Shown here: positions 1-64,000 of the stretch, piece by piece | Numbering within the stretch: the first letter of the stretch is position 1 | How the letters are laid out: the number at the start of each line of letters is the position of its first letter | Assembly (NCBI GenBank): GCA_902788095.1 | Contig: CADAIT010000010.1 | Coordinates: forward strand, 50,112-114,111 | Direction of reading: 5' to 3' | Origin: an uncultured Bacteroidia bacterium | GTDB taxonomy: Bacteria > Bacteroidota > Bacteroidia > Bacteroidales > UBA932 | DNA length: 64,000 nucleotides | Notes under the pieces: generated by a model | Told to the model about the DNA's origin: nothing | The model's database searches: none | The model's input: the letters and a program-made list of their open reading frames with translations, nothing else | Translations under genes and position numbers: made by a program

Positions 1-2
1 AA

Positions 3-971
3 CCGCTGGATGCGCTCACGGCCGGATACAACGCCCTCATGCAGGAGCGCCTTCCCGTCAGGGTGGTGGAAATTCCCCGCCTCTGTCATTCTGCGCAGCG
101 CGAAGAATCGGTCATTTCGGCAAGCCTGGTCCGGCAGGCGCTGGAGCAGGGGAGCTATAGCCGTGCAGCCGCCTTGTGCCCGGAAAGTACCCGTCCGTAT
201 TTGCTGGCCTTTCTGGCCGACAGGGCCCTCCGCAAGGAACTGGACACCCCCCTGAAACCCGGACTGGTATGCCCGGACAGCAAGGGGGCGCACAAGGACA
301 TGGACTATGCGCTCATGCAGAAGGGAATTGCGGCGCTCCGTCCGTACTGGAGCCGGATGGCGAAGGCCACCGTACCGCCGCTCCTGCAGCTGATCGGCAT
401 CGAGGCGGAAAAAGCCATGAAAAAAGCCACCGGCGGGGTGAATACCCATCGCGGAGCCATTTTCGCCTTGGGCCTGGCTCTGAATGCCCGTGGAGTGGAA
501 GTATCTGTTTCCGAAGAAGTTATGCAAAACAATTTGGCCCGAATCGCCCAGGCTATTTTGTGTAATTCGGTTACGGACAACGACTCACATTCCACGCACG
601 GCGGACAGGCGGTGAAGCAGTACGGCGTCAAAGGCGCACGGGAAATGGCCCTGGAAGGCTACAAGGACCTCTGGGCCGACTGGCTCCCGTATTATCGTTC
701 CCTGTCGGGAATGGAGACTGCCTCCTGCCCGCTGCAACGGACACTGCTGCGCATCATGTCCACCCTGGACGATACATGTGTCATCCACCGCGCAGGCTAT
801 GCGCGTGCACAGCAGGTGAAGCGGGAGGCCGCAGACCTGCTCTCGTGCCCGGAGCCGTGCGGACGACTGCAGACCCTGTGCGACCAATACGCCGCGGAGG
901 GCATTTCTCCCGGCGGGGCGGCCGACATGCTCGCATTAACTCTATTAACCAACTCCTTAATCAACTTATAA
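3..971 (+). CDS. citG: Citrate lyase ligase / triphosphoribosyl-dephospho-CoA synthase fusion (CitC-CitG), 5' truncated
   Basis: The frame is open from the window edge, so the start lies outside. The first ~50 residues resemble the end of [citrate lyase] ligase CitC (EIPRL...VISASLVRQAL), the nucleotidyltransferase that acetylates the citrate lyase prosthetic group. The rest is CitG, which makes the 2'-(5''-triphosphoribosyl)-3'-dephospho-CoA precursor of that group: TPLKPGLV, GAHKDMD, GVNTHRGAIFALGL and the C-terminal GGAADMLALT are its hallmarks. Between EIPRL and VISAS sits CHSAQREES, encoded by a copy of a dispersed repeat (84-109). It stops 5 bp before aconitase, so it is probably co-transcribed with acn-icd. 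CitG identity is firm; the CitC part is inferred from a short piece. Confidence 0.85.
   Translation, partial: PLDALTAGYNALMQERLPVRVVEIPRLCHSAQREESVISASLVRQALEQGSYSRAAALCPESTRPYLLAFLADRALRKELDTPLKPGLVCPDSKGAHKDMDYALMQKGIAALRPYWSRMAKATVPPLLQLIGIEAEKAMKKATGGVNTHRGAIFALGLALNARGVEVSVSEEVMQNNLARIAQAILCNSVTDNDSHSTHGGQAVKQYGVKGAREMALEGYKDLWADWLPYYRSLSGMETASCPLQRTLLRIMSTLDDTCVIHRAGYARAQQVKREAADLLSCPEPCGRLQTLCDQYAAEGISPGGAADMLALTLLTNSLINL
84..109 (+). repeat. Dispersed short repeat, copy 1 (inside a coding region)
   Basis: The sequence reads TGTCATTCTG, then CGCAGCGC, then GAAGAATC. It matches the copies near 41.7, 49.9, 58.1 and 62.8 kb. Here it lies in frame within the CitC-CitG gene and encodes HSAQREES between two conserved CitC motifs. 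The other copies are intergenic or at gene ends. Confidence 0.7.
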
Positions 972-976
972 CTATT

Positions 977-3211
977 ATGGTAGAACTCATTCCTCATGGT
1001 GTTTATCTGCTGGACGGTAAAACCGTTGCAGAAAAAGCAGAAATGACCCCGGACCAGGCCCGGGAGAACACCATTGCCTATCAAATCCTCCGTGCACATG
1101 ACGTGTCAGGTGCGGGCGACAAGCTCCGCATCCGCTTCGACGCCATGGTCTCCCATGACATCACCTACGTGGGCATCATCCAGACGGCCCGCGCCAGCGG
1201 ACTGGAGAAATTCCCGCTGCCGTATGCCATGACCAACTGCCACAACTCCCTGTGTGCGGTGGGTGGTACCATCAACGAGGACGACCACGTGTTCGGCCTC
1301 TCCGCCGCCAAGAAATACGGCGGCATCTATGTGCCTGCCAATCAGGCGGTTATTCACCAGTATGCCCGTGAGGCCCTCGCCGCCTGCGGCAATATGATTC
1401 TGGGCTCCGATTCCCATACCCGTTACGGCTCCCTGGGAAACATGGGCGTTGGCGAAGGTGGCGGCGAGCTGGTGAAACAACTGCTCAAGAACACCTGGGA
1501 CATCAATGCCCCCGAGGTGGTGCTTGTATGGCTTGAAGGCAAGCCCAAGCACGGTATCGGCCCGCATGACGTAGCCATCTCCCTGGTGAAAGCCACCTTC
1601 GAGAGCGGTTTCGTGAAGAACAAGGTGCTGGAGTTCGCCGGCCCCGGCGTCAAGCACCTGCCCATCGACTTCCGTAACGGCATCGACGTCATGACCACCG
1701 AAACTACCTGCCTCAGCTCCATCTGGGTTACGGATGACGAGGTGAAGAATTACTTCGAGATGCATGGCCGTCCGGAGGCTTACAAAGAGCTGAAACCGGG
1801 CAAGGTGGCCTATTATGACTCCATGATTCGCATCGACCTGGACACCCAGGAGAGCATGATAGCCCTGCCGTACCATCCCTCCAACGCCGTGACCATCCAC
1901 GAACTGCAGGCCAATCCCGAGAAGGTGCTCAAGGCCATCGAGGAAGACACCAAGAAGCGCTTTGGCGACAAAGTGCACCCGGACCTGCTTTCCAAGGTCC
2001 GTAACGGCAAGGTCTATGCCGACCAGGGCATCATCGCCGGCTGCTCCGGCGGTACCTACGACAACCTCTCCGAGGCGGCCACCATCCTCAAGGGCAAATC
2101 CATCGGCAACGATTACTTTACGATGAGCGCCTATCCGCAGAGCACGCCCGTTTACCTTGCCACCACGCGCAATCACATTGCCGAAGAGCTGCTGGAGGCC
2201 GGCGTGGTAATCAAACCCGCCTTCTGCGGTCCTTGTTTCGGCGCCGGCGACGTACCGTCCAACAACGGTCTGTCCATCCGTCATACCACCCGTAACTTCC
2301 CCAACCGCGAAGGCTCCAAGCCCGGTCAGGGCCAGATTTCCTTGGTAGCGCTGATGGACGCCCGTTCCATCGCCGCGACGGCGGCCAACGGTGGCGTTAT
2401 CACCGCCGCCACGGATATCGAATATGACGACAAGCACAAGCCTTACAGCTTCGACGGCCGTATTTATGAAAAACGTGTCTACAACGGCTTCGGCAAGGCC
2501 GATTTGTCTCAGGAACTGCGCTACGGCCCCAACATCAAGGACTGGCCTGTCATGTATCCCATGCAGGAGAACATGCTGGTGGAACTGGCCGCCGTCATCC
2601 ACGATCCGGTAACTACCACCGACGAGCTCATCCCGTCCGGTGAAACCTCCAGCTATCGTTCCAATCCGCTCAAGCTCAGCGAGTTCGCCCTTAGCCGTCG
2701 CGTACCGGAGTACGTCGGCCGCAGCAAACGCATCCAGGCCGATGACCTGGCCCGCCGCGAAGGGAAGGTGACGCCGGAAATGGCCGCGGCGCTGAAGGCC
2801 GTAGGCGCTTCGGCAGCCGACACCTCCTTCGGCTCCTGCGTGTTTGCCAACAAGCCCGGTGACGGCTCTGCCCGCGAGCAGGCCGCTTCCTGCCAGAAGG
2901 TGCTGGGCGGCGACGCCAACATCTGCTACGAGTACGCCACCAAGCGTTATCGTTCCAACTGCATCAACTGGGGTATCGTTCCGTTTACCATCGGAGCGGA
3001 TACGCCCTTCGATTATGAGGTGGGGGACTACGTATTTGTGCCGGGTATCCGGAAGGCCATCCTGAACGGCGCCGAAGAAATTGACGCACAGGTTGTTACC
3101 AAATCCGGTTCGGTAAAACCCATCCACCTTTTCTTCCGTAACCTTACCGCCGACGAGCGCCAAATCCTCGCCGACGGTTGCCTGATGAACTATTACAAAA
3201 ACCGTAAATAA
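977..3211 (+). CDS. acn: Aconitate hydratase, mitochondrial-like type
   Basis: A 744-residue protein that interconverts citrate and isocitrate with a [4Fe-4S] cluster. ATG 977 is chosen because it gives the family N-terminus and lies 5 bp after the upstream stop; the same frame is open further upstream only through the preceding gene. Cluster cysteines are visible in [10 protein letters not shown] and in [33 protein letters not shown] and the C-terminal swivel domain around YRSNCINWG are also family features. The CSGG form replaces the CTN of classical aconitases. Bacteroides fragilis has a mitochondrial-like aconitase of this kind. It is 5 bp before icd, so the pair forms the citrate to 2-oxoglutarate arm. 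Confidence 0.93.
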
Positions 3212-3216
3212 AAACC

Positions 3217-4431
3217 ATGGAAAAAATTAAAATGACCACGCCGCTCGTCGAGATGGACGGCGACGAAATGACCAGAATCCTCTGGAAAATGATTAAGGAC
3301 GAACTCATTATCCCGTTCGTGGACCTCAAATCCGAGTACTACGACCTGGGTCTTGAGTACCGCGACAAGACCGGCGACCAGGTTACTGTGGACTCGGCCA
3401 ACGCGACCAAGAAGTATGGCGTCGCCGTGAAGTGCGCCACCATCACGCCCAACGTGCAGCGCATGAGCGAGTACAACCTGCACCAGATGTGGAAGAGCCC
3501 CAACGGCACCATCCGTGCCATGTTGGACGGCACCGTGTTCCGTACACCCATCACCATCCCTTCCATCCATCCGGCCGTGAAATTCTGGAAAAAACCCATC
3601 ACCATCGCCCGTCATGCCTACGGCGACGTGTACCGCGATGTGGAAATCCAGACCAAGGAAGCCGGCGTTGCCAAGCTGGTGTTCGAAGGCGTATCCGGTG
3701 AACGCATCGAGGAAATCGTCCATGAGTTCAAGGGCCCCGGCATCATCGAGGGCATGCACAATACCGACGCTTCCATCCGCAGCTTCGCGCATGCTTGTTT
3801 CACCTACGCCCTGGATGTAAAGCAGAGCCTCTGGTTCGCCACCAAGGACACCATTTCCAAGAAGTACGACGGCCGTTTCAAAGCCATTTTCGAGGAAATC
3901 TTCGAGGCCGAATACAAGGAGAAGTTCGAAGCCGCCGGCATCGAGTACTTCTACACCCTCATTGACGATGCCGTCGCCCGTGTCATGCGTTCGGAAGGCG
4001 GTTTCATCTGGGCCTGCAAGAACTACGACGGCGACGTGATGTCCGACATGGTCTCCACTGCCTTCGGTTCCCTGGCCATGATGACCTCCGTGCTGGTGAG
4101 CCCGGACGGCAAGTACGAGTATGAGGCCGCTCACGGCACCGTGACCCGCCACTATTACAAGTACCTGAAGGGCGAAGAGACTTCCACCAACCCGATGGCT
4201 ACCATCTTTGCCTGGAGCGGCGCCTTCCGCAAGCGCGGCGAACTGGACAACCTCCCGGAACTGGTGAACTACGCCGACCAGCTGGAGGCAGCCTGCTTCG
4301 ACACCCTCAACGAAGGCCTGGTGACCAAGGACCTGGTAAACCTCATGGAAGGCATTACCCCCAAGGCCCTTACCTCCCTGCAGTTCCTCCAGGAAATCCG
4401 CAAGCGTCTGGAGAAGCGCCTCAGCGCTTAA
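3217..4431 (+). CDS. icd: NADP-dependent isocitrate dehydrogenase (eukaryote-like subfamily)
   Basis: 404 residues, the usual length of the dimeric NADP-IDH related to eukaryotic IDH1/2 rather than E. coli Icd. It oxidises isocitrate to 2-oxoglutarate and CO2, yielding NADPH. Motifs: [10 protein letters not shown] at the N-terminus, [32 protein letters not shown] in the substrate loop, the metal-binding [24 protein letters not shown], and [11 protein letters not shown] in the cofactor site. It follows acn by 5 bp and is followed by a palindrome and a terminator. Together the pair supplies 2-oxoglutarate for glutamate synthesis, as known for Bacteroides with an incomplete oxidative TCA cycle. 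Confidence 0.96.
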
Positions 4432-4442
4432 TTGCCTCTCCT

Positions 4443-4467
4443 GTCAGTCGGCTTATAAGCGGCTGAC
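4443..4467. repeat. Near-perfect palindrome after icd
   Basis: GTCAG-T-CGGCTTATAAGCGG-CTGAC is almost self-complementary around a central GCTTATAAGC. It lies 12 bp after the icd stop and before the terminator. It may act as an RNA 3'-end stabilising stem or as a protein site; no T-tract follows. Confidence 0.5.
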
Positions 4468-4486
4468 AATCAGTTAAATGCTTATA

Positions 4487-4516
4487 ATCCTCGGTGCTTT
4501 TTGCGCCGGGGATTTT
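4487..4516 (+). terminator. Intrinsic terminator of the cit-acn-icd operon
   Basis: Stem ATCCTCGGTGC pairs with GCGCCGGGGAT (one G-T pair and near-complete complementarity) around a TTTTT loop, then a short TTTT run follows. It lies between icd and the transporter operon, both on the plus strand. Confidence 0.7.
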
Positions 4517-4575
4517 CGCTATATTGTAAATGGACAGCTTGTTATCGGCCAGTAGTTATTTCTGGAATATTTCTG

Positions 4576-4583
4576 TATATTTG
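4576..4583 (+). promoter_or_regulatory. -7 element TATATTTG for the fused transporter operon
   Basis: A perfect TAnnTTTG box lies inside the 5' extension of the open frame that begins at 4530. That argues that translation starts downstream, at GTG 4596 or 4605. The -33 element is weak. Confidence 0.55.
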
Positions 4584-4604
4584 TACGATATATACGTGAT
4601 TATC

Positions 4605-7295
4605 GTGAATTTAGCTGACAGCATCAAGAACAACCTACTGGTGGAAGAGCGTTACAGGATGATCCTGGACGGCCTGCAGGTGACGCTGCTCATTACCCTG
4701 TGTGCGGCTGTGCTGGGCACGCTGCTGGGCGGGGTGGTCTGTTGGGCACGCATGAACCGGAGGGGCTGGCTGCGGCAGTCTGCCAAGGCGTACATCAAGC
4801 TGATGCGCGGCACGCCGGTATTGGTGCTGTTGATGCTGATGTACTATGTATTCATGGCGCCGCTGGGGGCGACGGGCGTCGTCGTCGCCATAGTGACCTT
4901 CGCGATGAACGTATCGGCCTATGTGGGTGAGATGCTGCGTGCGGCCATCGGCGGCATCGACCGTGGGCAGACCGAAGCCGGCCTGGCGCTGGGACATACG
5001 CCCCGACAGACATTTTTCCGGATTGTGCTGCCGCAGGTGGTGAAGTCCGTGATGCCTGTCTATGAAGGCGAGCTGGTTACCCTGCTCAAAGGCACCAGCA
5101 TCGTGGGCTATATTGCCGTCATGGATATGACACGGGCCTCCGACCTTATCCGCAGCCGCACCTTCGACGCCTTTTTTCCGCTGCTGGTCACTGCAGCCCT
5201 CTATTTCCTCGTCGCCTGGCTCATCGGCCTGTTGCTGGAAGGACTTGTCCGGAAGCGTGCCCGTCCGGCGATACTGGCAGCGGCGGCACTGCTGGTGCTG
5301 GGCGTGGCCGGCTATGTTCCCTCCATGGTAAACCGCGTGGCGGGGGATACTGCCGTTGAAGACTCCCTGCCGGTTTTCGAGGCGCTGAAAGGTAAACGCG
5401 TGGGTGTGGTAATCGGCAGCATTCAGGACATGGCCGTTACGCGTCATGCCCCTGAGGCCGATATCCAGCGTTTCTCCAGCTTGACCGACATGTTAGCCGC
5501 CTTGCAGAACCACAAAGTGGATGCCGTGTGCCAGGAGAATGTGACGGTCACGATAAACAAAGAAATTGCCGCCGTTGTGGATACGGTGGATGCCGGATTG
5601 CCGCCCCGCCCGGTGGCTGCCTGCTTCCCGCTGGGGGACACCCTCCTGCAGCAGGATTTCAGCCGCTACATGGCCGACATCCGGGCCGACGGAACGTACT
5701 GCACCATCCACGACCGCTGGTTCAGGACCGACGATATCTCCGGGATTCCCGTTCCGCAGCAGAAGGGCACGGGCCGGACCTTACGCGTGGCCACTTCCCC
5801 CTTGTCGCCTCCGTACAACTTTATCGCATCGGGTCAACCCTCCGGCTTCGAAATTGACCTGCTGACCGAATGGGCCAACCGCCGCGGCTGCCGCATCGCG
5901 TATCTGGTGATGGATTTTGCCGCGCAGATTCCCGCCCTGCAAAGCGGGAAGGCCGATATGGCGATAGGCTCCGTGGCCATTACCGAGGAGCGGGCGAAAC
6001 AGGTGCTTTTCTCGGCCCCCTACAATGCGGCGCGCATTATGTTCTATACCCGCAAGGGGGAAGCGGAACTGCTGACGGGGGGTGGCGATTCGGCCCCGGA
6101 CGCTGCTCCGGACAAGGCTTGGTGGCTGCTTCTTGCCGCCCTGCTGGCCGGGGGAGGCGTGGTATTCGTCCTTGCCCGCAGCAAGGGGAAAGGGCAGGAA
6201 GCGCAGGGCGAGGTTCAGCCGTTTTCCGGCATTTCCATCTCCGGACTGAAGAAGCGTTACGGGGACCTGGAGGTGCTCAAAGACATCCATCTTGAAATCC
6301 GGAAAGGAGAGGTGATATCCGTCATCGGCCCTTCCGGCTGCGGAAAAAGCACCTTCCTGCGCTGCCTCAATCTGCTGGAACGTCCCGACGGCGGCAGCAT
6401 TTGCATCGACGGGCAGGACATCCTTGCGGACGGGGCCGACACGCCGGCACTGCGCCGCAGGATGGGCATGGTGTTCCAGGGCTTCAACCTGTTTCACGAC
6501 AAGACCGTACTGGAGAATGTGACCATGAGCCCCATCCTGTTGCTGGGGAAAAGCCCCCAGGAGGCCCGGGAGCAGGCGCTCCGGTTGCTGGAAACGGTGG
6601 GTTTGGCCGAGCGTGCCGACGCCATGCCGGACGAACTGTCCGGCGGTCAGAAACAGCGTGTGGCCATTGCACGTGCGCTGGCGATGGAACCGGATATTCT
6701 GCTGTTCGACGAGCCTACTTCGGCCCTGGACCCTACGATGGTGAGTGAGGTGCTGGGCGTGATGACCCGGCTGGCCCGGCAGGGCATGACCATGATTGTG
6801 GTCACCCATGAACTCCGTTTTGCCCGTCAGGTCAGTTCCCGCGTACTGTTTCTTGCCCAAGGCGTTATCTATGAGGAGGGTACGCCGCAGGAAATCTTCG
6901 AGCATCCCAGGCGGGAACTTACGCAGCAGTTTATCCGGCAGATATACCGCTCCACCTTCCTGATTGGCAGTGAGCGCTTCGACTGGTTTGCCATGACCGC
7001 GCAGATGGAGCAGTTCTGTATGCGCTACAATCTGCCCCGCAGTGTGACGGACAGCGTACTTCATGTGATAGAGGAGTCCCTGACCGTGCTGGAAACACAG
7101 GCCGGAACGTGCCTTACGCTGGCCTATTCCCAGCAGGACGGCACCTTGACCTGGGAGGTCCAATGTCCCCATGCCATTCCTGCCGGGGTGTTTGAGGAAA
7201 GCCAAAACAACCTGGCCGTCACGCTCCTTCGTCACTTCAGCCGGGAAATCAAGATTGAAGGAGACACGGTACGTATAATGATTAACAGTTTATGA
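4605..7295 (+). CDS. Fused polar amino acid ABC transporter: permease - permuted binding domain - ATPase - C-terminal extension
   Basis: About 896 residues from GTG 4605. This start lies after the TATATTTG box and keeps [16 protein letters not shown], which aligns with the permease starts of the two sister proteins. Order: HisM/GlnP-type permease (~10-220), extra helix (~222-240), extracytoplasmic binding domain (~256-485), helix (~505-524), ATPase (~543-780; Walker [30 protein letters not shown], switch VTHE) and a 115-residue tail. The helices place each part on the correct membrane side. In the binding domain the lobe-II half ([12 protein letters not shown]...[12 protein letters not shown]) precedes the lobe-I half ([14 protein letters not shown]...[15 protein letters not shown]), the reverse of the normal order. 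The usual ligand Asp in VDAVVVDE is replaced (VDAVCQEN). The tail resembles a degenerate RsbW/GHKL fold; this is an inference. The stop overlaps the next start (ATGA). Confidence 0.85.
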
Positions 7296-8752
7296 TACAA
7301 TTGAACCGCATCGTATTTGCAATTTTTGTGTCCCTGCCCCTGATGCTCGCATGCAGCGGAGGCGGGGAAAAGGTCCAAGAGTTCAAGAGCGAAGCAGACC
7401 TCTCCGGTCATGTCCTCAGCACATCGGCCGGCAATTATTTCGACAACAAATATGCCGGTCGTGACGACATTACGCTTTTCCTCGTGAACTCGGAGGCCGA
7501 CGGCATCCAGGCTTTGCGCCAGGGACTTGCCGATGTCCATGTCACGGATGAGGTCGCCTTTCCCAAGGACGCTCGTGACCAGCTCGGTATCGAACTGGCT
7601 TTCCGGGGGGAGGAGCAATTTGAAGTGGGCTTCGCCCTCCAAAAAGGGAACAATGCGCTGCGGGCGGAGCTGAACCGCTTTATAGAGGCTTCCAAGGCCG
7701 ACGGCACGCTGGATGCCATTATCAACCACTGGCTGAACGGTACGCCTGCACCGCCTATGCCTGCTGCGGCTGCGACCGCACGCGGGGGAGCCTTCAAATG
7801 TTTTACCGCCATCAATATGGAACCGGTCTGCTTTCTGGGCGAGGGCGGGCAGTGGAAGGGCATGGATACCGACATCCTCCGTCGTTTTGCCATCTGGAGC
7901 GGCAGGGATTTCCAGATGTCTTTCATGGACCTGGGCTCGGGCATCATCGCCCTGAACACCGGCCAGTGCGACGTGGTGAATGCGTGTCTGTATGTGACGG
8001 AGGAACGGAAGAAGTCCGTAGATTTCACCACGCCGTACTACTTGTGCCGCGGCGGTTATTTCGTCCTTGACAGGGACAGGAAATCGGGAATGGGCCTGAA
8101 GGAGCGCCTGGAGATGAACCTGCTGGCCGAATCCAGATGGAAACTCATTACAGACGGTCTTTGGGAAACCCTCCGGATAACCCTTTTGTCCATCCTGCTC
8201 GGGACCCTGCTGGGAATAGGCGTCTGCGCCATGCTCCGCAGCCGCCGCAAGTGGGCGAGGAAAGCGGCGACGCTTTACGGCGCGTTCATCCAGGGCATTC
8301 CTACACTGGTGCTGCTTCTTATCATGTTCTATGTGGTATTGTCCAAGTCCGGAGTGAGCGGGACGCTGGTCGCCGTCGTTACTTTTGCCATGTGCTTTGC
8401 CTGGTCGGCCGGAAGCATTTTTGATACGTCCATTTCTTCCGTGCCTGCGGGCCAGACCGAGGCCGGCCTCAGCCTTGGACTCACGCCGCTGAAGACTTTT
8501 GTCGGCATTGTGGTTCCCCAGGCCCTCAGAAAAGGCCTGCCGCTCTATTCCGGTGAATGTGTGGCTCTTCTCAAGAGTACCTCCATAGTGGGGTATATCG
8601 CCATCATGGACCTCACGCGTGCGAGCGACCTTATCCGCAGCCGTACCTTCGACGCTTTTATTCCGCTGTTGGTAGTCACTGTCGCCTATTTTGTACTGGC
8701 CTGGCTCATCCGCCTCCTGCTCAGGCTCCTTTTCCCCCGGAAGGCCGCTTGA
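7292..8752 (+). CDS. Lipoprotein binding domain - permease fusion, polar amino acid ABC transporter
   Basis: 486 residues. A lipoprotein signal peptide ends at Cys21 (PLMLAC). The binding domain follows in permuted order: lobe-II half ~33-150 ([23 protein letters not shown], then FALQKGN and [12 protein letters not shown]), then lobe-I half ~168-260 ([27 protein letters not shown]). An HisM-type permease with about five helices follows (~282-480; [16 protein letters not shown] is the EAA loop, [19 protein letters not shown]). The N-terminus outside and C-terminus inside fit permease topology. It overlaps the upstream fusion gene by 4 bp, so the two are likely translated together. It has no ATPase of its own and would use the ATPase of its neighbour or of the 37.5-kb locus. 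It resembles the 36.1-kb protein along its whole length. Confidence 0.88.
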
Positions 8753-8767
8753 CGGCTTTTTTCGGGG
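8734..8767 (+). terminator. Probable terminator overlapping the permease stop
   Basis: CCCCGGAAGGCCG pairs with CGGCTTTTTTCGGGG around CTTGA. The inner GCCG/CGGC stem is followed by six T. It spans the stop codon at 8750-8752. Confidence 0.5.
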
Positions 8768-8902
8768 TGGGCTGGCGGTGTTATTTTGCTGGTAGGCTGC
8801 CGGTGGTTCTTGGGGAGACTGCCGGTGGTTTTTGGGTGGGCTGGCGGTGGCATTTTGCTGGTAGGCTGCCGGTGGCTCTTGGGGAGACTGCCGGCAGCTC
8901 TT
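8765..8902. repeat. Two tandem copies of a ~69-bp repeat
   Basis: Units start at GGGTGGGCTGGCGGTG (8765 and 8834) and share TTTTGCTGGTAGGCTGCCGGTGG and TTGGGGAGACTGCCGG segments. TGACGGCTTTTTT occurs just before the tract (8749) and again just after it (~8930). Open frames through the tract are low-complexity by-products of the repeat. Confidence 0.75.
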
Positions 8903-8953
8903 GTAAGGTGCTAGGCTGCATGACGGCTTTTTTGTCGGCGAAGGGAATTCCCC

Positions 8954-8984
8954 TTGGAAAATTTACGAAGAAAGTGTATATTTG
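8954..8984 (+). promoter_or_regulatory. Promoter upstream of the small ORF and fimbrillin-like gene
   Basis: TTGG at 8954-8957, 19 bp, then TATATTTG at 8977-8984: a textbook Bacteroides -33/-7 pair. The leader to 9164 holds a GGGTGT/ACACCC stem (9043-9062) and a possible 50-codon frame from ATG 9015. That frame ends at 9167 and overlaps the next ATG in an ATGA. Confidence 0.7.
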
Positions 8985-9163
8985 CGATGAAAAGAGCGGC
9001 AATGTAGTTCCATCATGAAGTGGCATTTTATTTCCCCTGTGCGGGTGTTTATTTTTACACCCATTATTGCACTTATGAATACGATAAGGGTAAATTTTGC
9101 CATCCCCATCCCGAGAAAAACAACATCGCTTCCCTGCAACAAACCCATTAATCCATATTTTCT

Positions 9164-9310
9164 ATGACCAAACAAAAACAACTCTACTGTGCCCCCTGCA
9201 CAGAAGTCCTCGTAGTACAAACCGAGGAAGGTATCCTTAGTGTGTCGGGAACTGGGAATCCCAATTCCTGGTCCAATGGCAATACGAACTGGTTTAACGA
9301 TGAAGACTAG
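9164..9310 (+). CDS. Small protein (48 aa) preceding a fimbrillin-like gene
   Basis: MTKQKQLYCAPCTEVLVVQT continues to a C-terminus rich in Asn, Gly and Trp ending NTNWFNDED. Bacteroidales often carry such short proteins (Y-x-P-x-x-E-V-L-x-V... then a Trp/Asn/Asp tail) before fimbrillin or surface lipoprotein genes; their role is unknown to me. The start ATG 9164 overlaps the stop of a possible leader frame, and the stop lies 16 bp before the fimbrillin-like start, so co-transcription is likely. No signal peptide is seen. Confidence 0.6.
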   Translation: MTKQKQLYCAPCTEVLVVQTEEGILSVSGTGNPNSWSNGNTNWFNDED

Positions 9311-9326
9311 TGCCACACCCAAAACC

Positions 9327-11663
9327 ATGAAACTTATGAAAAAGTATTTTATTCTTTTGAGTGCCGCATTTGTATCTATAGCACTCGCTTCGTGTCAGAA
9401 AGAGACGAACAAGCCCGAGGGACCCGTTGTTGAACCGAAGGTTGAAGAAGGGGTTATTCCTTTCGAACTGAATGCAGATATTACTGAAACCAAAACTACG
9501 CTTAACACATCTACGTATGCAGTTACCTGGGATGCTTCAGATGTCTTGTACGCCGTAACAACGGATGCTGTCTGGGGTGACGGAACCTCTTCAACAGATG
9601 CAGAAGGTGCAAATATTGCCACCTTCACTTATAACGGTGAGAAATTTACTACTGATAAGGTCATAGCTAAGGGTGAGCATACATTCAATTTTATCTATGC
9701 GGGAAGCGGACAGAAGAAATATCACAGAGCAACAGGCTCTACTCATCAACTCTATGCTAACCAATCTGTTGATGCCGAGAATCCTGCTCAGAATCTGAAA
9801 GCCAACGATGCACTTGTAGGACAAATCACAAAGACGATTCCTGCATCTTTAGCAGATATCACTATGAGTCACATTTACACGCTCATGAAGGTGACGATCA
9901 AGAATAAGATTGGTGCTGCCGTGACTGCCTCAAAGTTTGAGATTCAGATTGATGGTGAAGCTATTGCTGGCATTTTTGATGTGTCGTTTGATACTCCTGG
10001 GGTAACTCTCAAGTCGAGTGCCTCTGACAAGATTACAGTGAATATTTCTAATGGTTCAATTGCCGACAATGGCTCCATTGATATTTACTTTGTCATGGCG
10101 CCGGTGGCGGACTTTACAGGTAACGTAACGTTCTCTGTCACGGATAGCAACGGTATTGTATATACAAAGACCAATTCGGTTTCGAATCTTACGTTTGCTG
10201 CAGGCTCATATAATACGGCAAATTTCTCTTTAAAGCCGGAACCTGTTAAGACTTTCTATCGTATAACTCAACTCGAAGAACTTGAAACCGGAGATTATAT
10301 CATAGTCGGAACAAAAACCTCAAGTAGTTTTGGACTGCTTACTTATGGCTCGCTTAGTAGTAGTCGAATTCCTTATACTGAGAGTTATACATCGTATGTT
10401 TCATTACCCACTTCGGTGGACAGCAATGATGGACTATCTATATGGCACTTGACGGTGTCGGGAACATCTCCAAAGTCAGTAAAAATTTACAACGAAAAAA
10501 AGGATGTATATTTATCCAGTACTATTGCATATGTCAATGAAGAATCAGCGACTTCTTTCAATGCAACAGTAGATAGTGATATGTTTGCATTCCAATCAGA
10601 GTCGAACTATTTAGGAGTGAATAAGAGTGCCAATTTCTGGAAAGTTTATGCAGCAAGCACGTTGAATCAGACTAATGGGCTTGTATTATATAAATATGAG
10701 GAACCTTCTAATTTGGCATCAATCGCAATTGATCCTAGCAGTACACATCCAATCGAATTTTATAAGGATGATGTGTTCTCTTCAGAGGGACTGATTGTAA
10801 AGGCTACGTATGAAAATGCGAAAGTTAAAACAGTGACCCCTACCAGTATCTCTGCTCCTGACATGACCACTGTCGCAAATGATGTAGTAGTTACTGTTTC
10901 ATATACAGAAGCGGGTATTACGAAGAATACGTCATATACAATTGATATTCTTACCCGTCCTCTTTTTAGCGTTACTTTGGGAGATACCTCTGGGCCAGAA
11001 GTTGTACTGACGGAGGCTTCTGCCGGATCGGGTATAGAACTCCCGACACGCACAGCTCCGAGTGGCTATACTTTTGAAGGATGGTGTGAAACCGAGGTTA
11101 CATCTGCTACATCAACGGAACCTACGATTATTCCTGTTGGGACCTATCATCCCTCCGCAAATTTGACGGTATATCCTGTATACAGTTATAGTGAAAATAC
11201 TACTACTTGGACGAAAATAACTGACCTGTCTTCTGTTACGGCAGGAACTTACGCACTCCTCACTGAAAATGATTATGCGTTTAACGGAAATTTGAGCAGT
11301 AAGTTTATCGGGCAACATACGGAAGCAGCATTCACTTTTACCTCGGGAGTCGCTACAAGCGCTCCTGCAGGAACACTTGAAATAACCATTGCAGCATCAG
11401 GTTCTGGTTTCACTATGTATGCGGAGGGGAAAGGATACTTATATGCGGCTGCTGCTTCAAAAGAAAACTTAAAATGGCATGATACAGAAACCAGTTTCTG
11501 GATAAGTGACAATGGCTGGAAATATAATGCAAATAATGCTTTTTTAAGAACGTTATCTTCCGATAATACATTTAGGACATATGGATCCAGACAAAATCAG
11601 GTTCTTAATATGGCGAGAAAAGGTTCTAGTGCTATGACTTATTACATCTCGAATCCAACCTAG
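9327..11663 (+). CDS. Fimbrillin-like surface lipoprotein with Ig-like and InlB-type repeats
   Basis: 778 residues from ATG 9327 (ATG 9336 is equally possible), with lipobox IALASC. The first ~300 residues have fimbrillin-clan features: ETKTTLNTSTYAVTWDASDVLYAVTT after a short spacer, then beta-rich sequence. A domain starting at YRITQLEELETGDYIIVG follows, then a bacterial Ig-like domain (ASIAIDPSSTHPIEFYKDD...VTVSYTEAGITKNTSYTIDI), an InlB B-repeat-like segment (PSGYTFEGWCE...LTVYPVYSYSE) and a C-terminal domain starting TWTKITDLSSVTAGTYALLTE. It is probably exposed on the outer membrane as adhesin or fimbria-related. The gene is visibly AT-richer than its neighbours and sits between two repeat tracts, which suggests acquisition or a variable cassette. 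Confidence 0.75.
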   Translation: MKLMKKYFILLSAAFVSIALASCQKETNKPEGPVVEPKVEEGVIPFELNADITETKTTLNTSTYAVTWDASDVLYAVTTDAVWGDGTSSTDAEGANIATFTYNGEKFTTDKVIAKGEHTFNFIYAGSGQKKYHRATGSTHQLYANQSVDAENPAQNLKANDALVGQITKTIPASLADITMSHIYTLMKVTIKNKIGAAVTASKFEIQIDGEAIAGIFDVSFDTPGVTLKSSASDKITVNISNGSIADNGSIDIYFVMAPVADFTGNVTFSVTDSNGIVYTKTNSVSNLTFAAGSYNTANFSLKPEPVKTFYRITQLEELETGDYIIVGTKTSSSFGLLTYGSLSSSRIPYTESYTSYVSLPTSVDSNDGLSIWHLTVSGTSPKSVKIYNEKKDVYLSSTIAYVNEESATSFNATVDSDMFAFQSESNYLGVNKSANFWKVYAASTLNQTNGLVLYKYEEPSNLASIAIDPSSTHPIEFYKDDVFSSEGLIVKATYENAKVKTVTPTSISAPDMTTVANDVVVTVSYTEAGITKNTSYTIDILTRPLFSVTLGDTSGPEVVLTEASAGSGIELPTRTAPSGYTFEGWCETEVTSATSTEPTIIPVGTYHPSANLTVYPVYSYSENTTTWTKITDLSSVTAGTYALLTENDYAFNGNLSSKFIGQHTEAAFTFTSGVATSAPAGTLEITIAASGSGFTMYAEGKGYLYAAAASKENLKWHDTETSFWISDNGWKYNANNAFLRTLSSDNTFRTYGSRQNQVLNMARKGSSAMTYYISNPT

Positions 11664-11743
11664 AGATTAGTCGTACTTAATAAAATGCAAGTGGCAGCAA
11701 CTATTCCGAAGTAATGGTAAGTTGCTGCTACTTTTTTTATCGC

Positions 11744-13080
11744 TTGCCGCGTTTGCAGTTGGAGTGCCGTAGAAGGCCGGTTTCGTGCAATCGCGGCTGG
11801 AGAAATGCCCCCTGCGGTCGGAATGTTTGCCGCGTTTGCAGCTGGAGTGCCGCAGAAGGGCGATTTCGTGCAATCGCGGCCGGGAGAACACCCGCCGCGA
11901 ACTGCTCACGCTGTATGCTCCGGTGTGATAGCTTGCCACGTTTGCAGCTGGAGTGCCGTAGAAGGCCGGTTTCGTGCAATCGCGGCCGGGAAGATGCCCC
12001 TTTGGGCCGGAATGCTTGCCACGTTTGCAGCTGGAGTGGCGCAGAAGGCCGATTTCATGCAATCGCGGCCAGGAAGATGCCCCTTTGGGCCGGAATGCTT
12101 GCCGCGTTTGCAGCTGGAGTGCCGTAGAAGGCCGTTTTCGTGCAATCGTGGCTGGAGAAACGCCCCGTCGCGACTGCTCACGTTGTATGCTCCGGTGTGA
12201 CAGCTTGCCGCGTTTGCAGCTGGAGTGGCGCAGAATGGCGATTTTGTGCAATCGCGGTTGGGAAGATGCTCCTTTGGGCCGGAATGCTTGCCGCGTTTGC
12301 AATTAGAGTGCTGCAGAAGGCCGATTTCATGCAATCGCGGCCAGGAGAACACCCCGTCGCAACTGCTCACGCTGTATGCTCCGGTGTGACAGCTTGCCGC
12401 GTTTGCAGCTGGAGTGGCGCAGAAGGCCGATTTCGTGCAATCGCGGCCGGGAAGATGCCCCTTTCGGCCAGAATGCTTGCCGCGTTTGCAGCTGGAGTGC
12501 CGTAGAAGGGCGATTTTGTGCAATCGCGGCCGGGAAGATGCCCTTTTTGGTCGGAATGTTTGCCGCGTTTGCAGCTGGAGTGCCGCAGAAGGCCGGTTTC
12601 ATGCAATCGCGGCTGGGAAGATGCCCCTTTTGGTCGGAATGTTTGCCGCGTTTGCAACTGGAGTGGCGTAGAAGGCAGATTTCATGCAATCGCGGCTGGA
12701 GAAACGCCCCGTCGCGACTGCTCACGCTGTATGCTCCGGTGTGACAGCTTGCCGCTTTTGCAGCTGGAGTGGCGCAGAAGGCAGATTTTGTGCAATCGCG
12801 GCCGGGAAGATGCCCCTTTGGGCCGGAATGCTTGCCACGTTTGCAGCTGGAGTGCCGCAGATGGCCAGTTTCGTGCAATCGTGGCCGGGAAGATGCCCCT
12901 TTTGGCCGGAATGCTTGCCACGTTTGCAGCTGGAGTGCCGTAGAAGGCCGATTTCGTGCAATCGCGGCCGGGAAGATGCCCCTTTTGGTCGGAATGTTTG
13001 CCGCGTTTGCAGCTGGAGTGCCGCAGATGGCCAGTTTCGTTCAATCGCGGCCCGCAAAACGCCTCCCTTCGGCCCGCGAA
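11744..13080. repeat. Tandem array of 15 units, two unit lengths (83 and 106 bp)
   Basis: Units begin TTGCCGCGTTTGCAGCTGGA at 11744, 11827, 11933, 12016, 12099, 12205, 12288, 12394, 12477, 12560, 12643, 12749, 12832, 12915 and 12998. The spacing is exactly 83 or 106 bp. Long units (11827, 12099, 12288, 12643) share the first ~60 bp and carry a different 3' part with ACTGCTCACGCTGTATGCTC and CGGTGTGACAGC. Short units end GGGAAGATGCCCCTTTGGGC, CGGAATGC. The last unit is degenerate. Each unit can form a GGCCG...CGGCC stem. Since 83 and 106 are both 2 or 1 modulo 3, reading frames shift from unit to unit, so no continuous protein repeat is encoded. Function is unknown. Confidence 0.9.
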
Positions 13081-13087
13081 ACAAAAA

Positions 13088-13618
13088 TTACCCCAGGGGA
13101 TAGAAGAGGGAATCGTAGCGGCTGTTCCAGCTGCGGTCGTAGTGCATGCGGACGGTGCGGGCGCTGGCGAATTCGTTGAAGTTGGCCCAGGCCTCCAGGA
13201 AGAGGACGGCGAAGTCCGTGCGGTCATGCAACTCCAGCGCGAAGAGGGTGTACACCGCCGTAATGTACACGCAGGCGCGCTCCCGGTCGTCGGCCTGGGG
13301 CGATGCCGGCTCCGTAAGGGTAAGCCGCTGGGACTGCGCAAAAGCGAGGTCTGCGATGACATCGGCCAGCAAAGCCTCGCCGGCGGGCTTGTACAACTGC
13401 ACGCAATAGCGCTCCGCTGCATGTTTGAGGGCCGATGCTTCCGCATCCAGCACGGGCAGGGGAGACGGCAGGGCGCTTTGGAAGTATTGCTGCGGCTGGG
13501 CCTCTCCCTTCAGGAACTGCAAGGCCAGTACGCAGTAATCCCGTACGCTGGCCTCGATGACCATCGCGTAGGGCGCTTTTTCGTCTATGCGCGCAAGTAT
13601 TTCTGCTGCTGTAGCCAT
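13088..13618 (-). CDS. Hypothetical protein, 176 aa
   Basis: It starts at ATG 13618 (MATAAEILARIDEKAPY) rather than the longer upstream frame, which runs through AT-rich promoter-like DNA; TATATTTA upstream resembles a -7 box. No family is recognised. The protein has no signal peptide or obvious membrane segment, and is predicted by eye to be mainly helical (LQFLKGEAQPQQYFQSA, FALELHDRTDFAVLFLEAW), ending DRSWNSRYDSLFYPLG. It ends 7 bp from the repeat array and is divergent to the dehydrogenase gene. Codon use matches the neighbours. Confidence 0.7.
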   Translation of the reverse strand: MATAAEILARIDEKAPYAMVIEASVRDYCVLALQFLKGEAQPQQYFQSALPSPLPVLDAEASALKHAAERYCVQLYKPAGEALLADVIADLAFAQSQRLTLTEPASPQADDRERACVYITAVYTLFALELHDRTDFAVLFLEAWANFNEFASARTVRMHYDRSWNSRYDSLFYPLG

Positions 13619-13700
13619 ATTACGTTGTAAATATACGAATTTTTCTGTTAATTTGTACAGGAATTGTTCGGACTGCAAAGTGGGCTCAAATTCAAATCGT

Positions 13701-14633
13701 ATGAAAATTGTATTTTTAGATGCTATCACCATGGGAGATACCTCCCTGGAGGAAATGGCTGCGCTGGGAGAGCTGGTCTGCTATCCCAACTCAACGGCGG
13801 AAGAAGCCCGTGAACGGGTAAAAGATGCGGACGTGGCCTGTTTAAACAAAGTGATTGTAGATCAGGCATTTCTTGATGCTGCTCCCCGTCTCAAGCTCAT
13901 CTGCGAGGCCGGGACGGGCATCAACAATATAGACGTAAAGCTGTGCGAGCGCAGGGGAGTGGTGGTACGCAATGTGGAGGCCTATTCTACGGACTCCGTG
14001 GCCCAGACAGCCTGGATGCACATCCTGAATCTGAGCGGACGTGCATTCCACTACCAGAACTTTGTCCAGGGCGGCGAATACAGCAGAAACGGGGTTCATG
14101 TGGACTTCGCCCATCCCTTCACGGAAATTGCCGGAAAAACCCTGGGCATCGTGGGCATGGGCGCCATCGGCCAGAAGGTCGCTTCCATCGGCAAGGCATT
14201 CGGCATGGAGGTTATCTATTATTCCACTTCCGGCACCGGCCATTGCAAAACGTATCCCTGCGTCCCGCTGGAGGAGTTGTTGAAGCGCTCGGACGTCATT
14301 TCCATCCACGCGCCGTACAACGAACGGACGGCGGGGCTCATCGGCTATAAAGAGCTTGCGCAGATGAAACCTACGGCCATTCTGGTGAATACCGGCAGGG
14401 GAGGCATCGCCGTGGAAGCGGACCTGGCAAGAGCCATCGAGGAAGGCGTGATTGCCGGAGCGGCGGTGGACGTATATGTAAAGGAACCGCTCCCCTTGGA
14501 CAGCCCGCTCATGAGAGCGGTACGCCAATGTCCGGAGCGGCTCCTTCTGAGTCCGCATATGGCCTGGAATTCCTTGGAAGCCCGGGCCAGGCTTGCGCAC
14601 GGGATGGCGGAAAACATCCGGCGCGGCTGGTAA
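13701..14633 (+). CDS. D-2-hydroxyacid dehydrogenase (glycerate/phosphoglycerate dehydrogenase family)
   Basis: 310 residues from ATG 13701 (MKIVFLDAITMGD). The NAD-binding motif GIVGMGAIGQ is near residue 150. Catalytic residues are seen in order: Arg in NTGRGG, Glu in VYVKEPLP and His in LSPHMAW. That is the pattern of reversible NAD(P)H-dependent 2-oxoacid reductases such as hydroxypyruvate reductase; the exact substrate cannot be read. Without an ACT domain it is shorter than full SerA. It is convergent with the DUF2807 gene, only 3 bp apart. Confidence 0.88.
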   Translation: MKIVFLDAITMGDTSLEEMAALGELVCYPNSTAEEARERVKDADVACLNKVIVDQAFLDAAPRLKLICEAGTGINNIDVKLCERRGVVVRNVEAYSTDSVAQTAWMHILNLSGRAFHYQNFVQGGEYSRNGVHVDFAHPFTEIAGKTLGIVGMGAIGQKVASIGKAFGMEVIYYSTSGTGHCKTYPCVPLEELLKRSDVISIHAPYNERTAGLIGYKELAQMKPTAILVNTGRGGIAVEADLARAIEEGVIAGAAVDVYVKEPLPLDSPLMRAVRQCPERLLLSPHMAWNSLEARARLAHGMAENIRRGW

Positions 14634-14636
14634 GCC

Positions 14637-15320
14637 CTACTTGGTTTTGATGGACGCCAGGCCGGCTTTGTGGGTTGTAAACTGCTCGCAAGCCAGTTTT
14701 CGGGCGTCAATGTCTCCGGCGCCTGAAACGTTCAGTTCACAGGAGTCGGCCTTGCCGGCGAGTTCCACGTCTCCGGCGCCATGCACGGAAATACGCAGCT
14801 TGCCTACATTGAGCGCGCTTGCCTCCAGGTCTCCGGCGCCATTGATGGTGGTATTGAGTTCCGGTACCATGATGTCTTTGAGCTGAATGTCGCCTGCGCC
14901 GTTTATTTCAATCTCGAGCTTTTCCGGCTGGTTCACCGCGACGATTTCAGCATCGGCTGCACCGTTCACTACAAAATTGCAGAGTGTGGGGGCGCCTATG
15001 TACACGTCGAACTCCTCGGCCCGGATATTGACTTTGTCAACGGTTTCCAGAATCAGGGTGCCGTTCTCCACGCGGTAGTTCAGATACTGGAACACTTCCT
15101 CGTTGGCCTTTACGTCCACTTTGTAGCCGTCGATTTTCTGGAGGAACTTGATGTCGGCGTGACCGTTCACTTCGATGGCGTTGAAGTCGGCCAGCTCAAG
15201 GGATTGGGTGATGACGGGGCCTTTGCAGGTGACGTTTTTCCCTTTTTTGCCACCAAGGTTTACGTTGAATGTGCAGCTGACAAGTGCGAGTGCGCACAGG
15301 GCACTTAATACTTTTTTCAT
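14637..15320 (-). CDS. DUF2807 (head GIN domain) lipoprotein
   Basis: 227 residues with lipobox ALVSC near residue 16. The rest is the DUF2807 right-handed beta fold, with repeated INGAGD / VHGAGD / VSGAGD turns and the family opening ADFNAIEVNGHADIKF. Function of this envelope family is unsettled. It lies 6 bp after a GntR regulator and is the last gene of the ABC-permease-GntR operon, so it is probably expressed with the exporter, perhaps in envelope stress. The final GAG turn has decayed to HKAGLASIK. Confidence 0.85.
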   Translation of the reverse strand: MKKVLSALCALALVSCTFNVNLGGKKGKNVTCKGPVITQSLELADFNAIEVNGHADIKFLQKIDGYKVDVKANEEVFQYLNYRVENGTLILETVDKVNIRAEEFDVYIGAPTLCNFVVNGAADAEIVAVNQPEKLEIEINGAGDIQLKDIMVPELNTTINGAGDLEASALNVGKLRISVHGAGDVELAGKADSCELNVSGAGDIDARKLACEQFTTHKAGLASIKTK

Positions 15321-15326
15321 ATCGGT

Positions 15327-15665
15327 TCAGTTTTTAAAAATGCTTGCATCCAGTCCCAGCAGGGTCATTTTATGACGGATGGCGGGGACTTCTTTTTCCA
15401 GAAATTCGGCCTTCTGGGCCTCCAGAATCTTTTCACGGGCATCGGCGGAGACAAAGTAGCCGATGCCGCGCTTGTTGTAGATGATGGCGTCGTCGGTAAG
15501 TTTCTCGTACGTGCGCATCACTGTGTTGGGATTAACGCCTATCTGCCCGCCGTATTCGCGCACGGAAGGAATCCGGTCTTCGGCCTTGAGCGTGCCGGAG
15601 AGGATGCTTTCGCAGAGCGAGTCGGCAATTTGCAGGTAGATGGGTCTGTCGCTGTGAAAGTCCAT
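15327..15665 (-). CDS. YtrA-type GntR transcriptional regulator
   Basis: 112 residues from ATG 15665 (MDFHSDRPIYLQIADSL). It is a short GntR protein with only the winged helix (SVREYGGQIGVNPNTVMRTYEKL) and a ~35-residue C-terminal helix, the YtrA subfamily layout. YtrA proteins repress ABC transporter operons and are usually encoded within them, as here: third gene after ATPase and permease. A GTGTA-N12-TACAC palindrome in front of the first gene (17391-17412) is a good candidate operator. Confidence 0.9.
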   Translation of the reverse strand: MDFHSDRPIYLQIADSLCESILSGTLKAEDRIPSVREYGGQIGVNPNTVMRTYEKLTDDAIIYNKRGIGYFVSADAREKILEAQKAEFLEKEVPAIRHKMTLLGLDASIFKN

Positions 15666-15669
15666 AGGC

Positions 15670-16488
15670 TTAATGCTTGAGGGTTTTGAGGCGCCAGAAG
15701 ATACCGCCCACCAAGGCGGCCGCAAATACGGCGGACAGGGCATTGGCCCAGACCATGATGCGGTTGATGTTTGCCTCGGCCATGGCGATATTGTCAGCTT
15801 GCATATCCTCTACCAGACTGAGACTGAAGGAGCTCATGAAAATGGAGGAAAGGATGCTCAGGCCGAAGGCGATGGCGAAGGCGCCGAGAATCTTGTTACG
15901 TTTGAAGCAAATGCCGCAAAGCAGGAAGTAGAGCAGGTTGGCCCACGTGCTGAGCAGGATACCCCAGCCCAGCGGCGCCACGTTCAGGGTAAGCGTGTAC
16001 TCGTCGTTGACATCCGTGAGGGCGGAGACGAAACTCTGCCAGCCGCCGGCGAGAACGGATACCATGGACTTGCCGACGGTAGGGTCCAGCGCGCAGAGGA
16101 CGCCGTCCACCAGGAAGGAAGCAAGGAAGAACAGCACGGGCAGCACGATGCAGGCCATGATGAGCATCGACACCCATTTTTCGACGGTGGAAGCCGGCAT
16201 CATGAGCCAGGCACTTCCTTTGCGCTTGTCGGTGAGATACCCGTAGATGCGGGTGTAATAGAGTTCCAGGGCGAAGGAGGCCAGGAAGAAGGTGAAAAAC
16301 CTGCCCGTGATGCCGGGCCCCTGCCAGGTGCCGTTGAAGGTAAGGTTGAACAGTACCACCACAAAATAGACGATGAGACCGGCCAGGCCAATGCCCACGG
16401 CCGCCTTTACATGGTTTCGCCACATTTGGACGAGGTCATATTTGAAATAGGTCCAGAAACGCTGGCCGCTGAATATCTCGTTTTTCAT
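15670..16488 (-). CDS. ABC exporter permease subunit
   Basis: 272 residues with about six hydrophobic segments (VGIGLAGLIVYFVVVLF, FFTFFLASFALELYY, MLIMACIVLPVLFFLASF, WANLLYFLLCGICF, FAIAFGLSILSSIFM, LSAVFAAALVGGIFW). It is an ABC-2-like permease working with the ATPase encoded upstream. It ends 4 bp before the GntR start. The substrate is unknown; YtrA-linked systems are often induced by envelope-active compounds, but nothing here fixes that. Confidence 0.82.
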   Translation of the reverse strand: MKNEIFSGQRFWTYFKYDLVQMWRNHVKAAVGIGLAGLIVYFVVVLFNLTFNGTWQGPGITGRFFTFFLASFALELYYTRIYGYLTDKRKGSAWLMMPASTVEKWVSMLIMACIVLPVLFFLASFLVDGVLCALDPTVGKSMVSVLAGGWQSFVSALTDVNDEYTLTLNVAPLGWGILLSTWANLLYFLLCGICFKRNKILGAFAIAFGLSILSSIFMSSFSLSLVEDMQADNIAMAEANINRIMVWANALSAVFAAALVGGIFWRLKTLKH

Positions 16489-16558
16489 TTCATGAAAATT
16501 AAATGTTATACGTTACGCTTTCCCGAAACCCTTTCTTCGGGGCGGGCAGAGCCATGGT

Positions 16559-17380
16559 TCAGAATAGTGCTTTGACAACATCTTTATGGGCATGCACGGC
16601 ATTGAAGAGGGCTTCCAGGTTTACCTTGGATTCCCCGCCGGTGGTGTTGGGATATACCTGAATGGCGCCGGCGGGCGTCTGCTCCAGGTACAGGGCATTC
16701 GCATGAAGGGTGTTGCTGTAGTCAAAGAACAACTTTTCGCTGATTTGCTGCAGGCTGGCGTTCAGGAGCACATCCTCCTTGTCCAGAATAATGATGGGGT
16801 CGATAATCTCTTCCAGGTCGCGCACCTGGTGCGTCGATATGACGATGCAGGCATCCTCCGCGGTGTAGCGGGTGATGGCTTTGCGGAACTGCGATTTGGA
16901 GGGAATGTCCAGGCCGTTGGTGGGCTCGTCCAAAAAATAATGGCGCGCATTGCACGCGAGCGCGAAGGCTATCCACGTTTTCTTGAGCTGTCCGGCGCTC
17001 ATCTTGTCCATGCGCTGGTTTTCGTCCACCTCGAATTCGCGCAGGATGGAGAGGAACTTGGCCTGCTCGTACTTGGGCCAGAGCCTGCCCGTTTCCAGGC
17101 CGAACTGACGGGCGCGATTGCGAACGGGAGCCACCTCGTCGGGAAGGTAGAATTGTTCTGCCAGCAGGCCGGGCTGGCGGTCATAGGGAGCGCGGCCATC
17201 AGTGTCGATGGTGCCGGTCTGGGGCTTTTTAAGGCCGCACAGGAGGGTGAGCAGGGTGGTTTTGCCTACGCCGTTCTCTCCCAGGAGGCCGTAGATGTTG
17301 CCCCCCTTGAGCTCCATGGTAATGTTCTTGAGAACACCCTTGGAACCATAACTGAAGGATAGATTTTGAATACTTATCAT
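16559..17380 (-). CDS. ABC transporter ATP-binding protein
   Basis: 273 residues. Walker A GENGVGKTT, signature MSAGQLKK (a variant of LSGGQ), Walker B HYFLDEPTNGLD and the H-loop STHQVRDLE. A ~60-residue C-terminal extension follows the nucleotide-binding domain. First gene of the operon ATPase-permease-GntR-DUF2807, preceded by a strong promoter and a palindromic operator. Confidence 0.93.
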   Translation of the reverse strand: MISIQNLSFSYGSKGVLKNITMELKGGNIYGLLGENGVGKTTLLTLLCGLKKPQTGTIDTDGRAPYDRQPGLLAEQFYLPDEVAPVRNRARQFGLETGRLWPKYEQAKFLSILREFEVDENQRMDKMSAGQLKKTWIAFALACNARHYFLDEPTNGLDIPSKSQFRKAITRYTAEDACIVISTHQVRDLEEIIDPIIILDKEDVLLNASLQQISEKLFFDYSNTLHANALYLEQTPAGAIQVYPNTTGGESKVNLEALFNAVHAHKDVVKALF

Positions 17381-17390
17381 AGCTTTGCTT

Positions 17391-17412
17391 GTGTATTAGT
17401 TCATTAGTACAC
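17391..17412. promoter_or_regulatory. Candidate YtrA/GntR operator
   Basis: GTGTA-TTAGTTCATTAG-TACAC: 5-bp inverted arms with a 12-bp spacer containing a TTAG direct repeat. It lies between the -7 box and the ATPase start codon, where a bound repressor would block initiation. Confidence 0.6.
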
Positions 17413-17414
17413 TG

Positions 17415-17445
17415 CAAAGGTATGAAGATTTTTTGAATATCCAAA
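17415..17445 (-). promoter_or_regulatory. Promoter of the YtrA-regulated ABC operon
   Basis: On the minus strand: TTTG (17445-17442), 19 bp, TACCTTTG (17422-17415). It matches the Bacteroides consensus exactly and abuts the operator. Confidence 0.75.
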
Positions 17446-17460
17446 TCTTTTTTTGATTTT

Positions 17461-17916
17461 TTATTCGTCCCGCTTGCTTTGCTGCCTGCGCCAGGCGGCG
17501 GGCGTAAGGCCGATGATGGCCTTGAACTGATTGTTGAAGTTGGAACGGTCCCGGAAGCCGACCCGCATCGCAAGGGCAGAGACAGGCGTTTCGGGCTCTT
17601 CCAGCATCATTTGCTGCGCATCGTGGATGCGAAGACGGCTGCGATACGTCCTGAAATCCTCTCCGCGCATGGAAAAGTATTTATATAAGGTGGCGGAATC
17701 GGTGCCGATACGCAGTGCGGCCTCTTCCAAGGTCCGGTCCGGCAGGCGATAGCCTTTTCCGTTTTCCCAGGCCTGCAACAGACGCTCCACCCGTGCGACG
17801 GTTTCCGGAAGCAGTGGTGCGGAGGAAGCGGAAACGGAAAAAGAATGAGCCTGCTCCTTGGGGGTGAACAGGCTCCTGAAAGAATCTTTGAAGGATTTCT
17901 TACCAGCCCAGGACAT
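17461..17916 (-). CDS. Small AraC-family regulator (DNA-binding domain only)
   Basis: 151 residues from ATG 17916 (MSWAGKKSFKDSFRSLF). The C-terminal ~100 residues are an AraC/XylS double helix-turn-helix: TLEEAALRIGTDSATLYKYF, then VSALAMRVGFRDRSNFNNQFKAIIGLTPAAWRR. There is no sensor domain, only a short N-terminal linker. The start codon lies inside the end of the deoxyhypusine-synthase-like gene (17-bp overlap, same strand), so the two are probably translated from one message. Confidence 0.8.
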   Translation of the reverse strand: MSWAGKKSFKDSFRSLFTPKEQAHSFSVSASSAPLLPETVARVERLLQAWENGKGYRLPDRTLEEAALRIGTDSATLYKYFSMRGEDFRTYRSRLRIHDAQQMMLEEPETPVSALAMRVGFRDRSNFNNQFKAIIGLTPAAWRRQQSKRDE

Positions 17917-18868
17917 AGGCGAAAATGAGCGGTGCCACGATGGTGGCGTCACTTTCAATAATGAACTTGGGCGTTTCCGGTGCCAGTTTTCCCCAGGTGA
18001 TTTTTTCGTTGGGGACAGCGCCGGAGTAGGAACCGTAAGAGGTGGTGGAATCAGAGATTTGGCAGAAATAGGCCCAGAGGGGAGTGCCTTCCCAGCCCAA
18101 ATCCTGTTCCATCATGGGAACGCAGCAAATGGGGAAGTCGCCGGCGGTACCGCCGCCAATCTGGAAGAAACCTACGCCGGGGGCGTTCTTCTTGTACCAA
18201 TCTACCAGGAACATCATGACCTCCACGCCCTGGATGACCATGTGAGGGTCATATTCGCCACGGATGACGTGTGCGGTGAAGATGTTGCCGGTGGTGCAGT
18301 CTTCCCATGCGGGGCAGATGATGGGGATGTTCTTTTCGCAGGCGGCGACTACCCAGCTGTCTTTGGGGTCGATTTCATAATACTGCTCGAGAACGCCGCT
18401 GCGAATCATCTGGTAGATGAATTCATAGGGGAGATATCTCTTGCCTTCCGCCTTGGCTTTGTCCCACACCTCGATCAGGTGCTTCTCAAGGCGGCGGAAC
18501 GCTTCCTCTTCGGGAATGCAGGTGTCCGTTACGCGGTTGTAGTGGTTGTCCAGCAGCTCCTGCTCCTGTTGGGGCGTGAGGTCACGGTAGCCGGGAACGC
18601 GATAATAGTGGCTGTGGGCCACCAGATTCATGATGTCTTCCTCCAGGTTGTTTGCGCTGCAGCAAACGAAGGCAATTTTGTCCTGACGGATCATTTCCGC
18701 CAGGGAGAGGCCCAGTTCCGCGGTGGACATGGCGCCGGCCATGGCCAGAAACATTTTTCCACCTTTGTTCAGGAGGTCTTCATAGGCTTTTGCAGCATCT
18801 ACCAAGGCTGCGGAGTTGAAGTGACGGTAGTGATGGGTAATGAATTGAGAGATAGGTCCCTTTTCCAT
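17900..18868 (-). CDS. Deoxyhypusine synthase family protein
   Basis: 322 residues resembling deoxyhypusine synthase along its length: LAMAGAMSTAELG, NIPIICPAWEDCTTG, IGGGTAGDFPI and the catalytic-lysine region ITWGKLAPETPKFIIESDATIVAPL. The eukaryotic enzyme moves an aminobutyl group from spermidine to eIF5A. Bacteria lack eIF5A, and relatives act in polyamine chemistry such as homospermidine formation; the activity here is not certain. The promoter overlaps that of the divergent acyl carrier protein gene. Confidence 0.85.
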   Translation of the reverse strand: MEKGPISQFITHHYRHFNSAALVDAAKAYEDLLNKGGKMFLAMAGAMSTAELGLSLAEMIRQDKIAFVCCSANNLEEDIMNLVAHSHYYRVPGYRDLTPQQEQELLDNHYNRVTDTCIPEEEAFRRLEKHLIEVWDKAKAEGKRYLPYEFIYQMIRSGVLEQYYEIDPKDSWVVAACEKNIPIICPAWEDCTTGNIFTAHVIRGEYDPHMVIQGVEVMMFLVDWYKKNAPGVGFFQIGGGTAGDFPICCVPMMEQDLGWEGTPLWAYFCQISDSTTSYGSYSGAVPNEKITWGKLAPETPKFIIESDATIVAPLIFAYVLGW

Positions 18869-18932
18869 TTTGATTTACATGTATTCCATGGGGCGAAGCC
18901 AGTCTTTGACTTCCAACCGCACGGATTATGGG

Positions 18933-18963
18933 CAAAATTAGAAAATTATTACTAAATTTGCAA
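18933..18963. promoter_or_regulatory. Overlapping divergent promoters (DHS-like gene / acyl carrier protein)
   Basis: Minus strand: TTGC (18963-18960), 19 bp, TAATTTTG (18940-18933). Plus strand: TAAATTTG at 18953-18960. The plus -7 box lies in the minus spacer and touches its -33 box, so initiation in one direction should hinder the other. Confidence 0.55.
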
Positions 18964-19008
18964 GCCAAAAGCCATTACCTATAAAGCTACATTTATTACT
19001 TACGCATT

Positions 19009-19251
19009 ATGAATATTGACGAAATTTACGAGAAAGTAAACGAATTCCTGATAGAGGATCTGGAAATTGATGAGAGCAAAATCAGCGGCGACGCCCGCCT
19101 GAAAGAGGATTTGGGTATCGATTCCCTGGAAGTTGTTGACGTGGTTGTCCTCGTGGAGGAACAGTTCAACTTCAAGATGAAACCGGAAGATTTCAAGAAC
19201 CTCATCACCCTGGACGATTTCTGCAAATTCATCGAGGCCCAAGTCGCTTAA
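19009..19251 (+). CDS. Acyl carrier protein
   Basis: 80 residues with the 4'-phosphopantetheine site GIDSLEVVD (Ser near residue 40) and acidic helices typical of ACP. It carries acyl intermediates as a thioester. It is followed 7 bp later by a hot-dog dehydratase-like gene and then by a second one, which suggests a specialised acyl pathway such as an aryl-polyene-type system rather than primary fatty acid synthesis. No ketosynthase is in the window. Confidence 0.93.
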   Translation: MNIDEIYEKVNEFLIEDLEIDESKISGDARLKEDLGIDSLEVVDVVVLVEEQFNFKMKPEDFKNLITLDDFCKFIEAQVA

Positions 19252-19258
19252 TCAAAAG

Positions 19259-19690
19259 ATGAACCCCTTCTGCAGCATTCCTGTCTGCGATTTATTGCCG
19301 CAGCAGCCGCCTTTCCGTTTCGTAGATGTCCTGGAGGACTATACGGACGGGGCTGCGCGAATCCGTTTTACCCCGGACGAAGGAAAGAACCTTCTGATGG
19401 AGGACGGTTGCCTGAGTGCCGTCGGGCTCATGGAGCACATGGCCCAGTGCAGTGCGGTGCGGTCAGGATATGTCAACAGATTCGTTTTGAATCTTCCTGT
19501 AAAAATCGGCTACATCGGCCAGTTCAGGAAACTCAGGTTCACCCGTCTTCCCAAGGCGGGTGAAACCCTTGAAACCACCGTCTTTCTCCGGGAGCAAGTA
19601 AACAACATTTCACTGGTAGATGCAGAAGTACGCATAGGCGGAGAACTCATTGCCACGGCATCCCTCAAAAGCGCGCTCAAGGAAGACTGA
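19259..19690 (+). CDS. Hot-dog fold dehydratase-like protein, subunit A
   Basis: 143 residues related to FabZ/ApeP-type 3-hydroxyacyl-ACP dehydratases: LLPQQPPFRFVDVLEDY opening, DGCLSAVGLMEHMAQCSAV central helix, KIGYIGQFRKLRF core strand. The catalytic Glu of FabZ is present (GLMEHMAQ). The partner His, expected 14 residues earlier in an HFP motif, is missing (Leu there). It lies between ACP and a second hot-dog gene that has the complementary residues, so an active heterodimer is plausible. Confidence 0.75.
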   Translation: MNPFCSIPVCDLLPQQPPFRFVDVLEDYTDGAARIRFTPDEGKNLLMEDGCLSAVGLMEHMAQCSAVRSGYVNRFVLNLPVKIGYIGQFRKLRFTRLPKAGETLETTVFLREQVNNISLVDAEVRIGGELIATASLKSALKED

Positions 19691-19708
19691 ACCCTATTTT
19701 TGTAAACC

Positions 19709-20035
19709 ATGCTGGAAGGAATCCTGTACCGAGTCGTTTCACGTGCCGACAATGCCGCCACGGTGTGTCTGCTGCCGGAAAGCAGCATCTACAAAGCCCA
19801 TTTTCCGGCTTATCCCGTCACTCCCGGCGTCACCTTGGTCCAGATGGCCCTTGAACTGATGGGGCGCAAGCTCACGGGTGCCAGGGATATCAAGTTCATC
19901 GTGCCGGTGCAGCCTGCGGCGGACGGCCCTGAACTGCGTTACAGCTGGTCTTACAAGGATGACACTACGGCAGATGTCATGCTTTGTCTTGCCGATGGAA
20001 CCCTCTGTGCCAAAATGACACTTTCTGTCCAATAA
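19709..20035 (+). CDS. Hot-dog fold dehydratase-like protein, subunit B
   Basis: 108 residues with a FabZ-like YKAHFPAYPVTPGVTLVQMALELMG segment. The catalytic His is present (HFP), but the Glu 14 residues later is Gln (TLVQ). This is the mirror image of the neighbouring subunit A. ApeI-like proteins of aryl polyene clusters are similar in size and context. The gene is 18 bp after subunit A; the esterase gene follows 15 bp later. Dehydration of 3-hydroxyacyl-ACP is the likely role, with catalysis by this protein alone doubtful. Confidence 0.72.
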   Translation: MLEGILYRVVSRADNAATVCLLPESSIYKAHFPAYPVTPGVTLVQMALELMGRKLTGARDIKFIVPVQPAADGPELRYSWSYKDDTTADVMLCLADGTLCAKMTLSVQ

Positions 20036-20050
20036 TTATCAGACTGGAAT

Positions 20051-20920
20051 ATGAAGAAGTATTTGCTGATGGGGATGTTGATGCTGTTTGCAGTGACAGC
20101 CGCAGCCCAGGAAAAGATTTGGAGCGGAACGGCCTGCAGATCCCGGCAGGTTACCCTGACGTCGTATATGCCGGAAGGAACGCCGCGTGCCGCTGTCATT
20201 GTGTGCGCGGGCAGCAATTATCACTGGCTGGACAAAGACAGCGAGTCTGCAAGGGTGGCCGAATGGCTGGCCTCGGAAGGTTATGCCGCTTATGTCCTGC
20301 GCTACAGGACAGCCGGAAAACTGGAATTCATCGCCAAATACCGCAGCATTTTCCGCGGACACAGGCATCCGGATATGATTTGTGACCTGCAGCGGGCCAT
20401 CCAGGTGGTTCGGGAACGATTCAACGGGCCGGTCGGCCTTATGGGCTTCAGCGCCGGCGGTCACCTGGTGATGACCGCGGCCGAATTCTACGAGACCAAT
20501 TTCCTGGAGCGCTATAAAATTACGCCGGAGGTTTCCCTGCGTCCGGATTTCGTGGCGTGCATCTATCCGGTCGTCACCCTGAGCGACGAACGCTACGTCC
20601 ACAAACATTCCCGTCTGGGCCTGCTGGGAGAGAACAGTGTAAGAAAACAGGCGCTCAGGGATTCCCTGTCGCTGGAAAAACACGTGCACCAGGGCGTTCC
20701 GCCCGTATTCCTGCTCAACTGCCTGGACGACGAAACCGTTGACTATCACAATTCCGTCCTGCTGGACTCCGCGCTGACGGCCGAACATGTTCCGCACCGG
20801 TATGTCCAGTACGAGTCCGGCGGACATAATTTCGGCGTCAATCCGGAGCGCCTGCAAGAGGGAACTACGGATGGCTGGCAGAAGACTTTTATCGAGTGGC
20901 TGCACAGCATGTCCTTCTGA
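20051..20920 (+). CDS. Secreted alpha/beta hydrolase (acetyl esterase type)
   Basis: 289 residues with a signal peptide (MKKYLLMGMLMLFAVTAAAQ). Nucleophile elbow GFSAGGH, oxyanion region VIVCAGSNYHWLDKD, acid Asp in LNCLDDETVDYHNS and His in ESGGHNFG. It is related to the esterase/lipase family that includes carbohydrate acetyl esterases acting in the periplasm. It lies at the end of the ACP/hot-dog run. Substrate unknown. Confidence 0.85.
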   Translation: MKKYLLMGMLMLFAVTAAAQEKIWSGTACRSRQVTLTSYMPEGTPRAAVIVCAGSNYHWLDKDSESARVAEWLASEGYAAYVLRYRTAGKLEFIAKYRSIFRGHRHPDMICDLQRAIQVVRERFNGPVGLMGFSAGGHLVMTAAEFYETNFLERYKITPEVSLRPDFVACIYPVVTLSDERYVHKHSRLGLLGENSVRKQALRDSLSLEKHVHQGVPPVFLLNCLDDETVDYHNSVLLDSALTAEHVPHRYVQYESGGHNFGVNPERLQEGTTDGWQKTFIEWLHSMSF

Positions 20921-20939
20921 ACATTTAATTTTTTCTTCC

Positions 20940-22595
20940 ATGGTACAGGTTTACTGCAAGAACACCCAAGAGACCAAACGTTTTCCGGAAGGCACCTCCC
21001 TCCTGCAAATGTTATCCGAATTTGACTGCCATCGGCCCTATCCCATTGTGTCCGCCAAAGTGAACAATGTCTCCCAGGGCCTCAAGTTCAAGGTCTATCA
21101 AAATAAGGACATCGAGTTCATAGATGTCCGTGAGTCGAGCGGCATGCGTGTGTACTGCCGCTCGCTTTGTTTTTTGCTGTACAAGGCCGCCTCGGATGTG
21201 TTTCCGGGCAGCAAGCTGTATATGGAGCATCCCATTTCCCACGGGTATTTCTGCCATTTGAGAAAGTCCGACGGAATGGATGTCACCCCCGAGGACCTGA
21301 CGCTCCTGGAAAACAGGATGAAGGAGCTGGTAGAGAAAGACATGCCCTTCCACCGCTACGACGTGCAGACGGAACGGGCCATCAAGGAGTTCCGCAAAGC
21401 CGGTTACGAGGACAAGGTGAAACTGCTGGAAACCAGCGGGGAAGCATACACGGACTATTACACGCTGGGCGAAACGTCGGACTATTATTATGGGAAGCTC
21501 GTGCCTTCCACGGGCTATCTGAAGGTCTGGGGCATCATGCCCTATCACGACGGTCTTCTGCTGCGGATTCCTTCGCGCGAGGACCCTTCCCGCCTGGCCG
21601 CTTTCGTTGATCAGCCGCGCACCTACGAGATGTTCAAGGAGACCTTGCGCTGGAACATCATCATGGGCCTGGCAACGGTGGGAGACGTAAACGAAGCCTT
21701 CCTGCACGGCCGCGCCAGTGAACTTATCCAAATTGCGGAGGCGCTGCAGGAAAAGAAAATCGTCAAAATCGCAGAGGAAATAGACCGCCGCTACCGCAGC
21801 GAACATCCGCTGAAGGTCGTGCTCATCACCGGCCCGTCATCGTCTGGAAAAACCACCTTCTGCAAAAGACTGTCCATCCAGCTCAAGGCCTGCGGCCTCA
21901 AGCCCATGTCCATGAGTACGGACGACTATTTTGTGAACCGGGTGGATACCCCCAAGTTCCCGGACGGCAGCTATGACTTCGACAATTTCGACACCGTGGA
22001 CCACGCGCTGATGGAAAGCCACATCATGCAGCTTATCGGCGGGGAAGAGGTCAGCGTGCCGGAATACAATTTCGTGACCGGCCTGCGTGAATACAATGGC
22101 AAGAAACTGAAATTGGAAGCGGGCTGCATCCTGCTCATCGAGGGCATTCATGCGCTCAATCCGGAGCTTACGTCCGAGATTCCGGATACGGCCAAGTACA
22201 AGATTTTCATCAATACCCTTACCGGAGCCAACCTGGACAACCACAACTGGATTCCCACGAGCGACAATCGCTTGCTCCGGCGTATCGTCCGTGACTACAA
22301 CAAAGGCGCTTTCACCGCCCGCGAGTCCATCTCCAACTGGCAGAACGTGTTGGATGCCGAGCAAAAATGGATTTATCCCTTCCAGGAAACGGCCGATGCC
22401 ATGTTCAACAGCGCCTACCTCATCGAGTTCGCCGTAATGAAGAACCACGCGGAGCCCATCCTTCGCAGCGTTCCGCAGAACTGCGCGGAATATGCGGAAG
22501 CGCACAGGCTCCTGAAGTTCATCCACTATTTTACGCCCGTCCCGGACAAGGAAATCCCCGCGACTTCGCTGTTGAGAGAGTTTATCGGCGGTTAG
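20940..22595 (+). CDS. TGS / ThrRS-like domain - uridine kinase fusion
   Basis: 551 residues from ATG 20940 (MVQVYCKNTQETKRFPEGTS). N-terminal TGS-like domain (~1-65), then a second-additional-domain-like region of threonyl-tRNA synthetase (~65-280, with HPISHGYFCH), then a phosphoribulokinase/uridine kinase domain: Walker A GPSSSGKTT, STDDYFVNR, DFDNFDTVDH, LIEGIHALNP. The family is widespread in Bacteroidales and annotated as nucleoside kinase; the role of the synthetase-derived part is unknown to me. It is convergent with the MMPL gene, overlapping it by 4 bp. Confidence 0.88.
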   Translation: MVQVYCKNTQETKRFPEGTSLLQMLSEFDCHRPYPIVSAKVNNVSQGLKFKVYQNKDIEFIDVRESSGMRVYCRSLCFLLYKAASDVFPGSKLYMEHPISHGYFCHLRKSDGMDVTPEDLTLLENRMKELVEKDMPFHRYDVQTERAIKEFRKAGYEDKVKLLETSGEAYTDYYTLGETSDYYYGKLVPSTGYLKVWGIMPYHDGLLLRIPSREDPSRLAAFVDQPRTYEMFKETLRWNIIMGLATVGDVNEAFLHGRASELIQIAEALQEKKIVKIAEEIDRRYRSEHPLKVVLITGPSSSGKTTFCKRLSIQLKACGLKPMSMSTDDYFVNRVDTPKFPDGSYDFDNFDTVDHALMESHIMQLIGGEEVSVPEYNFVTGLREYNGKKLKLEAGCILLIEGIHALNPELTSEIPDTAKYKIFINTLTGANLDNHNWIPTSDNRLLRRIVRDYNKGAFTARESISNWQNVLDAEQKWIYPFQETADAMFNSAYLIEFAVMKNHAEPILRSVPQNCAEYAEAHRLLKFIHYFTPVPDKEIPATSLLREFIGG

Positions 22596-25078
22596 TTCTC
22601 CGGTATCCGGAAACCGCGGCGGAAGAAGCGGAACTTACACAGCTGGCGGAACACGAACGGCTGCAGCGAATACGTAATCAGGATGGTGGAAGCCATGCCG
22701 ATTAACGTAATGAGGCCGATGGAATGGATGGCCGGATGACGTGCGAACACCAGTGAGAAAGTCACGATAGCCAGCACCATGGCACTGTAGAAAATGGCTA
22801 CCTTGTGGTAGTTCAGCATGGATTTTTCCCCTTTTCGCGCTTCTGCCAGCAGTCCCTCCATCACAAAGATGGAGTAATCCACGCCGATACCGTATATGAA
22901 GGTGGAAATGACGATGTTGATAAGGTTGAATTCCAAACCGAAGATGGCCATGTAGCCCTGCATGACGTACCAGCTGATGAACATGGGCAGGAAGGCGATG
23001 AGGGCTATCCAGATGTTCCTGAAGCTGAACAGCAGCACCAGGAGCACGAAAATACTGGAAATCCAAAGGGTGGTGGAGAAGTCGTCGTGGATGATTTCCA
23101 CCATGTCGCGGCAATAGAAGAAGGGTTCCAGGACAATCACATGGTCCGCCTCGGTAACGGCATGCCACACCTTGTTCTGTTCCTCCGGGGCATAGGCGAC
23201 GTCGGTGAAAAACAGCTGCCGGCCATTCTCCTGGGCCTCGTAGAAGTTGGCAAGCAAGCCGGTCGGAATAATGCCCGCCTCAATGATATTGCCGGGTTTG
23301 TAGTCCTCCCGCAGGAGGGAAATGAAAGAATCGAACAGGTTCGGAGGCAGTTGATATGCACCGGCCGACGCCACGAGGTCTTTACGGAGCTGCGCCACCC
23401 GTTCACGGGTCCAGAACGCTTTCCATGCGTCAATCCTCTCCTGCTGGTCTTCCTCGGAATGGAAGAGAAGGCCGGAAACCGGCGAGAATCCCTTGATGAT
23501 GCCTGCCCGCTGCAGGGAATCCAGATGCGCATGGAAGTCCTGATTGTAGCTCATGGCTTCATTCATGTCGGACTCGTCCCACGCGGCAAAATTAATGTGG
23601 GCAAAGCCGTCGGCATTCTTTTTATTGTAGAGCTCCAATGCTTCGTGGAGCGCCTCGTCGTCATAATCCAGGTGCGCCAAATCCGGGTCGAATTTGACGC
23701 GGGGACTCATGACGACGCCTACGACAATGAGAAGCAGGAGCGTGCCGATGACCCATTTGTTACGGTCCCAGGGGAGGTCGTTAAACTTTTCCACCAGCGG
23801 GAAGCCATGGGTGCGTTTGAAAGCAATCTGTTTTTTATGCAGGAAATGCGGCAGGAAAATGAGGGCGAAAAGCGTATTGCCTATCAGGGAGAAGGTGGCA
23901 AAAAGGCCGAAATCCCGGAGCAAATCGCTGTCCGTAAACATGAGTCCCATGAAGGCGCCTACCGTGGTGATGCAGCCCAGGAAAATGGGCGTGCTCTCGT
24001 CCCGGAGCATTTTCTCCGCATCCCCGACGTAGTAATAATGAATAAGCACATGCAGGCAGTAGCTGATGGCTACACCCAGGACGATGGCGCTCAGTCCCAG
24101 GGCCATCAGGGACATGACACCTTTTATCCAGTACATGCAGGCCAGGGCGAAAACGGCGCCGTATGCCACCGGGACCACCTGCTGCCACACGAAGGAGAAG
24201 CGGTGGAAGCTCATGATCATGATAATCAGGATGAGCAGCAGCGAAAGGCCGATGGTGAGCACCAGGTCCCGCTCGATGGTGACGGTGTTGGAAACGCTGT
24301 CGAAAGGCATGCCGTACACCAGCACGTGAATGTCGGGATTGGCGGCCTCGAAGGCTTTGACGCTTTCCTGGACCTGTTGGACGAAGTGGGCGCCCTTGCC
24401 GGAATCCAGACCGTCGAAGGCGGGGGTCAGAAAGGCGAGGGATACGGTTTTGTCGGGACAGAAGATATGGCCGTCCTCAAAGGTCATGCCGCCCATCGAA
24501 GTGCTTTCGTCCAGGATGGAACCGAGCAGCACGGAACGCAGATTCAGCGGGTCCATGGCGACCAGTTGGGTGCCGTCTCCAGTTTCATCGTTCTGGATAA
24601 TCTGGAAGTTCTCTTCCATCTGTTCGTCGATGGCCGCCCGCGTAAGCGACTGCTCGATGCCGGCATAAAGGGACGTGTCCAGGAAGGAGGGCAGGTGGGA
24701 GAGGGCGAAGTCCATGGCGTCCAGGGCCATGTCAACGTCCAGGGAGGAGAAGATGCCCGCAATATGGTGCGTTTCCTCGTCCTGCTTTTCCAGGAGCGCA
24801 CAGAATTCCTCCATGGCTTCTCCCAGGCGTGCCGGTTCCACCGGGTTCAGGGTATCCCGGGACGTGATTTGCAGGAACACCTTGTCTTTCAGGCCGATAT
24901 CGCTGAACGCCAGCTCGTTGTCCGTAGAAGAGCGGGGGAGCAGCTTCACGATGTTTTCCTCGTACTTCAGTTGCATTCCATAGTATCCAAATACCAGGGT
25001 GGACGCAATGAGCAGCAGGTACATGAGCCCTTTGTTGTTCCGGAAAAAACGGTATATCGGCAGGAATATCCTATGCAT
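22592..25078 (-). CDS. MMPL/RND-family exporter
   Basis: 828 residues from ATG 25078 (MHRIFLPIYRFFRNNKGLMY). The longer upstream frame is non-coding and crosses the promoter. Two halves each have one helix, a large periplasmic loop and a bundle of about five helices (LTIGLSLLLILIIMIMSF..., TLWISSIFVLLVLLFSFRNIW...). ISTFIYGIGVDYSIFVMEG is typical of RND/MMPL permeases. Such proteins export lipids and, in aryl-polyene or flexirubin clusters, pigment products. The neighbouring ACP and dehydratase genes fit that, but the gene is on the opposite strand. Confidence 0.88.
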   Translation of the reverse strand: MHRIFLPIYRFFRNNKGLMYLLLIASTLVFGYYGMQLKYEENIVKLLPRSSTDNELAFSDIGLKDKVFLQITSRDTLNPVEPARLGEAMEEFCALLEKQDEETHHIAGIFSSLDVDMALDAMDFALSHLPSFLDTSLYAGIEQSLTRAAIDEQMEENFQIIQNDETGDGTQLVAMDPLNLRSVLLGSILDESTSMGGMTFEDGHIFCPDKTVSLAFLTPAFDGLDSGKGAHFVQQVQESVKAFEAANPDIHVLVYGMPFDSVSNTVTIERDLVLTIGLSLLLILIIMIMSFHRFSFVWQQVVPVAYGAVFALACMYWIKGVMSLMALGLSAIVLGVAISYCLHVLIHYYYVGDAEKMLRDESTPIFLGCITTVGAFMGLMFTDSDLLRDFGLFATFSLIGNTLFALIFLPHFLHKKQIAFKRTHGFPLVEKFNDLPWDRNKWVIGTLLLLIVVGVVMSPRVKFDPDLAHLDYDDEALHEALELYNKKNADGFAHINFAAWDESDMNEAMSYNQDFHAHLDSLQRAGIIKGFSPVSGLLFHSEEDQQERIDAWKAFWTRERVAQLRKDLVASAGAYQLPPNLFDSFISLLREDYKPGNIIEAGIIPTGLLANFYEAQENGRQLFFTDVAYAPEEQNKVWHAVTEADHVIVLEPFFYCRDMVEIIHDDFSTTLWISSIFVLLVLLFSFRNIWIALIAFLPMFISWYVMQGYMAIFGLEFNLINIVISTFIYGIGVDYSIFVMEGLLAEARKGEKSMLNYHKVAIFYSAMVLAIVTFSLVFARHPAIHSIGLITLIGMASTILITYSLQPFVFRQLCKFRFFRRGFRIPEN

Positions 25079-25103
25079 AAAAATCTCGTTTATATTTAAT
25101 TTA

Positions 25104-25111
25104 CAAATATA
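25104..25111 (-). promoter_or_regulatory. -7 element of the MMPL exporter gene
   Basis: TATATTTG on the minus strand, 26 bp before the ATG at 25078. No well-spaced -33 element is evident. Confidence 0.55.
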
Positions 25112-25152
25112 ACGAATAATCCTGAACAAAAAAAGCCCTCCTTGCGCAGGCC

Positions 25153-26790
25153 TTATAAGTCGCAGTGCAGCTGAACGGCCAGGCCGGGTGCGGGCGCTTG
25201 TCCTGTACGGAAAAGGCCGCTGCCGCGAAGATACGCCTTGAGCGTAAACCGGCGGAATCGGTGCTTCCAGGAGCCTGTCAGCGCCAGCGAAAAACCCCTT
25301 CCCGAGTACGCCGGAACGGAAAAGCTGCCGGGCGCATCCCGTTCGTACACGTAAATGCGGTCGTTCCACTGGTCGATGACAAAGCCCGTCGCCCGGAAGT
25401 ACACGCTCCAGTGCGCATCCTTGTAACCACCCTCCCAGTAATTCAGGAACCCGAAACGCTCACAAAATACGGTTTCCACGCGGGTTACCGCCTTCCACGG
25501 GCCGATTCCGAATTTCCCGTCCACGCGGAAGTCGTGCCGCGGCCGCTCGTAGTTCCGGAACCGTTCCGTAAAACGCACATCCAGGGCCCAGGCCGATGCC
25601 AGTTGCCACTGCCATCCCGCATAGACCCGCAGCTGGAAGCGTGAAGTGCTCACGGCCGGGATGGGCAGCATGGAGGCGTCCATGGTCAGGGAAAGCTGAT
25701 GGCGTGGCACGCTGCTGCCAAATCCGCTTTGCCCGGCCAAGGATATCCACTTCTCGGCCTTGTAGGCCCATCCGGCGGCCAGGGCGTATTCCCCGTTCTT
25801 TTTCCCGGAGAAGCGGGAGGGGATAACCCGCGCCTGCAGGGCCAGTTTCATGGGCCCCAGCATTCCGCGGACGGCCGCCAGGCCCGCAAACGAACCATTT
25901 TTCCAGGCCGCCTCTCCCGCCACGTCCCAGCCCCGCCAGTTCCAGCGGGTGTCCACGGAGGCGGTGATGGGGCTGGCGGAGCCCAAAGAATACGAAAAAG
26001 TGGCGCCGACCTGTCCGTGCCGGCCTGTCCAGGCGCCGTGAACGCCCAGCAGACCGGCCATCGAGCCGAATGCGGCGGCCTCCCAGTGCGCACTTTTGAA
26101 GGTATAGGCTGCACCCCGGTGCACGGCGGCGGAGGAATACGACCATACCGGAGAAATGCCGGGCGTCCGGCGGATAAAGGCATCTACGGCGGAGAGGGAA
26201 TGCATGGAAAAGCCGCTCCAGTATGCCAGTCCCTGACCATAACGGGCGTTGAAGTCGCCCACGAGGAGCGTGTGCCCGCGAAAGTCCGCCTCCCCGTAGA
26301 AGGTTCCGTCTTTTCCGCGATAAGCGCCGCCGGCACGCCACCAGCTGCCTGATGCCTTGGCCTTTCCGCCAATCGTCGTCAAGGTTCCGCGCACCAGGGC
26401 GGAGGCCCGTACGCGGACGGTATCGGTCACCCCCGGGCCCCGCGGCGAATCCAGGGACAGGAAGGGGCGCAGCACATCGACGACCTCCGGCGAGAAACCA
26501 TCGACCAGGGCCAGTTCCTCCCATGAAAGGATATCCCCGGATGTGGAACGATAGTCTGCCAGCGACGCTATCTGGTACGCTGTCAGGATGCCGTCTGCAC
26601 GGACCGGCGTTCCGTTGATACGGATACGGCGCCCCTGCCGCGCTTCCAGGCGCGTTACCCAGTATTCGTCCACATCTTCATCGGAGGAGGCGCCCGACAG
26701 ATAGCGGGCCGCCCGGAGAACTTCCTCGTCCTGCGCCCATGCCCACCAGGCAAAGAGCAGGGAAAAAACCAAACACACAAGCCGTCTCAT
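25153..26790 (-). CDS. Outer membrane beta-barrel protein with N-terminal helix-hairpin-helix
   Basis: 545 residues from ATG 26790 (MRRLVCLVFSLLFAWWAWAQ, signal peptide). Residues ~60-120 resemble the ComEA-type helix-hairpin-helix (ILTAYQIASLADYRSTSGDI...LVDGFSPEVVDVLRPFLSL). The remainder is alternating aromatic beta-strand sequence (YGEADFRGHTLLVGDFNARYGQGLAYWSG...) ending QLHCDL, typical of an outer membrane barrel. The family is known in Bacteroidales without an assigned function; DNA uptake is a guess from the HhH only. Confidence 0.75.
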   Translation of the reverse strand: MRRLVCLVFSLLFAWWAWAQDEEVLRAARYLSGASSDEDVDEYWVTRLEARQGRRIRINGTPVRADGILTAYQIASLADYRSTSGDILSWEELALVDGFSPEVVDVLRPFLSLDSPRGPGVTDTVRVRASALVRGTLTTIGGKAKASGSWWRAGGAYRGKDGTFYGEADFRGHTLLVGDFNARYGQGLAYWSGFSMHSLSAVDAFIRRTPGISPVWSYSSAAVHRGAAYTFKSAHWEAAAFGSMAGLLGVHGAWTGRHGQVGATFSYSLGSASPITASVDTRWNWRGWDVAGEAAWKNGSFAGLAAVRGMLGPMKLALQARVIPSRFSGKKNGEYALAAGWAYKAEKWISLAGQSGFGSSVPRHQLSLTMDASMLPIPAVSTSRFQLRVYAGWQWQLASAWALDVRFTERFRNYERPRHDFRVDGKFGIGPWKAVTRVETVFCERFGFLNYWEGGYKDAHWSVYFRATGFVIDQWNDRIYVYERDAPGSFSVPAYSGRGFSLALTGSWKHRFRRFTLKAYLRGSGLFRTGQAPAPGLAVQLHCDL

Positions 26791-26877
26791 GCCCGCAAGG
26801 TACAAAGTCTCCGGCAAAAAGAACAGTTCCTGTTGATAACTTGTGTTGTTTCACATGATTTTTTCGTGTTTTTTAAT

Positions 26878-26885
26878 TATATTTG
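26878..26885 (+). promoter_or_regulatory. -7 element TATATTTG of hpt-adk
   Basis: Perfect TAnnTTTG box 18 bp before the hpt ATG at 26904. The spacer upstream is AT-rich and also holds TGTTTCACATGA (26847-26858). Confidence 0.65.
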
Positions 26886-26903
26886 TACAATAATACAACG
26901 CCG

Positions 26904-27452
26904 ATGGACAAAATTACCCTTCACGACAAAACCTTCCGTCGCTATATTTCCAATGCGGAAATAGAAAAAGCGATTGACGTTGTGGCATCCCGCCTGAACC
27001 AAGACTATGCCCAGTCCACTGATGAAGACCCGGTCATCCTGCTCTGCACGTTAAACGGAGCCGTCATCTTTGCCGCAGAGCTGCTCAAGCGGCTCACGTT
27101 CCCGCTGGTACTCAAGGCCTGCAAACTTTCCTCCTACGAAGGCACCAATTCCACCGGCGTGGTGAAAACGGACATTCCGCTTCCCGCCCACCTGGAAGGG
27201 AGGCGTGTCCTTATCGTAGAGGACATCGTGGACACCGGCAACACCATCGTGGCCATGAAAGAGCAGCTTCGGGAAAGAAAGGTGAAAGACGCCCGCGTGT
27301 GTACGCTTCTGCTCAAAAAAGAAGTTTACAAGAAGGATGTGAAGCTGGACTACGTTGCCATGGAAGTTCCCAATCGCTTCATCGTCGGCTTCGGCCTGGA
27401 TTACGACGAATTGGGACGCAATATCAAAGACATATACGTTTTAGACGACTGA
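26904..27452 (+). CDS. hpt: Hypoxanthine phosphoribosyltransferase
   Basis: 182 residues from ATG 26904 (MDKITLHDKTFRRYISN). The PRPP-binding motif is VLIVEDIVDTGNT; LCTLNGAVIFAAEL and KLSSYEGTNSTG are the other active-site segments, and VGFGLDYDELGRN is the C-terminal hallmark. It salvages hypoxanthine and guanine to IMP and GMP. Followed 4 bp later by adk, a purine-salvage pairing common in Bacteroidales. Confidence 0.95.
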   Translation: MDKITLHDKTFRRYISNAEIEKAIDVVASRLNQDYAQSTDEDPVILLCTLNGAVIFAAELLKRLTFPLVLKACKLSSYEGTNSTGVVKTDIPLPAHLEGRRVLIVEDIVDTGNTIVAMKEQLRERKVKDARVCTLLLKKEVYKKDVKLDYVAMEVPNRFIVGFGLDYDELGRNIKDIYVLDD

Positions 27453-27456
27453 CCAC

Positions 27457-28029
27457 ATGAAGTACTACGTTCTGTTTGGGCCTCCCGGCGCCGGAAAAGG
27501 CACCCAGGCCGGTTCGATGGTAGCACGCTACCATCTGTGCCATCTATCTACCGGGGAACTCCTGCGCAGCGAAATTGCCGCCGGCACGGAGCTCGGGAAA
27601 CAGGCCAAGGCGCTCATTGAGGCGGGCAACCTGGTTCCGGACGAGGTAGTGGAAGGCATGATTGAGGCCAAATTCCGCAATACCAAGGGAGTGGAAGGCT
27701 TCCTGCTGGACGGCTTCCCGCGCACTATCGCCCAGGCAGAGGCCCTGGACAGAATCCTGGAAAAAAGCGGCGAGGCCGTAACCGCCTGTGTCTCGCTCAT
27801 GATACCGGACGCACTCATCCATGAACGCATTGCCCACCGGGCCACCATCGAAGGCCGCGCGGATGACGCACGCCCGGAAGTCGTGGAAAACCGCATCAAG
27901 ACGTACCACGCCAAAACCGAGCCGCTCATTGCGTTCTATAAGCAGGCCGGCAAATACCAGGAGGTGGACGGCGTAGGCAGCATAGACACTGTCCGCGACC
28001 GCATTTTCTCCGTGATGGACCGTTTTTAA
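27457..28029 (+). CDS. adk: Adenylate kinase
   Basis: 190 residues. P-loop GPPGAGKGTQ, STGELLRSEI, LLDGFPRTIAQAEAL, and RADDARPEVVENRIKTY in the LID/core. The short LID lacks the four-Cys zinc site, as is usual for this lineage. It interconverts ATP plus AMP and 2 ADP. Convergent with the transglycosylase gene, 2 bp apart. Confidence 0.97.
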   Translation: MKYYVLFGPPGAGKGTQAGSMVARYHLCHLSTGELLRSEIAAGTELGKQAKALIEAGNLVPDEVVEGMIEAKFRNTKGVEGFLLDGFPRTIAQAEALDRILEKSGEAVTACVSLMIPDALIHERIAHRATIEGRADDARPEVVENRIKTYHAKTEPLIAFYKQAGKYQEVDGVGSIDTVRDRIFSVMDRF

Positions 28030-28031
28030 CC

Positions 28032-29450
28032 TTATTTTTTGCGCACTTTGAGGCGCTGTCCGATGGAAAGACGGTCGGACCTGAGGTGGTTCCAGGTCAT
28101 GAGCTGTTTGACCGTGCAGCGGTGCTGACGGGCTATTTTGCCCAGGGTATCGCCGCGTTTCACCTTGTAATATGTCCACTGGCCGCCTGAGGCTGTACTG
28201 TGACGGGACGTAGGCGTCGGCCGTCCGGACACCACTTCCCGGCCGTCTTTGACGGCATCCGTGAAGAGTTCGGACTTGCGGTAGTTGTACACGGTGTCGG
28301 CCAATTCCAGGAATGCGGAAGTATAGTTGAACGGCAGGCGCAGGATTTCGTCTCCGGACGCGCCGGGAACGATGTCTTTATGATACTGCGGGTTCAGGTC
28401 CCGAAGGTCGTCCAGGGGAATGCCGAGCAGTTCGCTTACCTGCGCAAAATGCAGGTTCCTGTGGATATGGATGGTATCGACGTAGATGGGCAAGGACATG
28501 GGTTCCGCCACCAGGCCATATTCGGAGGCGTGGCGGAAGGCGTACATGGCGCCCACCATGGCGGGCACGTATCCGCGTGTTTCCTTCGGCAAGTACTCGT
28601 ACACATCCCAGAAATCGGTTTTTCCTCCGGCACGTTTGATGGCTTTGTTCACATTGCCCGAGCCGCAGTTATAGGACGATATGGCCAGCGGCCAGTCCTG
28701 GAAGATGCGGTATGCGTCCCGCAGATACCGTGCGGCGGCATCGGCCGACAGGACGGGGTCCAGGCGTTCGTCGATGAAGGAATCGATGCGCAGGCCGTAG
28801 CTTTTCGCTGTCCGGTACATGAACTGCCACTGGCCCAGCGCGCCGACGCGGGACTCAGCGCGCGGATTGAGCGCACTTTCGATAACCGCCAGATATTTAA
28901 GTTCTTCCGGTAAGTCGTAGCGGCGGAATGTCTCCTCGTATATGGGCATGTAATACTCCGACAGGCCCAGCATTTCGCCCATTTTGCGCGGCATCTTCTC
29001 CGAGTACAGAATCATGTAATTCTTCACCGTCTCGTTGTAAGGCAGGGTGATGAAGGAATTCATGTTCTTCAGTCGTCTCATGAGGACGGAATCGGGCACG
29101 TCGGTGGTAAAGCGCACGGAATCCATGTTGTATTGCTCCCGGGCCGATGAACGGCTGCGACGGTGCATATACCACTGTCCCAGCAGCGTGTCGGTGCTGG
29201 CCGTGTAGTCCTCCAGGGCGGCGGATACCTTGTTCTCGTTTTCACCGGACAGTTCCGTCTCGATGCTGGCCCGCTCGGCCGCGTCCGTCCGGAAAGCCTC
29301 CAGTTCCGCTTCCAGCTGTTCTACGCGCTGCAGCAGCTCCCGGTTTTCCTTTATCAGCTTTTTGCGGCTCTTGAAATTTTGTGGGGCTTCGGCCCGCAGC
29401 AGGGGGGAGGAGAACAGCGTAATCAGCAGAATAGCAATTGTTTTCTTCAT
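28032..29450 (-). CDS. Membrane-bound lytic murein transglycosylase (MltD-like) with LysM
   Basis: 472 residues: signal peptide, a short coiled-coil (residues ~30-60, KKLIKENRELLQRVEQLEAELEAF split over the segment), SLT catalytic domain with the catalytic Glu in VIESALNPRAES and GALGQWQFM, SSYNCGSGNVNKAIKRAGG, and a C-terminal LysM (YYKVKRGDTLGKIARQHRC...). It cleaves peptidoglycan glycan strands in the periplasm. Last gene of parA-parB-DUF5683-MltD, a conserved order in Bacteroidales, which links cell-wall turnover to chromosome segregation by position only. Confidence 0.92.
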   Translation of the reverse strand: MKKTIAILLITLFSSPLLRAEAPQNFKSRKKLIKENRELLQRVEQLEAELEAFRTDAAERASIETELSGENENKVSAALEDYTASTDTLLGQWYMHRRSRSSAREQYNMDSVRFTTDVPDSVLMRRLKNMNSFITLPYNETVKNYMILYSEKMPRKMGEMLGLSEYYMPIYEETFRRYDLPEELKYLAVIESALNPRAESRVGALGQWQFMYRTAKSYGLRIDSFIDERLDPVLSADAAARYLRDAYRIFQDWPLAISSYNCGSGNVNKAIKRAGGKTDFWDVYEYLPKETRGYVPAMVGAMYAFRHASEYGLVAEPMSLPIYVDTIHIHRNLHFAQVSELLGIPLDDLRDLNPQYHKDIVPGASGDEILRLPFNYTSAFLELADTVYNYRKSELFTDAVKDGREVVSGRPTPTSRHSTASGGQWTYYKVKRGDTLGKIARQHRCTVKQLMTWNHLRSDRLSIGQRLKVRKK

Positions 29451-29455
29451 AATGT

Positions 29456-30376
29456 TCAGAACTTGATGCCAATCCGCATTCCTACGGCCGGAGAGGAAGG
29501 AACAGTAAAATGGGAGGCATAATTAAGCGGCAGGACGGCGGGCTCGATGCGCATGGAAATGTCATCGGACACGTCGAAGTCCTGCATATAGGCAAATACG
29601 TTGGCGTCAATGATTTGCAACACGTAAGCGACGGCCGTGAACAGGATGGCATAGTCACGGTAACGACGATACACATCGCGGTAATACTTGGCGTTTTCGC
29701 CGGACCACGGCGGTTTTTCCGTTACCAGGGTTTCCGATGTGGTGGCCAGGTTGTGAATCCATTTCCAGCGCTGGTACTGGCGTTCGTTGTCCACCCAGAA
29801 ATGGATGCTGCCCGCCATCAGGCCCCAGTAGATGGGCACTTTCCAGGCTTCTCCATTGTAAATTTGTCCCAGACCGGGCAGCAGCATGGAAAATACCGTG
29901 GATTTGGCCGGGTCCGGTTTCCGCTCGCTTTTGAACATGATGGCCCCGTCCATGAGGGAGCCCCAGTAAAACAGGCCGGCACCGACAAAAGACAGGACGC
30001 TGTACGTCTTGTACTTGCTGTCTTCTGTTTTGTTGTACATCTGGTTGAAATGGATGCCGCCGTAGATACCTGCGCCGATGCCGCCATACACGATGGGCAG
30101 CTTCCAGTATTGACGGTTATAAATTTGGTTGGAGCCGATAAAAACCGCCGAGCCGATGGTGAGGGTTTTGAGCGAAGCCTTGTTCTTCCCGGCCAGGCCG
30201 CCGAAGAACTCCTTGAAACTGAACAAGGCCGACGTGTCCGTCGTGGCCTTTTCAGTGGTGTCGGCGTAGGTCTGTGTAAAGGCGTCGCGCTTGAACTGGT
30301 CGTCCCGGTATTGGGCGGCCGACGGCAGGGCGCAAAGCAAAAACAGCGCGCTGATGACCAGGTGGCGCAGTTTCAT
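29456..30376 (-). CDS. DUF5683 envelope protein
   Basis: 306 residues with a signal peptide (ALFLLCALPSAAQ). The DUF5683 core has SLKTLTIGSAVFIGSNQIYNRQYWKLP, AKSTVFSMLLPGLGQIYNGEAWKVPIYWG and several hydrophobic stretches. Molecular function is unknown. The start overlaps the parB stop by 4 bp, so it is translated with parB. Confidence 0.85.
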   Translation of the reverse strand: MKLRHLVISALFLLCALPSAAQYRDDQFKRDAFTQTYADTTEKATTDTSALFSFKEFFGGLAGKNKASLKTLTIGSAVFIGSNQIYNRQYWKLPIVYGGIGAGIYGGIHFNQMYNKTEDSKYKTYSVLSFVGAGLFYWGSLMDGAIMFKSERKPDPAKSTVFSMLLPGLGQIYNGEAWKVPIYWGLMAGSIHFWVDNERQYQRWKWIHNLATTSETLVTEKPPWSGENAKYYRDVYRRYRDYAILFTAVAYVLQIIDANVFAYMQDFDVSDDISMRIEPAVLPLNYASHFTVPSSPAVGMRIGIKF

Positions 30377-31305
30377 CGCGGATCCAGTGCTTTTAAGAAT
30401 TCCTCGGCCTGCGTATCCGAATCGAAGCGGATGGTAATGGAGCTCTTGCCATCCTTGCCACGGCGCAGGGAAAGGCTGTTCTCGCCCACGTAGCGCCCCA
30501 GGTTCTCCAGGAGCCGATAGTACATCTGTGGCAGTTCCACGGGTTCCGTGCCCTGCTCATGCTGCGGAGCGGGTTTGGACAGCGCCTTGATTTTGTCTTC
30601 CAGCTGACGCACGGAAAGGCCGTTCTTGACGATGGCGTCGCACAAAGCCTCCTGCAGCGCAGGGGCTTCCACGCCCAGCAGCACCTTGGCATGGCCGACG
30701 CTCACCAGGCCCACCTTGAGGTCGTGCTGCACCTTGGCGGGCAGCTTCAGCAAACGCAGCTGGTTGGCCACGGAGGCGCGTTTTTTGCCTACGCGGTCCG
30801 CCATCTGCTCCTGCGTGAGCCGGCATTCCTCCATGAGGCGCTGGTAGCTCATGGCCACCTCGATGGGGTCCAGGTTTTCCCGCTGGATATTCTCCACGAT
30901 GGCCATTTCCAGCATGCCTTGTTCGGAAGCGTCGCGGATATAGGCGGGGATGATGTCCATGCCGGCCATGATGGAGGCGCGGTAACGGCGTTCTCCGCTG
31001 ATAATCTGGTACTTGCCGTCTCCCTTGCGCCTTACGGTGATGGGCTGGATGAGCCCGAAGGTGCGGATGGAATCGGCCAGTTCCCGAAGGGCCTCGTTGT
31101 CGAAGTTCATGCGGGGCTGGTACGGGTTGGGCTCAATGAGATCTACCGGGACGCGCAGGACGTCGGATGTGTCCCTGGGCTTGACTTCCGCAGTGACCAC
31201 CTGTTTGTTGATGTAGCCGACCGGTTTCCTGAGTTCCGTCAGGTCTTCTCCGCCCAAAAGGGCTCCCAGGCCTTTTCCCAGGCCGAATTGCTGTTGCTTA
31301 GCCAT
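30373..31305 (-). CDS. parB: Chromosome partitioning protein ParB
   Basis: 310 residues. The CTPase/ParB core is seen in LRVPVDLIEPNPYQPRMNFD, ISGERRYRASIMAG and MLEMAIVENIQRENLDPIEVAMSYQRL. A helix-turn-helix follows (EQMADRVGKKRASVANQLRLLKLP), then a C-terminal dimerisation region. It binds parS and loads onto the origin region. The start overlaps the parA stop by one base (TAATG). Confidence 0.95.
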   Translation of the reverse strand: MAKQQQFGLGKGLGALLGGEDLTELRKPVGYINKQVVTAEVKPRDTSDVLRVPVDLIEPNPYQPRMNFDNEALRELADSIRTFGLIQPITVRRKGDGKYQIISGERRYRASIMAGMDIIPAYIRDASEQGMLEMAIVENIQRENLDPIEVAMSYQRLMEECRLTQEQMADRVGKKRASVANQLRLLKLPAKVQHDLKVGLVSVGHAKVLLGVEAPALQEALCDAIVKNGLSVRQLEDKIKALSKPAPQHEQGTEPVELPQMYYRLLENLGRYVGENSLSLRRGKDGKSSITIRFDSDTQAEEFLKALDPR

Positions 31306-32078
31306 TATTTTTTCGCGTTTTTGTCCAGGACTTCCTTGGCCAGGTTCATGTAGTTGGCCGTACCGTTGTTCATGACATCGTACAGGATGATGGGTTTGCC
31401 GTACGAGGGAGCCTCGCTGAGGCGGATGCTGCGCGCGATGACGGTATTGAACACCATCTCCTTGAAATGGTCCCTGAGCTGGGCAACCACCTGGTTGTGC
31501 ACCTTGGTGCGGCCGTCGAACATGGTGACCACGAAACCTTCGATGGCCAGGGAAGGATTGATGCCGTTCTGCACGATGCGTATGGTTTGGATAAGCTTGG
31601 CAAGGCCTTCCAGCGCAAAGAATTCCGGTTGGACGGGGATAATCACGGAGTCCGCCGCCGTGAGGCAGTTCACCGTGATGAGGCCGAGGGAAGGGGAGCA
31701 GTCCATGATGATGAAGTCATAGTTGTCCCGGATGGGTTCCAGGGCCTTTTTGAGCACGGATTCGCGCTCCCGGACATCCAGCAGCTCGATTTCCGCGCCC
31801 ACCAGGTTGATGTGAGAGGGAATCATGTGCAGCTTGGGCAGCTCCGTCTGGATGAGGGCGTCTTCCGCGTTCAGCTTGCCGATGAGAATCTCGTAGAGCG
31901 TACGGTGGTCGCTGTTCTCCGGGTCGAAGTTCAGGCCGGAGGTGGTGTTGGCCTGCGGGTCCGCGTCGATAATCAGGACGTTCTTCTCCAGAACGGCCAG
32001 GGAAGCGGCTAAATTGATAGCGGTGGTGGTTTTCCCGACGCCGCCCTTCTGATTGGCTATGGCGATGATTTTTCCCAT
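31305..32078 (-). CDS. parA: Chromosome partitioning ATPase ParA
   Basis: 257 residues from ATG 32078 (MGKIIAIANQKGGVGKTTTAIN). The upstream frame extension is not credible because it crosses the priA start and the promoter. Deviant Walker A KGGVGKTT, Walker B YDFIIMDCSPSLG. It drives segregation together with ParB. Promoter at 32119-32149, divergent to priA. Confidence 0.96.
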   Translation of the reverse strand: MGKIIAIANQKGGVGKTTTAINLAASLAVLEKNVLIIDADPQANTTSGLNFDPENSDHRTLYEILIGKLNAEDALIQTELPKLHMIPSHINLVGAEIELLDVRERESVLKKALEPIRDNYDFIIMDCSPSLGLITVNCLTAADSVIIPVQPEFFALEGLAKLIQTIRIVQNGINPSLAIEGFVVTMFDGRTKVHNQVVAQLRDHFKEMVFNTVIARSIRLSEAPSYGKPIILYDVMNNGTANYMNLAKEVLDKNAKK

Positions 32079-32118
32079 ACTTTTAGGTTCATGGGCACAA
32101 GGCCCGGATAAATCATAC

Positions 32119-32149
32119 AAAAATAGTGATAATTCCTGGAACCCGCAAG
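32119..32149 (-). promoter_or_regulatory. Promoter of parA-parB-DUF5683-mltD
   Basis: Minus strand TTG (32149-32147), 20 bp, TATTTTTG (32126-32119). It starts 41 bp upstream of the parA ATG. Confidence 0.65.
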
Positions 32150-32218
32150 AATTGTTCCACAAAAAGTTCCACACGTCGATGCGGGCCGATGGGCAGTGGT
32201 TAATCGGAAGAAAAGTGT

Positions 32219-32226
32219 TATCTTCG
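32219..32226 (+). promoter_or_regulatory. -7-like element of priA
   Basis: TATCTTCG, one base off TAnnTTTG, ends only 8 bp before the priA ATG at 32235. The mRNA leader would be a few nucleotides at most. Confidence 0.45.
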
Positions 32227-32234
32227 CAAGATAG

Positions 32235-34175
32235 ATGGACGGGAGTATCTTCATACAGGTCATTCTGCCGCTCAAACTGGAGTGGGAGCCCTACTATCTG
32301 GTGGAAACGCCGGTAGCAGCGGGGGACCGCGTGAAGGTGGAATTCGCCGGAAAGGACTATGTGGCCGTGGTTTCTGCAGCGGACGTCACCCCTCCGGAAC
32401 AACTGGTGGACAGAATCCTGTACGTGAAAGCCATCGTGCGGGACCTGCCGCCGGTTTATGCGCAGGAAATTGCCTTCTGGCGCTCGCTGGCGGCCTATTA
32501 CCTGTGCACAATCGGGGAGGTTTACAAAGCGGCCCTCCTGCGGGACCGCGTGGCCGGAGAACTGCCGGAGCCGTCCAAAGAAACAGGCCGGGAAGTGCAT
32601 CTGTCCCCGGAACAGGAACGGGCCGTCGGGGAAGTACGCAATGCCTTCGCTGCCGGAAAAACGGCCCTGCTGCACGGTGTCACCGGTTCCGGCAAGACGG
32701 AAATCTACCTGGAACTGGCCCGGGAAACCCTGGCCGCGGGCAGAAGCGTCCTTTTCCTGGTCCCGGAAATCGCCCTTTCCCGGCAGTTGGAGGACCGCGT
32801 GGCCGCCGTATTCCCGGAGCTTCAGGTGTATCATAGCGCCAAGACATGGCCCCGGCGGGCAGCCGTGACCAAGGCCGTGCTGGACGCGCCGGAATACCTG
32901 GTTTTGGGCACCCGTTCGGCCCTCTTCCTGCCGCATCACAACCTGGGACTCATCATTGTGGATGAGGAGCACGACAACTCCTTCAAGCAAGATTCTCCGG
33001 CCCCGCGCTACCATGCCCGGGAGAGCGCCATCATGCTCTCCGTGGTGCAGGGAGCACATGTTGTTTTAGGCAGCGCTACGCCTTCTTTGGAATCGCTTTA
33101 TAATGCTGAAACAGGCAGATATGCAAAGGTTGAATTAAAGCAACGCTTTCACAGTGGACAAGAAGCGGAAGTGATGATCGTGGACACGGTGGCGGAGCGC
33201 CGGAAAAACGGCATGGCGGGCTGTCTTTCGCTCAAACTGCTGGAGCAGCTTTCCCGTACGCTGGATGCCGGCGGACAGGCAGCCCTGCTGCGTTCCCGCC
33301 GCTCGTATGCCCCCGCCGTCCAGTGCACCGAATGCGGCACCATCCCCAAATGCCCGCATTGCAATGTTTCCCTGAGCCTGCACATTCACCCGGAACGCCT
33401 GATTTGCCATTATTGCGGCCATACGGAACCCTACACGGGCGTTTGCGACCATTGCGGCGGAGCCCTGCAGCCGCTGGGCGCCGGCACGCAGAAAATCGAG
33501 GAGGAACTGCAGGCCATTTACCCGAAGGCCCGCATTGCCCGCCTGGACAGCGACGCCAGCCAAAGCGAGGCCAGGACCATCCGCCAGTTTGCCAAGGGAG
33601 AAATTGACATTCTGGTTGGCACACAGGTGGTTACAAAGGGATTCGACTTTGCCGGCCTCTCGCTGGTCGCCGTCATTCAGGCCGACAATATCCTCGGCCA
33701 GCAGGACTTCCGCGCCGACGAACATGCCATCCAGCTCCTGGAACAGTTCCGCGGGCGCAGCGGACGGCGGGGAACCCCCGGGCTTTTTGTCATCCAGACC
33801 CGCGAGCCGCATCATCCCGTCTTTGCCCGCCTGGGCGAGCATGCGGACAATACCGCCCAGCTGCTGGAAGAGCGGCGCCTGTTCGGCTACCCGCCCTATA
33901 CGCGTCTGATTCACCTTACCGTCAAGGACACCAACGAGAAGCGGCTGAACTACCTGTCCCGGGAGCTGGTACAGTCGCTGCCGCTGGCTTGCATCGGCCC
34001 CTATACGCCGGTCGTGGACAAAATTGCGGACCAGTTCATCCGGCAGATACGCATCATGCTTCCGCGCGACAAATTCCTGCAGGAGCGCAAGAGGCAGCTG
34101 CAGCGGGCCGTTTCCGACTTTGAAAAAAACCACAAATACCCGGGACACGTGATTGTGGACGTGGACCCTGTTTAA
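32235..34175 (+). CDS. priA: Primosomal replication restart helicase PriA
   Basis: 646 residues. Walker A GVTGSGKTE, DEEHDNSFKQ helicase box, LGSATPSLES, the zinc-binding cysteines in CTECGTIPKCPHCN and CHYCGH/CDHCGG, and motifs VGTQVVTKGFDF and EQFRGRSGRRG. It reloads the replisome at stalled forks. It is shorter than E. coli PriA (732) and the longer Bacteroides forms I recall, mainly at the N-terminal DNA-binding part. No credible upstream extension exists because the promoter is right there. Confidence 0.93.
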   Translation: MDGSIFIQVILPLKLEWEPYYLVETPVAAGDRVKVEFAGKDYVAVVSAADVTPPEQLVDRILYVKAIVRDLPPVYAQEIAFWRSLAAYYLCTIGEVYKAALLRDRVAGELPEPSKETGREVHLSPEQERAVGEVRNAFAAGKTALLHGVTGSGKTEIYLELARETLAAGRSVLFLVPEIALSRQLEDRVAAVFPELQVYHSAKTWPRRAAVTKAVLDAPEYLVLGTRSALFLPHHNLGLIIVDEEHDNSFKQDSPAPRYHARESAIMLSVVQGAHVVLGSATPSLESLYNAETGRYAKVELKQRFHSGQEAEVMIVDTVAERRKNGMAGCLSLKLLEQLSRTLDAGGQAALLRSRRSYAPAVQCTECGTIPKCPHCNVSLSLHIHPERLICHYCGHTEPYTGVCDHCGGALQPLGAGTQKIEEELQAIYPKARIARLDSDASQSEARTIRQFAKGEIDILVGTQVVTKGFDFAGLSLVAVIQADNILGQQDFRADEHAIQLLEQFRGRSGRRGTPGLFVIQTREPHHPVFARLGEHADNTAQLLEERRLFGYPPYTRLIHLTVKDTNEKRLNYLSRELVQSLPLACIGPYTPVVDKIADQFIRQIRIMLPRDKFLQERKRQLQRAVSDFEKNHKYPGHVIVDVDPV

Positions 34176-34188
34176 GACAGAAGAAGCT

Positions 34189-35529
34189 ATGTACAAACTT
34201 ATACTTTTCGATTTGGACGGCACCCTTATCGACACCCTGGAAGACTTGGGGGAGGCCGTAAACCATGCCCTTTCCCAAAGAGGCTATCCGCTGCACAGCG
34301 TGGCGGAATACCGCTCCATGGTGGGGCATGGGGTCCGGAATCTTGTCCGGCAGGCTTTGCCGGAGCCTGTCCGGGGCGACGATGCCCTGGTCGATGCGGC
34401 CCTGGCGGACTTCAAGGCCTATTACACCGGACACATCGACGTGCATACGCGTCCCTACCCGGGGATGCAGGAACTGCTGAAGGACCTGGATGCCGCGGGC
34501 GTGAAAATGGCCGTCGCGTCCAATAAATTCCAGTCCGGGACGGAGCAGCTTATCCGGGAGTTTTTCCCCGAGATTCCTTTCGTTTCCATCCTGGGCAACC
34601 GGGAGGGCTATCCGCTCAAGCCGGACCCGGAAATCGTGGGGGAAGTATTGCGGGCGGCCGGCATCGGCAAGGAGGACGCCGTCCTGGTAGGGGATTCCGG
34701 CACCGACATGCAAACCGCGAAAAACGGTGGCATCGGAGCCATTGCCGTGGGCTGGGGCTACCGGCCGATGACGGCGGGCGGGGAGCATGGTTTCGCCGCG
34801 TCCGTTTCGGAACTGCGAACCTTGCTTTTCAGGCGCCCTGTCACAGTTCATAGCGGACGTGTTTACACACCGGAAGTGGTAAGTCCGGAAACCATGCACA
34901 GCCTTATTCTGGCGTATGGCATCATCCCGTTTTTCGAGAACCCGATTCCCGGTTTTTCCATTGAGGACCATACCGCTCCGGACAATTGGTTCCATGACGA
35001 TTTCCTGGGCCCGTGGGACTGGAAAATCGAATGTGTACAGCGTGGAGACATCGCTTACGGGAAGTTCCTCTGGGGCGGCAAGGCGGCGTTTGCCACCGTG
35101 GAAGTGTACCGGGAACTCATGAACTGGCGGCGCTCCCGGCTGGTCCCCGGCGAGGCCGAGCGGAAGGTGCTGTCGCTGATGGAGGAGCAGGGGAGTGTCA
35201 GCATGGGCGATATCCGGAAGCTGCTGGGCGTGAAAAAGAGCGCGGCGGATGCCGTAATGACCCGCTTGCAATACCAGGCACGGGCGGTGACCGGGGACAT
35301 CCAGCGGGTGTACCGCGGGGCCGATTTGCACTACAACGGTTGGCAGCGGAGTTCCTTCTGCTCGCCGGAGGCCCTGTTCGAAGACATGGATTTCCCGTTC
35401 CCGGGCTTCCGGCCGCGTTCGCTGGAATCGTCGATGAGCCCGGAGGAGTCGCTTTCGTTCGTGAAAGAGGTCGTGCGCAAGCATGCAGGAGATGTTTCTG
35501 AGAAAGTATTGAACAAAATGCTGGCATAA
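34189..35529 (+). CDS. HAD phosphatase - AlkZ-like winged-helix fusion
   Basis: 446 residues from ATG 34189 (MYKLILFDLDGTLIDTLED). Residues 1-~215 are a phosphoglycolate-phosphatase-like HAD domain: DLDGTLIDT, VASNKFQSG, KPDPEI and LVGDSGTDMQTAKNGG. After a short linker (~218-230), residues ~230-446 look like the Bacteroidota AlkZ-related family, a winged-helix DNA-glycosylase-like fold (WKIECVQRGDIAYGKFLWGGKAAF, SMGDIRKLLGVKKSAADAVMTRLQYQARAVTG). The joined reading frame has no break. A link of nucleotide-metabolite phosphatase with DNA repair is an inference. The stop overlaps the next start by one base. Confidence 0.75.
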   Translation: MYKLILFDLDGTLIDTLEDLGEAVNHALSQRGYPLHSVAEYRSMVGHGVRNLVRQALPEPVRGDDALVDAALADFKAYYTGHIDVHTRPYPGMQELLKDLDAAGVKMAVASNKFQSGTEQLIREFFPEIPFVSILGNREGYPLKPDPEIVGEVLRAAGIGKEDAVLVGDSGTDMQTAKNGGIGAIAVGWGYRPMTAGGEHGFAASVSELRTLLFRRPVTVHSGRVYTPEVVSPETMHSLILAYGIIPFFENPIPGFSIEDHTAPDNWFHDDFLGPWDWKIECVQRGDIAYGKFLWGGKAAFATVEVYRELMNWRRSRLVPGEAERKVLSLMEEQGSVSMGDIRKLLGVKKSAADAVMTRLQYQARAVTGDIQRVYRGADLHYNGWQRSSFCSPEALFEDMDFPFPGFRPRSLESSMSPEESLSFVKEVVRKHAGDVSEKVLNKMLA

Positions 35530-35930
35530 TGTTTTACAGGCATTTCAAGAACAAAAAAATTTACCGCCTTGTGGCCTTTGCCGTTTTGGAGGCCACGGAG
35601 GAAGCGGCGGTGGTGTATCAGGCCATGTACGGCGAACACGGTATCTGGGTCCGTACGCGGACGAATTTCTTCGAGGAGGTGCAGCCGGGCGTGCCGCGTT
35701 TTGCGCCGGTGACGCTGCCGGAGATGACGGCCGATGAGCGGGTGTCGTGCATGAGTTATCTCTTCATGCAGGATTCGCCGGTGCTGGACGTGTTGCGGGA
35801 ATACATGGATTCAGGCCTCTGGCTGCAGGATTACGAGGCGGACGAAAGGGGAGAATTGGGCGAGGGCGTGAACCGGGCCGTACTGTCCCAGGACGGCTTG
35901 TATAACTTCCTGCAGGCCCGTGAAGATTGA
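35529..35930 (+). CDS. DUF1653 protein with DUF4298-like tail
   Basis: 133 residues. Residues 1-~65 fit DUF1653 (FYRHFKNKKIYRLVAFAVLEATEEAAVVYQ...WVRTRTNFFEEV). Residues ~90-133 fit the end of DUF4298 (WLQDYEADERGELGEGVNRAVLSQDGLYNFLQ). Both are small bacterial families without a known function; their fusion in one chain is noteworthy. Its ATG shares one base with the stop of the HAD fusion gene. Confidence 0.7.
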   Translation: MFYRHFKNKKIYRLVAFAVLEATEEAAVVYQAMYGEHGIWVRTRTNFFEEVQPGVPRFAPVTLPEMTADERVSCMSYLFMQDSPVLDVLREYMDSGLWLQDYEADERGELGEGVNRAVLSQDGLYNFLQARED

Positions 35931-35978
35931 CAAAGTGCTTTATACGCCGCAAGCCGGGAAATAAGATGAAGCGAAGGA

Positions 35979-36010
35979 TTTGGAAAAGAGACTGCTTTGC
36001 AGTAAATTTG
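35979..36010 (+). promoter_or_regulatory. Promoter of the second ABC transporter locus
   Basis: TTTG (35979-35982), 20 bp, TAAATTTG (36003-36010). ATG 36060 follows after a leader of about 45 nt. Confidence 0.7.
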
Positions 36011-36059
36011 TGAGATTGGAATAAACGTTATTGAATCGCGGACGCCCGTATCAACGCCG

Positions 36060-37505
36060 ATGATTAAAAAACACGTATATGCCGTTGTCCTGGCGCTGAT
36101 GACGCTTCTTTCCTGCGCAGAGCAGAAGGACAGCACCATCGTCCTGCACTCGGAGGAGGATCTGGCGGGGCGCAGGGTCGCCTGTGCCACGGGGTCTTAT
36201 TACGAATTCCAGCTCTCTGCCCGCAAAGATATCGACTTGTTCATTGTCAACTCCGAGGCGGACGGCATGCAGGCCCTGCGGGAGAACATGGCGGACGTGT
36301 TCGTGACCGATGAAGTCATGCTCACCGAAGCATCCATGCGGGAACTGGGCCTGAAAAAAGCCCTGCGGGGCAATGAGGCGCTCGGCGTGTCGTTTGCCCT
36401 TAAAAAGGGAAATACGGAGCTCATGACGCAGCTTAACGATTTCCTGCGCTTGCCGGAAGTCAAAGACATTGTCGCTTATTGGACGGAGGGTGCGGCGGAC
36501 AGGCGTCCTCCGATTCCGGAGGTTCCCGCGGACGCAGAACCGCTCCGCTGTATCACGGCTCTCAACCTGGAACCGGTAAGCTATGTGGGTACCGGGGGCG
36601 CGTGGACCGGGATGGAACCGGAACTGCTGCAGCGTTTTGCCGCTGCCCTGGACCGCCCGTTCAAGATGGAATTCCAGGATTTCGGCTCGGCCATCATCGC
36701 CCTGCAGACCGGACATGCCGACATCGTATCGGCTTCTTTGTTCGTCACGGAAGAACGGAAAAAGCATGTGGATTTCTCCATCCCTTATTACTATTGCCAT
36801 TCCGGGTACTATGTGGTGGACCACAGCAACGATTTCGAACTCGGCTTCCTGGACCGTCTCCGGATGAACCTGCTCACGGAAAAACGCTGGAGGCTGATTA
36901 CGGACGGCCTTGCAAAAACGCTCGAAATCACGGTCCTCGCCATTTTGCTGGGGACGGTGCTGGGAGCCCTGGTCTGCGGCGCAAAACGTTCCCGGCGCAA
37001 GTGGCTTCGCAGCCTGGCCAGCCTGTACGGGGACTTCATCGAAGGCATTCCCACGCTGGTACTTCTGCTCATTATGTTTTACGTAGTCTTCGCCGGGGGC
37101 GGCATCGGGGCCACGATGGTTGCGGTGGTTACGTTTTCCTGTACCTTCGCCGCATCGGCCGGAAGTATTTTTGACACGTCCATTTCCTCCATTCCGCACG
37201 GACAGACGGAGGCCGGCCTGAGCCTGGGTTTAAGCCAGTACCGGACTTTTACCGGTATCGTGCTGCCCCAGGCCGTGCAAAGGGGACTCCCGTTCTATAT
37301 CGGCGCATGCGTTTCCTTGCTCAAAGAGACATCTATTGTGGGATACATTGCCATACAAGACCTTACGCGTGCCAGCGACCTCATCCGCAGCCGTACCTTC
37401 GACGCGCTGATTCCGCTGGCCCTGGTTACCATCCTGTATTTTGTCTTAGCCTGGGTACTCCGCATCCTGCTCAACCTTTTCCTTAAAAAGAAACAACATG
37501 ATTAG
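36060..37505 (+). CDS. Lipoprotein binding domain - permease fusion, polar amino acid ABC transporter (second locus)
   Basis: 481 residues with lipobox TLLSC (Cys19). The binding domain is permuted: lobe-II half ~31-145 ([46 protein letters not shown]) precedes lobe-I half ~161-255 ([30 protein letters not shown]). A HisM-type permease (~275-478) carries the EAA loop [16 protein letters not shown]. The lobe-II Asp and lobe-I Arg that contact the amino acid in the family are both kept, unlike in the large fusion at 4.6 kb. The ATPase gene overlaps its end by 8 bp. One lipoprotein-permease and one ATPase suggest homodimers of each. Confidence 0.88.
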
Positions 37506-38571
37506 CGTTAAACATTTAAGCAAGACATTTACGAATCCGGACGGCTCCAAAATCACCGTTCTCAAGGATGTGAACTGCGAGATCAAGCAGGGAGAGGTCA
37601 TCAGCATCATCGGCCCTTCCGGAACGGGGAAGAGTACCTTCCTCAGGGCCCTCAACATGCTGGAACCGCCCACCGGAGGCGAAATCTGGGTGGACGGGGA
37701 GAATATCATGGCCAAGGGCTACCGGCTGGACAAGCTGCGCCAGAAAATGGGCATGGTGTTCCAGAACTTCAACCTTTTTGACCACATGACGGTGGTGGAA
37801 AACATCACTTACGCGCCCATGCGCCTGCGGGGCGTCCCGGAAGAGGAGGCCCGGAAGGAAGCCATGGAACTGCTTTCGAAGGTGGGGCTGGCACAGAAGG
37901 CCGACGTGTATCCTTCGTCACTTTCCGGCGGTCAGAAGCAGCGCGTAGCCATCGCCCGTTCGCTGGCCATGCACCCGGAGGTGATTCTGTTCGACGAGCC
38001 TACATCGGCCCTGGACCCGACGATGGTAGGGGAGGTGCTCAGCGTTATGCGGCAGTTGGCCAAGGACGGACTTACCATGCTGATTGTCACGCACGAGATG
38101 CGTTTCGCACGGGATGTGAGCACCCGCATTTTCTTCATGAACGAGGGCATCATTTATGAGGACGGCACTCCGCAGCAGATTTTTGAGCACCCGGTGCACA
38201 GTGCCACCAAGGCCTTTGTAAACCGCATCCAGAAGCTGGTTTACGAGATTGACTCGGACAACTTCGATTTCCTGGGCATCGGCTCGGACTTCAATAACTT
38301 CTGTGTCAAATACAACCTTGGCGCCAAAATTGACGTCATTTCCGAGGTGATGGAAGAAATGCTTTTCAAGCAGCTGAAGGACGTGCGGCCGCTTACCCTG
38401 CGCCTCACGTACGCGGCGCTGTCCGACGAAACGGCACTTGATTTCATGGTGGAAGGCATCACGACGTCTCCGCTGCCCCAGGGAAGTGCCATGGACGGCA
38501 TCCGCGCCAAAGTACAACAGGTGATAGAAGAGCCCACCACACGCGGTTTCAGGGTGAAAATTTTGATTTAA
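37498..38571 (+). CDS. Polar amino acid ABC transporter ATPase with C-terminal extension
   Basis: 357 residues. A GlnQ/HisP-type nucleotide-binding domain (~1-240) has Walker [53 protein letters not shown] and [10 protein letters not shown]. GlnQ proteins end near residue 245. Here a ~110-residue tail follows ([26 protein letters not shown]... to GFRVKILI), matching the tail of the large fusion protein, with an RsbW/GHKL-like pattern but no clear ATP-binding boxes. It overlaps the binding-permease gene by 8 bp. Confidence 0.9.
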
Positions 38572-38586
38572 CCCCCTTCGGCCCGT

Positions 38587-38808
38587 ATGAATCGACCTCT
38601 CCCTTTTTTAATCGCCCTGGCGGGGTTCCTTTTGTCCCTTCCGGCTGCCGGACAAAGCGTCAACACGGAAGAAGAGCTGTGGATTGCCAACGGAGAACGT
38701 ACGATTTATGGCGTTCTCAGCAAGCCTTCCTGCACGGGTCACGGCTTCACCCCTGAGGAACAGGCCCGTAATCTCCGCGAAATCAAGTCTTTCCTGGAAT
38801 CACGATGA
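38587..38808 (+). pseudogene. Internally deleted secreted alpha/beta hydrolase remnant
   Basis: 73 codons: signal peptide (FLIALAGFLLSLPAAGQ), then EELWIANGERTIYGVLSKP, which is the typical first beta strands of an alpha/beta hydrolase. It runs directly into TGHGFTPEEQARNLREIKSF, which looks like the His-containing C-terminus. The catalytic core, some 150-200 residues, is missing, yet start, frame and stop are kept. The stop overlaps the Nudix start (ATGA). It could still be made as a small secreted peptide. Confidence 0.6.
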
Positions 38809-39200
38809 AGCAGATAGAAGTGGTTGCGGCCATCATTCGCAAAGGAGATAAAATTTTTGCCACCCAGCGTGGATATGGCGATTTCAAAGACTGGTGGGAA
38901 TTTCCCGGCGGGAAAATGGAAGCGGGGGAAACGCCCGAGCAGGCGCTTGTGCGCGAGATTCACGAAGAACTGGACGCAAGAATCAGCATAGACAAGTATT
39001 TGTACACGGTCGAGTGGGATTATCCCCAATTTCATCTTACCATGCACTGCTACATGGCTTCGTTGCTGGACGACGCCCTTCATTTGAACGAGCATGAAGC
39101 GGCCCGATGGCTGGGGAAGGAAGCGCTCCATTCAGTCAAGTGGCTGCCGGCCGATTATGTCCTTCTACCTTTGATTTCCAAGGAATTGGACGGAAAATGA
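38805..39200 (+). CDS. MutT-type Nudix hydrolase (8-oxo-dGTP diphosphatase-like)
   Basis: 131 residues. The Nudix box GKMEAGETPEQALVREIHEE fits GX5EX7REUXEEXGU. EVVAAIIRKGDKIFATQRGYGDFKDWWEFPGG is the MutT-like front, and WLPADYVLLPLI the usual end. It is likely to sanitise oxidised nucleotides. Translationally coupled to the hydrolase remnant and 7 bp before the beta-lactamase-like gene. Confidence 0.9.
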   Translation: MKQIEVVAAIIRKGDKIFATQRGYGDFKDWWEFPGGKMEAGETPEQALVREIHEELDARISIDKYLYTVEWDYPQFHLTMHCYMASLLDDALHLNEHEAARWLGKEALHSVKWLPADYVLLPLISKELDGK

Positions 39201-39207
39201 TTTATTT

Positions 39208-40536
39208 ATGACAAGCAAGGCAAAACGGATTCTCGGAATCGTCGGGGCCGCAGTGGCGGCAGCCCTTTTGGGCGGATGTATCTTCCTCAACACCCTGATG
39301 CCCATTATCACGGGCTATGCGGCAAAGAACCTCGCATCGGCCGTATTCATCTCGGGCCGTAAGCAGGCCGACGTGGAGGCCCTTGACCTCCGTTTCTCCT
39401 TCATCAAGTTCAACAAGAACAAGGTGGACTACGAAAAGAAGACGGTCACCAGCCGTTTTCTCTGGGCCAAGTCCGTGGCTGCCTATCGGGAAGGATACGG
39501 CGTGACGCTCCTTCGGGGGAAGAATAACGAGGCCTTCCTGTCGGCCCGCTATCCCTTGCCCGAAGACCGTTACGCGGATTACCTGGAATGGGGCGACAAA
39601 GCGCTCAGTGCCAGGCTTGAACCCATTGCCGATGCCCTTGTGGACCAGCGCAGTTACAACGGACATCCCTTTGCCTTCGTAGTGCTGCACGAGGGAAAAA
39701 TTGTGGCCGAACGCTACGACAGCGGCATATCGGCCGGAACGCAGCTGCTTAGCTGGAGCATGGCGAAGAGCTTCACCAACGCCATTACGGGCATCATGGC
39801 CGGGGACGGTCTGGTGGACATCCATGCGCCCCTGGACATTCCCGAATGGCAGGGCGACGGCCGGAAGAACATCAGCCTGAATGACCTCCTGCAGATGCAG
39901 AGCGGCCTTCAGTGGAACGAGAATTACGGCAATCGCTCCGATGTCAACCTGATGCTTCACCGGGAGGCCGATATGGGCCTTTATGCCCTCTCTATGCCGC
40001 TTGCGTATGAGCCGGGAACGCATTGGTACTACTCCAGCGGCGCTACCAACATTGTGATGCGATACCTTCGCGGCAAATTCCCCTCCGACGAGGCCTTCCT
40101 CTCCTACATGCGGGAAAGGTTGTTCGCGCCGCTTTCCATATCCAACCCCCATTTTGAACCGGATATGAACGGTACGCCGGTGGGCTCCTCCTACCTCTAT
40201 GTCACCGCCCGCGACTATGCCCGCTTCGGCCAGCTCTTCCTGGACGACGGCTGCATCGGCGACAGGCGCATCCTCCCGGAAGGGTGGGTGGATTACACGG
40301 TTACGCCGGCATCGGCCAGTGAAGGCCGGTATGGTGCTTTTTTCTGGCTGAACCGCTGCCGCGTCTGCCCCGATGTTCCGGAGGACATGTTCTCCTGCAA
40401 CGGCCATGACGGCCAACAAATTTACATCGTTCCCTCAAAGGACCTCGTCGTGGTGGTCCTGGGCTACTCTCCCAAGCCGCACAAGGTCGTCGATTTCAAC
40501 GCCTTGCTGCGTGACATCATCGCGGAGCTGGAGTAG
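39208..40536 (+). CDS. Class C beta-lactamase-related serine hydrolase
   Basis: 442 residues. An N-terminal membrane anchor or lipoprotein signal (VAAALLGGC) precedes the domain. SxxK is SMAK in LLSWSMAKSF, the second motif is YSSGATN and the third region HDGQQIYIVP, the pattern of the beta-lactamase/EstB/penicillin-binding-like family acting in the periplasm. Substrate unknown; antibiotic hydrolysis is not implied. Confidence 0.87.
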   Translation: MTSKAKRILGIVGAAVAAALLGGCIFLNTLMPIITGYAAKNLASAVFISGRKQADVEALDLRFSFIKFNKNKVDYEKKTVTSRFLWAKSVAAYREGYGVTLLRGKNNEAFLSARYPLPEDRYADYLEWGDKALSARLEPIADALVDQRSYNGHPFAFVVLHEGKIVAERYDSGISAGTQLLSWSMAKSFTNAITGIMAGDGLVDIHAPLDIPEWQGDGRKNISLNDLLQMQSGLQWNENYGNRSDVNLMLHREADMGLYALSMPLAYEPGTHWYYSSGATNIVMRYLRGKFPSDEAFLSYMRERLFAPLSISNPHFEPDMNGTPVGSSYLYVTARDYARFGQLFLDDGCIGDRRILPEGWVDYTVTPASASEGRYGAFFWLNRCRVCPDVPEDMFSCNGHDGQQIYIVPSKDLVVVVLGYSPKPHKVVDFNALLRDIIAELE

Positions 40537-40632
40537 GTTTCACGTTACTTGGGCAAGTATAATGATTTGAAATTCTCCATCGGCCACGGCCGGGGAAGGA
40601 TGCGGAAGTCGAAAACTACGTGTCCGGTGTAA

Positions 40633-40664
40633 TTTGACTATCCCGAATTCTTTGAGTATATTTG
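40633..40664 (+). promoter_or_regulatory. Promoter of the 40.7-kb hypothetical gene
   Basis: TTTG (40633-40636), 20 bp, TATATTTG (40657-40664): consensus match. The ATG follows 9 bp after the box, giving a near-leaderless mRNA. Confidence 0.7.
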
Positions 40665-40673
40665 CGCAGTATA

Positions 40674-41327
40674 ATGGCTACACGCAAATTCGGCACATGT
40701 TTCTTCGAGCAGTATGCTCAAATTTCGCTTTCGGCACTGCTGGGAAGCGACTTTGACTGTCTCGTGAACCGCGACCGGCCGGATTTGCAAAGCACGGACG
40801 GGCACTCCATCGGCATCGAAGTTACGCGCGCCATGGAGGAAAGTAAAAATGCGCAGCTGGAGTTGTTGAAGGACGTTGCCGGGATTACCCCTGCCGGGCG
40901 GCGGGATGAAGAGTTAGACCAGATTCTGGAGTACGGCTACAGCTATGGTCTGAGAGAAGGCAAGTACATTGGTGTCAAGGAGTTGTCGTACTGGTCGATG
41001 GCCCTCCCGCTGCGCAGAATCATCGAAAGCAAGGTCTCCAAGGTGGGCAACGGCTTCTACGGTCATTACGACAAAATGGGCCTGTTTATCTTCTCGCGCG
41101 AGAATCTTCGTGAGTCTGAGGCGTTTAAGGCCATGGACTATACCATATCCCTTCAAAAGTATCTGGACATACGTTACAATCGGCTTTACCTGGCCGACGT
41201 GAACGACCTTTTCGTGTGCAACCTGGACGACGGGCTCAAGGAAAGTTCCCGGCTCGTTCGATATGCCGTGACGCAGGAGCAGCGGAAAGCGTTTTATCTG
41301 GAGGCGGTCCGGAGACAAAACGAATAA
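40674..41327 (+). CDS. Hypothetical protein, possible degenerate PD-(D/E)XK fold
   Basis: 217 residues from ATG 40674 (MATRKFGTCFFEQYAQISLS). I do not recognise a family with confidence. The front part has an acidic helix followed by RPDLQSTDGHSIGIEVTRAM, which recalls the PD...(D/E)xK core of restriction-like nucleases, with Thr in place of Lys. The middle (LEYGYSYGLREGKYIGVKEL) and the end (HYDKMGLFIFSRENLRES...LYLADVNDLFVCNLDDG) look like an alpha/beta domain. It has its own promoter and no partner methylase or toxin-antitoxin mate. Confidence 0.65.
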   Translation: MATRKFGTCFFEQYAQISLSALLGSDFDCLVNRDRPDLQSTDGHSIGIEVTRAMEESKNAQLELLKDVAGITPAGRRDEELDQILEYGYSYGLREGKYIGVKELSYWSMALPLRRIIESKVSKVGNGFYGHYDKMGLFIFSRENLRESEAFKAMDYTISLQKYLDIRYNRLYLADVNDLFVCNLDDGLKESSRLVRYAVTQEQRKAFYLEAVRRQNE

Positions 41328-41338
41328 AAAACGAGCGC

Positions 41339-41620
41339 ATGCGAGCCGTCATTCAAAGAGTCTGTTCGGCATCCGCTGGTAGGCGTGATTCATTACGACG
41401 AACTGGAGCAGTGCCGCCATGCCCTGTGCGAATACGGCGTTTATGGCATGTTCTTGATGAAGGAAAGCCTCTATACCATTTCCTATGGCGGAGGCCGCTA
41501 TCGTTTTGAATCCGGCATTCCCACTGTCCGCCTCCTGGCGGGGGAACTCTTTCTGTCTCCCAACTATTTCGGGAACTTGGTTCGGGTAAAAACCGGCGGC
41601 CAGGACGATGAGCCCCAAGC
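41339..41620 (+). pseudogene. Mosaic remnant: dtd start joined to AraC-like scrap
   Basis: ATG 41339 begins MRAVIQRVCSASA, the N-terminus of D-aminoacyl-tRNA deacylase (Dtd). After 13 codons the similarity stops. In another frame a segment reads VIHYDELEQCRHALCEYGVY and later LLAGELFLSPNYFGNLVRVK, which resembles an AraC helix-turn-helix. No intact gene remains. A minus-strand frame starting MTIIWLLVGLGLIVLAAGFY (41645) could be a further membrane-protein scrap. Confidence 0.5.
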
Positions 41621-41669
41621 CGACCAGCAGCCAAATAATTGTCATTTTGCTTGTTTTGAGTTAGTAAAC

Positions 41670-41741
41670 AGATTCTTCACTTCGTTCAGAATGACAGGGA
41701 TTGTGTCATTCTGAGCCGGCCTTTGGCCGGCGAAGAATCTG
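41670..41741. repeat. Dispersed short repeat, inverted pair (copy 2)
   Basis: CAGATTCTTCACTTCGTTC, AGAATGACA and, after 8 bp, TGTCATTCTGAGCC, an inserted GGCCTTTGGCC, GCGAAGAATCTG: two copies facing each other. The inner GCCGGCCTTTGGCCGGC is itself a hairpin. The same arrangement occurs at 62773-62843. Confidence 0.75.
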
Positions 41742-41995
41742 TCTGCTAAAGCCGCAGACGACAGATGGAGAACAGAAATCTTTCCGGAATATGGATTCCT
41801 GCCAGAAGTACGAAGGACTGGGCCAGGAATGGATGCAAATGATTGTTGTCGATGATTTTTCCGCCCTTGACCATGCGGAAAGTTGAGCGCACCGGCTGAT
41901 TGGTCCGCCTGACGGACTGGGTTATCCGGACGGAAACGGAGTTGCTGCTGTTGTTGCCGGCGAAAAGACATATTTCTAATTTTCTCAAAATAGTC
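41742..41995. other. Intergenic stretch without a convincing gene
   Basis: Several short frames exist on both strands (for example minus strand MRKLEICLFAG from 41988), but none shows a known domain or consistent codon use. It probably contains decayed sequence adjoining the remnant and repeat to its left. Confidence 0.4.
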
Positions 41996-42003
41996 TATCT
42001 TTG
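41996..42003 (+). promoter_or_regulatory. -7 element TATCTTTG of the EamA transporter gene
   Basis: TAnnTTTG match 20 bp before ATG 42024. Confidence 0.5.
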
Positions 42004-42023
42004 CGCTCCCAAATCAAGCGCAC

Positions 42024-42920
42024 ATGGATTCGATTACACGCAAACGTACGATGGGATACTGCGCCGGTGTTGTCGCCGGCATCTCATACGGGACCAATCC
42101 GCTTTTTGCGAAGCCGCTGCTGGAAAGCGGCGTCCCCGTGCTCGTCATGCTCTTTTTCCGCTACGGGATATCGGCCCTTCTCCTTGCCGGATGGATGCTG
42201 CTGAAGAAAGAATCTTTCCGTGTGAAAGGGCGGGAACTGGGGCTTCTGGCCATCCTGGGGCTCCTGTTTGCCTGCAGCAGCCTCTTCCTTTTCGCTTCCT
42301 ATGCGTACATTCCGTCCGGACTTGCGACTACGCTGGTGTATCTGTATCCGGTTTTCGTGGCGCTCATCATGGTCTTTCTCCGCTTCTTTCCCAGCTGGCA
42401 GACCTGGTTGTCCATCGCCGCCACCTTTTGCGGTATCCTTTTGCTGTCGCAGCCTTCAGACAGCGCCCAGATTAAGCCTCTCGGAATCCTTCTGGCCACC
42501 TGCGCCGCGCTCAGCTATGCCTTCTACCTCGTCATCGTAAACCGGAGCAAGCGCATCAAGCAGGTATCGGAGCACACGCTTACCCTCTATGCCCTCCTGA
42601 CCGGAACAATCCTTTTCGCAGCCATCCGGGGCATCCGGGGCGGCGACATGCTGGAGGGCATCGACTGCGGGGCCGATTGGCTCAACCTGACAGGCCTGGC
42701 GCTGGTCCCCACGGTGATTTCCATGCTCACCCTGGCCATCTCTTCCCGTTACATAGGACCGACGAAAACTTCCGTCCTGGGGGTGTTCGAGCCGCTGACC
42801 GCCATCCTGATAGGAACGGCGATGTTCGGAGAACCGCTAACCTTGAAAATGGCCGTGGGAGTCCTTGTCTGCGTCGCCGCCGTTGTGTTTATGATACTGA
42901 GGCCCGGCAGGAAATCCTGA
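42024..42920 (+). CDS. EamA/DMT-family transporter
   Basis: 298 residues with ten hydrophobic segments in two repeats (GYCAGVVAGISYGTNPLFAK... and PLGILLATCAALSYAFYLVIVNRS...). GVFEPLTAILIGTAMFGEPLTL is the signature end of the drug/metabolite transporter superfamily. An inner-membrane metabolite exporter with unknown substrate. Followed 45 bp later by the DUF3810 gene. Confidence 0.88.
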   Translation: MDSITRKRTMGYCAGVVAGISYGTNPLFAKPLLESGVPVLVMLFFRYGISALLLAGWMLLKKESFRVKGRELGLLAILGLLFACSSLFLFASYAYIPSGLATTLVYLYPVFVALIMVFLRFFPSWQTWLSIAATFCGILLLSQPSDSAQIKPLGILLATCAALSYAFYLVIVNRSKRIKQVSEHTLTLYALLTGTILFAAIRGIRGGDMLEGIDCGADWLNLTGLALVPTVISMLTLAISSRYIGPTKTSVLGVFEPLTAILIGTAMFGEPLTLKMAVGVLVCVAAVVFMILRPGRKS

Positions 42921-42965
42921 TGGCTTTTGGGGATGTGACGGAATTTGCTTATCTTTACTGATGCG

Positions 42966-44027
42966 ATGAAGAAAAGAACCGTCATAGGACTGCTTCTGCT
43001 GGTATTCTGCATTGCCTGCCGCCTGTGGACAAGCGTGGTGGACTTTTATGCCGTGCGGCTTTATCCCGCGATAAGTACCGTTCTTTCCTGGCTCGGAGCC
43101 CGTCTGCCCTTTTCCCTTGAGGAGATAGTCGTTATTGCTTTCATCGTCATTTTGGTGGATATCCTCGTGAAGGCCGTCAGGCGGAAGGAAGGCTTTACGC
43201 GCTGGCTGGGAAAGACGGCCGCGGTGCTTATGTGGCTCTATGTGTGGTGCTATATGGGCTGGGGAAACAATTACTACAGGACGGGGCTCTACGCAAGAAA
43301 CGGAATCCGGAGCATCCATTACGACAGGGAGGCGTTCAAAGATTATCTGGAACGCTTTTCGGAAGAACTCAACCTCGCCGCGCTGGAGGCCGATGGCTAC
43401 GATGACAAGGCCTTGCAGGAAGAGGTGAGGGAGTACTATTCCTCAAAAGTGACTTCTTACGGCTATGTCCCTCTCCGGAAGTGGCAAGGCGTTAAGAAGC
43501 CCCTTCTGAACCCGCTTTTTTCGGCCGTAATGGTACATGGCTATATGGGGCCGTTCTTCTGCGAATCCCAGGTCAACCGGGACCTCCTTCCTCACGAGTA
43601 TCCTTATGTGGTCGCCCACGAAATGGGACATCTTGCGGGCGTAACCAGCGAAGCGGAAGCCTCTTTCTGGGGCTATGCCTGCTGTCGGGAATCCGCGAAT
43701 GCCGCCGTTCGTTACAGCGGATACCTCGCCGTCCTCCCTTATGTGCTCTCCAATGCCGGTGGGCTGCTTCCTGAGGACGAATTCATGGCCTGGACGGAGA
43801 CAATCTGCGAACGGGCAAAAAAAGAGTATACCGAATCCAGAACCTACTGGAGAGGGAAAAAAGTCGGCTGGATAGAAAAAGTACAGAACTGGTTCTATAA
43901 CGTCTATCTCAAATCCAACGGCGTTTCGGAAGGCGTGCGGGACTACTTTGGCGTAGTGGGCGTGATTATGACTATGGAGAAACACGTGAATCCATCTTTT
44001 CAATCAACAGTACCATGTCAAAACTGA
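42966..44027 (+). CDS. DUF3810 membrane metallopeptidase-like protein
   Basis: 353 residues from ATG 42966 (MKKRTVIGLLLLVFCIACR). Two or three N-terminal helices, then a soluble domain with a zincin-like motif AHEMGHLAGV and a downstream acidic partner in TSEAEASFWGYACC. The DUF3810 family is common in Bacteroidota; proteolysis is expected from the HExxH motif but unproven. The end overlaps the next gene by 13 bp. Confidence 0.85.
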   Translation: MKKRTVIGLLLLVFCIACRLWTSVVDFYAVRLYPAISTVLSWLGARLPFSLEEIVVIAFIVILVDILVKAVRRKEGFTRWLGKTAAVLMWLYVWCYMGWGNNYYRTGLYARNGIRSIHYDREAFKDYLERFSEELNLAALEADGYDDKALQEEVREYYSSKVTSYGYVPLRKWQGVKKPLLNPLFSAVMVHGYMGPFFCESQVNRDLLPHEYPYVVAHEMGHLAGVTSEAEASFWGYACCRESANAAVRYSGYLAVLPYVLSNAGGLLPEDEFMAWTETICERAKKEYTESRTYWRGKKVGWIEKVQNWFYNVYLKSNGVSEGVRDYFGVVGVIMTMEKHVNPSFQSTVPCQN

Positions 44028-44941
44028 TGGCCCTGCTGGGGCGTTTCCTTTTTGAAACCCACGACGCTATGAGGCTCCGGAAGCAGCACTATGGCACCTC
44101 CGATTTGGAAATCCTTTCCGACATCCCGTACATGGATGACGGGGATGCAGGACATCTTTTTGATATTTACAGGCCCAAGGGCGCAGCTGCCGATATCCCC
44201 GTCATCGTCAATATCCACGGCGGCGGCCTGTTTGCCTCGTACAAGACGGTAAACGCCTGGTTTAACCACGAATGGGCCCGGATGGGCTATGCCGTGGTAA
44301 GCCTCAGTTATCGCCGAATACCGGACACTACGCTCATCCATCAGATAGCGGACGTAATGACGGCGCTCCGGTTCCTCCAGGATAACAAAGGCCGATATGG
44401 CTTGAACCTGGATACATGCTGTCTGACAGGCGATTCTGCCGGCGCCTTGCTTGCTTTGTTTGTCCTTTCGTTGGAGGGCAGCGAGGTGCTGCGGACGAGT
44501 TTCGGCATAGCCTCCTCGGGTATCCGGTTCAAGACGGCGGGCTTTATCTCCATCATGCTGGACACGACGCGGCGCGACCTCATGTTTTTTATACGCAATG
44601 TGGTTTCGGACAAGGCCGACGAGGGGAAGCCCTATCAGAAATATCTGCTGGACCCGGTCTCCATGCTGAAAGAAACCACCCTGCCGCCGCTGTACCTTGT
44701 CACGAGCGCCCAGGACATCATCAGAAAAGATACGCTCAAATTCGCGCGCGCCCTTGCAGAGGCAAATGCCCCGCATAAACTGCTGGATTTCCCCAAAGGA
44801 CACAGAAAGAGGCTCGTACATGTTTTCTCGGTCCAGTATCCGCTTTGGCCCGAAAGCCGCATCGTTTATCAGGAATTCGACAACTACTTCAAAATATACT
44901 TTTCCGGTATTCAGACGGGGATACACCCACCACTCGCTTGA
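44015..44941 (+). CDS. Alpha/beta hydrolase, hormone-sensitive lipase type
   Basis: 308 residues. Oxyanion motif NIHGGGLF, nucleophile GDSAGALL and Asp in LVTSAQDII are seen; the expected catalytic His is likely the one in FPKGHRKRLVHVFSV. No signal peptide, so cytoplasmic esterase. The last ~15 codons overlap an antisense AraC remnant, and the tail (SGIQTGIHPPLA) is unlike the family, so the original C-terminus may have been replaced. Confidence 0.8.
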   Translation: MSKLMALLGRFLFETHDAMRLRKQHYGTSDLEILSDIPYMDDGDAGHLFDIYRPKGAAADIPVIVNIHGGGLFASYKTVNAWFNHEWARMGYAVVSLSYRRIPDTTLIHQIADVMTALRFLQDNKGRYGLNLDTCCLTGDSAGALLALFVLSLEGSEVLRTSFGIASSGIRFKTAGFISIMLDTTRRDLMFFIRNVVSDKADEGKPYQKYLLDPVSMLKETTLPPLYLVTSAQDIIRKDTLKFARALAEANAPHKLLDFPKGHRKRLVHVFSVQYPLWPESRIVYQEFDNYFKIYFSGIQTGIHPPLA

Positions 44942-45050
44942 AGTATTCCCGGAAGGTAAACTGCTCCGGGAAACCCAGTTGTCCTGCGATTTCCTTGACG
45001 GAAATGTCGGTCTGCGACAGGAGGTACTTCGCCTGCCGCCATCTCATACA
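44889..45050 (-). pseudogene. C-terminal fragment of an AraC regulator
   Basis: On the minus strand the DNA reads MRWRQAKYLLSQTDISVKEI, AGQLGFPEQFTFREYFKRVV, GVSPSEYRKSIF and a stop at 44891-44889. That is the second helix-turn-helix and end of an AraC protein. The first helix-turn-helix and sensor part are absent. The fragment overlaps the end of the plus-strand hydrolase gene. Confidence 0.6.
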
Positions 45051-45089
45051 TCACCTCACGACACAGCCTCCGATGGGCAAAAAGGGGCA

Positions 45090-46112
45090 TTAAAAAGCCA
45101 GTTTGTACTGCTCGTCGGTGACGGGTTCCAGCCATTCGTTGGAGGCGCCGGGCTGGATGTCTTTGTGGTAGGTGAGGTGCTGCATCCAGCTGTCGGCAGC
45201 GGCGCCGTGCCAGTGTTTGGCGCCTTCCGGAATCTCAATGATGGTGCCGGGAACAAGCGGTACGGCCGGTTTGCCCCACTCCTGGTACCAGCCTCGGCCG
45301 GCCACGCAGATGAGAACCTGGACCTGTTTGTGGTGAATGTGCCAGTTGTTGCGGCAGCCGGGCTCGAAGGTCACGTTGGCTAGGCCGCCATCCATCGGAG
45401 CCAGATAACTGTTGCCGGTGAAGTACTGTGCATAAGCGGTATTGGGCTGTCCCTTGGGCCAGACGGAGAAATCCACCGTCTGCACGGGGGTGTGGGCATC
45501 TCCCAAAACAGCCTTCAGGGCACCGCGGAGGCGTTCTGCCTCGGCCAGGCCGACCTTTTCTTCCAAAAGGGAGGGGAGGGCGCGGAGTTCGGCATCCGAC
45601 ACCCCCATGTTGCGGGCGCCTGAGACATGGGCAATCAGCTGCGGCTCGCAGCCCGGCAGGGCAGTGATGGCGCTGACGGTAACAATCTCGCGGTCGGCAA
45701 AACTGAGGTTGTTGCGGGCGAAGATATCGCCAAAGAGGTGGGCTTTGAGGTAGTAGTCTGTTGCAGGGACAAAACCATAGTCGAACGGCTTTCCTGTCAG
45801 CTGGGTCTGTACGGCTGTACCCTGTTTCAGGGCATCATAATCGGCAGGAAGCGGATCGGCATCTTGGCCGGGATTGTCCTTGATTCCTGCAGCCTGGCGG
45901 GCGGACAGAACCTTCTGCAAGGTGCCCAAGGCATTGAGGGAACGCGGAAAACCGGTATAGGCATACAATTGTGAAAGCGCTTCTTTGGCTTCGCTTACGG
46001 TCAGGCCATTATCCAGCGCTTCGACGGCGGCCTTTTCCAGGCCTGCCTGGTCGCCTTTGGCTTCTAACGCCGCCATGACGGCAAGTCCCTGCCGACGGGG
46101 GGGTAAGTGCAT
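45090..46112 (-). CDS. Carboxymuconolactone decarboxylase-like - cupin protein
   Basis: 340 residues. Two CMD-like helical repeats (GLTVSEAKEALSQLYAYTGFPRSLNAL; DREIVTVSAITALPGCEPQLIAHVSGARNMGVSD), then a C-terminal cupin (NVTFEPGCRNNWHIHHKQVQVLICVAGRG, IEIPEGAKHWHGAAADS) with metal-binding His residues. The AhpD-like Cys pair is not obvious. Relatives usually carry a signal peptide; here the start MHLPPRRQGLAVMAAL is blunt and lies next to a monooxygenase scrap, so the 5' end may have been lost. The context of flavodoxins and aldo-keto reductase suggests quinone or redox metabolism. Confidence 0.78.
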   Translation of the reverse strand: MHLPPRRQGLAVMAALEAKGDQAGLEKAAVEALDNGLTVSEAKEALSQLYAYTGFPRSLNALGTLQKVLSARQAAGIKDNPGQDADPLPADYDALKQGTAVQTQLTGKPFDYGFVPATDYYLKAHLFGDIFARNNLSFADREIVTVSAITALPGCEPQLIAHVSGARNMGVSDAELRALPSLLEEKVGLAEAERLRGALKAVLGDAHTPVQTVDFSVWPKGQPNTAYAQYFTGNSYLAPMDGGLANVTFEPGCRNNWHIHHKQVQVLICVAGRGWYQEWGKPAVPLVPGTIIEIPEGAKHWHGAAADSWMQHLTYHKDIQPGASNEWLEPVTDEQYKLAF

Positions 46113-46302
46113 TATTCATAGTTTGTTGTTTATTATCATTCTGGGGATTCCGGACCAGTGGATTGAACATGCGTATCTGGCGACCGCCGAGTTTGTATTT
46201 CTCACGCAGGGCTGCCGTTTCCTTCATCATGGGCGATGCGTGGTAGCGGTCCAGAGCGGCTTGGTCGGCCCATTCGTCTATGAGGAGGAGACCGTCGGGG
46301 TC
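46110..46302 (-). pseudogene. Antibiotic biosynthesis monooxygenase (ABM) C-terminal fragment
   Basis: The minus strand reads DGLLLIDEWADQAALDRYHA, SPMMKETAALREKYKLGG, which is the end of an ABM-family protein. It has no start of its own and is fused at about 46301 to the front of an aldo-keto reductase gene in a different frame. Confidence 0.5.
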
Positions 46303-46439
46303 AGGCCGGAGCGCATGGCCGCCTCAAAGACCGGTTTCAGATTGTTTTCATCTGTTTTGCTTCCAAATACGGTGTCTCCACCGAACATTCCTGTGCCCCA
46401 GCCCCAGGTTCCCAGTGCTATTTTAGTTTCTTTCATCAT
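46278..46439 (-). pseudogene. Aldo-keto reductase N-terminal fragment
   Basis: ATG 46439 begins MMKETKIALGTWGWGTGMFG, GDTVFGSKTDENNLKPVFEA, AMRSGL, the first strand and helix of an aldo-keto reductase. The frame then meets the ABM scrap and stops at 46278. The complete paralogue at 50.5 kb is a different subtype. Confidence 0.55.
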
Positions 46440-46550
46440 ACAGTGGTCTTATATCTGTTGCAAAGGTAGGGGATTTCTTTCGGAATGGACTTAACTGAAT
46501 TACGGATTTTTCTATCCATTTTACGGAAAATGCAGTTTCTTCGTCCGGAA

Positions 46551-46581
46551 TTGTTTATCCGGCCAAAAATGAGTAATTTCG
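46551..46581 (+). promoter_or_regulatory. Promoter of the 46.6-kb lipoprotein gene
   Basis: TTG (46551-46553), 20 bp, TAATTTCG (46574-46581), one base off consensus. Confidence 0.5.
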
Positions 46582-46625
46582 CAGAAAGTCCACATAAGCG
46601 GACAAGAAACATAAACTTTGATAAG

Positions 46626-47198
46626 ATGAAACCCTACGGAATCCTGATCTGCGGCATTCTTGCGGCAACATGGCTGACATCCTGTGGCACGCGCGGGAAT
46701 AAAACGGCAGAGACCGACGTTGAAACCTGTTTCACCGCCATTGACAATTATCTCACAACGGTAATAGGAACGCAGTATTCTCCCGGAGAGATTTGCATCC
46801 CCTATCACAACTATCTCGCTGTCGATGAGAGCGACGGAAATGACATTCAGGTCTGGGGCGATTTCTGGGTGGAGAACTATCGTGTGTCGGAAGATACGCT
46901 TGTCTTTGTCTCCGGCGGGAACCATCCGGGCAAGATGCACGTGAAGAAGGACAGCGCCGGACATTTCTCCGTGACCGCTTTTGAGGAGGTGGGTGACGGA
47001 AGCACGTTCCTCCCGACGGCCCAGGCCATCTTCGGAGATAAGTTCGATGCTTTTCAAAAGGCCTATGCCGACCACGAAGAACGCGAAAAAGTGAGAAAAA
47101 CCGCTATCGGCGCCTATGTTTTCGAGAATAAGCTGGCTGTGAAGGTTTACAAGGACTACGGCTGGCCGGCCGTGGATATCCCTGAGGTACGTAAATGA
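46626..47198 (+). CDS. Hypothetical lipoprotein, 190 aa
   Basis: Starts MKPYGILICGILAATWLTSC with lipobox LTSC. The mature part has ETCFTAIDNYLTTVIGTQYS, a beta-strand-rich middle (QVWGDFWVENYRVSEDTLVF) and a helix near the end. The fold recalls small NTF2-like or SnoaL-like proteins but I cannot assign it. Its stop overlaps the acetyltransferase start (ATGA). Confidence 0.72.
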   Translation: MKPYGILICGILAATWLTSCGTRGNKTAETDVETCFTAIDNYLTTVIGTQYSPGEICIPYHNYLAVDESDGNDIQVWGDFWVENYRVSEDTLVFVSGGNHPGKMHVKKDSAGHFSVTAFEEVGDGSTFLPTAQAIFGDKFDAFQKAYADHEEREKVRKTAIGAYVFENKLAVKVYKDYGWPAVDIPEVRK

Positions 47199-47785
47199 TA
47201 CGGACTGACAGACACGAAATGACCGAGAAAGAAAAAATGCTTTCCGGGCAGATTTATTCTGCCGTTGACGAGGACCTGCTGAAGGAACTTGGCGAGGTCC
47301 GGGAGGTGATACATCGTTATAACGCCCTGGCTCCTTCGTTGCAGGAAGAGCGCTTGCGCATCCTCAAGGGACTGTTGGGCTCCATCGGTGACGAGGAAAT
47401 TATTATCAACCAGCCCTTTTTCTGCGATTATGGGAAGCAGATACGCGTGGGAAAACGTTTCTTCGCCAATTTCAACTTCACGGTGCTGGACGAGGCGCCG
47501 GTCACCATCGGCGACGACTGCTTCATCGGCCCCAATGTGAGCATTTATACGGCGTGTCACAGCACCGATCCCGTCGAGCGGAACAGCCGGAGAGAATGGG
47601 CCGAACCGGTTACGATCGGGAACAATGTCTGGATTGGCGGCAGCGTTACCATCCTGCCCGGAGTCACGATAGGCGCCAATGTCACCATCGGCGCCGGTTC
47701 CGTGGTCACCCATGACATTCCTGCGGACGTTGTCGCCGCCGGCAATCCCTGCAAAGTATTGAAGCATTTACGGTGTGGGATTTAG
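47195..47785 (+). CDS. Maltose/galactoside O-acetyltransferase family
   Basis: 196 residues. N-terminal Mac domain (KEKMLSGQIYSAVDEDLLKE...RYNAL), then left-handed beta-helix hexapeptide repeats (VTIGDDCFIGPNVSIYTACH, NVWIGGSVTILPGVTIGANVTIGAGSVVTHDI), with the catalytic His in TACHSTDP. It transfers acetyl from acetyl-CoA to a sugar hydroxyl. ATG 47195 overlaps the lipoprotein stop; ATG 47219 (MTEKEKML) is an alternative start. Confidence 0.9.
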   Translation: MIRTDRHEMTEKEKMLSGQIYSAVDEDLLKELGEVREVIHRYNALAPSLQEERLRILKGLLGSIGDEEIIINQPFFCDYGKQIRVGKRFFANFNFTVLDEAPVTIGDDCFIGPNVSIYTACHSTDPVERNSRREWAEPVTIGNNVWIGGSVTILPGVTIGANVTIGAGSVVTHDIPADVVAAGNPCKVLKHLRCGI

Positions 47786-47796
47786 GAAATTATTTG

Positions 47797-47804
47797 TAAA
47801 TTTG
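47797..47804 (+). promoter_or_regulatory. -7 element TAAATTTG of the DUF308 gene
   Basis: TAnnTTTG match 22 bp before ATG 47826. Confidence 0.5.
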
Positions 47805-47825
47805 TGTAACTAAACTATTTAAACA

Positions 47826-48392
47826 ATGAAAACAAGTACTAAAATCTGGCTCTGCATTGCGGGCCTTCTTCTGATTATTCTTGGCGTTGTCTGTATTGCC
47901 AAACCGGACATCACGCTCATTTCCGCCGCATGGATGCTCGGCTGTTTCACCCTTTTTGCCGGCGTCACCAAATTGGTTTTCACCTTCCAGACCCAGGCTT
48001 TCCTTCCCAACAGCGGAACCCGCGCGCTCAGCGCCCTGCTGGACATTTTCTTCGGCTGCTTTTTCCTCTTCAACGTTCTGGGAACAGCCGTATCGCTCCC
48101 GGTAGTATTCGCCATCTGGGTAATGATTGAAGGCGTTATCATCGCCGTTCAAAGTTTTGACTACAAGAAGGTGGGCTTCCCCATGTGGTGGGTATTGCTG
48201 CTTCTGGGTATCGGCGGCGCGGTCCTTGGCTTCTTCGGCCTCCGGAACCTGGATGTGACGGCCGGCGTCCTGTCCACCATCATCGGCCTGGGCATTATTG
48301 CCAACGGTCTGGCCTATATCCTGGCCGTCATCGGTGTGAACCGCTTCGAGAATCGCATGGACAAGATGGGGCGCATTATCGACGAGCAGTAG
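47826..48392 (+). CDS. HdeD/DUF308 family membrane protein
   Basis: 188 residues with six hydrophobic helices in three pairs (IWLCIAGLLLIILGVVCIAKP, AAWMLGCFTLFAGVTKLVF, ALLDIFFGCFFLFNV, FAIWVMIEGVIIAVQSF, MWWVLLLLGIGGAVLGFFGL, VLSTIIGLGIIANGLAYIL), the HdeD pattern. E. coli HdeD contributes to acid resistance; the role here is unknown. The stop codon region has been duplicated by 17 bp. Confidence 0.85.
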   Translation: MKTSTKIWLCIAGLLLIILGVVCIAKPDITLISAAWMLGCFTLFAGVTKLVFTFQTQAFLPNSGTRALSALLDIFFGCFFLFNVLGTAVSLPVVFAIWVMIEGVIIAVQSFDYKKVGFPMWWVLLLLGIGGAVLGFFGLRNLDVTAGVLSTIIGLGIIANGLAYILAVIGVNRFENRMDKMGRIIDEQ

Positions 48393-48411
48393 TAATCGAC
48401 GAGCAGTAGTA
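48378..48411. repeat. 17-bp tandem duplication over a stop codon
   Basis: ATCGACGAGCAGTAGTA occurs twice in tandem (48378-48394, 48395-48411) and covers the DUF308 stop. The first stop is used, so the protein is unchanged. Confidence 0.85.
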
Positions 48412-48430
48412 TTTATAATAAATTGATTTT

Positions 48431-48471
48431 CACCGGGTCTGCCGCGTATGTCGTAGTGGCGGGCCCGGTGT
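48431..48471 (+). terminator. GC-rich hairpin after the DUF308 gene
   Basis: CACCGGG-TCT-GCCGC pairs with GGCGG-GC-CCGGTG around GTATGTCGTAGT. No long T-run follows, so it may be a weak terminator or an mRNA end. Confidence 0.4.
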
Positions 48472-48514
48472 TGCTTATACATACGCAGGGCTTCGCCGGA
48501 TTCATAACGCCCGG

Positions 48515-48754
48515 ATGGGCTCCGGGAAGGGTTGGAGATATACTTGGTTCGATGACGAGCCGAAAGACCGCTATCGTTTCGAGTGCAACGAGTGCCTTTA
48601 CAAACATGAATTCGGCAAACGCAATCTTCTGGGCCGATTCGGAAAGATGTTCTGCTACAGCGATATCATCAATTACGGCAACTTGCACCATAGCGGAGTA
48701 AATCTGTTTGATATTTGGTCAAGTGACGGGAAATGCTTACCTTTAACCCGATAA
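48515..48754 (+). CDS. Possible small protein, 79 aa
   Basis: The frame begins MGSGKGWRYTWFDDEPKDRY and contains FECNECLYKHEFGKRN and a lone Cys in KMFCYSD. The Cys pair hints at a small metal site. No family is recognised, and the upstream GC-rich hairpin and overlap with the next start region weaken the case. It could be a leftover of a larger gene. Confidence 0.35.
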   Translation: MGSGKGWRYTWFDDEPKDRYRFECNECLYKHEFGKRNLLGRFGKMFCYSDIINYGNLHHSGVNLFDIWSSDGKCLPLTR

Positions 48755-48767
48755 ACCAGGTAAGCAT
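48733..48767 (+). promoter_or_regulatory. Inverted repeat covering a start codon
   Basis: ATGCTTACCT (48733-48742) and AGGTAAGCAT (48758-48767) are perfect 10-bp arms with a 15-nt loop. The right arm includes the first two bases of the ATG at 48766. As RNA it would sequester that start; as DNA it could bind a regulator. Confidence 0.5.
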
Positions 48768-49095
48768 GGCACAAAAAGGTCTAACAAAAAAACAGTTCTG
48801 GGTCCAGATGGCTATGGTGGCTTTCTGGGAACTCTATTCCGTGTGGTGCGTGGTCAACGGCATAATGCAAAAAAGTACCGCCTACTGGATCATGGGAGCA
48901 GTTTTTGGCCTCCTGTACCTTGTGTATGCCGGCTATCTTATTTATCAGCGCCGTCGCTACCCCCTGAACGATGAAGAACTGGATAAGCAGGTCGGTGAGA
49001 ATTTCAAGTCCGGCATGACCGGCATGGGCATTATCTTTGGCATTATCACTGTAGGGTTTTTAATCGCATTCGGCCTTGCGGCCTTATTGAAATAA
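48766..49095 (+). CDS. Small membrane protein, 109 aa
   Basis: Starts MAQKGLTKKQFWVQMAMVAF. Three hydrophobic helices (WVQMAMVAFWELYSVWCVVNG, YWIMGAVFGLLYLVYAGYLIY, GMGIIFGIITVGFLIAFGLAALL) with a charged loop (QRRRYPLNDEELDKQ). An in-frame ATG at 48733 is an alternative. No family recognised. Followed 2 bp later by another small membrane protein, so the two are a likely pair. Confidence 0.65.
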   Translation: MAQKGLTKKQFWVQMAMVAFWELYSVWCVVNGIMQKSTAYWIMGAVFGLLYLVYAGYLIYQRRRYPLNDEELDKQVGENFKSGMTGMGIIFGIITVGFLIAFGLAALLK

Positions 49096-49097
49096 GT

Positions 49098-49313
49098 ATG
49101 AAACTTGACAAGGAACAAAAAAGAGTGCTGAAGGCAGTATTACTTGCATGTGGCGGCTACTGTTGGATTGGATATCCGCTATTATTGTGGCTCCTGGGAA
49201 AACTGGACTCCTGGAAAGATTTGCTCGTTTATTTGGGAGCGGCTCTTGTTATTACGCTGCTGATGACGCTGTTCTATGTCCTTGGCGCAAGGATTCCCCG
49301 CAAAGACGAGTAA
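49098..49313 (+). CDS. Small membrane protein, 71 aa
   Basis: MKLDKEQKRVLKAVLLACGG with two predicted helices (VLLACGGYCWIGYPLLLWLLG and LLVYLGAALVITLLMTLFYVLG) and a basic C-terminus (ARIPRKDE). Function unknown; same operon as the preceding small membrane protein. Confidence 0.6.
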   Translation: MKLDKEQKRVLKAVLLACGGYCWIGYPLLLWLLGKLDSWKDLLVYLGAALVITLLMTLFYVLGARIPRKDE

Positions 49314-49410
49314 ATTGCGTGTGGGAGAATTCGATAATTTCCTGAGAAAAATCGATAACGGGATGTTCGGCAAAAACATCGAACTTTGCACCCGTTAATT
49401 GATGACAACT

Positions 49411-49929
49411 ATGGGAAAGACACTTATCGCATTCTATTCACGCCGCGGGCAGAATTATGTTGACGGCAGCATCCGCAACCTCGCAAAGGGCAATAATGAA
49501 GTTATCGTAGAGAAGATTAAGGCGCAGTTCCCTGATGTCGATGTTTTCCAGATAGATACCGTGAAGAAGTATTCTGAGGATTATATGGTCTGCATCGACG
49601 AGGCCAAGGAGGAACTTCGGGCAAAAGCGCGTCCGGAACTTACCGCAAAGGTGGAGAACATGGACCGGTACGACACCATTATCCTGGGCTATCCCAATTG
49701 GTGGGGCCTTCCGCCGATGGCCGTGTTTACCTTCCTGGAAAGCTACAACTTTGCCGGAAAGAAGATTGTTCCGTTCTGCTCCCACGAGGGCAGCGGCCTG
49801 GGCGGCAGTATCCGCCAGCTCAAAATGACCGTTCCCGATGCCAACCTCACCGCCGGCGTAGCCATTCACGGCGCCGCCGCCTCCCATTGTGACCGTGAAG
49901 TCAAACTCATTCTTGAACAAGCCAAATAA
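49411..49929 (+). CDS. Flavodoxin (cytoplasmic)
   Basis: 172 residues from ATG 49411 (MGKTLIAFYSRRGQNYVDG); ATG 49402 is an alternative. It binds FMN through the phosphate loop SRRGQNY and the later loops GYPNWWGLPP and CSHEGSGLGGS. It carries electrons for reductive metabolism. Closely related to the secreted flavodoxin encoded next, with a dispersed repeat between the two. Confidence 0.88.
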   Translation: MGKTLIAFYSRRGQNYVDGSIRNLAKGNNEVIVEKIKAQFPDVDVFQIDTVKKYSEDYMVCIDEAKEELRAKARPELTAKVENMDRYDTIILGYPNWWGLPPMAVFTFLESYNFAGKKIVPFCSHEGSGLGGSIRQLKMTVPDANLTAGVAIHGAAASHCDREVKLILEQAK

Positions 49930-49930
49930 C

Positions 49931-49958
49931 TGTCATTCTGAGCGTCAGCGAAGAATCT
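49931..49958 (+). repeat. Dispersed short repeat, copy 3
   Basis: TGTCATTCTGAGCGTCAGCG followed by AAGAATCT, between the two flavodoxin genes and directly after the first stop codon. Confidence 0.75.
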
Positions 49959-49975
49959 CATAAAGAAACATTTCT

Positions 49976-50539
49976 ATGAAAAAACTCATCTTCTCAGCAG
50001 TCTTTGCCCTTGCGGCCCTGTCTGCATCGGCCCAAACCCTTGTAGTTTATTATTCCCGCACGGGGCAGAATTACACCTCCGACGGCATCGTGGACCTGAA
50101 AGTGGGCAACACCGCCTTTGTCGCAAAGCAGATTCAGAAGCTTACCGGGGCCGATATCTTCGAATTGGAAACCGTCAAACAGTACGCCGCCGACTACTAT
50201 GAATGTACCCGGGAAGCCAAGGAAGAGCTGAATGCCCAGGCCCGTCCGGCGCTCAAGGCCGATATCGACATTTCCAAGTATGATACGATTTATCTTGGCT
50301 GGCCCTGCTGGTGGGGCACTTACCCGATGTGCGTGGCCACCTTCCTGGAGGCCCACGACTGGAGCGGCAAGACTGTGATTCCGTTTACAACGCACGAGGG
50401 GAGTGGCTTCGGCAGCGGCATCCGCGACCTCAAGGCAGCCCTTCCTTCGGCAAAAGTTAAGAAGGGCCTCTCCATCCAAGGCTCCGAGGTGAAAAACGCC
50501 GGAAAACAGATTGAAGACTTTGTAAAAGGGCAGAATTGA
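49976..50539 (+). CDS. Flavodoxin with signal peptide
   Basis: 187 residues. N-terminal MKKLIFSAVFALAALSASAQ is a Sec signal. The flavodoxin body has VVYYSRTGQNYTSDG, LGWPCWWGTYPM and TTHEGSGFGSGIRD. An exported flavodoxin would have to acquire FMN in the periplasm. It ends 1 bp before the aldo-keto reductase gene, so they may work together in redox chemistry. Confidence 0.87.
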   Translation: MKKLIFSAVFALAALSASAQTLVVYYSRTGQNYTSDGIVDLKVGNTAFVAKQIQKLTGADIFELETVKQYAADYYECTREAKEELNAQARPALKADIDISKYDTIYLGWPCWWGTYPMCVATFLEAHDWSGKTVIPFTTHEGSGFGSGIRDLKAALPSAKVKKGLSIQGSEVKNAGKQIEDFVKGQN

Positions 50540-50540
50540 T

Positions 50541-51530
50541 ATGAAATACACCACCCTCGGAAAAACCGGGATTGAGGTCTCCCGTATCTGTGTAGGCTGT
50601 ATGTCTTACGGAAAAGCCTCGGAAGATTTTCATCAGTGGACCCTGGGCCCTGAAGACACGCAGGCTATGGTGTCACACGCCATCGGCCTGGGTGTCAATT
50701 TCTTCGACACGGCCAACATCTATTCTTTCGGGACCAGTGAGGAGTATCTTGGACGGGCGCTGAAGAATATCGGCGTTCCCCGTGATCAAGTTGTCATTGC
50801 TTCTAAGGTGTTTTTCAATGAAGGCCAGCTTTCCCGCAAGGCCATTCTCCGTGAGATTGACGGAACGCTCCGGCGCCTCGGAACCGATTATCTGGACCTT
50901 TACCAGATTCACCGCTTCGATTATGGTACGCCCATCGAGGAAACGATGGAAGCCCTTGACTCACTGGTGAAAGAGGGTAAGGTGCGTGCCATCGGCGCAT
51001 CGGCCATGTACGGCTATCAGTTCCATAACATGCAGATCTGCGCCGAGCGGAACGGCTGGACCCTGTTCTCCACCATGCAGAACCACTACAACCTGATGTA
51101 CAGGGAAGATGAGCGCGAACTGATCCCCGTCTGTGAGCAGTACGGCGTGTCCCTCATCCCGTATTCTCCGCTCGCCGGCGGCCATTTGACGCATCGTGGC
51201 TGGGAGAGCGGAACGGCCCGTTCCAACACGGACAAGACCATCCGCAAAAAGTATGATGCCTCCAAGGAAAATGACCTTGAGATAATCGAAAGGGTTGCAG
51301 TTCTGGCTGAACGCCTGGGCGTGACGATGACAGAAGTCGCCCTGGCCTGGACGTTGGCCAAGGGTGTTGCCGCCCCGATTGTCGGCGCAACCAAAGTGCC
51401 TCATTTCGATGCTACCGTCCGTGCCGTGGATTTGACTTTGAGCCGTGATGATATCGCCTTCCTGGAAGCGCCGTACAAAGCGCATGCGATTGTAGGCGCA
51501 CTGGCAAGAACGGATTCCAACGGAATCTAA
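50541..51530 (+). CDS. Aldo-keto reductase
   Basis: 329 residues. Catalytic tetrad: Asp in FFDTANIY, Tyr in the same motif, Lys in IASKVFF and His in YQIHRFDYG. The cofactor region is ALAWTLAKGVAAPIVGATKV. It reduces carbonyl compounds with NAD(P)H, substrate unknown. Starts 1 bp after the exported flavodoxin gene. Confidence 0.93.
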   Translation: MKYTTLGKTGIEVSRICVGCMSYGKASEDFHQWTLGPEDTQAMVSHAIGLGVNFFDTANIYSFGTSEEYLGRALKNIGVPRDQVVIASKVFFNEGQLSRKAILREIDGTLRRLGTDYLDLYQIHRFDYGTPIEETMEALDSLVKEGKVRAIGASAMYGYQFHNMQICAERNGWTLFSTMQNHYNLMYREDERELIPVCEQYGVSLIPYSPLAGGHLTHRGWESGTARSNTDKTIRKKYDASKENDLEIIERVAVLAERLGVTMTEVALAWTLAKGVAAPIVGATKVPHFDATVRAVDLTLSRDDIAFLEAPYKAHAIVGALARTDSNGI

Positions 51531-51610
51531 GCCTTTCCTGTGACCCTACCCGACACTGATAATAGCGTCAAGATTGTAGAACTGCGTCTGATAGATTTTG
51601 CCATCCGCAG

Positions 51611-51637
51611 CAGTTTGTCGGAATTTCCGACAAACTG
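51611..51637. promoter_or_regulatory. Perfect 13-bp inverted repeat
   Basis: CAGTTTGTCGGAA-T-TTCCGACAAACTG lies between the aldo-keto reductase stop and the AraC promoter. There is no T-run after it. It could be a regulator site for the divergent context or an mRNA-end stem. Confidence 0.55.
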
Positions 51638-51757
51638 ATTCTTCGGCCAACTCTCCGGATGCGAAGATGTTCTTGAGATGAAGGCTAGCAGTCAAACAGG
51701 ACGGACATGGCCTTTTGGGTGGCGCTGAGCCATGCCCCAAGCAATAGCCCGGGAAAT

Positions 51758-51788
51758 TTTGATAAGCGAGAAATCTTCCGTACCTTCG
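51758..51788 (+). promoter_or_regulatory. Promoter of the AraC-type regulator
   Basis: TTTG (51758-51761), 19 bp, TACCTTCG (51781-51788). The ATG at 51794 follows 5 bp later, so the transcript would be leaderless or nearly so. Confidence 0.5.
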
Positions 51789-51793
51789 TTGGT

Positions 51794-52603
51794 ATGGAAG
51801 ATTTTTTGATATTCAATACTCTGGGTGACGGAAAGTATCCGGACGCCTATAAGGAAAACTATCACTGCCACATCCTGTGCCGGAGCGGGGAAATGCACTT
51901 TGATGCCATGGGAAAGCCCTTCACTGCAGGCCCCGGGGACCTTGTCATCTGGCAGATGACAACGCTCATTTCCAACGTCAGTTATTCGGCCGATTTTGAT
52001 GCGGATATCCTCCTGATTTCCAATCCATTCCTGAATCTTTACAACCCGGAGCAGGTGTGGGCCACCAAGGGCTATGTGTATATCAAAACCCACCCGGTTT
52101 TCCATCTGGAGGTCGATGAATGGGACATCATCGAGGCCGATTTCGCACAGTTCTGGCGCAGAATCCACTCCGGGCGCGTCATCTTCCACGACGAACTGGT
52201 GGGCCGCGTATTCCAACTTCTTCTCATGGATATGTGGGACATTTACTCCCGTGAAATGGAAAAGGCCGATACCGATGAGAATTCGGCCAGTCTCTTTATG
52301 CGTTTCCTGACGCTTGTTCAGCAGAATTGCCGGGAGAGCAGGGAGGTGGCGTGGTATGCCTCCGAGTTATGCGTGACGCCCAAGTACCTGTCGGCCATCT
52401 GCCAGAAAATCACCGGTAAAAGCGCCCTGCACTGGATAGAGTATTATGCCGTCCATGAGATTCTGTTATTATTGAATGACCCGGCCCTGACCCTTACCGA
52501 GGTCACGGACCGGATGCATTTCCCTGCGCCGCCGATGCTCACGCGCTACCTGAAGCGCACCATCGGCAAAACGCCGTCAGAGTATCGCATGGGACAGGTC
52601 TAG
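51794..52603 (+). CDS. AraC-family transcriptional regulator
   Basis: 269 residues from ATG 51794 (MEDFLIFNTLGDGKYPDAYK); the longer upstream frame crosses the promoter. N-terminal cupin-like sensor domain (CHILCRSGEMHFDAMGKPFTAGPGDLVIWQM), C-terminal AraC helix-turn-helix pair (REVAWYASELCVTPKYLSAIC, LTEVTDRMHFPAPPMLTRYLKRTIGKTPSEYR). It probably controls the neighbouring flavodoxin/aldo-keto reductase genes, as often in Bacteroidales. Convergent with the acyltransferase gene, 4-bp overlap. Confidence 0.9.
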   Translation: MEDFLIFNTLGDGKYPDAYKENYHCHILCRSGEMHFDAMGKPFTAGPGDLVIWQMTTLISNVSYSADFDADILLISNPFLNLYNPEQVWATKGYVYIKTHPVFHLEVDEWDIIEADFAQFWRRIHSGRVIFHDELVGRVFQLLLMDMWDIYSREMEKADTDENSASLFMRFLTLVQQNCRESREVAWYASELCVTPKYLSAICQKITGKSALHWIEYYAVHEILLLLNDPALTLTEVTDRMHFPAPPMLTRYLKRTIGKTPSEYRMGQV

Positions 52604-53127
52604 TCGTTAATCTTGAGAAGTTTCGCAGGATTGCCACCGACGACGGTATTCGGCGCCACGTCTTTGGTGACCACGGCTCCGGCAGCGACGACGGCATTCT
52701 CGCCGACGGTCACACCGGGCAGGATGGTGGCACCGGCGCCAATCCAGGCGTTCCGGCAGATATGGACGGGTTTGCATACCAGCAGGGCGTGGTCGTGCAG
52801 GTCGTGGTTGTTGGAGATAAGCTGCGCATTGGCCGCAATCATGACGTCATCGTCAATGGTAATTCCGCCGCGGGACATCATCAGGCTTCCGCCCATGACG
52901 ATGACATTCTTGCCGATGGAAACCTGATCGGCACAGACCAGGTTGAGCGGAGGCAGCACGCGGCTCCCTTCTCCGATTTTCCCGGCGAATAATTCTTTTA
53001 CCAGGGCGTCATACTCCTCGGTGTAGGGCATGGTATGGTTGATGGAAAAAATGAGCTTTACATCCTGCATTCCTTTCTGGAACTCCGCCGGGCTTGTCTT
53101 TCTGGTGTCAACGATAAATCCTTCCAT
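52600..53127 (-). CDS. Hexapeptide-repeat acyltransferase
   Basis: 175 residues. The left-handed beta-helix is seen in VSIGKNVIVMGGSLMMSRGG, ITIDDDVMIAANAQLISNNH and AWIGAGATILPGVTVGENAVVAAGAVVTKDVAPNTVVGGNPAK. The NNHD His is in the place of the catalytic His of maltose acetyltransferases, but no Mac domain is recognised. Own promoter: TATCTTTG on the minus strand at 53160-53153. Confidence 0.87.
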   Translation of the reverse strand: MEGFIVDTRKTSPAEFQKGMQDVKLIFSINHTMPYTEEYDALVKELFAGKIGEGSRVLPPLNLVCADQVSIGKNVIVMGGSLMMSRGGITIDDDVMIAANAQLISNNHDLHDHALLVCKPVHICRNAWIGAGATILPGVTVGENAVVAAGAVVTKDVAPNTVVGGNPAKLLKIND

Positions 53128-53203
53128 TTTGAACTAGTATTGATTTCTGCTGCAAAGATAAGGGGACTTCCGCAGCCGGCCGTTATCAATATTTCCCAAG
53201 CTG

Positions 53204-53234
53204 TTGACGTTTTTTCGGAAAGTGCTTATATTTG
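53204..53234 (+). promoter_or_regulatory. Promoter of the flavin/iron-sulfur flavoprotein gene
   Basis: TTG (53204-53206), 20 bp, TATATTTG (53227-53234). Divergent from the acyltransferase promoter (minus-strand TATCTTTG, 53160-53153), about 45 bp apart. Confidence 0.65.
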
Positions 53235-53254
53235 TACAGACAAGCAAAAGATTT

Positions 53255-53872
53255 ATGAAAGTACTGATTATTAACGGAAGCCCTCGCCAGAAGGGAAATA
53301 CCTCAATTGCACTTGCCGAAATAGCGAAAACGCTTGGAGAGGAGGGCATCGACAGTGAAACCGTATGGATTGGCTGCAAGCCGATAAGAGGCTGCATGGC
53401 CTGCAACCAGTGCGTCGATAAACCGGGCGCATGTATTTTCAATGACGATATCTGCAATGAAATAAGTGCCAAATATGCCTCTGCCGATGCCCTCATCGTT
53501 GGCTCTCCCGTATATTACGGGCAGCCCAACGGTGCGCTTCTTTCCATCATACAGCGTTCTTTCTATTCCAACGGGGCAAATATTGCCGGAAAGCCGGCTG
53601 CCGCTGTGGCCGTATGCCGAAGAGGAGGCGCATCGGCAGCCTTTGAGACGCTCAACCTCCCGTTCCAGATGATGAATATGCCCGTCCTCGGTTCGCAGTA
53701 TTGGAACATTGTCTATGGCCGCGAACCTGGCCAGGCCGCGCTCGACCAGGAAGGGCTGCAGACCATGCGGGCCTTGGCTCACAATATGGCCTGGCTGCTG
53801 AAAGCCACAGGCGGAAAGCCTGCACCCGGCCGTGGTGACGAACCCTGGGCCCCGATGCACTTCATCCGGTAG
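53255..53872 (+). CDS. NADPH-dependent FMN reductase family, iron-sulfur flavoprotein type
   Basis: 205 residues from ATG 53255 (MKVLIINGSPRQKGNTSIAL). The FMN phosphate loop is GSPRQKGNTS. Cys cluster GCMACNQCVDKPGACIFNDD resembles the [4Fe-4S] site of iron-sulfur flavoproteins, and VGSPVYYGQPNGAL is the isoalloxazine loop. Likely an electron-transfer flavoprotein or quinone/nitro reductase. Confidence 0.88.
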   Translation: MKVLIINGSPRQKGNTSIALAEIAKTLGEEGIDSETVWIGCKPIRGCMACNQCVDKPGACIFNDDICNEISAKYASADALIVGSPVYYGQPNGALLSIIQRSFYSNGANIAGKPAAAVAVCRRGGASAAFETLNLPFQMMNMPVLGSQYWNIVYGREPGQAALDQEGLQTMRALAHNMAWLLKATGGKPAPGRGDEPWAPMHFIR

Positions 53873-53908
53873 TTGTCTTGCCAAGCTGCTCGAATAGACC
53901 AGACTGCT

Positions 53909-54607
53909 ATGAACCGAAAAACTTCCATCATAGACGGCCGCGAGTGCTTTATATCGGATTCCGTTCATCCGCAATATATTCTGGTTCAAACGCTTGGGAA
54001 CCATGAACGGGGCATTTTCGACCGCACGGCAGAACGGCTTGCCGATGCCTGCGACGTGCCGTTTGTCCTGGCGGCCTTCCAGGTGTTCGACTGGGACTTG
54101 GACCTTACGCCCTGGCACGACGATGCCATCAACCGGAAACCGGAAGTCGGCACCCAGACCGGTGAGACGCTTCGTTATGTGACGGAGTCGCTTCTGCCTG
54201 CACTGGAGGCCGAATATGGCAAACTGCCAGTCATTCTTGGCGGCTACTCGCTGGGCGGCCTCTTCGCCCTCTGGTCTTCTTCGCAGACAGACCTTTTTTC
54301 GGCCATTGCCGCGGCTTCTCCGTCCCTCTGGATCAGGGACTGGCTGGACTTTGCGAAAGACCATCCGGTAAAGGCTGGGAAGGTGTACCTGAGCCTGGGA
54401 GACCGGGAGGAGCAGGTTAAGAACCGGGCGATTAAACGGGTAGGGGACTGCGTCCGCGGCGAGTACGAACTTCTTAAAGTTCAGCTTGGAAGCGAAAACT
54501 GCACGCTGGCCTGGAATCCCGGAGGCCATTTCCAAGATGAAGACAAGCGGCTTGCATCGGCCTTCACATGGTGTATCAACGCGTTGAAAGACCATTCGAA
54601 GGGATGA
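53909..54607 (+). CDS. Esterase-like alpha/beta hydrolase
   Basis: 232 residues from ATG 53909 (MNRKTSIIDGRECFISDSVH). Nucleophile elbow GGYSLGGLFALW, a late Asp in YLSLGDREEQ and His in WNPGGHFQDED, an esterase/IroE-like arrangement. No signal peptide. It is 36 bp after the flavoprotein gene and possibly co-transcribed. Confidence 0.82.
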   Translation: MNRKTSIIDGRECFISDSVHPQYILVQTLGNHERGIFDRTAERLADACDVPFVLAAFQVFDWDLDLTPWHDDAINRKPEVGTQTGETLRYVTESLLPALEAEYGKLPVILGGYSLGGLFALWSSSQTDLFSAIAAASPSLWIRDWLDFAKDHPVKAGKVYLSLGDREEQVKNRAIKRVGDCVRGEYELLKVQLGSENCTLAWNPGGHFQDEDKRLASAFTWCINALKDHSKG

Positions 54608-54712
54608 ATTGCCTCCGTCTGTTTCGGCTTCCGGCCGGGCACTTTTTTGCCAAGTCGATGGAATTCAGTATATTCGTGCCGATAAATTCGGATTTTAACG
54701 GCCTGCAAACTG

Positions 54713-55201
54713 ATGACTATTACCCTTCATACCTGGACCTCCGCCGACAAGACTGCGCTGATGGCGTTGTGCAATGCCGTGGACAGGACGTTCCTGTCGG
54801 ACCGGCTGCCATATCCATATACCGAGGCCGATGCCGACTGGTGGCTGGGGATGGTCGCTGAGAATGAGGGTAAGGAGGGTGTTTGGCGGGCCATCGTCGT
54901 GGACGGTCAGATTGTCGGAAGCATCTCCGTGGAGAGGATGGCCGATGAACTGCGCAACGTCGGGTCGATTGGTTATATGATCCTGACGCCGTTCTGGTCC
55001 CAGGGTGTCGGCACGGAAGCGGTTCGGCAGATGTGCGGGATTGCTTTCCGGGAGCTGGCGCTGGACCGCATCATCGGAGAGGTATTCCCGGAGAACCTGG
55101 CATCGGCCCGGGTGCTGGAGAAAAACGGCTTCCAACTGGAGGAAACGAGGGGCGGGGCCGTTGAATATGTTTATGTACAAATTTGCGGATTCTTTCCATA
55201 G
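54713..55201 (+). CDS. GNAT-family N-acetyltransferase
   Basis: 162 residues of RimJ/RimL type: LPYPYTEADADWWLGMV, GSIGYMILTPFWSQGVGTEAVRQM (acetyl-CoA loop) and EVFPENLASARVLEKNGFQLE. The tail (AVEYVYVQICGFFP) departs from the family, where a short final strand usually follows, so the last few residues may be altered. TATATTCG at 54669-54676 is a probable -7 box. Confidence 0.87.
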   Translation: MTITLHTWTSADKTALMALCNAVDRTFLSDRLPYPYTEADADWWLGMVAENEGKEGVWRAIVVDGQIVGSISVERMADELRNVGSIGYMILTPFWSQGVGTEAVRQMCGIAFRELALDRIIGEVFPENLASARVLEKNGFQLEETRGGAVEYVYVQICGFFP

Positions 55202-55217
55202 CACATTTATTCATTTT

Positions 55218-55250
55218 TTTGCGAAAGATGAGAAATCTTCCATATTTTTG
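55218..55250 (+). promoter_or_regulatory. Promoter of the kinase-like gene
   Basis: TTTG (55218-55221), 21 bp, TATTTTTG (55243-55250), 16 bp before ATG 55267. Confidence 0.6.
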
Positions 55251-55266
55251 CATGAATTATTGAACT

Positions 55267-56167
55267 ATGGAAGCAAAAATCATTGACCTTCAGGAATGGG
55301 TATCCTTTGGAGGAGGAGGATTCGGGGAATCCTACTACAACAAGACGGACGACTCCGTAATTCTTAAATTGAACAAATCCAGCATTCCGGCCGGCAAGGC
55401 AGAGGAGGAGTTTCTACGCTCCAAGGCTGTCTTTCAGATGGGGATTCCATCGGCCGAACCTTATGAGTTTGTAACGGACGGGCAGCGTTACGGCATGACT
55501 GTCCAGCGGATTCAAGGCAAGGAGTCGTTCGGAAGGATTATTGCCGACCATCCCGAACGGCTGGAGGAACTGGCCGGCGTTACGGCAGAATATGCCAAGG
55601 CGCTTCACTCCATTCCATGCAATACGGAATATTTTGACAATATTGCCTTGCGTACCCGGGAAATGATTATGGAGAACAAGGTGATTCCGGACAATGTCAA
55701 GGCAAGGCTGGCAGGCTATCTTGACGAATTGGAGCCGGCAACCACCTGCCTGCACGGAGACCTTAATCCCTGCAATATCATTATGGCGAATGGCAAGGTA
55801 TATTGGATAGATTTGGGCGATTTCGGCTATGGAGACCCCCTGCTGGATTTCAACATCCTCTCCCACATGAGCGGGTACGGTCCCAATCCTATGCTCAAGC
55901 ACCTGTTCCACATGGACAGAAAGATGCTTACGCATTTTTATCAGTCTATGGGAAGGCAGTATTTCGGCCCCGTCTGGGATACGCCGGAGCACATGGGATA
56001 CGCCGGAGCACAGGGAGAAGATGCATCGCATCGATCAGATTATGGCAGGAAAGGCCATCTGTATGTGGCCCCAGTCCTACCATGTCAATCTGCCTTACCT
56101 TCAGGGAAAGAAACTCCTGACCGCCATCAACCTCTTTATCGGAGACCGGATGCGCATTCCCAGATAG
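55267..56167 (+). pseudogene. TIGR02172-type phosphotransferase, frameshifted by a 19-bp duplication
   Basis: The first ~235 codons are an aminoglycoside-phosphotransferase-like kinase of the TIGR02172 family: FGGGGFGESYYNKTDDSVIL, catalytic loop CLHGDLNPCNII and WIDLGDFGYGDPLLDF. At 55976-56012 GGGATACGCCGGAGCACA is duplicated with period 19, shifting the frame. The shifted frame reads on as unrelated sequence to 56301. If one copy is removed, the frame continues REKMHRIDQIMAGKAICMWP, QSYHVNLPYLQGKKLLTAIN and ends at TAG 56165-56167. The kinase core is intact, so a C-terminally altered protein may still be made. Confidence 0.75.
55976..56012. repeat. 19-bp tandem duplication causing a frameshift
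   Basis: GGGATACGCCGGAGCACA at 55976-55993 and 55995-56012, separated by one base; the period of 19 is 1 modulo 3. Confidence 0.9.
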
Positions 56168-56173
56168 TTCAAG

Positions 56174-56344
56174 ATGTTATTGTTGAACCGCATTATGACC
56201 CATTTCAAAAAACTCCTGCTCTTTGCCTGTGCGCCCATCAAGATTACCGGCCACGGCGACATGGACATCCTGAAGAAGTACATCAAGGCCGACCACCTTG
56301 ACGTAGTGCAGAAGTTTACCGACAAGTACGATTATTTCGACTGA
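56174..56344 (+). CDS. Small ORF or fragment, 56 aa
   Basis: MLLLNRIMTHFKKLLLFACA, then PIKITGHGDMDILKKYIKAD, HLDVVQKFTDKYDYFD. It lies in the same frame as the restored kinase end, just after its TAG, and has plausible codon use and an amphipathic C-terminal helix. It may be the tail of a longer ancestral protein or a separate small gene. No family recognised. The following 56345-56602 shows no gene beyond short scraps. Confidence 0.35.
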   Translation: MLLLNRIMTHFKKLLLFACAPIKITGHGDMDILKKYIKADHLDVVQKFTDKYDYFD

Positions 56345-56602
56345 CATCAGTTCTCCAAATTGCATGGAAAGCCTGACTGTACAGGCCAGGACCGGAGACA
56401 GGCTGACCTTCCCATTTAGGTTCGTACGAGCCGCATTCACGATGATTTCATTTGCGACACCTTCGTCGTCACGGTAGGCACCGAGACGGCCTTCTGGACA
56501 TTCCGGGAGAGCGAGTGGGCAGCACTATAGAGATAATGCAATAATCTTTGTTTTTGAAGCAAGATTTCGAGCTTTTGTGCGTTTTATAAGAAAACGAGAG
56601 CA

Positions 56603-57106
56603 ATGAAGATATTGAAAACAGTGATTTGCGCGGTGCTGCTGGTGGCAGGGCTGTGCGGGTGTGAGAAACAACTGATTCCTGAAATTAACCTGGCAGATAA
56701 TCTGGAAGGAAGTTGGGAGAAAGTGTATCCGGAAGGCGTGCAGGATGCAGGGCTGGTAATCTGGACCTTCTCGAGCATCAACAAGGAGAGCCAGGATCCG
56801 TTTATCCTGACAATATACGTATCTGATGTATTCTCCGGGGACTCGGAGGCAAAGTACATCTACCAGCAACATCAGAACGGCTATCCTGGCGTAGGCAGTT
56901 CCACGCCGGAGATCTATCTCTTTGACATTGACCACGACTTCTTGCAAGAGGACAGGAAAGCGGCCTATACGCCCGCAGCACGGTACTATGTGAAAGAGTG
57001 CAGCAAGGACAAGCTGGTGCTTACCCGCGAAGAAGTGAATGAGGACGGGCCGAATCTGCTGGAGGGCGATGTGACGTTCAGGAGGATGGGGCTTTATACG
57101 AAGTGA
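56603..57106 (+). CDS. Hypothetical lipoprotein, 167 aa
   Basis: Starts MKILKTVICAVLLVAGLCGC with lipobox GLCGC. The mature part opens NLEGSWEKVYPEGVQDAGLV and closes DVTFRRMGLYTK. The pattern of a short beta-barrel beginning with an EGSWxxVYPE motif recalls lipocalin-like lipoproteins of Bacteroidales, but the match is weak. Function unknown. Confidence 0.68.
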   Translation: MKILKTVICAVLLVAGLCGCEKQLIPEINLADNLEGSWEKVYPEGVQDAGLVIWTFSSINKESQDPFILTIYVSDVFSGDSEAKYIYQQHQNGYPGVGSSTPEIYLFDIDHDFLQEDRKAAYTPAARYYVKECSKDKLVLTREEVNEDGPNLLEGDVTFRRMGLYTK

Positions 57107-57244
57107 TGTGACTATTTAAGGCTACGCCTCAAGTTTGACATTTGCCGGCTTGCAGTATTGCTCGGTCTGAACACGGATAACTGATGGAAATATTTTCTCA
57201 TCCGGCGGATTTTCAGTAAATTCGCAAGATAAATGCCCAAAGTT

Positions 57245-57763
57245 ATGAAAAAAATTGTTCTTATCGCAGCAACCATAGTTCTGGCAGCAGCTTGCGGCCA
57301 GCCTTCCGTATCAAAGGATGCCACCGTAAACCCGGCTGAATATAAATCGATTAACCAAGATAACATGCAAAGAGTAAGAGATTTCCTGCACGAGGCTGGC
57401 GTATATTTCCTCGCGACTGTGGACGGGGACGCTCCCCAGGTGCGTCCTTTCGGCACGGCCGAAATCATCGAGGGTAAACTCTATATCCAGACCGGACACG
57501 TCAAGAATGTGGCCAAGCAGATTGCCGTCAACCCCAAGGTGGCCATCTGCGCCTACAAGGCCGATGAAGGCCGCTGGCTCCGCATCAGTGCCACGCTGGT
57601 TGAAGACCCGCGTGTGGAAGTGAAGAAATCCATGCTGGATGCCAATCCCGGCCTCCGCTCCATGTATGACGAGAACGACGGAAATACTGCCGTGTACTTC
57701 CTCAAGGACGCGAAGGCCACCATCAGTTCTTTCACTGCGGAACCCATAGAGATTAATTTCTAG
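57245..57763 (+). CDS. Pyridoxamine 5'-phosphate oxidase-fold lipoprotein
   Basis: 172 residues from ATG 57245 (MKKIVLIAATIVLAAACGQP), lipobox LAAAC. The rest is a PNPOx-like split-barrel: FLHEAGVYFLATVDGDAPQVRPFGTAEIIEGKLYIQTG and NPKVAICAYKADEGRWLRISATLVEDPR. Family members bind flavin or reduce it. An exported form is notable beside the exported flavodoxin. TAAATTCG at 57217-57224 is a probable -7 box. Confidence 0.85.
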   Translation: MKKIVLIAATIVLAAACGQPSVSKDATVNPAEYKSINQDNMQRVRDFLHEAGVYFLATVDGDAPQVRPFGTAEIIEGKLYIQTGHVKNVAKQIAVNPKVAICAYKADEGRWLRISATLVEDPRVEVKKSMLDANPGLRSMYDENDGNTAVYFLKDAKATISSFTAEPIEINF

Positions 57764-57799
57764 GATAGAAGCAGCGTTTGGAAAAATGAGGCGCCAGGA

Positions 57800-57849
57800 G
57801 TGACATGAACCCCGAAAGTTAGACAAAAAACTTTCGGGGTTCATGTCAC
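57800..57849. repeat. Perfect 21-bp inverted repeat, IS3-family-like ends
   Basis: Arm TGACATGAACCCCGAAAGTT (57801-57820, with one further pair outside), 8-nt loop AGACAAAA, then the exact reverse complement. TGAACCCC(G/A)AAAGTTxGACA is typical of terminal repeats of IS3/IS150-type insertion sequences, so this may be a collapsed element or MITE. Alternatively it is a terminator for the PNPOx lipoprotein gene. No target duplication is evident. Confidence 0.6.
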
Positions 57850-57879
57850 GTGACTACCGAGGCTATGTTGTCATGCAAA

Positions 57880-58100
57880 GATTTATGGTTTCGGATTGCA
57901 CCTTGCCCAGCCGTATTTGTTATCGACACGGCGGAAGCGGCGTGGGCAGTTACAAGACCATGCTGCAAAAGAATTATCCGTCGGCCAGATATCTGGAAAG
58001 CCTGGGCATCAGCGGAGCATCGGTGCGGGATGCCGCCTCAAAGACATCCGTGGAGAGCTGGGTGAAGAAACTGGGATTGTTTGGTCATTCTGAGCGTTAG
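57880..58100 (+). pseudogene. C-terminal fragment of a third flavodoxin
   Basis: The frame reads GGSGVGSYKTMLQKNYPSAR, YLESLGISGASVRDAASKTS, VESWVKKLGLFG, like the last FMN loop and final helix of flavodoxins (compare HEGSGFGSGIRD in the 50-kb gene). The front half is absent. The last residues (HSER, stop at 58098-58100) are supplied by the dispersed repeat. It lies just after the IS3-like palindrome. Confidence 0.55.
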
Positions 58101-58110
58101 CGAAGAATCT
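58083..58110 (+). repeat. Dispersed short repeat, copy 4
   Basis: GGTCATTCTGAGCGTTAGCG followed by AAGAATCT. It overlaps the stop of the flavodoxin fragment. Confidence 0.75.
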
Positions 58111-58194
58111 ATCGGCTTCGAACAGGATGAGATTCAGGCCCCGGCAGGCATGGAATTCAAGGCCGCATTGCTCCTCACTTACGGAAAATAATGC

Positions 58195-58202
58195 TATCTT
58201 TG
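58195..58202 (+). promoter_or_regulatory. -7 element TATCTTTG of the radical SAM gene
   Basis: TAnnTTTG match 75 bp before ATG 58278. A 7-codon frame MKHKTSI starts a few bases downstream in the leader. Confidence 0.5.
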
Positions 58203-58277
58203 TATGCTATGAAACACAAAACTTCCATCTGAGAGCAAGGGAACATGACCCATATTCCGTAATAAAGGCAAATCGCA

Positions 58278-59153
58278 ATGACCGTCAAAGAAATAGAAGT
58301 CAAGACTGTACTTTCAAAATCCAACCTTCCCGTATCTGACTATGCCGTGAATCCCTATGTGGGATGTCTGCATGCCTGCAAATACTGCTACGCATCGTTC
58401 ATGAAGCGTTTTACAAACCATCCGGAACCGTGGGGAACCTTCCTGGACGTGAAAACCTGGCCGGAGGTGAAGGGCCCGGCCAAATACAAGGGCAAGGAAC
58501 TGTTCCTAAGCTCCGTAACGGATCCCTATCAGCCGCTTGAGGCCAAGTACAAGCGCACCAGGGCCATCCTGGAACAGATGCAGGGGAGTGGATGCAAGAT
58601 AAGCATCTCCACCAAGAGCGACCTGATTTTAAGGGACCTGGACCTCATTAAAACTTTCCCGGGCGCCCGTGTCTCCTGGTCCATCAATACGCTGGACGAA
58701 GACTTCCGGAAGGCCATGGACAAGGGTGTGAGCATCGAAAGGAGGCTGGAGGCCATGCGTCAGTTCTACGAGGCCGGCGTACAGACCACCTGCTTCATTT
58801 CGCCGATATTCCCGGGGATAACGGATGTAGAGGCCATCATCGAGCGGGCCAAACACCAATGCAACCTGGTATGGCTGGAGAACCTGAATCTCAGAGGAGA
58901 CTATCGGCCCGTCATCCTGGACTGGATTCATGAGAACCGCCCCGAACTGGACGGTCTTTATCACCAGATCTACTCCAGGAAAGACCGCGCTTACTGGACT
59001 GCGCTGGATCAGCAGCTCAGGGAATACACCGCCAGGGAAGGGATGGTTTATGTCCGTGACGATGACTCCAGGCGGAGCGCTTTCGGGGAGCTCCCGGTGG
59101 TCGCCAATTACTTCTATCATGAGGAGGTGAAAAAATCGGCAAAGAAACGTTAA
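58278..59153 (+). CDS. SPL-family radical SAM protein
   Basis: 291 residues. The [4Fe-4S]/SAM motif is CLHACKYCYA (Cx3Cx2C, the Rv2578c/SplB-like type). FLSSVTDPYQPLEAKYKRTR and ISTKSDLILRDLDLI are conserved in this family. It generates a 5'-deoxyadenosyl radical; the substrate is unknown, and spore photoproduct repair is not implied in a non-sporeformer. Followed 18 bp later by the flavin reductase gene. Confidence 0.9.
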   Translation: MTVKEIEVKTVLSKSNLPVSDYAVNPYVGCLHACKYCYASFMKRFTNHPEPWGTFLDVKTWPEVKGPAKYKGKELFLSSVTDPYQPLEAKYKRTRAILEQMQGSGCKISISTKSDLILRDLDLIKTFPGARVSWSINTLDEDFRKAMDKGVSIERRLEAMRQFYEAGVQTTCFISPIFPGITDVEAIIERAKHQCNLVWLENLNLRGDYRPVILDWIHENRPELDGLYHQIYSRKDRAYWTALDQQLREYTAREGMVYVRDDDSRRSAFGELPVVANYFYHEEVKKSAKKR

Positions 59154-59171
59154 CCTTAACACTTGATAATT

Positions 59172-59735
59172 ATGAAACAGCCAATCAAAACAAGCGAGGC
59201 CATTTTCCCGATGCCCGTCCTTCTGATTTCCACGTACAACGAAGACGGAAGCATTGATGTGATGAATGCCGCATGGGGCACGATGATGGACAGGGACCAC
59301 GTTGCGCTCAATCTGACGGAGACCCACAAAACCGTGGAAAACATCAAACAGCGCAAGGGATTTGTGATTCATATTGCCGATGCCGCACATGTGGTAGAGG
59401 CCGACTGGTTTGGCGTCGTTTCCGGCCGAAAAGAAAAGGACAAGTTTGCCAAGAGCGGCCTCACTGCCACCAAATCATCTTTGGTCGATGCCCCCATCAT
59501 CAATGAACTTCCCATTGCCATTGAATGTGAGTTTATTGAATATCAAAGCGATGCAACGGGCCTCGGCGTTATCGGCAAAGTCCTGCAGACCTCGGTGGAA
59601 CCGGCCCTTGTCAAGGATGGCAAGGTGGATATCGAAAGCCTGAACGCGATTGCCTTCGACCCCTATACCCACGGCTATTACCTGGTTACCAAGAGGGTAG
59701 GCGAGGCCTTCAAGGACGGATTGAAACTGAAATAG
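59172..59735 (+). CDS. Flavin reductase family protein
   Basis: 187 residues from ATG 59172 (MKQPIKTSEAIFPMPVLLIS). FMN-binding split-barrel with NAAWGTMMDRDHVALNLTETHKT and the DPYTHGYYLVTKRVGEAFKDG end. Similar proteins are reported as FMN-binding flavoredoxins in anaerobes. Convergent with the next minus-strand gene, 3 bp apart. Confidence 0.9.
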   Translation: MKQPIKTSEAIFPMPVLLISTYNEDGSIDVMNAAWGTMMDRDHVALNLTETHKTVENIKQRKGFVIHIADAAHVVEADWFGVVSGRKEKDKFAKSGLTATKSSLVDAPIINELPIAIECEFIEYQSDATGLGVIGKVLQTSVEPALVKDGKVDIESLNAIAFDPYTHGYYLVTKRVGEAFKDGLKLK

Positions 59736-59738
59736 CCT

Positions 59739-60206
59739 TCATTCTTTGACGTTCACGCCGAAGCCGATGAATTTCTCGCCGATGGAGATTTTTGCGCCAC
59801 TGCCGTGGCCGAAGTCCATGTCTCCCCCGTCGTCGGCGAGTTTCAGGAATACAGCGGTATCCACTTTTCTCACGCTCACATACCAGTTCTGGGGCGTTTG
59901 AATCCAGATGGTATAGGTCTGGGGAAGGTCGTCTGCAGCGGCCTGCAGGTTGGCCGAAGCCGTACCCTGAGGCTGCGTAATACCGGAGCCGAGGGGTTCC
60001 TGGGCCGGGGCTTCAATATAACCGGCTGCGTAGACACCGCTTGATGCGAAATCTTCGAACAGCATCCACTGATGGGCTGCCGAAAGAGAAGTACGGGCCT
60101 TCTCCAGTTTTTCCAGCAGTTCCCTGGGAATGGTTTTCTCCTGCACCGCGGCGGAGAAAGCGCCGCAGAGCACAAAAACGGTTAATAAAACGTGACGGAA
60201 GTTCAT
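59739..60206 (-). CDS. Secreted hypothetical protein, 155 aa
   Basis: Signal peptide (VLLTVFVLCGAFSAAVQ). The mature part has an N-terminal helix (RELLEKLEKARTSLSAAHQW) and a beta-rich end (TYTIWIQTPQNWYVSVRKVD...FGVNVKE). I do not recognise it. It overlaps the upstream gene by 4 bp and is last in a four-gene minus-strand operon. Confidence 0.68.
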   Translation of the reverse strand: MNFRHVLLTVFVLCGAFSAAVQEKTIPRELLEKLEKARTSLSAAHQWMLFEDFASSGVYAAGYIEAPAQEPLGSGITQPQGTASANLQAAADDLPQTYTIWIQTPQNWYVSVRKVDTAVFLKLADDGGDMDFGHGSGAKISIGEKFIGFGVNVKE

Positions 60207-60868
60207 CGGGCAATCTTTTTATAGTGCTTCCAGGCAAGGGTAGCGTAGCAGTAGCGCTTGGTGCGGGCCGAGGGGATGAATGCGTAGTGGAAGTGCTTTT
60301 CGGAGGCGTGCTCCCGCAGGCGATCAAGGTCTCCGTAGCCGGGGGCGGCCCAGACTACACCGCGGTTGTAGGCGGTGGCGGCAAGGCGTACCTGCTCCTT
60401 GACCGGCAGAGTCTCAATTCCTTCCTGCGTGCGTTCCCCTTTTTTATTGAAGGAGCCGTAGGAGGCATAAAGCAGCCTCAAAAAAACGCCCACGTATATC
60501 ACCTGCCACTCCTCTTTCTGCAAGCGCGAAATGCGTATGCGGCGCGCCGTGGCATTATCGGCCGTATCAAACCAGAGCTCATACTGCCGGGCAAGGCCGC
60601 TTCTCATCCAGGCCTTTTCCATCTCCTCAACAAAGGAGGGCTTCATCTGGAACAGGCCGATTGAAAAGTCCGGCCCGCCGCCCGTGGTGATGTAGGTGCC
60701 GTAATTGGCGACCGTTTCCAGGGCATCCTGAAGGCGGGAATAGCGTTCCACCTCCGGCCAAACCACGGCCTCCGCAAACAGCGGGTCAACATCAAAGGAG
60801 CGCCACGTATCGTAGGCGCTCCCGGGTATGATTACGGCCAGGGCCAGTATTAGAGCATATAGGTGCAA
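60203..60868 (-). CDS. Secreted protein with lysozyme-like pattern
   Basis: 221 residues with a signal peptide (ALILALAVIIPGSA). An acidic catalytic-type segment VVWPEVERYSRLQDALETVA precedes GGPDFSIGLFQMKPSFVEEM and VRLAATAYNRGVVWA, an order reminiscent of goose-lysozyme or SLT enzymes (Glu, then GxFQM, then AxAYNxG). Peptidoglycan cleavage is an inference. It overlaps the upstream gene by 19 bp. Confidence 0.62.
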   Translation of the reverse strand: MHLYALILALAVIIPGSAYDTWRSFDVDPLFAEAVVWPEVERYSRLQDALETVANYGTYITTGGGPDFSIGLFQMKPSFVEEMEKAWMRSGLARQYELWFDTADNATARRIRISRLQKEEWQVIYVGVFLRLLYASYGSFNKKGERTQEGIETLPVKEQVRLAATAYNRGVVWAAPGYGDLDRLREHASEKHFHYAFIPSARTKRYCYATLAWKHYKKIAR

Positions 60869-62757
60869 AGCACAAGCTGGTACTTGTAGTTGCCGTTGCC
60901 GGTGTCTTCAGTGGCCTCGTGGTACCACTGTAGTTTGTTGCCAGTCTTCTTCCAGGCTGTGGGGAATACCTGGTCTCCCTCAGGCATCTGGAGGAAACCA
61001 CCCTCGGCATTGTAGAAAACTTTGCGCTTGCCGTCAGAGGAGGTCCAGTTGGCGCTCTTGGGTGAAGAGGCGTCCTTGCGCTTGCCGTTGAGCTTCTGGA
61101 ATTCCTCGTCAGAAACGGGGCTCCAGCTTCCGTCGGAGAAGTGGTAAACCTTACCGTTCTCATCCATTGAGTAGATGTGCTTGCCGCTGCCGATGGCGTC
61201 AAAATCGGCCTGACCAAATACGGCGAATTCCGGCCACCATGGGCGTACGCTCTTGCAACCGACCTTGGCGGCACTCACATTAATCTCACGCACGATTTCC
61301 TCCTTGTACATCTTGGGATAGTCTGAAGGGAACTCGCTATAAGCCTCGGCCAGGATGTCACCGGCCTGGATAACAACGTTGAGCGGCTCACGGTAAAGGG
61401 CGCACTCAGGGATAAGGCCGTCCTCAATGGCCTGACGGTTGATCTTGATAATCTTTCCAAGGGATTCCTTGCGGGCGTTGAAACGCTTCTGGACGTCCTC
61501 TACCCACACCTTTGCAGCGCGCTCACGATAGCTCATAATGCGCTCCAGGGCCTGGGCGTAAAGCGGATTGTAAACGGAAGGATCCTCAGTCTGGTATATC
61601 TTATTCTTGATTTCAATGAGTTTCTTGCGCTCGGATGCGGCAAAGTTCACGTCGGCCGTAGCGTCCTTGAGATCATAGCAAGCCTGGATATCCTGCATGT
61701 ACTTGGACATCTTGACCTGCATGTCGTTAAGGCCGGCAGTCTTCTGGTTCATCTTTTCCATCATGTCCATAGCCGAGCCCATACCGCCCATCATTGAACG
61801 GGAGCTCTTCTGCTGGGCAAGCTTCTGCTCTTCCATGAAGCGCTTCTGGAAGGCATCGGCCTCCTTCTTGAAGGAAGGATCTTTGGCCGATTGGGCTTTC
61901 TGATATGCCTCCATCTTCTTGTTGCAGGCCTGCATCTTGGGACTGGCCTCCATATAGTTGGGAGAGGTCATCTGCTCACGAGCGGCGGCCTTCAGTTCAG
62001 ACACCTCAAGACCCATATACTTGCGAATATCGGAAGCATTGCGGTCATAAACCTGGAATGTTGCCTCCAGGGACTTCTCCGACATCATCTTTACGGCGTC
62101 GGCCTCGCTCATATTCTCATATCTGGCGGCATCGGCCTCAAGTGCGCTCACGTCAAGGTCTCCAAGGATTGACTTCTCAATCTTTTCAGAGACACGCTGC
62201 TTGTCTGCCTCCGAAGCATTGTCGTCTGTGAGGATGGCAACCTCCGCGTCTGTAAGGCCAAAGGCCGATTTGAGGCCGTCGTTGGCCTTCTTGCGCCAGA
62301 GGAGGGTTTCAGCGTCCTCGCAGGTTGCGTCCTCATTGAGTTCTTCTGCGCGGATGGTGACGGCCTTGATGGCTTTGTAATAAGCTATCTGATTGGCCTC
62401 AACGGGGTTAATGAGTTCCTGGGCGCTGGGCACCGCAGGGAATTCATTCATCAGAGGAATAGGGAATTTGGCCGATGAAGGGGTAACCGGGCCGTCCCAG
62501 CCGAAGGTGCTGGCACGCTTTGCAGGAAGGGCCTGCTCTCCGGTGACGACATTGACGGAATTGGGATCATCGTTATCCTGACCGGCCATCTGGGACATTC
62601 CTTCAGGGATCATTCCCTGCATGGTTTCACCAAGTGAACCGCCAATGGCGCTTTCTGCTTTCTGCTTGATCTTGTCAAGGAAACTCTGGGCCTGGGCCTG
62701 GCCGCAGATGAGGGCCAGGGCGGCCAGGGCGAAAAGGGTAATGATTATCTTTTTCAT
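60850..62757 (-). CDS. Large secreted protein of unknown function
   Basis: 635 residues from ATG 62757 (MKKIIITLFALAALALICGQ, signal peptide). The longer upstream frame is the dispersed repeat translated as CHSERSEES. It has a helical, charged middle (residues ~100-420, KKMEAYQKAQSAKDPSF...SRSMMGGMGSAMDMMEKMNQ) and a C-terminal beta region with WSPVSDEEFQKLNGKRKDAS and a W-rich end. No family recognised. It shares an operon with the OmpA-type gene. Confidence 0.72.
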   Translation of the reverse strand: MKKIIITLFALAALALICGQAQAQSFLDKIKQKAESAIGGSLGETMQGMIPEGMSQMAGQDNDDPNSVNVVTGEQALPAKRASTFGWDGPVTPSSAKFPIPLMNEFPAVPSAQELINPVEANQIAYYKAIKAVTIRAEELNEDATCEDAETLLWRKKANDGLKSAFGLTDAEVAILTDDNASEADKQRVSEKIEKSILGDLDVSALEADAARYENMSEADAVKMMSEKSLEATFQVYDRNASDIRKYMGLEVSELKAAAREQMTSPNYMEASPKMQACNKKMEAYQKAQSAKDPSFKKEADAFQKRFMEEQKLAQQKSSRSMMGGMGSAMDMMEKMNQKTAGLNDMQVKMSKYMQDIQACYDLKDATADVNFAASERKKLIEIKNKIYQTEDPSVYNPLYAQALERIMSYRERAAKVWVEDVQKRFNARKESLGKIIKINRQAIEDGLIPECALYREPLNVVIQAGDILAEAYSEFPSDYPKMYKEEIVREINVSAAKVGCKSVRPWWPEFAVFGQADFDAIGSGKHIYSMDENGKVYHFSDGSWSPVSDEEFQKLNGKRKDASSPKSANWTSSDGKRKVFYNAEGGFLQMPEGDQVFPTAWKKTGNKLQWYHEATEDTGNGNYKYQLVLCTYML

Positions 62758-62772
62758 AATGGTTTGGTTTTT

Positions 62773-62843
62773 AGATTCTTCGCTACGCTCAGAATGACAG
62801 TCTACAATCATGTCATTCTGAGGAGCGAAGCGACGAAGAATCT
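62773..62843. repeat. Dispersed short repeat, inverted pair (copy 5)
   Basis: AGATTCTTCGCTACGCTC, AGAATGACA, an 11-bp spacer, TGTCATTCTGAGGAGCGAAG, CGACGAAGAATCT. It lies between the OmpA-type gene and the next gene and touches the OmpA stop codon (62844-62842). Confidence 0.8.
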
Positions 62844-64000
62844 ATTTCTTTACAAACTCTACTCTACGGTTCTTGGCGCGGCCTTCGTCCGTGCTGTTGG
62901 AGGCGATGGGAACGTGGGAGCCCTTGCCCACAGGGGTAAGGCGGGCCTGGGCAATGCCCTGCTCTACCAGAGCTGCCACAATGGCCTCCGCACGCTTCTG
63001 GGACAGAGGATCGTTCACCTTGTCTGAGCCGGTTGCGTCGCAGTGGCCCTGGACCTCGAACTCAAGGCCGGGATTCTCCTGCATCAACTTAGCAATACGG
63101 TTGATTTCCACCATTGACTCAGGCTTAAGGTCTGCCTTACCGGTTTCAAAAGTAATGGCATAGGTGATGATCTTGCCGTCACTGGCCAGGCGGTCATACA
63201 GCGGCACTGCGCCCTTTGCCAGGCGGACGTTGGAGATGCAGGCATATTTGTACTTGCCGCCATGATTGAACCAGAAATGCGAAGGCACTTTGGCGGTGGG
63301 AACGCTCATTACCCGCACGCCGTTCACATAGCCCTTGAAAGCGCGCTTGTTGAACGAGAAGGCGAAGTGATTCCAGGTGCCATCCTTCAGAGGTGAGTCG
63401 CTCTCGCCAATGCTCATATACTTTTCGCCGGTGATATCATCTCCCCCGGTAGGCTTTTGGACAGTCCAGTCATAGCGGGAGTAGCCGTCTTCGCGGAACG
63501 AGACAATCACATATTCGACGCGGCCATTCCAGTTGTTGAGATCCGGGTTGCCGAAGGCGATTTCCAGTTCGTCCCCGCCCAGACCGTCACCTATCTCATA
63601 ATACATATCGAATTCCAGGGTGAATACATCCGGGAGGAAATGCTGCTGGTCATTCATCAGGGGCTGAATTTCGGCATAACCGTCGTCCGTAAAGGCAATC
63701 ACCTTGCGTCCTCCCACGGATCCTACTTCGGCATAACCTGACATCAAATCCCACTGTGACGGGAACTCTCCCAACTGCTCATTTTCAAAAGTATCCTCAA
63801 AGAAAATCTCGTCTCCCGGGACAAAGTCACTCTTTGCATAAGCGGTTTCCACCTGCTTTTTGGGCTTGGGGGCAGGAGCGGCTTCTCCAGAGGGCTTCTT
63901 GGCGCCGCAGTCGTCGCAGAAATTGCCTGTGTTGCCGGTTTTACCGCATTCCTCGCAGGTCCAGGCAGCGCTGGCGGCGGGTTTTGCAGCGGGAGCTTCA
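62842..64000 (-). CDS. Zinc-ribbon - lectin-like - OmpA-domain protein, 5' truncated
   Basis: The frame is open to the window edge, so the start lies outside. The visible part begins with an Ala/Pro-rich linker and a zinc ribbon WTCEECGKTGNTGNFCDDCG (two CxxC pairs), then another KP-rich linker. A ~200-residue beta-rich domain follows (FFEDTFENEQLGEFPSQWDL..., laminin-G/concanavalin-like pattern), then a C-terminal OmpA domain: ITFETGKADLKPESMVEINR, VQGHCDATGSDKVNDPLSQK, RAEAIVAALVEQGI, GRAKNRRVEF. The OmpA part binds peptidoglycan. A zinc ribbon in an envelope protein is unusual. First gene visible of a minus-strand operon. Confidence 0.85.
   Translation of the reverse strand, partial: EAPAAKPAASAAWTCEECGKTGNTGNFCDDCGAKKPSGEAAPAPKPKKQVETAYAKSDFVPGDEIFFEDTFENEQLGEFPSQWDLMSGYAEVGSVGGRKVIAFTDDGYAEIQPLMNDQQHFLPDVFTLEFDMYYEIGDGLGGDELEIAFGNPDLNNWNGRVEYVIVSFREDGYSRYDWTVQKPTGGDDITGEKYMSIGESDSPLKDGTWNHFAFSFNKRAFKGYVNGVRVMSVPTAKVPSHFWFNHGGKYKYACISNVRLAKGAVPLYDRLASDGKIITYAITFETGKADLKPESMVEINRIAKLMQENPGLEFEVQGHCDATGSDKVNDPLSQKRAEAIVAALVEQGIAQARLTPVGKGSHVPIASNSTDEGRAKNRRVEFVKK

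Follow-up and report, generated by a model that had tools for sequence, protein, structure and literature searches.

We identified two loci encoding fused amino acid importers in the window, the 64,000-nucleotide stretch of a contig from an uncultured Bacteroidia bacterium that was analyzed here (Table 1). The first holds genes A and B, whose boundaries agree with those given in a sequence-only reading of the same DNA and which overlap by an ATGA (7292-7295). The GTG start of A falls no more than two residues from the first Met of a homolog (L020); an in-frame ATG at 4530 is the alternative. The second locus, at 36060-38571 and absent from that reading, encodes a third permuted protein, B2, and a separate ATPase. 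The window has the common two-gene form at 36-38.6 kb; at 4.6-8.8 kb it has a fused variant.

Table 1. Genes and domains of the two importer loci (positions in the window)
Feature	Position	Strand	Basis or remark
Gene A: permease-helix-permuted binding domain-helix-ATPase-tail domain	4605..7295	+	896 aa from GTG 4605, 921 aa from ATG 4530; start uncertain
A permease (BPD_transp_1)	4620..5279	+	Pfam, 8.5e-20
A extra hydrophobic helix, out to periplasm	5271..5327	+	Hydropathy; direction putative
A lobe II and C-terminal helices of binding domain, first in chain	5373..5744	+	Aligns to AncQR 106-231
A linker, native C-terminus to native N-terminus	5745..5774	+	Gap between domain matches
A lobe I, second in chain	5775..6056	+	Aligns to AncQR 11-106; SBP_bac_3 positions about 1-98
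A extra hydrophobic helix, back to cytoplasm	6117..6173	+	Hydropathy; direction putative
A ATPase (ABC_tran; best NCBIfam match GlnQ)	6228..6929	+	Domain scan
A tail domain, perhaps degenerate HATPase_c_2/RsbW-like fold	6948..7292	+	Fold weakly supported, from relatives
Gene B: lipoprotein signal-permuted binding domain-permease, 486 aa	7292..8752	+	
B signal sequence up to lipobox Cys-21	7292..7354	+	Sequence; Cys-21 invariant in 10/10 aligned rows
B lobe II and C-terminal helices, first in chain	7382..7747	+	Aligns to AncQR 110-231
B Pro/Ala-rich linker	7748..7780	+	
B lobe I, second in chain	7781..8077	+	Aligns to AncQR 10-100; SBP_bac_3 positions about 4-95
B permease	8102..8749	+	Domain scan; 4yms permease match, E 6.8e-25
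Gene B2: lipoprotein-lobe II (36144-36503)-lobe I (36531-36827)-permease	36060..37505	+	56% identical to B
Second-locus ATPase (37498-38217) with same tail as A (38236-38568)	37498..38571	+	

Domain searches placed PF00528 (permease) in A, B and B2 and PF00497 (family-3, cluster F binding domain) above cut-off in all three. TIGR01726, for permeases of the His/Glu/Gln/Arg/opine type, is above cut-off in B and B2 and is not among the 25 matches listed for A. The ATPases of A and of 37498-38571 have GlnQ as their best NCBIfam match, each below the cut-off of that model, and the Walker A (GPSG[CT]GKST) and LSGGQ motifs are recognizable by eye. The system most likely functions as an ABC importer of the PAAT type that takes up amino acids. 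PAAT systems have lobe I before lobe II; the order is reversed here, and for this reason we refer to a PAAT variant.

Hydropathy indicates one added helix on either side of the binding domain of A, in line with the earlier suggestion of a functional design in which extra helices put each part on the correct side of the membrane. A alone carries one of each importer part and could homodimerize, as was also proposed. The claim that the two genes encode a whole importer is right only in part. B has no adjoining ATPase gene, unlike its closest relatives; the gene is also missing beside a few others (L078, L107, L146 and L170). B probably borrows either the ATPase of A or the one encoded at the second locus, the only two tail-bearing ATPases found in this 83%-complete genome. 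Among other members of the genus, an A-type gene lacks the permease within its contig in G010 (L039), and an A-type permease of 234 aa stands alone in G019 (L026).

The half order, the compact predicted fold of B, the conserved ligand residues, the fusion partners, the inheritance and the tandem copies were all computed. In both A and B, lobe II lies ahead of lobe I, as had been read from motifs: the segments of native proteins to which the halves align appear in exchanged order. Residues 32-148 of B align to positions 110-231 of the native protein AncQR (4zv1) and residues 166-257 to positions 10-100, and the halves of A align in the same sequence (Table 1). For B2, the swapped order was read from an alignment with B and from the domain scan. 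The native order was looked for in the alignments of A and B and was not found. The proposed check of B against SBP_bac_3, which has 132 positions in the Pfam release used, gave the same answer, with positions 97-131 matched before 4-93. The lobe-I half of A matches positions 1-96 of this profile and its first half has a weak, unspecific match (4-131, 25.8 bits), so the half order of A rests on the AncQR alignment. When the halves of B were rejoined in native order, a single stretch (3-217) aligned to AncQR 11-231 (E 2.1e-22) with 83.0 bits, against 71.1 bits for the domain as encoded. This collinearity, and the fact that each half of A and of B is significant by itself, argue that the swapped order is not due to chance. 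Lobe profiles placed lobe I before lobe II in 9/9 ordinary binding-protein genes of the same taxonomic order, although some of the lobe-II hits were weak, with E values as high as 0.03. The control set included a tenth locus, L065, which is a divergent permuted gene.

The AlphaFold2 model of the B domain (247 aa), built from an alignment of permuted sequences only, is one compact unit with a pLDDT of 95.2 and a pTM of 0.89. Sequential Foldseek comparison gave TMq values of 0.35-0.47 in the 50 PDB chains listed of 421 at E ≤0.001, many of the 50 being HisG enzymes or binding proteins of types other than family 3. Such low order-dependent scores for a compact model are expected for a permutation. 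From the confidence scores and the low sequential TM, the swapped halves of B are predicted to form a single clam-shell of the normal kind; the alternative of two incomplete domains was looked for in this prediction and was not found.

A survey of relatives, also suggested in the earlier reading, recovered lobe II first in 87/87 genes with both lobes detected (80 named-genome loci). This rules out a native order masked by a missed upstream lobe I, as lobe II is the first domain in every one; a lipobox-like motif (loose pattern) precedes it in 79. Mis-assembly in one metagenome-assembled genome is likewise ruled out by the same order in many genomes, such as Nitrosomonas communis Nm44 and Sporomusa ovata DSM 2662. 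Relatives with both halves together span several phyla, judging by record titles, and the lobe-swapped unit is a hallmark of a large family, not a peculiarity of the A/B pair. The usual form of this family comprises two genes, one for a lipoprotein, permuted domain(s) and permease and one for the ATPase with perhaps a HATPase-like tail. The 85 genes with a permease have one unit before it in 72 cases, two in 4, three in 6, four in 2 and five in 1. Free-standing permuted proteins of 261-319 aa, with lobe II followed by lobe I, also occur. The lobe II-to-lobe I linker measures 15-19 residues between domain matches and frequently contains an M-P motif. In a plasmid collection, 37 records match, one of them with a query coverage of at least 80%. 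That record, from Enterococcus faecalis and annotated as a fused substrate-binding protein/permease, was taken to be a native GlnPQ-like tandem, which is unproven.

The tandem proteins could also be chains of native domains in which each lobe I pairs with the lobe II of the next unit, leaving just the initial lobe II and the final lobe I to pair over a distance, with single-unit proteins as a leftover. Consistent with this, Pfam calls a native SBP_bac_3 domain (678-903 to profile 1-131) across at least one of the inner pairs in the five-unit protein (L152), and the native GlnPQ tandem is the top PDB hit of the permuted-unit profile. The existence of single-unit and free-standing proteins and the frequent M-P motif in the lobe II-to-lobe I linker speak against it. 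In the model of a two-unit relative, the only segment with a pLDDT below 50 is the lobe I-to-lobe II joint (residues 234-241). Its long sequential alignments to native proteins (234-254 columns), in which we infer a pairing of the first lobe I with the second lobe II, mostly have an rmsd of about 20-22 Å; shorter ones have about 12-16 Å, and TMt is ≤0.43 in the 50 chains listed. Moreover, in 43 junctions, drawn from 25 of 35 input loci, lobe distances correlate at 0.86 and 0.87 within units versus 0.61 across units, the former being higher in 500/500 subsamples, although duplication of whole units would produce this too. We regard a chain of native domains as very unlikely. We give equally little credence to a domain-swapped dimer, in which lobe II of one chain would join lobe I of the other and no single chain would form a permuted closed domain. 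Its sequence would look identical, and importers are dimers, but the monomer is confidently modeled as one compact unit, permuted proteins occur free-standing and a linker of 15-19 residues should permit pairing in cis.

In family-3 domains, alpha-amino acids are contacted by an Arg in lobe I and an Asp in lobe II. We aligned 101 of the 113 named-locus units, retained after a 90% redundancy filter, with the three units of the window (104 rows); L020 was dropped from one alignment, as about 38 residues appear by eye to be missing at its lobe joint. The Arg of the lobe-I T-x-x-R motif is present in 104/104 rows, as is a Gly, while a Thr is kept in 97, a lobe-I Asp in 100 and the lobe-II Asp in 73, with another residue in the remaining 31. 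B and B2 keep both the Arg and the lobe-II Asp. In A, a Glu occupies the position of the expected amino-group Asp, so that A may bind poorly or bind something else. That the halves are decayed remnants which have lost substrate capture is extremely improbable: the loss of this Asp in A and in 31 rows, the A-type gene without a permease and the lone A-type permease would fit, but the halves stay together across several phyla, up to five times per protein, and the Arg, the Gly, the Thr and the lobe-I Asp are kept in all or nearly all rows.

All of the ATPases tallied (104/104) carry the tail, counting matches of >200 residues and >250 bits away from stretch ends in loci with a lobe-II match, some of which contain the same genome twice. 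Outside this tally, one ATPase of 409 aa (L167) has no detected tail. HATPase_c_2 matches the tails at E ≤1 in 6/31 and 9/22 cases (best 1.1e-5); two members with printed scores reach 12.2 and 21.4 bits against a cut-off of 27.4. In an hhalign comparison, the tail profile matched the C-terminal region of a phosphatase-like protein encoded at L019 over 97 columns (E 5.5e-4, probability 30), and two profile searches of the PDB gave no match. The tail is perhaps a degenerate HATPase_c_2/RsbW-like fold, and hints at a putative regulatory input.

The alignment order, the re-ordering control and structure prediction of B, and the inheritance in relatives agree on the circular permutation first noticed in the sequence. 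We consider it very probable that these proteins form a branch of the type I ABC importers of the PAAT group, with a fused binding domain that carries a circular permutation at its first hinge strand. In this model, the chain would enter lobe II first and cross to lobe I via the native second hinge and the C-terminal helices, and the linker would then connect the former C-terminus to the former N-terminus. The remainder of lobe I would be made next, before the chain exits at the hinge toward the permease. Both lobes may close like a clam-shell on the amino acid and hand it over to a permease dimer powered by two ATPases; we infer this ligand class, import direction, docking and dimer make-up. 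Gene A would be the one-gene version, expected to act as a homodimer, and B2 with its ATPase gene would follow the common two-gene plan.

We lean slightly toward a broader reading, a large undescribed class of importers in the Bacteroidota and several other phyla with one to five permuted amino acid domains per permease, as beads on a string. Because both ends of each domain would lie at the hinge, domains could be strung together in any number without blocking the lobes. Every ATPase would bear a degenerate HATPase-like tail with a possible gating role, and the class would have a single origin from a tandem of native domains that lost its first lobe I and its last lobe II. Comparison of naturally permuted importers with native ones from the same family would permit tests of the roles of the hinge, the tether point and lobe-permease docking. 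The native reading by Pfam of an inner pair in the five-unit protein conceals the permutation, an annotation blind spot.

In PAAT importers with a free binding protein, such as HisJ-QMP and GlnHPQ, the permease, ATPase and binding-protein families are the same as here, but the genes are separate and the lobes are in native order, as the halves of HisJ and GlnH also were in our comparisons. MetN-type ATPases share an extra C-terminal domain, a regulatory one of about 100 residues, whereas the tail here is weakly HATPase_c_2-like. In the literature searched, which included few subscription journals and is not proof of absence, no permuted family-3 binding domain was named, and this branch of amino acid importers with a swapped-half catcher is widespread and apparently undescribed. 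The permuted example in the available text of PMC9732360 concerns GFP. GlnPQ of Lactococcus lactis (6h30), as described in PMC8025302, is a homodimer with tandem family-3 domains fused to the permease and a separate ATPase gene. The family described here shares this arrangement, but the GlnPQ domains run from lobe I to lobe II whereas our units begin with lobe II. The only naturally permuted ABC binding protein we found in print belongs to a sugar-binding cluster, and is the nearest precedent. Tp0684/MglB-2 of Treponema pallidum (‘Cluster Bc’) is a naturally permuted, membrane-tethered protein of type I/cluster B fold in which the first three N-lobe strands lie at the end instead and there is an additional, fourth crossing, with glucose binding and a shape change reported (PMC4990184). 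Our listed sequence matches are family-3-type amino acid binding proteins and their relatives, from which MglB-2 is set apart by its description: it belongs to the sugar-binding cluster B, whereas the proteins described here have entire lobes exchanged within a family-3 domain that is fused to a permease.

In both A and B, two window genes that join a family-3 (SBP_bac_3) binding domain to a permease, the lobe-II half lies ahead of the lobe-I half, the reverse of native family-3 proteins; this bears out what the sequence-only reading had claimed. Alignment to AncQR (4zv1), a solved native family-3 binding protein, placed B residues 32-148 on positions 110-231 and residues 166-257 on positions 10-100, and the first and second halves of A on 106-231 and 11-106, respectively. 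The proposed comparison with SBP_bac_3 profile positions, made in a whole-genome scan, recovered the swap in B (97-131 precedes 4-93), but in A only the lobe-I half matched clearly (1-96), the first half matching unspecifically (4-131). Rejoined in native order as a search query, B's halves aligned with AncQR in a single stretch (3-217 vs 11-231, 83.0 bits, E 2.1e-22); the domain as encoded scored 71.1 bits, its best stretch spanning AncQR positions 10-96 only. With lobe profiles as a control, native order was found in 9/9 ordinary binding-protein genes of the order. The control's tenth locus, L065 (L-numbers denote stretches holding relatives from other genomes), is a divergent permuted gene and a possible outgroup; in L065 1-2223 a permease fragment, truncated where the stretch begins, is followed by an ATPase with a C-terminal tail domain and then by a 281-aa lobe II-lobe I protein.

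Features of the window
Feature	Positions	Strand	Remarks
Frame ahead of A and B	3217-4431		presumably isocitrate dehydrogenase, recognised by eye
Gene A	4605-7295	+	permease, helix, binding domain, helix, ATPase, tail; overlaps B
Tail domain of A	6948-7292	+	on importer ATPase, weakly HATPase_c_2-like
Gene B	7292-8752	+	lipoprotein signal, binding domain, permease; overlaps A
Short tandem repeats	8758-8894		22 and 69 bp; immediately 3' of B
Large tandem array	11742-13052		83-bp unit, ~90% matches, also detected at 189-, 272- and 355-bp periods; downstream of frame 9240-11663
B2, second locus	36060-37505	+	56% identical to B
ATPase with tail as on A	37498-38571	+	next after B2
Tail domain of this ATPase	38236-38568	+	on importer ATPase, weakly HATPase_c_2-like

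The large array is probably non-coding, because both strands have open frames.

Structure prediction, suggested earlier as a way to expose two incomplete domains, instead gave one compact unit rather than two loose halves for the 247-residue B domain (AlphaFold2 with 104 permuted sequences; mean pLDDT 95.2, pTM 0.89). Foldseek, whose alignment follows chain order, returned TMq 0.35-0.47 and rmsd 5.5-20.2 Å for the best 50 of 421 PDB chains (E <=0.001). HisG enzymes and binding proteins of other types account for many of these 50, and family 3 is represented by 4g4p (TMq 0.44) and 6h30 (0.35-0.36). Family membership is clear from sequence. A confident compact model, low order-dependent TM scores and a clear family are the combination expected of permutation, and the modelled domain of B thus fits a circular permutation.

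In tandem proteins, lobe I could alternatively pair with the following lobe II, not with that of its own unit. Against this, the two-unit model (pLDDT 87.8, pTM 0.50) has its sole segment below 50 at residues 234-241, between units, and when it is aligned in chain order with native binding proteins, rmsd is ~20-22 Å for most long alignments (~12-16 Å for shorter ones), with TMt <=0.43 among the best 50 chains, aligned ranges unprinted. For the evolutionary distances of the lobes, the correlation is 0.86 and 0.87 inside a unit vs 0.61 across units, an excess retained in 500/500 subsamples that could also stem from whole-unit duplication after the permutation. Pairing within units also agrees with L084, where a chain break between units leaves a 261-aa lobe II-lobe I frame and a 510-aa lobe II-lobe I-permease frame.

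The permuted gene occurs, sometimes truncated, in 15/37 genomes searched in the genus, and near full-length matches to the permuted profile (E <1e-45) in 22/393 of the order, own genome included in both; an order tally of 237 genomes at E <=1e-5 takes in many one-half matches, going by those listed. A phylum sample gave matches at E <=1e-20 in 32/296 genomes, own included, with recurring 258-306 aa frames containing one full match, judged free-standing from frame length only. The best 80 of 516 named-genome loci encoding a relative, a biased sample, contain two free-standing genes and 85 permease genes, with one unit in 72, two in 4, three in 6, four in 2 and five in 1. Lobe II leads in 87/87 of these genes, so the swapped order sought in other genomes is indeed found there. 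Taxa named in the record titles of these best 80 include Bacteroidales, Chlorobiaceae, Nitrosomonas, Nitrotoga, Methylococcaceae, Sporomusa, Akkermansia, Acidobacteriaceae and Desulfobacteraceae; many of the records are metagenome bins, whose taxon may be wrong. Permuted frames that stand alone (261-319 aa) are present in L084, L090, L091, L092, L163 (1781-2683) and L166 (3017-3937), and stretches L090-L092 showed no permease gene from the family. Three other genomes (L028, L030, L074) carry the complete one-gene form seen in A, which is partial elsewhere. A 1509-aa frame of a Prevotellaceae MAG (L152:2658-7184) carries five tandem permuted domains ahead of one permease; Pfam calls an inner stretch of it a native SBP_bac_3 domain.

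Alpha-amino acids are the likely ligands, less surely for A, because the lobe-I Arg (104/104 rows) and lobe-II Asp (73/104; Glu in A) are kept, residues whose roles we take to be those in HisJ/GlnH. No neighbouring gene indicating one particular amino acid was seen.

The usual plan divides the system between a [domain(s)-permease] gene and an [ATPase-tail] gene; the complex would then be a homodimer containing every part twice. Mixed dimers are possible, since in L125, L128 and L132 two different permease genes precede one ATPase gene. An A homodimer would be complete on its own. An ATPase gene adjoins the genes of B's closest relatives but not B itself, nor, within the stretches examined, those of L078, L107, L146 and L170. 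The genome (83% complete) shows only two tail-bearing ATPases, that of A and that following B2, and B may borrow either. The tail was found on 104/104 ATPases passing our filter (match >200 residues and >250 bits, away from the stretch end, locus with a lobe-II match), a tally in which some loci hold the same genome twice and outside which lies a 409-aa ATPase of L167 without a detected tail. HATPase_c_2 matched 6/31 and 9/22 single tails at E <=1 (best E 1.1e-5), both tails with printed scores falling below the cut-off; hhalign of the tail against the C-terminal region of a protein resembling a phosphatase gave E 5.5e-4, probability 30, and a profile search of solved structures gave no match. 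Our best guess from these comparisons is a degenerate HATPase-like domain, probably regulatory.

Among the papers listed by our literature searches, none named a permuted family-3 domain. The system appears to be an importer of known kind in variant form, with a permuted domain that seems new; its wide distribution and modular copy number are the surprising aspects. By crystal structure, TpMglB-2 is an ABC binding protein that is circularly permuted in nature, but it belongs to sugar-binding cluster B and has another cut site (PMC4990184), whereas the window domains are family 3. Fused binding domains in tandem are likewise described for GlnPQ (PMC8025302); those domains are in native order, whereas the units in the window and its relatives place lobe II first.
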